Part shown: piece by piece, positions 1-20,393 of the stretch
Position numbering within the stretch: position 1 is the stretch's first letter
Layout: each line of letters starts with the position of its first letter
Source: a virus
Length of the DNA: 20,393 nucleotides
Virus record (IMG/VR): IMGVR_UViG_3300035091_000002
Coordinates: 1-20,393 of that record
Strand: one strand, 5' to 3'
Notes under the pieces: model-generated
What the model saw: only the letters and a program-made list of their open reading frames with translations
Database searches by the model: none
Told to the model about the DNA's origin: nothing
Program-made: the position numbers and the translations under genes

Positions 1-1676
1 GGATACCGGGCGTGGCCGGCCTGTGGGGTGCCGTTCGTGCGGTACGTGTCGGTGTGGATGATGTTGACGCTCTTCGTGATGTCCGGCATGTTCGCGAGCT
101 GCCGATACTTGTTGATCAGGTTGTCGATCGCCGCGGTCGGCTGACCGGCGGCCACGGCGACGTCACGCAGTCGCTGCAGTTGCGACAGGTAGGCAGCATT
201 CGCTTTCTTCGTCGCCTCGATCGTGCCGTTCCCGGCGGCGATGTCCGCTTCGCGCTTCGCCTCGAGGTCGCCGATCATCCCGAGGATCATGCGCCGGTTG
301 GCCTGGCCGCCTTCGGTGTTGGCGTCGATCGAATCCTTGTTCTTCTTCAGCGTCGACGACAACTGCCGGAAGTCCTCGGCAACCTTCAGGTTGGCTTCGT
401 CGACACTCATCAATTCGCCGAAGAGCCGACCGAAGGCGGCGTTCGCGGCGTCGGCGGCGTCTGCGGTGTTGTAGACCGCGCCGGCCGCACCACGGGCGGC
501 CTCCTCCATATGGCCGAGCTCGTGCGCCGTCCCTTGGATCGGCGACGGGTCGATCAAGCCGATGCCCTGCGCGAAGTGCACGATCGTGTCGGCCGCCGGG
601 CCGACGGTCTTGACCAGAATGTCGAACCCGCCGATCAGCGCTTCGACATTGAACAGAATGAATTTGATCGCCTCGGCGGCCGACTCGCCATGGTCGCCGA
701 TGTCGTTCAGCAACTTGCCGATCTGCTGCGCGATCTCGGGGATTTCGGCGGCGATCGCGCCGAGCACGCGCTCGACGGCCGGCGCGGCCTTCTCGAGCGC
801 CGGACCGATGACCTCGATGCTCTTGCTGATCGCCTGGCCAAGCTCAGACGTCGCCGGTGCGATCTTGGAAAAGAAACCTTCGATGTTCGGTTGGATCTTG
901 GTCCAGGACTTGCCGAAGTCGCCAGCAACGCCGAGCAGTTGCTCTTTGAACGGCGCCGTGTCCTTCTGCAGGTCACCCATGATCTGCGCGCCGAGATTCT
1001 TGAACGCGCCTGCTACCTGCGGATCTTTCGCCTGTATCGCGATGCCGGCCGCGAGCCCGCCGGCGCCGATGCCGGCCAGGATGGCGCCATCGATCGCCGA
1101 CACGACGAACGGCATCGCGGCGACGACCGTGGCCACCAGGGCGGCAGCGACGCCGGCTTTCGCCTGCGGCGGCAGCGCGTCGAACGTGTCGATGATGCCG
1201 CCCTGCCAGGCGGACGAGAACGTCTTCGCGCCTTCTTTGCCAGCCTCCTCGGCGACCTTCGGCGCATCCTTGAACAGATCTTCGAAGAGGTTGCTGCTCT
1301 TGCCGCCCTTGCCGGTAGTGCCGAAGTGCTTCGCGACCTCGGACAGATCGCTGAATTCCTTCTTTGCCTTGCGTAGGTTGTCGAGCGAATCCTTGTCGCC
1401 GTACCGGGCGAACTGCTCGGCCGCGATCTTGGTGGCGACCTGCGCCTCGAGCATCTTGCGCGCGAGCTGGCCGGCGTCGTCACCGAGCTGATCGATCTTG
1501 CGCGACATCTTGCCGGCCTCGGCGGCGGCGCGCTCTTCCGAGACGCCGAGTTCGACGAATTTCTTCGCGCTCTTCTGCGCCTCCTCGCCGAGCGCCTTGA
1601 TATCCGTCTTGGCCGTGTTGATCGCGCGGCCGGAGTCGTTGGTACCAGTTACGCCGATGCGGACTTCATTGCTCAA
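1..1676 (-). CDS. Tape measure protein, 5' 558 codons (cut by window edge)
   Basis: The reading frame is open from a TTG at 1676 to the left edge, so the C-terminus is missing. The TTG sits behind a strong ribosome site (GGAGGAGG, about 6 bases upstream) and overlaps the stop of the frameshifted chaperone at 1673-1675. The visible part is rich in Ala, Lys and Glu, helical at the start (about residues 15-115), and has a long hydrophobic stretch at about residues 173-215 (many Ala, Val, Ile, Gly). These are usual traits of siphovirus tape measures, which set tail length and often insert into the host membrane. Position directly after the chaperone pair is the classical place for this gene. I see no enzymatic domain in the visible part; a lytic domain could lie in the missing C-terminus. 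Family call is firm from context; the start codon is fairly firm. Confidence 0.88.
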   Translation of the reverse strand, partial: MSNEVRIGVTGTNDSGRAINTAKTDIKALGEEAQKSAKKFVELGVSEERAAAEAGKMSRKIDQLGDDAGQLARKMLEAQVATKIAAEQFARYGDKDSLDNLRKAKKEFSDLSEVAKHFGTTGKGGKSSNLFEDLFKDAPKVAEEAGKEGAKTFSSAWQGGIIDTFDALPPQAKAGVAAALVATVVAAMPFVVSAIDGAILAGIGAGGLAAGIAIQAKDPQVAGAFKNLGAQIMGDLQKDTAPFKEQLLGVAGDFGKSWTKIQPNIEGFFSKIAPATSELGQAISKSIEVIGPALEKAAPAVERVLGAIAAEIPEIAQQIGKLLNDIGDHGESAAEAIKFILFNVEALIGGFDILVKTVGPAADTIVHFAQGIGLIDPSPIQGTAHELGHMEEAARGAAGAVYNTADAADAANAAFGRLFGELMSVDEANLKVAEDFRQLSSTLKKNKDSIDANTEGGQANRRMILGMIGDLEAKREADIAAGNGTIEATKKANAAYLSQLQRLRDVAVAAGQPTAAIDNLINKYRQLANMPDITKSVNIIHTDTYRTNGTPQAGHARY

Positions 1677-2271
1677 CCGGCACCTCCTCCCGAGCCATGT
1701 GCAAGATCATAAACTGCGAGCAGCCGGATCAACCCGGCGTCCTGGTCTAGGAGTCCGCCGGCCTCGGGGAGACAGCCGAATCGTCGGCAGAGTCCGATGA
1801 TCCGTTCGGCGTGTTCGAGTTCGGCAGGCTTGTCGACGTACTCGGCGCCGGCAGCGTCTGCATCGGAATCGACAGCCCCGCCAACCGATCGCCATCGGAT
1901 GACGGCTGAGGCAAAGGGATGGGTACCTCGATAATCGCCGCGCGCCAGGCGCGCACGATGTTGCGGATGAGCGGCCATTCCTCTTTGGACAGTGACTCCG
2001 GGTTGATCGGCACCGGCTGGTCGTTGTCGTCGAGCAGGTTCCACCACTTGATCAGCGCCGGGTACTCGTCGGTACCGCCGAGCCGGTCGTACAGTTCCTG
2101 GCGCTCGTCGAGATGCTCGTCGTCACCGAGGTTCATCAACATGAGCTCGGTCATGCGCATGTAGTCAGCCAGGTTGGCCGAGCGCGTCTTCACGATCAGG
2201 CCACTGAACGACGGATCTTCGAACTCGAGCACGAACGTGCGCCGGCGGAACCCCGGAGCTGGCGTTGTCAT
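1673..2271 (-). CDS. Tail assembly chaperone, long frameshifted form (G-T type), 199 aa
   Basis: This is the predicted fusion made when ribosomes slip back one base within the chaperone gene. Translation starts at the ATG at 2271, reads 120 codons in frame to the slippery heptamer at 1912-1918, then continues in the -1 frame for 79 codons to a TGA at 1673-1675. The extension is rich in acidic residues and ends in a Gly/Ala tail. In lambda, gpG and gpGT bind the tape measure and recruit tail-tube subunits in a set ratio; the same two-form arrangement just upstream of the tape measure is widespread in siphoviruses. The -1 frame stays open from 2047 down to 1673, which would be unneeded unless it is translated. 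The join itself is predicted from sequence, not shown. Confidence 0.83.
1747..2271 (-). CDS. Tail assembly chaperone, short form (G type), 174 aa
   Basis: Starts at ATG 2271 behind GGAGAG and ends at 1747. The first 120 residues are shared with the frameshifted form; after the slip site the zero-frame tail is rich in Ser, Pro, Thr and Asp and looks disordered. The core (about residues 10-110) contains FVLEFEDPSF near the N-terminus and a helical acidic segment. This pattern fits actinophage tail assembly chaperones, which are typically 120-180 residues. It lies between a tail tube protein (2324-2734) and the tape measure, as expected. The alternative upstream ATG at 2385 would lack a ribosome site and overlap the previous gene, so 2271 is preferred. 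Confidence 0.87.
   Translation of the reverse strand: MTTPAPGFRRRTFVLEFEDPSFSGLIVKTRSANLADYMRMTELMLMNLGDDEHLDERQELYDRLGGTDEYPALIKWWNLLDDNDQPVPINPESLSKEEWPLIRNIVRAWRAAIIEVPIPLPQPSSDGDRLAGLSIPMQTLPAPSTSTSLPNSNTPNGSSDSADDSAVSPRPADS
1912..1918 (-). promoter_or_regulatory. Programmed -1 ribosomal frameshift site
   Basis: On the minus strand the heptamer reads C CCT TTG in the zero frame of the chaperone gene, matching the X XXY YYZ rule (CCC, TTT, G). Slipping one base back re-pairs both tRNAs as CCC TTT. It falls exactly where the zero-frame and -1 open frames overlap, upstream of the zero-frame stop at 1747. Confidence 0.85.
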
Positions 2272-2323
2272 GGTCTCTCCAAATTGGACGGTGGGAGGGG
2301 ATGGGTTGTACGGGTACGAACGA

Positions 2324-2734
2324 TCACGCCCAGGTCGGCACGGTGCCGTCGCCGAGCACGCCGGGCGCCGTCCAGGGCAGCGCACCGTCGTTGCCGCGGT
2401 TGAACGAGTAGTCGGTGAAAGCGACTTCGACCGCGAGGGTCTTTCCGCCGATGCCGATCGTCGTCGTGCGCAGCACGCTCGTGCTCGACACGTCGGAGAA
2501 CACGGTGTGTGCCGTGGCGCCGGCCGCGAAGTTCGCCGTACCGGTCAAGGTGATGTTGAAATCGGCGATGCCGAGCAACCGCTCGAAGGCCGACTTGTCG
2601 ATGCCGGTCGCGTCGATGACGGCGCGCGGCGTGCCGAACTGCAGCGAGTTGATGTCGTTCTTGATCGCCTGCGGGGTGCCCGCCGAGCTGTCGACGCTGA
2701 GCGTCGTCCAGCCGAGGCCGGTCTGCTTGGCCAT
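2324..2734 (-). CDS. Tail tube protein (probable major tail protein), 136 aa
   Basis: Starts MAKQTGLGW behind a clear GGAGAGG site. The protein is small and beta-rich, with the run TGIDKSAFERLLG in the middle and DYSFNRG plus a Trp-containing C-terminus. This resembles short actinophage tail tube proteins, which polymerise as stacked rings to form the DNA channel of the tail. It sits directly upstream of the chaperone pair, the usual site of the major tail protein. A second gene (3211-3996) begins with the same eight residues and is also tail-like, so which of the two is the main tube subunit is inferred from position only. No cysteine-rich or enzymatic motif is seen. Confidence 0.75.
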   Translation of the reverse strand: MAKQTGLGWTTLSVDSSAGTPQAIKNDINSLQFGTPRAVIDATGIDKSAFERLLGIADFNITLTGTANFAAGATAHTVFSDVSSTSVLRTTTIGIGGKTLAVEVAFTDYSFNRGNDGALPWTAPGVLGDGTVPTWA

Positions 2735-2745
2735 GCCTACCTCTC

Positions 2746-3201
2746 CTATCCACGCTCGACGAGCGTCTTGATCTTCTCTTGATGCTCGCCGAAGTCGTCG
2801 ACGAACGAAGTCGCATCACCGAAGACGATCTTGCGGCCGGTCGGGTTGCCGCGCCAATCGCCGTCGCGGAAGTAGTAGATCGGCTCGCGCTCGAGCGCGA
2901 CACGGTGCGGAAGAAAGCACTCCTGGCCGGGCGCGAAGGTCAACAGCACACGCTCGACGCGGCCGCTCGCGCCTGTCATTTCTTGCACCGTGAAAAGCCG
3001 GCCGCTGCGCTCGCGCACGATCCGACACGCGCGCGCCTGATCAGGATCGGTCACGTCGAATCCCGAGATCCACCCGTTCGCGTAGTTCGGGCAGTCGACC
3101 TCCCTGCAGCTCGCCGGTCGGTAGTGCGTCGCCTGCGGCGCGCTGAGGCCGTACGTCTGCATGAGCGTGACGTCACGCGCCGGCTCGATTCGGAAGACCA
3201 T
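2746..3201 (-). CDS. Conserved small tail-region protein of unknown function, 151 aa
   Basis: ATG at 3201 follows an excellent GGAGG site placed just after the stop of the preceding tail gene. The protein has a CREVDCPNY segment near residue 33 with two cysteines, further cysteines at later positions, and a DGDWRGNPTGR motif near residue 115, followed by an acidic helical end. I recognise the overall pattern from similar-sized proteins found between tail genes in actinophages, but no biochemical role is known to me. It lies between the two MAKQTGLG tail proteins, so a structural or assembly role in the tail is likely. There is no signal peptide or membrane segment. Confidence 0.7.
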   Translation of the reverse strand: MVFRIEPARDVTLMQTYGLSAPQATHYRPASCREVDCPNYANGWISGFDVTDPDQARACRIVRERSGRLFTVQEMTGASGRVERVLLTFAPGQECFLPHRVALEREPIYYFRDGDWRGNPTGRKIVFGDATSFVDDFGEHQEKIKTLVERG

Positions 3202-3210
3202 GCCGACCTC

Positions 3211-3996
3211 CTACCAGCTCTTCAGCGCGTTGCGGCGCTGCGCCATGATGACGCCGGTCCAGGCCGAGAACGTGCCGGACGCGACGACGCGCAGCCAGCG
3301 CTTGACGTTCTGCGCGCCGGTCTCGATGCGCTGCCACCCATGCGCCGCGCTCACCGCGGTGAAGCCGCCGCCGGTCGTGTCGGCGTACGGATCAACCGAG
3401 CCGTTGTCGTTCGACTCTTGGATCTTGAACGTCACCGAAGTGCCGGTGAACGAGAACGTGTGAATGTGAAACGCCGCCCCGAACGCGCCCGGCGAGACCG
3501 AGCCGAGGTCGATACCGGCCAGGTTGCCAGCGCCCGACACGCTCTGCCCCCATGAGGTGAGCGAGAATCCCCATTCGAGAGGGATGCCGTCGCTCTCGTT
3601 CGCGGCGACGTTGAACGTGAAGCTGCCATCCTGGCCGCGGTTGCCGGGGTAGTCGATCTGCTTGGCCACCAGGTTGGCCACGACCGAGCCGGCCGCCGCG
3701 CCGGCGCCGAACGTGAAGAGCGAAGACGCCGTCGGCAGCGCCGAGAACTGCGAATGGCTCGCGTTCGAGGCAGGGTCGAAGTAGACGACAGCCTCGATCG
3801 CGCCGTCGTAGAGGCCGGACGGCAGGCCGTCGGCGGCGAGCACCGAGCCCATGCGCGACTGTCCGAGTTGCGTGATGTCCGTCGAGATGATCGGATTCGG
3901 CACGCCGCCACCGATCCGACCGAGCGACTGTACGTCGCCGCCGAGGTCGAAGCCGCCGACGGCGAACCGAGCACCGAGTCCAGTTTGCTTAGCCAT
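3211..3996 (-). CDS. Tail protein with tube-like N-terminus and C-terminal beta-sandwich, 261 aa
   Basis: Starts MAKQTGLG behind AGGGGTAAGG. The first 150 residues or so (containing VAKQIDYPGNRGQDGS and ending near LEWGFSLTSWG) look like an actinophage tail tube domain. Residues about 165-250 contain FSFTGTSVTFKIQES and WQRIETGA, a beta-sandwich module often appended to phage tail or capsid proteins and thought to face outward and bind surfaces or glycans. It may be a second tail tube protein, or the main one with a decorating domain; the shorter twin at 2324-2734 shares its first eight residues. It is followed closely by the small protein at 2746-3201. Confidence 0.75.
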   Translation of the reverse strand: MAKQTGLGARFAVGGFDLGGDVQSLGRIGGGVPNPIISTDITQLGQSRMGSVLAADGLPSGLYDGAIEAVVYFDPASNASHSQFSALPTASSLFTFGAGAAAGSVVANLVAKQIDYPGNRGQDGSFTFNVAANESDGIPLEWGFSLTSWGQSVSGAGNLAGIDLGSVSPGAFGAAFHIHTFSFTGTSVTFKIQESNDNGSVDPYADTTGGGFTAVSAAHGWQRIETGAQNVKRWLRVVASGTFSAWTGVIMAQRRNALKSW

Positions 3997-4006
3997 GCCT
4001 TACCCC

Positions 4007-6073
4007 TCACGCAACCTGGACGAAGGCGTCGTCGACGATGATCGGAATCGTAAGCGTCATGCAGCGGTAGATCTTCTGTGCGTTCGGAGGACCCATCGGC
4101 ACGTAGCCAGCCTCGGCGCCCATCGGCGGCCCCGTGATGCCGAGCAGGTCGATCGCCCGGACCGCGGGCAGATCGAGATCGAAGTCGGCGGACAGCGCTT
4201 CCATGACGGCGGCCATGGCTTTCATGACCGACGGGTCGATCAAGTCCTGCGGCTCGCTGAGGAAATTCTGATAGATCCGCAGGTACCAGGCCACGCGCAG
4301 TGACGTCGACGTGAGGCTCGACTCGCCGATGGCTGGCACCATCGTCTGCAGCCAGAGCGCGGCCGTGAGGCCGTTACGCGGCGCGCTCTTCGGTTCGTGC
4401 TGCTGAACGCGCTGGAATATTCCAAGACGCAGCACGAACGAGACGAGCGAGTTCAAGATCTCATCCAACCTGTCCCCCAATCTGACCGCTGGTAGCTCGA
4501 GGGTGGCGTTGCCGAAACCCAAGATCGGTACGACGGTGCGCCCGGACGCCGCGACGCGCTTGGCGCCGACGCCGAGCGATGTGATCGTGACGGCACCGCG
4601 CCCGGCGGCCGCTGCTTTCTTGACCGAGAAGCCGGCCGCGCGCATGGCCGTCGCCGCGGCGCCGACCTGTGGCGCGCGCTTCCCCGCGACCGACTGACCG
4701 ACGACGGCGGCCATCGCCGCGCCGACGACGACAGCGCGCTTGGCTGCCGTACTGCCGGCGCGTACGGCCAGGACGGCCGAGCCGGTCTGTGCACGCGCCG
4801 TGCCGCTCTGCTCGAAGCCGGCGCCGGTGATGGCGACGCCGGTCGTACCGGCCGCGGCGACGCGCTTGGCGGCCGTGCCGGCGCCGACGACGGCGACGCT
4901 CGCGGCCGCCGTCTCTTTGGCGATCTTGGCGACGCTGCCGCCGGCACGAACGGCGAGCTCGGCGGCGCCGGTCTGTGCCTGCTGATGGATCTCGGCGCCG
5001 GCCTGGCGGATGGCGAGCTCGGCCGTGCCGGTCTCCGGTGCGCGCTTGGCGCCGACGCCGGCCGGCCGGATCGCGATCATCGCCGCGCCGGTCTGCACGC
5101 GCGGACTGGTGGTCGTCTCCAAACCGGCCGCCGCGACGCTCAGCGCGCTCGTGCCGACCTGTGGCGCGCGCTTGACGCCGACGCCTGCAGCGCGCACCGG
5201 CACGACGGCCACGGCCGTCTGAGGCGCCACCTTGACGGCCGCACCGGTCGCCGAGATCGCGAGCGACGCCAGGCCGGTCTCGGCAGCAGCAGCGGCGGCG
5301 GCGATCTCGGCGACGAGTCGCCAGCGCCACGTCAACACCTGCATGAGCAGGTACGGACTCATGCGCCAACTGACGCCGCCGGCATCGGCCGCGGGCAGGA
5401 TTTCGACCCATGCCCAACGTAGCGACGTCGAGCCCGCCGGGAGGGTGACGTTCAGTGTCGTCGTCGCGCCGGCCACGCCGTTATTGCTGGCGCCGCGGAA
5501 GAACCCGTATGTGTAGTTCGCGGCGACGTCGGCCGAGCCTTCGAGCGATGTCGCCGTGCCGGCCGACTCGGCGCCGACGTCGGCCCAGTCGCAGGAGACC
5601 AGGAAGCCGCGCGAGCCGGTGCGCGTGGCCGTGTAGCTCTGCGCGATGCTGCTCGTCGAGGCCGTCGCGCCCTGCTTGCCGTGCTGGCCGACAGGGTTCG
5701 TCACGTCGGTGCCGGTCAACACGGTGACGAGCAGGGAGGCGTGACGGTTCGGCGACGCCGCGCCGTTCGTGACGGTGATCGTCATCGCCGAGGCCGGCGC
5801 CGGCGCGACGGCCGTCCAGGTCGCCACCTGGCCGTCGGCCGTCGGCGAGTCTGGCTGACGGCCGTTGTCATAGAGCGTGTAGTTGAGGTGCGTGCCGAGG
5901 TTGTCGGTGATGCCCGGCAGGCCGGGGCTGGTGGGATCGATCGTGTTCGCGGAATACCTGATCAACAGGGTGACGCCGGGCGGCGGCGTGAAGCTAGCCG
6001 TCGTCACGGTGGCGATCGTGCCGTCCGTCTGGACGGCGATGGCCGGCGTCGAGCCGTCGATCAGGATTCCCAC
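4007..6073 (-). CDS. Tail terminator with large repeat-bearing N-terminal extension, 688 aa
   Basis: Starts with GTG at 6073 behind GAGGTAGG. Three parts are visible. Residues 1-230 form a Thr/Ala/Gly-rich beta domain typical of virion surface proteins. Residues about 262-525 hold thirteen tandem repeats of 20 residues (two are 22). Residues about 527-688 match actinophage tail terminators: an EILNSLVSF-type helix, RVQQHEPKSAPRNGLTAALW, LRIYQNFLSEPQD, and a C-terminus with RCMTLTIPIIVDD. Tail terminators are normally about 150 residues alone and cap the tail tube where it joins the head. The fused front part would therefore project from the neck. The tail terminator call rests on the C-terminus and on position just before the tube genes. 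I see no frameshift or stop between the parts. Confidence 0.8.
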   Translation of the reverse strand: MGILIDGSTPAIAVQTDGTIATVTTASFTPPPGVTLLIRYSANTIDPTSPGLPGITDNLGTHLNYTLYDNGRQPDSPTADGQVATWTAVAPAPASAMTITVTNGAASPNRHASLLVTVLTGTDVTNPVGQHGKQGATASTSSIAQSYTATRTGSRGFLVSCDWADVGAESAGTATSLEGSADVAANYTYGFFRGASNNGVAGATTTLNVTLPAGSTSLRWAWVEILPAADAGGVSWRMSPYLLMQVLTWRWRLVAEIAAAAAAAETGLASLAISATGAAVKVAPQTAVAVVPVRAAGVGVKRAPQVGTSALSVAAAGLETTTSPRVQTGAAMIAIRPAGVGAKRAPETGTAELAIRQAGAEIHQQAQTGAAELAVRAGGSVAKIAKETAAASVAVVGAGTAAKRVAAAGTTGVAITGAGFEQSGTARAQTGSAVLAVRAGSTAAKRAVVVGAAMAAVVGQSVAGKRAPQVGAAATAMRAAGFSVKKAAAAGRGAVTITSLGVGAKRVAASGRTVVPILGFGNATLELPAVRLGDRLDEILNSLVSFVLRLGIFQRVQQHEPKSAPRNGLTAALWLQTMVPAIGESSLTSTSLRVAWYLRIYQNFLSEPQDLIDPSVMKAMAAVMEALSADFDLDLPAVRAIDLLGITGPPMGAEAGYVPMGPPNAQKIYRCMTLTIPIIVDDAFVQVA
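4508..5290 (-). repeat. Thirteen tandem 60-bp coding repeats (20-aa units)
   Basis: Within the tail terminator fusion, a Thr-Gly or Val-Gly pair recurs at residues 266, 286, 306, 328, 348, 368, 388, 408, 430, 450, 470, 490 and 510. The rough unit is APxTGxAxLAIRxAGxxxKR. The copies differ from each other, and two units have 22 residues. Alternating small and hydrophobic residues suggest a stacked beta structure. The DNA copies are diverged, so this is an old array, not a fresh slippage tract. Confidence 0.88.
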
Positions 6074-6081
6074 GGCCTACC

Positions 6082-6414
6082 TCACGGCCCCGCGGTGATC
6101 TGGCCGAGCGCGAAGACGTCTTCGATCACGTTCAGGCCGGCGGCCGACAGACCGGCCGCGGTGACGTTGCGATCTCCCTCGAGGTTGCCGATGCCGAACA
6201 CGTGCGTTGCCGTGTCCGGCCGGCCGTCGGCGCCGAGGCCGATGTAGATACGCGTGTACATGCAGCCGGCGTCGCGATGCAGCGTCGCGTTGATCAACGC
6301 GTGCGTCGTGTTGTCGTAGTTGATCACGATCGAGACGTGATTGCCCTGGTAGTCGGCACCTGAGTCGTACCGCCAGGGACTGACCTGGACGCCGCCAACC
6401 TTGCCTGCCGCCAT
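6082..6414 (-). CDS. Small virion-region protein of unknown function, 110 aa
   Basis: ATG at 6414 follows GGGAGGGTGG, a very strong ribosome site. The protein is beta-rich with charged and aromatic residues mixed (HVSIVINYDN, MYTRIYIGLG, HVFGIGNLEGD), and has one cysteine and no membrane segment. I do not recognise the family. It lies between two predicted virion surface proteins and the tail terminator fusion, and its tight spacing suggests co-translation with them. A structural neck or decoration role is the simplest guess. Confidence 0.65.
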   Translation of the reverse strand: MAAGKVGGVQVSPWRYDSGADYQGNHVSIVINYDNTTHALINATLHRDAGCMYTRIYIGLGADGRPDTATHVFGIGNLEGDRNVTAAGLSAAGLNVIEDVFALGQITAGP

Positions 6415-6426
6415 GCCACCCTCCCG

Positions 6427-6969
6427 CTAGTTGATGAGCGCGACGTGAAAGCCGTTCGTCTTCACGGTGTTGCTGGGGCTCGACGTTCCCCAGGTGCCCG
6501 AGACGCCGAGCGCGCGCGCGATCGTGGTATCCCATGTCACCGTGCGCAGCGCTTGCGTGATCGGGATCGGCGTCGATGTCCACGCGGTCAGCGACGTGCC
6601 GAGCTTCAGCTCGCCGCCGCCGACGAGCGTGCCTGACGTGCCGACCGCGGTCACCGTGCCGAACCACTCCATGGCCCACGGCCAGGCGGCGGCCGCCGAT
6701 CCGGTCGTGATCACCGACGACAGCGCGATGTCGGTCGTGATGGCGGCGGCCGCCGTGCCGATGTAGAAGCCGAGCGCGAGCGTCGGCGTGCCGGTCGTCG
6801 AGAATTCGCCGTAGGCCTGCAGCCAGAGCTTCGCGCCCGGACGCAGAACGTAGCCGTTGATGATCGGCAACGGCTGCGGCGAGATGTCCTGCTTCGTGGT
6901 GAACGAAGCGAAGGTCGAACTGGCCGCCGTGGGGAACGGCCCGACGCCGTTCGCGAGATAGAAGTCCAC
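6427..6969 (-). CDS. Beta-rich virion protein, probable neck or decoration protein, 180 aa
   Basis: Starts with GTG at 6969, two bases after the TAA of the previous gene. The sequence is dominated by Ala, Thr, Gly and Ser with alternating hydrophobic residues (LWLQAYGEFSTTG, LALGFYIGT, WAMEWFGTVTAVG), consistent with a jelly-roll or sandwich fold used in phage surface proteins. No enzymatic motif is seen. It sits in a block of three similar proteins between the neck protein and the tail terminator fusion. Function is inferred from composition and place only. Confidence 0.65.
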   Translation of the reverse strand: MDFYLANGVGPFPTAASSTFASFTTKQDISPQPLPIINGYVLRPGAKLWLQAYGEFSTTGTPTLALGFYIGTAAAAITTDIALSSVITTGSAAAAWPWAMEWFGTVTAVGTSGTLVGGGELKLGTSLTAWTSTPIPITQALRTVTWDTTIARALGVSGTWGTSSPSNTVKTNGFHVALIN

Positions 6970-6971
6970 GA

Positions 6972-7643
6972 TTAGATCACCGTCGCGTCGATGGTGATCG
7001 CGCCGATGGCCAGGGTGATCTGACCCTGCGAGGCGAAGACCTCGGGGACGACTTTCTCGAAGTAGACCTCACCTTGACCGGTCAGGTCGACGGCCGCGCC
7101 GCCCGAGGTCAGTGCGATTTGGAACGTGTCGGTCGCCGTGCCGACGACGAAGTACGCGCCACCTTCGGTCACGCCGGCGGGGATCGTCTCACCGACGACG
7201 TTGTACAGGATCACGCGATCGGCATTGGCCAGGCCGTGACCGTTGCTCGTGATCGTGTTGTTCGTGACGTCGGTCGAGTTGACGGTGCCGAAACCTTTCT
7301 TGGGGCTGGCGCCGCCGAACGGCGCGTAGCCGCGGAAGTTTGACGTGTTGCCGCTCGAGGCGTTCCAGAATGTGAAGAACCCGTACGTTCCGGCCGGCAC
7401 GTCGAACGTGAGCGCGCCGGTGTTGGCCTTGACGCCGCCGGACGCAGCGCCCCATACGACGGCCTGCCGCGCGTAGGCCGGCGATCCGCCGGTCGCTTCG
7501 GTCGCCGCGGCGTTCGTGCTCACGCCGGGCGTAGTGTCGGTCGGCGGAGCCGTGGTCAGCGTGTTGATGCCGATGTGCGTGATCTGTGTCGCGGACTCGT
7601 CGAGCGCGTCGAGAGCCACATTGAGTGCGGTCACATTGAGCAT
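6972..7643 (-). CDS. Fibre-like virion protein with beta-repeat domain, 223 aa
   Basis: ATG at 7643 begins directly after the TAG of the neck gene. The N-terminal half contains GGSPAYARQAVVW and FDVPAGTYGFFTFWNASSG, a pattern seen in many phage tail or neck fibre-like proteins. The C-terminal half carries GHGLANADRV, GAYFVVGTATDTFQIALTSG and GQGEVYF, a beta module that occurs repeatedly in phage surface and decoration proteins. Together these suggest an exposed structural protein near the head-tail junction. It could be a collar or whisker component, or a minor capsid protein. Not an enzyme as far as can be seen. Confidence 0.72.
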   Translation of the reverse strand: MLNVTALNVALDALDESATQITHIGINTLTTAPPTDTTPGVSTNAAATEATGGSPAYARQAVVWGAASGGVKANTGALTFDVPAGTYGFFTFWNASSGNTSNFRGYAPFGGASPKKGFGTVNSTDVTNNTITSNGHGLANADRVILYNVVGETIPAGVTEGGAYFVVGTATDTFQIALTSGGAAVDLTGQGEVYFEKVVPEVFASQGQITLAIGAITIDATVI

Positions 7644-8021
7644 CTAGAGACTCCCGATCCTGCGTTCGATGTCCTGCTCGACGATCGAGCCGGCCTGTCT
7701 GTCGAGCTCTCCGGTTGTGCGCCGGAACGTCGCGTATCCCTTGAACCGTGTCGTGCGGTTGCGTTCCGAGACGCCTTCGAGCCACGGCCCGTAGACGATG
7801 CCGCCGTCGGTCACGGCCAGGTCGGCGCCGGCGCGCTCGGTCTGCACGCGCGATTCGTAGTGGCCGGTCGGATGACGCAGCACGCCATGCAGCCGCTGTC
7901 GCACGAGGTCGACGCCGCGCTGCGCGACGTCTTCGAGGCCGTCCTGTAAGCCCTTGTCGATGGCGCGCTCGAGCCGGCCGTCGAAGAGCGGCCCTTTCGC
8001 CTCGTACGTCAAGGTGAGCAT
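7644..8021 (-). CDS. HK97 gp10-like neck / tail completion protein, 125 aa
   Basis: ATG at 8021 shares its final base position with the previous stop (TGATG). The protein has a helical first part (RLERAIDKGLQDGLEDVAQRG), then YGPWLEGVSERNRTTRFKGY and FRRTTGELD. This pattern is typical of the HK97 gp10-like family, which lies at the head-tail joint and is needed to complete neck or tail. Length is normal for the family, and position after the connector gene agrees. Confidence 0.8.
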   Translation of the reverse strand: MLTLTYEAKGPLFDGRLERAIDKGLQDGLEDVAQRGVDLVRQRLHGVLRHPTGHYESRVQTERAGADLAVTDGGIVYGPWLEGVSERNRTTRFKGYATFRRTTGELDRQAGSIVEQDIERRIGSL

Positions 8022-9052
8022 CAGACGCCGAGCCAGGTGACCGGCCGCCGGTAGGCCTGCTCGGCGTCGGCACGGATGCCTGGCAGGCCGGCGCCGACCG
8101 GCACCGAGCCACCCTCCCCCGCGGTGCCGGCGTAGGCGCCCGACTCCTGCTGCAGTTGCTCGAGCGCCTCGGCGATCGCGAGGGACTCGACGAGCGGGGG
8201 GATCACGAGTCGGTTGATCGCGGCGCCGTTCGTGTGCGTGGCGGCCGCGGTGCCGAGCGCGCCACGCTGCACCGTGAGCGTGCGCGGTACGTAGATCGTG
8301 CTGCCGGTGTGCACGTCGAGCGGCGAACCGTCGTAGGCGCGCGTGACGGTCAGCGTGTTGCCCGCGATCGACGTGACGAGCATCCGCTCGGCGTCGAGCG
8401 TGATCACTTCGTTCGTATGGAAGGCGGCACCGTTCGCCACGGCGACAAGTTGATCATCGTTGAACGCCGTCAACGGCGTGCCGAGCGTCTGACCGGTAGT
8501 GATCAGACTCTTGTCGGTCACGATCATGCGTTCGTTGTCGACGCGGATGATCGTCCCGATGCCGATCGCAGACACGTCGCTGACGTCGACGGCGGTTTCG
8601 CTGTTGTCAAGATCTTCGGCGATCGTGCCGGCCGGCGTCTCTTCGATGTTGAATCCGAACGGTCCGACGATCACCACACCGCGGAACGTCGACGTCCAGA
8701 CAGCCGACGTGATGATCTTCAGCTTGTTGTACGGGGGGCCTTCCTGCGGCAGCAGCACGTAGTCGACACCGGCGACCATGGCCGTACCGCCGTTCGTGAC
8801 GCTCGTCGGAGCGCCAGCGAGGGTGTACCGGCCTAGCGTGAGCACCGACGGATCGCGGGTTGAGAGCTGCTCAAAGTAGCGGGTGGCGATCTCCGGATAG
8901 AACCGGTAGCCGAGCCGGCCGCCGCCGGGCGAGACGCCGTCGATGGACCGGGACGCGCTCTCGAGCGCGCGCACGATCTGCGGATTCAGATCGGCGCCGC
9001 GAATGTCACCGTCGAGCTTGACCCGCTCCACGGTGGCGTACAACACGCCCAT
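8021..9052 (-). CDS. Head-tail connector / adaptor protein with inserted beta repeats, 343 aa
   Basis: The N-terminal part (VQRVK-type start, RALESASRSIDG, GRLGYRFYPEIATRYF) matches head-tail connectors of the HK97 gp6 type that bind under the portal. Residues about 168-285 contain two related beta units: VDNERMIV and LDAERMLV, then TVTRAYDGSPLDVHTGSTIY and TVQRGALGTAAATHTNGAAI. The second form is a classic beta hairpin repeat in phage structural proteins. The C-terminus has a helix (ESLAIAEALEQLQQESG) as in connectors. At 343 residues it is well above the usual 100-150 of a plain connector, because of the insert. The start is not certain: the ribosome site (AAGGA) lies rather far upstream. 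Confidence 0.75.
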   Translation of the reverse strand: MGVLYATVERVKLDGDIRGADLNPQIVRALESASRSIDGVSPGGGRLGYRFYPEIATRYFEQLSTRDPSVLTLGRYTLAGAPTSVTNGGTAMVAGVDYVLLPQEGPPYNKLKIITSAVWTSTFRGVVIVGPFGFNIEETPAGTIAEDLDNSETAVDVSDVSAIGIGTIIRVDNERMIVTDKSLITTGQTLGTPLTAFNDDQLVAVANGAAFHTNEVITLDAERMLVTSIAGNTLTVTRAYDGSPLDVHTGSTIYVPRTLTVQRGALGTAAATHTNGAAINRLVIPPLVESLAIAEALEQLQQESGAYAGTAGEGGSVPVGAGLPGIRADAEQAYRRPVTWLGV

Positions 9053-9206
9053 GCGCGCCCCGTCCTTGACGTCGTTTTTTGGTCATAGGCCGCATGGTCC
9101 GGCCAGGCAGGGATGATCTTCAGTTATGCGCCGCACGGCTTTCGCGGCGTGCCTATCGCCGTGCAGCTCTGGGCACCCCTACACATAGCCGCCGGGGCGC
9201 AAATGA
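9053..9206. other. 154-bp gap without a supported gene
   Basis: This is one of the few real gaps in the operon. It holds a GC-rich hairpin-prone stretch (around 9127-9151) and a short plus-strand open frame (9113-9232, 39 codons) without a ribosome site. Minus-strand frames are broken by stops but include protein-like fragments. It may be the remnant of a lost gene or hold a regulatory site for the connector gene; neither can be shown. Confidence 0.4.
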
Positions 9207-9917
9207 TCAGTACCGTAGTGCGATCAGCGTAGCTGTATCGCGCGCCATTTGGCCATTACGCCAGGCAGTGAACGCCGCGGCGTCGCGGTCGAACTGCTCG
9301 CGTCGGTTGCTCTGCTCGTACGACGGATCGCGCTCGGCCTTCCCGGCATTGGGGTGCACGTGCTCGATGATCACGCTCGGGAGGTAGGCGAGCCGGCCGG
9401 CCGCCTGGCCGAGTTCTTTGATCGCGTTGTCGACGTACATGTGTTCGCAGGTCGAGAGCATCATCCACCCGAGCGCGCGTACGGCGTCGGCGTGCACCAT
9501 CCATGCCGTCGGTAGGTTGCTGCCCTGAAAGAGATCGTTGCCGTAGGCGAATCCGGGGCCGTCCTGCTCGGCGATCGCCTCGATCAGCGCTTTGTCCCAT
9601 CCGTCGGTGCGCACCATGTGATCGTCGCCGATCGACATAAGGTAGCCCGGCGGGTAGTCGCGATGGCTCAGACAGAGGTTGGCGAGCAGGTTCGTCCAGC
9701 TCGACAGCGACCGGCGCGGCTTGCGCGTCACGTAGACGTCGGCGCCGGCCGCGAACGCCGGATCGCAGGCGATGCCGTACTCGCTCGGATCGTCTTCGTC
9801 GAGGCCGATCCACACCTCGATCGAGGCCATGCGCGCGCGTTCGAGCGCGCCGAGAATCATGTCTCGTAATCGTTCCGGCCGACCTCTGCTCGGCACGATC
9901 AGCGCGACGTCAGCCAT
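9207..9917 (-). CDS. GT-A fold glycosyltransferase, 236 aa
   Basis: Starts MADVALIVPSRGRPERL, the typical nucleotide-binding beginning of GT-A family 2-like enzymes. SIGDDHMVRTDGWD at residues 95-108 supplies an acidic pair (Asp98, Asp99) at the place of the metal-binding DxD motif. A late EHVHP (residues 185-189) fits the family's metal-binding His. The enzyme would move a sugar from a nucleotide donor to an unknown acceptor. It overlaps the preceding 74-residue gene by 8 bases and lies between the capsid and connector genes, so virion protein glycosylation is a reasonable guess; DNA or host wall glycans are alternatives. Family call is firm, substrate unknown. Confidence 0.85.
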   Translation of the reverse strand: MADVALIVPSRGRPERLRDMILGALERARMASIEVWIGLDEDDPSEYGIACDPAFAAGADVYVTRKPRRSLSSWTNLLANLCLSHRDYPPGYLMSIGDDHMVRTDGWDKALIEAIAEQDGPGFAYGNDLFQGSNLPTAWMVHADAVRALGWMMLSTCEHMYVDNAIKELGQAAGRLAYLPSVIIEHVHPNAGKAERDPSYEQSNRREQFDRDAAAFTAWRNGQMARDTATLIALRY

Positions 9918-10134
9918 CGTCGCCGCCTCGCACGACGGCGAGCTGCTCGCAGCCGATCACCATGACGCCGGCACCGTCCGGCAACCGCTCCTCGATCAGC
10001 CGCTTGACTTCCTCGAGCTCGCTCCATTCAACGTCGGGTGACACACGGACGACGAGCGTGTCGCCGCGGTGAACGACAACGCCTTCTTTGATCTTGTCGA
10101 TTGGGTCAACCTTGATCGTGATCTCTTCATTCAT
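9910..10134 (-). CDS. Small conserved protein of the glycosylation module, 74 aa
   Basis: Overlaps both neighbours by 8 bases, so it is translated with the two transferases. The sequence has GDTLVVRVSPDVEW followed by a helix (ELEEVKRLIEERLP) and MVIGCEQLAVV, a beta-alpha-beta pattern found in small phage proteins near head genes. No catalytic motif is visible. Its place between two glycosyltransferase genes suggests a role in the same process, but it may equally be a head accessory protein. Confidence 0.65.
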   Translation of the reverse strand: MNEEITIKVDPIDKIKEGVVVHRGDTLVVRVSPDVEWSELEEVKRLIEERLPDGAGVMVIGCEQLAVVRGGDDG

Positions 10135-11713
10135 GGCGAATCCACCAGCCTGCCGGGTTGCTCGAGATCGGCGACAGACGCTCGATCGCCATGTCGCGCA
10201 GCCACCCGTCGTTCCCGGCGAGCAGGTCGAACACGGCGTCGAGCGGCGTCCCCTCGAGGCCGTCCGGGAAGTGCTGATCGACGAGACGGTTCGACGCGTA
10301 ACCGAAGATCGTATCTTCGACGACCAAATAGCAGCCGGGCGTGACCAAACGACCGTACAGCTCGATCTCTTTGGTCACGTGCGCCTGCGAATGATCAGAG
10401 TCGAGAATGACCATTGCTCGACGGCCGTTCACCAGCCTGGACACCGACTGAACAATGTCCGGATCGACCGAGCTGCCGGTGATGTAGTCGATCTGGACGC
10501 CGAGCAACATGCCGCCGTCGGCGGCCGGCGGTCGGCACGTGTCGATGGTGAGCACCTCGGCGCCGGAGGCCTCGGCCAGCCAGCGTGCGGACGCGCCGGT
10601 GTGCGTGCCGGTCTCGATGATCACTTCAGGTTTCGTCTGCTCGATGATCTGCCGGTAGCGGTCAAGATCGTCGGCGAACTTCAGCATGCCGCCGCGGTCG
10701 TGCTCGTTCGCGGCGAGCGCGCGACACGACGCCTCGAGGTCGATCGCGACCGGCAGATCCGGGTACGGCGCCTCGAGGTCACTGGACTGCAGGCCGGACA
10801 CGGCCAGGTAATCGTCTTCCGTGATCCACGTGCGCTTGTGATGCGACGTGCGAACGCCGGTGTTAACGAACATCTTGAATCCGGCGGCGCCGGCGCGCAG
10901 GCAGAGCGCGAGATCTTCGCCGACCGTATCGCCGGATTCGTCGCGTACCTGGCTGAACCACTCGTCGCCGTGGATCTCGCGCAGCCGCTCGAGCACCGAG
11001 CGGTGTACGAGCAGGAAGGCGGTTCCGGTCGCCGCGACTCGCAGCACGGCGTTGCGCTCGTACGGCCCGTAGAAGCAGAAACGCTTTTGATCACTACCGA
11101 CGATGTTTCCGATCTTGTACATGGTCGGCACGAGCGCCTGTCGCCAACCTCCCATGCCGTCGTAGTTCGCGGTCATGGCCGCGAAGCACAGCCCGCCGAC
11201 GATCGGCCGCTCGGTCGGGTCGGCTGACGCGAGCAGCTTGTGCACGGCGTCCGGCTCGAAACCCATGTCGGTATCGCAGATCAACAGCCACTCGTGCGGC
11301 GTGCCGTCGAGGAAGAGCTTCGCCATGTAGTTGCGCATCGGCGTGATCAGCACGCCCGAGCCGCACGGGATGTTGAGCGAGCGCCGCGCGATCACGTGCA
11401 GATCGTTGTCGCGGTCGAAGTCGCGTACGGCGTCGAGACTGTGATGCCAGGAGTACGACACCGTGTCGCCGTGCAAGTAGCCGATCTGCACGATGCCGTC
11501 ACCGGTTGATCGTCCGGCCATGTGACCGTTGTGGCCGGGGTACATCGGCCCGACCGGATGACCGGCCACAAGATTGCAAGGTCCGTCCGGAGTATTTGCG
11601 CCGCACGGTGTGCGTTCGGAGTCGTTCGTGAATCGCGAACCGACCTCAGCGTCTTTCTTGTCGCCACCGGTCCATCGATCAGAACCGGGGTGATTGAGCG
11701 TGTGCTCTTCCAT
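10127..11713 (-). CDS. Glycosyltransferase fused to CmcI-like SAM methyltransferase, 528 aa
   Basis: ATG at 11713 follows AAAGG. Residues about 30-65 have Cys37, Cys46, His52, His61 and His64, a possible small metal site. Residues about 70-300 form a GT-A glycosyltransferase with DTD at 147-149, GEDLALC at 265-271 and a double His at 290-291. Residues about 325-525 match the cephalosporin hydroxylase/CmcI family of SAM-dependent enzymes: IIETGTHTGASA (SAM loop, 365-376), LDSDHSQAHV (437-446) and LVVEDT (463-468). One chain could both add a sugar and methylate the product. It lies just after the capsid gene and is translationally coupled to two further genes of this module. Capsid or tail glycan modification is inferred; the acceptor is unknown. 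Confidence 0.85.
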   Translation of the reverse strand: MEEHTLNHPGSDRWTGGDKKDAEVGSRFTNDSERTPCGANTPDGPCNLVAGHPVGPMYPGHNGHMAGRSTGDGIVQIGYLHGDTVSYSWHHSLDAVRDFDRDNDLHVIARRSLNIPCGSGVLITPMRNYMAKLFLDGTPHEWLLICDTDMGFEPDAVHKLLASADPTERPIVGGLCFAAMTANYDGMGGWRQALVPTMYKIGNIVGSDQKRFCFYGPYERNAVLRVAATGTAFLLVHRSVLERLREIHGDEWFSQVRDESGDTVGEDLALCLRAGAAGFKMFVNTGVRTSHHKRTWITEDDYLAVSGLQSSDLEAPYPDLPVAIDLEASCRALAANEHDRGGMLKFADDLDRYRQIIEQTKPEVIIETGTHTGASARWLAEASGAEVLTIDTCRPPAADGGMLLGVQIDYITGSSVDPDIVQSVSRLVNGRRAMVILDSDHSQAHVTKEIELYGRLVTPGCYLVVEDTIFGYASNRLVDQHFPDGLEGTPLDAVFDLLAGNDGWLRDMAIERLSPISSNPAGWWIRHE

Positions 11714-11727
11714 GATGGCCTTTCGGG

Positions 11728-11767
11728 TGGGAGGGGAGCGGCCGCCCGGTTATGCCCTCCCCTCCCA
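11728..11767. terminator. 11-bp perfect hairpin after the capsid gene (possible attenuator)
   Basis: TGGGAGGGGAG (11728-11738) pairs perfectly with CTCCCCTCCCA (11757-11767) around an 18-base loop. It sits in the gap between the capsid stop and the glycosyltransferase start. There is no T-run after it on the minus strand, so it is not a classical terminator; it could weaken read-through or protect the capsid mRNA end. The paired arms also contain the ribosome-site-like purine tract common in this genome. Confidence 0.5.
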
Positions 11768-11801
11768 GGGAGCACGCGCCGGACGGCCGCCGTACGTGCG
11801 A

Positions 11802-13181
11802 TCAGCTACCCGAGTAGGTGATCTTGGTTGCCGCCTTCGGCCGCCGGCCGAACGTGACGGCCTCGTAGCCCCAGACGCCGATCCGGATCAGCGCCGGGCC
11901 GGCCGGCTGCTCGAAGCTGAACTGCATCGGCGGCGAGACGCTGAAGAGGTGCTCCTGGCTGTTCAGGATGAAGCCCGTCGACGCCGCGACGGTCGGCGAC
12001 GTGACCGCGAGCAGGTTCTCGAGGTTGCCCTGAACCGGGTTCGCGTACGCCTGCGTGAGGTCGCCGCGGCCGATCACGTTCTGCGGCGCGTACTGCTGGG
12101 CCAGGATGATCGGCCGGCCGTTCGCGTCCTGGAACTTCAGGTACGTCGTCCAGCGGGAGGTACGCCCGACCCAGATGTCCGCGTCACCGGCGTTGTTGTC
12201 GGAGATCGCGGCGATGCCGTCGAGCAGGCCTGAACGCTGGTTCAGGATGTCGGTCGTCGTCGCCGTGCCGGCCGACACCGTGACAGCGTTGACGCCCGAC
12301 TGCGCGTTGAGCGCCGAAATCGTTTCGAGCTCGCAGTTGTCGTAGAAGTCGCCAATCAGGTCGCCCCAGATGATCGAGTCGACCGCGGGGTTGCTGGCCT
12401 CGAGCATCTGCCGCGAGACCTCGGAGTATCCCATGATCGCCTTCGGCGTCACGGTGAGCACCGAGTACGACGGGTCAGTCTCGGTCGTGTTGACGCCTTC
12501 CGCCACGCTCGACGTCTTGGCGACGGTGTTGGCGACCGGGATCGACCACGCGAACGGCCCCGCCCACGGCACCTGCCGCAGCATGGCCGCCAGGCGCAGC
12601 CGCCGGTGCAAGATCGGCGCGAACTGCTCGGCCAGCCAGACCGGCGGCACGAGGCCGGCGCCGAACGTCGTCGCGCCGGCGCCGAGCACGTCACGTAGAT
12701 GCTGATTGTCCTTCAGCGCGTTGCTGTGCCGAGTGAGCCGGTCCTGCGCGGCGTTGTCCGACATGTACTTCGACCGGAACTGATCACCCAGGAACGAGTG
12801 TGCGCCACCCTGCGTGTAGATACCGGGATCGCGGTCCTGCGTCGTCGCGCCGCCGAGCTGCCGCAGCTCGCCGCCGGTGCTCTGCTCGCCGCCGCCGGCC
12901 GGCTCGCCGTCGACGGGGTTGACGCTCTGGCCGTTCGCGAGCGCCGAGTTGACGCGGAACTGCATCGCGGCGACCTCGGCGTTGCGCAGCTCGATCTCCG
13001 TCAGTGACGTGATCTGGTCGTGCAGCGCCTTACCCTGCTCGCCCATCTCGACGACCGAGCGCAGCTCTTCCGGCATCAGGTCGCGGTTGGCGGCTGCCGC
13101 ACGCGTCTGAAGGCCGGTGATGCTCTTCTGCAGACCCTCGTACTGCTCGCGCAGCTTCTGCAGGTAGATGTTCTCTGGCAT
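11802..13181 (-). CDS. HK97-fold major capsid protein, 459 aa
   Basis: Starts MPENIYLQKLREQ; residues 1-80 are a charged coiled coil like the HK97 delta (scaffold) domain that the protease removes. A Gly/Ser/Glu linker (about 90-115) precedes the shell domain, which has TTFGAGLVPPVW, an E-loop-like segment with FAWSIPVANTVAKTSSVAEG, and QMLEASNPAVDS as in phage capsid family proteins. Length is normal. The ribosome site at 13181 is weak; a TTG at 13289 has a better AGGA site and would add 36 residues with three Gly-Thr-Pro units. The ATG is preferred because it starts directly at the coiled coil. Confidence 0.92.
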   Translation of the reverse strand: MPENIYLQKLREQYEGLQKSITGLQTRAAAANRDLMPEELRSVVEMGEQGKALHDQITSLTEIELRNAEVAAMQFRVNSALANGQSVNPVDGEPAGGGEQSTGGELRQLGGATTQDRDPGIYTQGGAHSFLGDQFRSKYMSDNAAQDRLTRHSNALKDNQHLRDVLGAGATTFGAGLVPPVWLAEQFAPILHRRLRLAAMLRQVPWAGPFAWSIPVANTVAKTSSVAEGVNTTETDPSYSVLTVTPKAIMGYSEVSRQMLEASNPAVDSIIWGDLIGDFYDNCELETISALNAQSGVNAVTVSAGTATTTDILNQRSGLLDGIAAISDNNAGDADIWVGRTSRWTTYLKFQDANGRPIILAQQYAPQNVIGRGDLTQAYANPVQGNLENLLAVTSPTVAASTGFILNSQEHLFSVSPPMQFSFEQPAGPALIRIGVWGYEAVTFGRRPKAATKITYSGS

Positions 13182-13322
13182 TGCGTGGTCCCAATCTTCC
13201 GAAGTGTGACGGAAGGCCAGAATCACGGGGTGTCCGCGTTCAGGGGTGCCGGTTGCCGCCGGGGTGCCTGCGTGCGGGGTGCCGATCAAGCCGTCCTGTT
13301 CTGTGATCGCAGCGTAGCAGGA
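13182..13322 (-). promoter_or_regulatory. 141-bp leader upstream of the capsid gene
   Basis: This gap separates the protease stop from the capsid start. On the minus strand it begins with TGCTACGCT, which resembles an extended -10 box, followed by GATCACAGAAC, an 11-base string also found before the gene at 17718. A cluster of GGCACCCC repeats follows. A capsid-specific promoter or leader is plausible because capsid is needed in large amounts. Alternatively part of it encodes an N-terminal extension from TTG 13289. Confidence 0.45.
13227..13283 (-). repeat. Four short direct repeats (GGCACCCC / GACACCCC)
   Basis: On the plus strand GGGGTGTC or GGGGTGCC occurs at 13227, 13243, 13261 and 13276, spaced 16, 18 and 15 bases. 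They lie wholly within the capsid leader. Three of them fall in one frame as Gly-Thr-Pro codons. Confidence 0.7.
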
Positions 13323-13988
13323 TCAAAAGCGCAGGCCGAGACGCAGCGCCCGGATACGGTCGTCGAGGTCGGGTAGTGCGGGCAGGCCGGTCGTGAGGAA
13401 CTCTTCAGCTCTCGCGCGCAACTGCGCGTCCTGCTCCTCGAGCAGAGAGCCCGGCGAGGACTGTCCGCCGGCCGAGCGCACGCCTACGGCGGCCGCCATG
13501 TCGCCGTAGGCACCCTGCAGCGTCGAGGCGATCTCGAACATGTCGGCGCGCGTGCGGCAGACGACGCCGCCGGCTTTGCGCATGTTGCCGTCCGACCGCT
13601 CGCGGAAGCCGACGCTCAGGTGCGGGAGTGCACCCTCCCGCACGAGCTCGAGCGTCTCGTCGCCGACGGGCGTCTTGGCGACGCGCATCTCGACGTACTG
13701 GCCGGCGGCGTCGTTGCGCATCATGCTGACGCGCCCGATCAACGTGCCGCCGAGCGGCATGTGTTCACGCGCGTACACGATGCGCGTCACCGGCGCCCCG
13801 AGCTGCCCGCGACCGGCGCGAATCTGGTGATCGAACGCGCCCGGCGCGAACTCTTCGACGAGCGAGTCCGTGATCCGCATCGGCGCGTTCCAGGGCACGG
13901 CGATGCCGTAGATCGTCCGCCCGTCCTGGTTCGCGCCGGTACGCACCTCGAGCTGAGGTGCGTACGAGCGATAAAGAAGCTCACTCAC
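13323..13988 (-). CDS. Prohead protease, S78 family, 221 aa
   Basis: Starts with GTG at 13988, overlapping the previous stop. The core contains IYGIAVPWNAP, FAPGAF, and REHMPLGGTLIGR, with the likely catalytic His at residue 76, and LPHLSVGFR with the likely nucleophile Ser125. These match HK97-type prohead proteases, which cleave the capsid delta domain during maturation. After the catalytic domain (about 160 residues) there is a tail that ends in RAEEFLTTGLPALPDLDDRIR (residues 193-213 region). Closely related peptides occur in the two upstream accessory proteins. Position before the capsid gene is standard. Confidence 0.9.
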   Translation of the reverse strand: MSELLYRSYAPQLEVRTGANQDGRTIYGIAVPWNAPMRITDSLVEEFAPGAFDHQIRAGRGQLGAPVTRIVYAREHMPLGGTLIGRVSMMRNDAAGQYVEMRVAKTPVGDETLELVREGALPHLSVGFRERSDGNMRKAGGVVCRTRADMFEIASTLQGAYGDMAAAVGVRSAGGQSSPGSLLEEQDAQLRARAEEFLTTGLPALPDLDDRIRALRLGLRF

Positions 13989-14230
13989 CGCGCATCACGC
14001 GGCGTGCCGTCGGCGAGATAGTGCATGGCGTGCGCCGAGCAGATCTTCGCGCCCGGCGTTGCGCGGCCCATGTGCGGCGTCGGGTCGCTGTCCGGCACGA
14101 CGCAGTGGTAGCCGTCCCATTCCTGGCCGGGAGAGGTCGGCGCCGCCGCCTTCGTCTCGGCCTGCTCGGTCGGCTTCTCGGTCGGCGTCGGCTGATCGGA
14201 CGACTGCACGCTCTTCGAGGTCACGGCCAT
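13985..14230 (-). CDS. Small head-region protein with Cys/His pattern, 81 aa
   Basis: ATG at 14230 follows GGGGAGAA; the stop overlaps the protease start. The first 40 residues are Ser/Thr/Pro/Glu-rich and disordered. The rest has YHCVVPDSD, HMGRATPG and ICSAHAMHYL, with two cysteines and several histidines that might bind a metal. I do not recognise the family. It is coupled to the protease, so a role in head assembly is likely. Confidence 0.6.
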   Translation of the reverse strand: MAVTSKSVQSSDQPTPTEKPTEQAETKAAAPTSPGQEWDGYHCVVPDSDPTPHMGRATPGAKICSAHAMHYLADGTPRDAR

Positions 14231-14244
14231 GATTCTATTCTCCC

Positions 14245-15135
14245 CTACATGTGAACGAATTTGTTCAGCAGGCGCGTGAACTTCTCCGCGTCGGCCGCGT
14301 CGAGCCTGGCTCCCTGCTCGTTCCCGGTAAGGTCCGAGAGGTCGCGCCCCGAGCCGTGCGGCACCGCGGCGATGTGCGTCTCGACACCCACCCAAAGATC
14401 ATCAAGGTAGACGTCGTATTGGATATCGGCCCATTCGCCGTGAATCGTGCCCTGCTCGATCGTCCAGAATCCTTGCGGCGGACGTTCCGGCTCGGGAAGG
14501 CCTTTCGCCTCGAGGTCGTCGATTTGTTGCTTGACTTTCTTGCCGACGCCGAGCGCAGACGTCAATTTCTTGGCCAATTGTGCGGCAGCTTTATCGTCGA
14601 GCTTCGCAGTGAAACCGGCCGCGCCATTTTCGCTGAGATCCATACTGTCGAGTTCTTCGAAGCGCTTTTGTTGCGCCGGCGTGCGATGTTCCATGCTGTC
14701 GAGATGCACAAGCTCGTCACGCAGTTTGTTGCGTTCCGCCTCGAGTGCACTGCTCTTGTCGCGATTGCCAGTCCACGGTCCAGCGCCGTCATGACGCGTG
14801 CCGAAACCCTCGCCGCCGATACCGAGACGCAGCGACTTGACGCCGTTCACTTCGGTGAGCGCGACCCGAATGTTGCCGCCGTTCGTGTTCAGCTTGTCGG
14901 AGGCGATCAGCTTTTCGTCTTTACCGAGATCGATCTTCTCGGCGATCTTCAGAACGTCCTTCGCGGCGCCGGCCGCGCCAGCCGTCCACTTGCCGTCATT
15001 GTCGCGGTGTTCAGCCGGATCGAAGCGACGTAGCTCGACGCTCGGCAGCGGCGGCAGGCCGTTCGTCAAGATCTCTTGTGCGCGCGCGTTCGTCCAGGCG
15101 TCGGCTGTGATCGCCAGCGTGCCGTAACCGCTCAT
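14245..15135 (-). CDS. Accessory head-region protein with LPxLP-ELR tag, 296 aa
   Basis: ATG at 15135 overlaps the previous stop (ATGA). Residues 19-36 carry the tag AQEILTNGLPPLPSVELR, followed by EHRDNDGKWTAG (42-53), a pattern commonly seen next to portal genes. The rest has a Gly-rich beta part (about 85-115), a charged coiled-coil-like part (about 130-165), and a C-terminal part with YDVYLDDLWVGVETH. I see no known catalytic motif. The low-complexity beginning followed by a different body suggests a carrier tag plus a payload domain. It is probably a minor capsid or capsid-enclosed protein. Base composition is less GC-rich in the middle than in neighbouring genes, which hints at a swapped-in domain. 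Confidence 0.7.
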   Translation of the reverse strand: MSGYGTLAITADAWTNARAQEILTNGLPPLPSVELRRFDPAEHRDNDGKWTAGAAGAAKDVLKIAEKIDLGKDEKLIASDKLNTNGGNIRVALTEVNGVKSLRLGIGGEGFGTRHDGAGPWTGNRDKSSALEAERNKLRDELVHLDSMEHRTPAQQKRFEELDSMDLSENGAAGFTAKLDDKAAAQLAKKLTSALGVGKKVKQQIDDLEAKGLPEPERPPQGFWTIEQGTIHGEWADIQYDVYLDDLWVGVETHIAAVPHGSGRDLSDLTGNEQGARLDAADAEKFTRLLNKFVHM

Positions 15136-15962
15136 CCGGGGCCTACCCGGTGGCCGCGCGGCGGCTTACCGTGCGTGACGCGGTTCAGGTCGCTGCCCGG
15201 ATAGAAGCCGAAGACCTCATGGAACCACTCGTTCGCCGTGCGCTTCGCTTCGTCCGGGTTCATGAACTTGATCAAGTGATGATAGAGCGATGTCCATGGA
15301 TGAGCGCTCGGCGCCCACTTGGCCAGCCCCTTACCCTTGGTCCAGTACTTGTGACCCTCTTCGGCGATCGTCGCCATGGCGCGCAGTTCTACCGGCGGCG
15401 GTAGGTCCGGCAGGCTGAAGATCTCGGCCGAGCGGTGCGCGTGATGCGCGGCATGATGACTCGGCAGGTGCTGCAGCTTGGCGAGCTGCGCGATCAACGC
15501 AGGAGTCGCGATGCCGTCCTGCTTGAGGCCGAGCGCCTTTTGTGCACGCTTCACGGCGGCGGCTGTCTTCGGTCCGTACTTGCCGTCCGAGAGCGCCTTG
15601 TCGTTCTTCGACGCGAGGCCGAGTCGCACGAGGTCAGCCTGCAGGCCTTTGACTTTCTTGCTGCCGCCGGGCATGCCGTAGCCGGCGCCGCTCTTGCCGT
15701 TGTACGACAGGTCGCCAGCGTCGTTCGCCGCGTGCTCGGCATGGCCAGCGTGATGCGGCGAGTTGTGACCGGCGTGATGGCCATGGCTCGAGCTGCCCGA
15801 CTTCGAGCCCTTCTTCGGCGCGAACTGTCCGCCGGCCGAGCTGCCCGCCGGCACGTGCGGATGCTCACCGGCCGCGTAGGCGCGCAGCTCGTCGAGGTAG
15901 GGCAGATCGGGCAGGCCGTCGAGGTAGGGCTCGGCGGCCGCGCGCAGCTCGGCGTAGTCCAT
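15132..15962 (-). CDS. Accessory head-region protein with peptidoglycan-binding domain and two LPxLP-ELR tags, 276 aa
   Basis: ATG at 15962 follows GGGAGGGTGAGG. Order of parts: tag 1 (residues 10-27), HPHVPAGSSAGGQFAPKKG (34-52), a Ser/Gly/His-rich linker (53-77) with about ten histidines, a PG_binding_1-like domain (101-162: LQADLVRLGL, DGKYGPKTAAAVKRAQKALG), tag 2 (179-194), then GHKYWTKGKGLAKWAPSAHPWTSL and a Gly/Pro-rich end. The peptidoglycan-binding fold normally docks cell wall enzymes or virion proteins on the wall. Found between portal and protease, it might be carried in the head and injected, or displayed at the portal. No hydrolase motif is seen, so it would bind and not cut. Function is inferred. 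Confidence 0.75.
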   Translation of the reverse strand: MDYAELRAAAEPYLDGLPDLPYLDELRAYAAGEHPHVPAGSSAGGQFAPKKGSKSGSSSHGHHAGHNSPHHAGHAEHAANDAGDLSYNGKSGAGYGMPGGSKKVKGLQADLVRLGLASKNDKALSDGKYGPKTAAAVKRAQKALGLKQDGIATPALIAQLAKLQHLPSHHAAHHAHRSAEIFSLPDLPPPVELRAMATIAEEGHKYWTKGKGLAKWAPSAHPWTSLYHHLIKFMNPDEAKRTANEWFHEVFGFYPGSDLNRVTHGKPPRGHRVGPG

Positions 15963-15965
15963 GCC

Positions 15966-17246
15966 TCACCCTCCCGATACCGCGGTGAGGCGCGGCCGGC
16001 CGCCCGGCGTCAGCATCGGTCCGGCGCTGCCGTCCTGGCTCTGTGTGGGATCGCTCGGCATCGGCGTCGACGTCTTCGGCGGCGCCGACATGGCGAGCAA
16101 CTGCTCGCGCTGCGCCGCGGTGAGCGGCGGCCGGTGTTCGATCTTGCGTGCTTCGTCCGGCGTCATGAAGTGCGATTGGATCGCGATCGCGTACCCCTGA
16201 TAGCGCGCGAGCGTGTCCGGACGCTGCAGGACGTCGAGGTTGGCACGCACGCTCGTGCCGCGTGGATAGGCGAGCGAGAGCGTCTGCTCGAACTGACTGA
16301 GCTTGTCGCCGAGCGAGAACTTGATCAGATTGATCGCGTCCTGCTCGATGTTCGAGTATTGCCGAGTCGAGTTGTGGCCGCCGAGCCAGCCCGGCGGCAG
16401 GCCGAAGATCAATTCGAGTTCGGTGAGCTCGAACTTGCGCGCCTCGATCAGCTCGAGCTCTTCCGGATTCCAGGACAACGGCGTGAACTCCGTCGAGGCG
16501 TTTAGGAAGGCGACCGAGCGCGTCGCCTGGCTGCGTACCCATGACGCTTTGAGTTCGAGCGCCTCGTTTTCCTCGATGTCCGGATCGGTCGACTTCAGGA
16601 TGCCGGTCGGTACGCCGTGCGTGCTGATCGAGCTGGCCTGCGTCTGCTGATCGCGCGCGAGCGTGAGCGTTGAAATGTGCGTCTCGAGCGCACCCATACC
16701 GCGCACGGCGCCCGGTTCGCACGGCCCCATGATGTGGATCACGCCGTCGCTGCCGAGCGTCAACGAACCGATCTTGTACTCGAGCGCGCCGACCGGCAAC
16801 GGCGATGACTGGAACGGCGTCACGCGCCGCACGGCGACCGAGCAGGCCGGCACCGGAATGACCGCGGTCGGCACACCGAAGGCGTTGCGTGAGGCGATCA
16901 CCCATATCGAGTTGCCGTGCCAGATGTAGTCCAGCGCCGCGCTGCCGAACGTCGTCATCCGCGTGTACGGCGGATGCGGCTGCTCGAGCAGCGCCGGCCG
17001 CGGAGTGATCATCTCCTCCGGTCCGTCGCCGATCACCCGCCAGGCATCCCATGGGAAGCCGCCGAGCAGACCGGCGAACATCGTTGCTGCCCGCCAGGCG
17101 CCGGGAATGCCCATCGCGCCGCGGTAGCCGTGGCTCGGCCAGGACGGCGACAGATTGTCCTGAATCGTGAACGTGGACAGCGCGCCCGTCACGGTGTCAC
17201 GCGCGGTGATCTCCGTCGAGCGGGTGAGCAGCCGTCCAAGTCCCAT
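15966..17246 (-). CDS. HK97-type portal protein, 426 aa
   Basis: ATG at 17246 shares a base with the previous stop (TGATG), so translation is coupled. The sequence contains IPGAWRAATMFAGLLGGFPW near residue 50, DYIWHGNSIWVI, GPCEPGAVRGMGALE, HGVPTGIL, and EARKFELTELELIFGLPPGWLGG, which are typical of the HK97 portal family. The C-terminal part is Pro/Ser/Gly-rich. The portal is the dodecameric ring through which DNA enters the head and to which neck and terminase attach. Length is normal. Confidence 0.92.
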   Translation of the reverse strand: MGLGRLLTRSTEITARDTVTGALSTFTIQDNLSPSWPSHGYRGAMGIPGAWRAATMFAGLLGGFPWDAWRVIGDGPEEMITPRPALLEQPHPPYTRMTTFGSAALDYIWHGNSIWVIASRNAFGVPTAVIPVPACSVAVRRVTPFQSSPLPVGALEYKIGSLTLGSDGVIHIMGPCEPGAVRGMGALETHISTLTLARDQQTQASSISTHGVPTGILKSTDPDIEENEALELKASWVRSQATRSVAFLNASTEFTPLSWNPEELELIEARKFELTELELIFGLPPGWLGGHNSTRQYSNIEQDAINLIKFSLGDKLSQFEQTLSLAYPRGTSVRANLDVLQRPDTLARYQGYAIAIQSHFMTPDEARKIEHRPPLTAAQREQLLAMSAPPKTSTPMPSDPTQSQDGSAGPMLTPGGRPRLTAVSGG

Positions 17247-17488
17247 CAGATCTTGCCACCCTCCCGCAGCGTGCCGAGCGCGATCGCCGCGACGCCGCCG
17301 ACGATCAGGGTAACGGCCACGCCCCAGAGCAGGAACACGCCGCCGAGCACGGCCGCGCCGCCGCCGACCTGGGAGAGCAGCGGCCACGACGGCAGCGCCT
17401 TGATCCGCAGGCCACGCACGCGCCGGCGCGCTGGCCGCTCGCCGTCGATCTGTGCTTCGAGCATCGTCTCGAGCATGTCGACGCTCAC
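17246..17488 (-). CDS. Small membrane protein, 80 aa
   Basis: Starts with GTG at 17488 in a GTGA overlap with the previous gene. The first 37 residues are charged (ERPARRRVRGLRIK), followed by a hydrophobic stretch from about 38 to 72 (VLGGVFLLWGVAVTLIVGGV) long enough for one long or two short membrane spans. No enzymatic motif. It is coupled to both the Acb2/Tad1-like gene and the portal gene. Holin-like size is notable but lysis genes are normally elsewhere, so I do not call it a holin. Confidence 0.68.
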   Translation of the reverse strand: MSVDMLETMLEAQIDGERPARRRVRGLRIKALPSWPLLSQVGGGAAVLGGVFLLWGVAVTLIVGGVAAIALGTLREGGKI

Positions 17489-17721
17489 GACGGCACGTCC
17501 GGCAGGTCGAGCGCGGCGCGCACGAAACAGTCCTTCGCCTCGAGCAGCTTGCGCAGGCCGGTCGTGAGCTCGGGACCGTCCGGTAGCGTGTCGACGAGCT
17601 CGCGCGCGAGCACGCCGAGCGGCGCCGAGACGCGCTGCAGCTTCTGCGGCAGATGCGCGTACTCGAAGTAGCGCAAGAGCGCCAGCGTGGCCGGATGGCG
17701 GCTCTGGGACGGCTGCGTCAT
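17485..17721 (-). CDS. Acb2/Tad1-like hairpin domain protein, candidate anti-defence protein, 78 aa
   Basis: ATG at 17721 overlaps the previous stop (ATGA). After about 15 residues comes YFEYAHLPQKLQRVS, then LARELVDTLPDGPELTTGLRKLLEAKDCFVRAAL in two helical stretches. The pattern (F-x-Y, an LA-containing helix, a Leu-Pro turn, then LxxLLEAKDxxVRAAL) matches my memory of the Acb2/Tad1 hairpin family. Founding members sequester cyclic nucleotide or NAD-derived signals of CBASS and Thoeris immunity. Many actinophages carry such a gene near the head genes. Whether this copy binds any signal is unknown; family call is from pattern recognition, function is inference. Confidence 0.72.
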   Translation of the reverse strand: MTQPSQSRHPATLALLRYFEYAHLPQKLQRVSAPLGVLARELVDTLPDGPELTTGLRKLLEAKDCFVRAALDLPDVPS

Positions 17722-17990
17722 GCGCGCCGCACTTCGAGCACGTACTCACCGGCTAGCTCGAGCCGATCGGCCGTGTCGCCGTCGACGATGCCGTTCACGA
17801 ACAACCTCTGGACGCCGTCGGCGTCACCGGCCGAGAACTCGATCGAGAACCTGCGCTCGTCGCCGGTGCCGGCGTCCTGCTTCTTGGCCACGTGCAGCGG
17901 CATCGAGAAGACAACGTCGTTCGCTGCGTCGGTCGTGGCGGCGTCGGCCGCCTTGTCGCTGGTCTTGGAGGTATCCGCCATGGCCGACAT
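17718..17990 (-). CDS. Unrecognised small protein, 90 aa
   Basis: Two ATGs are possible (17990 and 17981); neither has a strong ribosome site. The first 25 residues are Ala/Asp/Thr-rich and likely disordered. The rest (VVFSMPLHVAKKQD, RRFSIEFSAGDAD, LFVNGIVDGDTADRLELAGE) looks like a small beta domain. The stop overlaps the Acb2/Tad1-like start. The 27-base gap upstream contains GATCACAGAAC, which also occurs before the capsid gene. No family recognised. Confidence 0.6.
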   Translation of the reverse strand: MSAMADTSKTSDKAADAATTDAANDVVFSMPLHVAKKQDAGTGDERRFSIEFSAGDADGVQRLFVNGIVDGDTADRLELAGEYVLEVRRA

Positions 17991-18017
17991 GCTACTTGAC
18001 TTCTGCCGTTCTGTGAT

Positions 18018-18434
18018 CTACCGCAGAGTTTCTTGTATCTTCTCTTTGAGTTCGCGCAACGTCGGAGCGAAAAGCGGCTCATGACCAGCAAAGACGGCAC
18101 GCCAACCCGTCTCGTGCGATGCGACCTCGGCGTGGTCAACGTGCCAGCCTTCGATCAGATACCGGCCCGGTCCGAGTTTCTTCATTTCTAGTGGCAGAGC
18201 TTCGGCGTGCTCGACAACGCCCTGCGGCTTTCCCTCGCGATAGCGAGCAGCGATGTTGCTCGCAGCTTCGCTGACACTTAGGTCATGCATAAAGATGAGT
18301 TCGCCAGCGATGTTGAGCGCTTCACTCAGGGAGGTTTTCCGGTCGAGTGCACCGTTAATCGCGGCACGCAGTCGTTCTAGTGACTCCCATTCGGTCCTAC
18401 TGAAGCCAATAGTCATGTGAGCCCTGTTCGGCAT
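18018..18434 (-). CDS. Second gene of the inserted cassette, unknown function, 138 aa
   Basis: ATG at 18434 shares a base with the stop of the 53-residue gene (TGATG). The N-terminal half is helical (FSRTEWESLERLRAAIN, SLSEALNIAGELIFMH), and the C-terminal half has GPGRYLIEGWHVDH, GWRAVFAGHEPLF and a charged helix (LRELKEKIQETLR). I do not recognise the family. The DNA is clearly lower in GC than its neighbours (one 60-base line at 18001-18060 counts 28 G+C), which suggests a late arrival. With the preceding gene it forms a unit under its own promoter. A regulator, toxin-antitoxin or exclusion role are open possibilities without direct evidence. Confidence 0.68.
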   Translation of the reverse strand: MPNRAHMTIGFSRTEWESLERLRAAINGALDRKTSLSEALNIAGELIFMHDLSVSEAASNIAARYREGKPQGVVEHAEALPLEMKKLGPGRYLIEGWHVDHAEVASHETGWRAVFAGHEPLFAPTLRELKEKIQETLR

Positions 18435-18595
18435 CAGAAGTACCTTCGCTTCCCGTGGGCCTCGTTCAGCTTCACAGCCGCGCGGGTCGCCCAACCGGCC
18501 TGACGGTAAGTCTTCGTCCAGATCGAACCGTCTCGCGTGTCTTTGACCGCGTAACCATCCTGGACTTCCGTCACCTGGAACCGCGCCGCTGTCAT
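18434..18595 (-). CDS. First gene of the inserted cassette, 53 aa
   Basis: The start at ATG 18595 lies only 7 bases from a -10 box, so the mRNA may begin at or one base before the ATG, with no ribosome site. The protein reads as a small beta-rich unit: ARFQVTEVQDGYAVKDTRDG, then WTKTYRQAGWATRAAVKLNE as a helix. Such 50-60 residue proteins with a GYAVxDT motif are seen in actinophages; no role is known to me. An upstream ATG at 18631 lies inside the promoter and is rejected. Confidence 0.65.
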   Translation of the reverse strand: MTAARFQVTEVQDGYAVKDTRDGSIWTKTYRQAGWATRAAVKLNEAHGKRRYF

Positions 18596-18602
18596 GTCAT
18601 TT

Positions 18603-18631
18603 ATTATGCACCTCAGCACTTGGCGCGTCAA
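18603..18631 (-). promoter_or_regulatory. Sigma-70-type promoter of the inserted cassette
   Basis: On the minus strand TTGACG (18626-18631) and CATAAT (18603-18608) are separated by exactly 17 bases. This matches 5 of 6 bases at each box (TTGACA, TATAAT) with ideal spacing. The predicted start is at the ATG or one base before it. It is the best promoter-like sequence I found in the window. Confidence 0.72.
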
Positions 18632-18638
18632 GTGCTGA
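18613..18638. repeat. Perfect 10-bp inverted repeat overlapping the promoter (probable operator)
   Basis: TCAGCACTTG, six bases, CAAGTGCTGA. One arm covers the first half of the -35 box and the other lies in the spacer, so a bound dimer would block RNA polymerase. There is no T-run after it on either strand, so it is not a typical terminator. It lies just after the terminase stop. Confidence 0.68.
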
Positions 18639-18641
18639 ATC

Positions 18642-20162
18642 TCACCAAACGCGCGACTTCGGGATACGGCGGCCGTACTTCTCGAGCAGCCATACCGCGA
18701 TCGTCGAAGCGATGATCGGCGCCTGCTCGACGGTCGGTTTACGCGACCAGCGCCAGCCTTCTTCGAGGTTGATGCGCTTCACGGCGGCCGCGAGCGCGTT
18801 CTCGATGCTCTGCTGCCCGATGTGCACGATCTTGCCGCCGCGCAGGCCTTCGACGAGCGCCGCACACGCCGCGCTGTATTCGCCCTCAGTCGGCCACATC
18901 ACGCGCTTGTGATCTTCTGCGCGCTGATCATCCTTGATCGCGTCGGCAAACTTGATCAAGGTCTCGGCTGATTCGTCAGTGCGAAGGGTGGCGATGTGTG
19001 GCTTGCCGAGTCGTTGCCAGAGGCCGAGTCGTCCCAAGATCGGATGTTCCAGTTCGGCCGAGCCCATGAGCTTGTCGATCACCCACTGTGACCCGCGATG
19101 CCGCGCGATCACTTCGAAGTGAATCTTGCCATCTTGGCGGCGACCGGCCACGGCGAGTGTCGTGACACCGTTCTGCATGGCCATGGCCAGCATGCGTGAA
19201 CGCGGTCCGGCCGGACCAAGCACGCTGAGCAGGTCGGTGGCGCGCTTGTAGTCCTCTTTCGAGATCACCTCCCACCGGTCGTCATCATCCGGGTAGTCGC
19301 CGATACCGAGACGCTCGATGCCGAACTCGAGCGTCTCGTAACCGCCGAGCGCGATCGCCTCGCGTCGCACGGCGTCGGCGTCAATGCGGATGCCGTACGC
19401 CGGATTGACCTTCGCGTGTGTCCGCGGGTCGCTGGGATCGTCGCCGCCGACGAGCTGCCCGCGCTCGTCGTAGACGGCGCGCTCGGCCTCCCACATCAGC
19501 AGGCCGATACCGGCGTCTTGACGCAGGCCGCGCTTGCGCACGAGCGCGAGCTGCGTGGAGATCTTCATGCCGGCCGACGCCGCGTAGATCACCTGCGCGT
19601 CGCGACGCGTGGCCATCGTCGGCAGGCCGGCCGCCATCATGCCGGCGTCGAGGTACATCGCCTCATCGAGCACGAGCTTGCCGCCGGTGAATCCACGGGC
19701 GGCGCCGCCCTTGCGCGACATGAACTTCAGCCGGGCGCCGGACTTCAAGATGATTTCTTCGCTGCCGCGGCCTTCCTTGATATCCGCGACGCGACGCTTG
19801 AATGCCGGCGTATTCTCGATGATCGCCTGAATCTTTAGGAAATGTTCGCGGATCGTTTCGAACAAATGCGCAGAATGAATAATCAGCTTCTCGCCGAACA
19901 GAAACAGCCAGGCGAGCTCGAGCGCGATCAGCACTTCGCCTTTGCCGTTCTGTCGCGACACGATCAGCGCGACCTCGAAGCACGTCCAGACGCGATCGGC
20001 GTTGACGGCCATCGCGACGTCGAGCGCGAGCTTCTGCCACGGATCGAGCACGCCGCCGGACGCCTCGTACAGCGCGGCCGCCTCAGCGCCGAGCGTGTCG
20101 GCGTAGGGCGGATGCCAGAGATACGTCGGCGTCTGGCTACCGAGCAGGCCGGCGCCGGTCAC
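18642..20162 (-). CDS. terL: Large terminase subunit, ATPase and (possibly degenerate) nuclease, 506 aa
   Basis: Starts with GTG at 20162 overlapping the previous stop. The ATPase half has DPWQKLALD (40-48), Walker A VSRQNGKG (68-75), Walker B LVLDEA (163-168) and an AASAG coupling-like segment (194-198). The C-terminal half follows the usual layout (GRRQDGKIHFEVI, GSQWVIDKL, HIGQQSIENALAAAVKR, WRWSRKPTVEQAPIIASTIAVW). In relatives I know, acidic residues lie in a VDVxPD segment and a VDISPL segment; here these read AMAMQNG (325-331) and VEQAPI (478-483). So the ATPase looks intact and the nuclease may be weakened or use other acids. The gene is full length with no frame break. Confidence 0.9.
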   Translation of the reverse strand: MTGAGLLGSQTPTYLWHPPYADTLGAEAAALYEASGGVLDPWQKLALDVAMAVNADRVWTCFEVALIVSRQNGKGEVLIALELAWLFLFGEKLIIHSAHLFETIREHFLKIQAIIENTPAFKRRVADIKEGRGSEEIILKSGARLKFMSRKGGAARGFTGGKLVLDEAMYLDAGMMAAGLPTMATRRDAQVIYAASAGMKISTQLALVRKRGLRQDAGIGLLMWEAERAVYDERGQLVGGDDPSDPRTHAKVNPAYGIRIDADAVRREAIALGGYETLEFGIERLGIGDYPDDDDRWEVISKEDYKRATDLLSVLGPAGPRSRMLAMAMQNGVTTLAVAGRRQDGKIHFEVIARHRGSQWVIDKLMGSAELEHPILGRLGLWQRLGKPHIATLRTDESAETLIKFADAIKDDQRAEDHKRVMWPTEGEYSAACAALVEGLRGGKIVHIGQQSIENALAAAVKRINLEEGWRWSRKPTVEQAPIIASTIAVWLLEKYGRRIPKSRVW

Positions 20163-20332
20163 GTTCGCGACTTACGCACGCCCGGCGTCCATTCGCCCGA
20201 CTGTTCCATGCGATGCAACTCTGCCTCAACGGCCGCATGCACGATGGCCGCACACGAGCGTCGAGATTCGAAGCTCGCCGTACGCAACTGTTCGTGCAGA
20301 TCTTCGGGCAGTCGTACCGTCAATGCAGCCAT
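20159..20332 (-). CDS. Ribbon-helix-helix DNA-binding protein, 57 aa
   Basis: A short gene starting at ATG 20332 and overlapping the terminase start (GTGA). The protein begins AALTVRLPEDLHEQLRTAS, a beta strand followed by the first helix of a CopG/Arc-type fold, then RRSCAAIVHAAVEAEL as the second helix. The remaining 15 residues are a charged tail. Such proteins bind palindromic DNA as dimers. Direct coupling to the large terminase gene suggests a part in DNA recognition for packaging or in late-gene control. No good ribosome site is seen, so it may be coupled to the gene upstream. Confidence 0.75.
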   Translation of the reverse strand: MAALTVRLPEDLHEQLRTASFESRRSCAAIVHAAVEAELHRMEQSGEWTPGVRKSRT

Positions 20333-20344
20333 GACGTCACGGTA

Positions 20345-20393
20345 TCACCGGCGCATCTGCACGACGTTGCTCGGCGCGCGGTCGGCCATCGAC
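20345..20393 (-). CDS. 3' end of an unidentified gene (possibly small terminase), 15 codons
   Basis: A frame open from the right edge ends at TGA 20345-20347 with the residues SMADRAPSNVVQMRR. Position just upstream of the terminase block suggests the small terminase subunit, whose C-termini are often short and basic, but 15 residues cannot prove that it is coding or assign a family. Confidence 0.35.
   Translation of the reverse strand, partial: SMADRAPSNVVQMRR

Follow-up and report, generated by a model that had tools for sequence, protein, structure and literature searches.

The window analysed here comprises 20,393 nucleotides, positions 1 to 20,393 of the IMG/VR virus record IMGVR_UViG_3300035091_000002. 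Its minus strand carries, at 4007-6073, a single gene of 688 amino acids with a GTG start at 6073 and a stop codon at 4009-4007. The first-pass annotation had located the gene here and had described it as one unbroken frame, and both points hold: the minus strand is read through 688 codons without a stop, the plus strand over the same interval is interrupted by stops, and the codon-position GC is of the coding type along the whole frame (third position 0.83-0.95). A GAGG lies upstream of the GTG start, giving a Shine-Dalgarno ΔG of -7.1 kcal/mol.

The encoded protein consists of an N-terminal beta domain (residues 1-230; 5384-6073), a linker (residues 231-265; 5279-5383) with a predicted helix at residues 240-265, thirteen tandem repeats (residues 266-529; 4487-5278) and a C-terminal tail terminator domain (residues 530-688; 4010-4486). 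This arrangement of beta domain, helix, repeats and C-terminal domain in one frame is confirmed as real. We refer to the 529 residues before the terminator domain as the arm.

The neighbouring genes are minus-strand genes too, and that of the major tail protein (3211-3996; phrog_9522, E 4e-10) is directly downstream of the fused gene. Upstream, three inserted genes separate it from the conserved neck genes, namely a 110 aa gene (6082-6414) and a 180 aa gene (6427-6969), both of which accompany the beta-domain gene in other phages, and a 223 aa gene (6972-7643) that is rare in relatives. These are followed by a conserved neck gene homologous to gp21 of Streptomyces phage Dagobah (7644-8021), with a function assigned by position only, and by the head-tail adaptor (8021-9052; phrog_442, E 1e-5). 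The terminator gene is therefore placed between the neck genes and the major tail protein gene, and it stands directly before the latter in the window, in the uncultured-virus contig L009 and in relatives with stand-alone terminators. The adaptor homologue is 343 aa long and has a middle stretch in common with Dagobah gp16, which may be another accessory domain. Two further minus-strand genes sit between the capsid and adaptor genes and could modify virion proteins: 10127-11713 encodes a fusion of a glycosyltransferase with a rhamnosyl O-methyltransferase/CmcI domain (PF04989, E 3e-31), and 9207-9917 matches glycosyltransferase and DNA methyltransferase PHROGs. The host of the phage is probably an actinobacterium, judging from its relatives only (Dagobah and a few, mostly actinomycete, genomes).

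The tail terminator domain and its family

Tail terminators cap the tail tube as hexamers and dock the head, and those of siphophages are usually regarded as minimal ring proteins. The C-terminal 159 residues gave an AlphaFold2 model with a pLDDT of 90.3 from a family alignment of 104 sequences, and the leading PDB structure matches of this model were all tail terminators or tail caps. The best of the named matches was the pyocin R2 collar (Z 14.2), followed by lambda gpU (Z 13.0 over 129 residues, rmsd 2.6-2.7), T5 p142 (Z 12.2), the RcGTA terminator (Z 11.8) and connector chains of mycobacteriophages Bxb1 and Douge (Z 9.4-9.5). The resemblance to gpU, p142 and the RcGTA terminator extends to the position of the gene directly before that of the major tail protein. 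Furthermore, the C-terminus is 40% identical to Dagobah gp17, a stand-alone protein of 157 aa annotated as hypothetical, whose gene sits between the adaptor and major tail protein genes. These data bear out the original assignment of the C-terminus as an actinophage-type tail terminator, as well as the remark that such a terminator is normally a separate protein of this size, since gp17 stands alone and most relatives are independent. In the match list, siphophage terminators of solved structure consist of one domain, with chains of about 120-165 residues, whereas in the window the arm precedes the domain.

The window terminator and Dagobah gp17 belong to a large terminator family with the signature HEPK...PQDxIDP; no Pfam or PHROG profile matches either of these two scanned members, and a sequence search of the PDB returned nothing useful. 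The missing curated match is a gap in the profile libraries, whereas the 104-sequence alignment and its model give a fold that is unambiguously that of a terminator. Whole-protein and short-peptide look-ups found no relatives because these are too distant, and relatives were collected by a spaced codon pattern (HEPK-45 codons-PQDxIDP) derived from the window and Dagobah gp17. The scan returned at least 119 viral loci and 4 genome loci; the sample was drawn with one codon pattern, so that prevalence figures are rough and are lower bounds. Dagobah is the only named phage with a relative of the window terminator.

We looked for a second terminator on the 20,393-base record, which is perhaps not the whole genome, with an HMM of the family from which the window's row had been left out. 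The fused gene was the single match (E 3e-54), and no separate terminator of the kind that the first-pass annotation had named as a refutation was found on this record.

The arm, its stand-alone counterparts and other armed terminators

The AlphaFold2 model has beta strands across residues 1-230, in agreement with the N-terminal beta domain of 230 residues first described, and its pLDDT there is mostly 70-88. The repeats comprise eleven units of 20 and two of 22 residues, just as originally counted, and have a pLDDT of around 30-40. Their period of 20 is far above chance, with a mean BLOSUM62 self-score of 1.17 at offset 20 compared with a maximum that averages 0.13 and never exceeds 0.34 in 300 shuffles. 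The reported pairing of glycines is also seen when the units of the window and L009 are pooled, with G at position 2 in 26/28 and at position 12 in 26/28. A trimeric beta shaft was considered for these repeats.

We found no convincing PDB fold match for the N-terminal domain, the full-length match lists being filled by the terminator, and identified no characterised lectin fold in the arm. Pfam, including its Ig-like, PKD and DUF4082 models, gave no match to the arm. In BFVD the full model matched terminators and also uncharacterised proteins of phages, together with minor tail proteins from two Mycobacterium phages, PP and Tweety.

The contig L009 has the same architecture and is 55% identical over the full length, with 15 repeats compared with 13 in the window, a major tail protein gene directly 3′ of the fused gene and neighbours as in the window. 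Among the matches listed, this type of fusion was found only in these two. A sequencing or assembly error could have merged adjacent genes. A run of five G (G5) lies exactly at the junction, and an indel there is one candidate cause, since one G more or fewer would leave two overlapping genes. However, L009 differs by 25% in its terminator nucleotides and has an identical G5 context and an open frame, and ten further junctions have no such G5 run as a cause. Together with L009, about 18 further armed terminators show a fusion, hence joining by error, a possibility that the first-pass annotation had itself raised, is excluded in practice and we regard it as extremely improbable.

Homologues of the beta domain were found at at least 28 loci and, except in L009, all are separate genes, many of which run into their own array of 18-22-residue repeats. 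L177 and L189 have such a separate beta-domain-plus-repeats gene together with a separate terminator and so represent the unfused counterpart of the window. At the loci whose neighbours were read, the separate genes are near terminase, portal, capsid or connector genes, and homologues of 6427-6969 or 6082-6414 are often directly upstream. Because these homologues recur beside the beta-domain gene, the cassette of 180 aa, 110 aa and beta-domain genes seems, on gene order, to move as a unit.

The cassette, with its beta-domain-plus-repeats gene, occupies varying positions in the virion region (the window, L128, L129, L130, L131, L132 and L173-L192). The stand-alone beta-domain proteins (L129:5200-7554, L175, L179, L183, L188 and others) have 18-22-residue repeats of several unrelated sequences, and one group ends in short TTxRPxTG-type repeats and a C-terminal cysteine.

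With the arm an independent gene in other phages and the terminator independent in most relatives, the fused gene could encode a polyprotein, the arm being cut from the terminator after translation, for example by the head maturation protease or one of the host, to become an independent fibre or decoration protein as in other phages. We give this little credence, as no protease domain was identified in the fused gene, and the junctions of the different armed types have no common motif and lead straight into the first helix of the terminator.

Arms of terminators come in several forms. Counted by sequence, at least 19 distinct terminators of uncultured viruses have a recognised arm, with L099 in addition. 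In the pattern scan a coding arm is present in at least 12 contigs (the window, L009, L017, L118, L099, L102, L104, L025, L050, L027, L065 and L006), true and spurious upstream frames being told apart by codon-position GC. Many other long frames upstream of terminators, such as those in L107, L093, L039 and L114, were rejected as fusions since their codon-position GC is non-coding. In nine of the 12 a PKD domain comes after a DUF4082-type domain; the five of these arms that were scanned with Pfam all matched (DUF4082 E 2e-7 to 1e-20, plus PKD models) and the remainder were recognised by BLAST. DUF4082 and PKD match the arms of other armed terminators only, never that of the window. In L099 the arm is a beta domain with four repeats of 20 residues, and a profile comparison found no relation between this beta domain and that of the window.

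A scan with the DUF4082-PKD arm gave at least 18 loci, and in 17/18 it is fused to a terminator of the HEPK...PQDxIDP family. In the 18th (L157:3609-4691) the arm is on a different 112-aa C-terminus, directly before a tail-protein-like gene, and this protein may be an armed terminator from a different sequence family. None of the isolated phages in the searched set has an armed terminator like L027 or L099. Among 395 genomes of the class of G001, an Actinomadura genome, the best four candidates per genome included no match spanning the DUF4082 arm and the terminator; DUF4082-like stretches are recurrent in large open frames of actinomycete genomes.

The terminators of most relatives carry no arm. 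On the terminator tree (a quick search, with many weak branches) the fused state needs six changes; L065 is the armed exception within a well supported clade whose other terminators stand alone, and the arms of the sisters L027 and L099 are unrelated. From these observations it follows that arms have been gained, lost or swapped.

The variability of the arms bears on whether they are structural rather than adhesive, that is, a collar that braces the neck or touches the underside of the capsid. The neck is close to the capsid, and the R4C adaptor, like the window's terminator, is a neck ring protein with an accessory domain, here an Ig-like domain at its rim that its authors read as stabilising, although the adaptor is a different ring protein (PMC10276861). 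Conservation would be expected of a brace, whereas the sisters L027 and L099 have completely different arms, the repeat number varies between 13 and 15, and most relatives are armless. We therefore consider a structural arm unlikely.

The junction and a candidate internal start

A possible internal ribosome site with a TTG start (TTGGGGGACAGGTTG) is located on the minus strand at 4466-4480, the start codon at 4468-4466 corresponding to residue 536. TTGGGGGACAGGTTG recurs without change in L009, though the terminator parts of the window and L009 are just 75% identical in nucleotides. Its second TTG is 23 residues before the HEPK motif, and stand-alone terminator genes appear to begin about 20-34 residues before HEPK. 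The Shine-Dalgarno pairing at this TTG is the strongest of 37 in-frame internal start codons in the window gene and of 43 in L009, with a ΔG of -8.4 kcal/mol compared with -7.1 at the gene's own start. There is little RNA structure at the site, within the lowest 7% and 11% of sequence windows in the two genes, and among 3167 five-codon stretches in ten window genes, the one with the rarest codons overlaps the site.

The predicted internal start may thus also yield a plain terminator from the same frame. Alternatively, GGGGGACAGG may be what is left of a ribosome site from the time when the gene was still separate; either a plain terminator is still produced internally, or the relic is well preserved. 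In the other armed types checked no comparable site was found, and L099 is without any start codon there. All terminator copies in those phages should therefore be armed, and a ring with an arm on every subunit would thus seem to be viable. The earlier idea of a ring of arms at the neck need not mean six arms in the window, because the conserved internal start could supply plain terminator.

A proposed role for armed terminators at the neck

Our favoured reading, which we consider probable, is an armed terminator that would cap the tail through a hexameric ring and carry an outward adhesion arm at the neck, with a plain product perhaps also made from the same frame. We infer the adhesion, the hexamer, the dual product and the ring of arms from sequence and predicted fold. 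By sequence, a mobile adhesin-type gene of beta domain and 20-residue repeats, normally separate, directly precedes the terminator gene and is joined to it in frame. In predicted fold the C-terminal 159 residues make up an entire terminator. The fused protein should therefore retain both terminator functions, closing the completed tail tube with a hexameric ring and docking the head.

The arm would leave from the N-terminal helix at the ring rim, its repeats projecting outward as a spacer or shaft. Outward projection is proposed because terminator helices are peripheral in the ring of a solved relative, the two main terminator helices of R4C being at the ring periphery (PMC10276861). Held away from the neck, the beta domain would bind a sugar or protein of the host surface and make adsorption more likely ahead of tail-tip engagement. 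We read the arm as an exchangeable surface module since the same module is a separate gene elsewhere, the fold matches include minor tail proteins, and DUF4082/PKD arms occur as alternatives.

The N-terminus may be a demanding place for such an addition. In T5 p142 it takes part in the ring interface, and an N-terminal His tag led to monomers while a C-terminal tag gave fibres (PMC11784142), so that assembly of the ring might suffer from an arm at this end. The internal start could offer a solution, because the junction ribosome site and TTG would supply arm-less terminator and a mixed ring would limit the number of arms without blocking assembly. That armed and plain terminators co-assemble, with relative translation setting the number of arms, and that the rings of related phages with DUF4082-PKD or other arms are six-armed, is a tentative proposal and rather doubtful as it stands. 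If the mixed-ring reading is true, the tail terminator would be a platform, general but unrecognised, on which host-binding domains are displayed.

Virion proteins with accessory surface domains are known in kind, and in the literature searched the siphophage tail terminator is new as their carrier. Terminators with additional domains have been described, such as those in contractile tails that terminate the sheath as well (PMC11784142). In lactococcal 936 phages, carbohydrate modules on the neck bind host cells, and a collar with six fibres is seen (PMC6669499). This neck passage structure resembles the proposed arrangement in having host-binding modules on long arms at the neck (PMC6669499), but is a separate protein round the connector, whereas arm and terminator share one frame in the window. 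In mycobacteriophage Douge, the capsid and tail tube proteins have Ig-like domains that bind to the host surface, again as accessory domains appended to virion building blocks (PMC13033339). The Douge domains are present in many copies, on the major capsid and tail tube proteins, whereas the window arm has no Ig family match and, on a hexameric terminator, would be present in at most six.

In the literature searched, no paper combined a tail terminator with a PKD domain, or DUF4082 with phage, and no description of surface-domain display on a siphophage tail terminator was found. The first-pass view that no such armed terminator had been described therefore stands for siphophages in the literature searched, but the window is not a one-off, given about 20 armed terminators.

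As related uncultured phages have fused different arms to their terminators several times, the head-tail joint may be an overlooked site where phages display host-binding domains. These recurrent, exchangeable fusions form a natural series for studying the cargo tolerance of terminators and the ligands of arms. If terminators are display platforms, the host-binding domains of many uncultured actinobacterial phages would be at the head-tail joint, with a copy number of six at most, and would be missed when receptor-binding proteins are sought solely at the tail tip.
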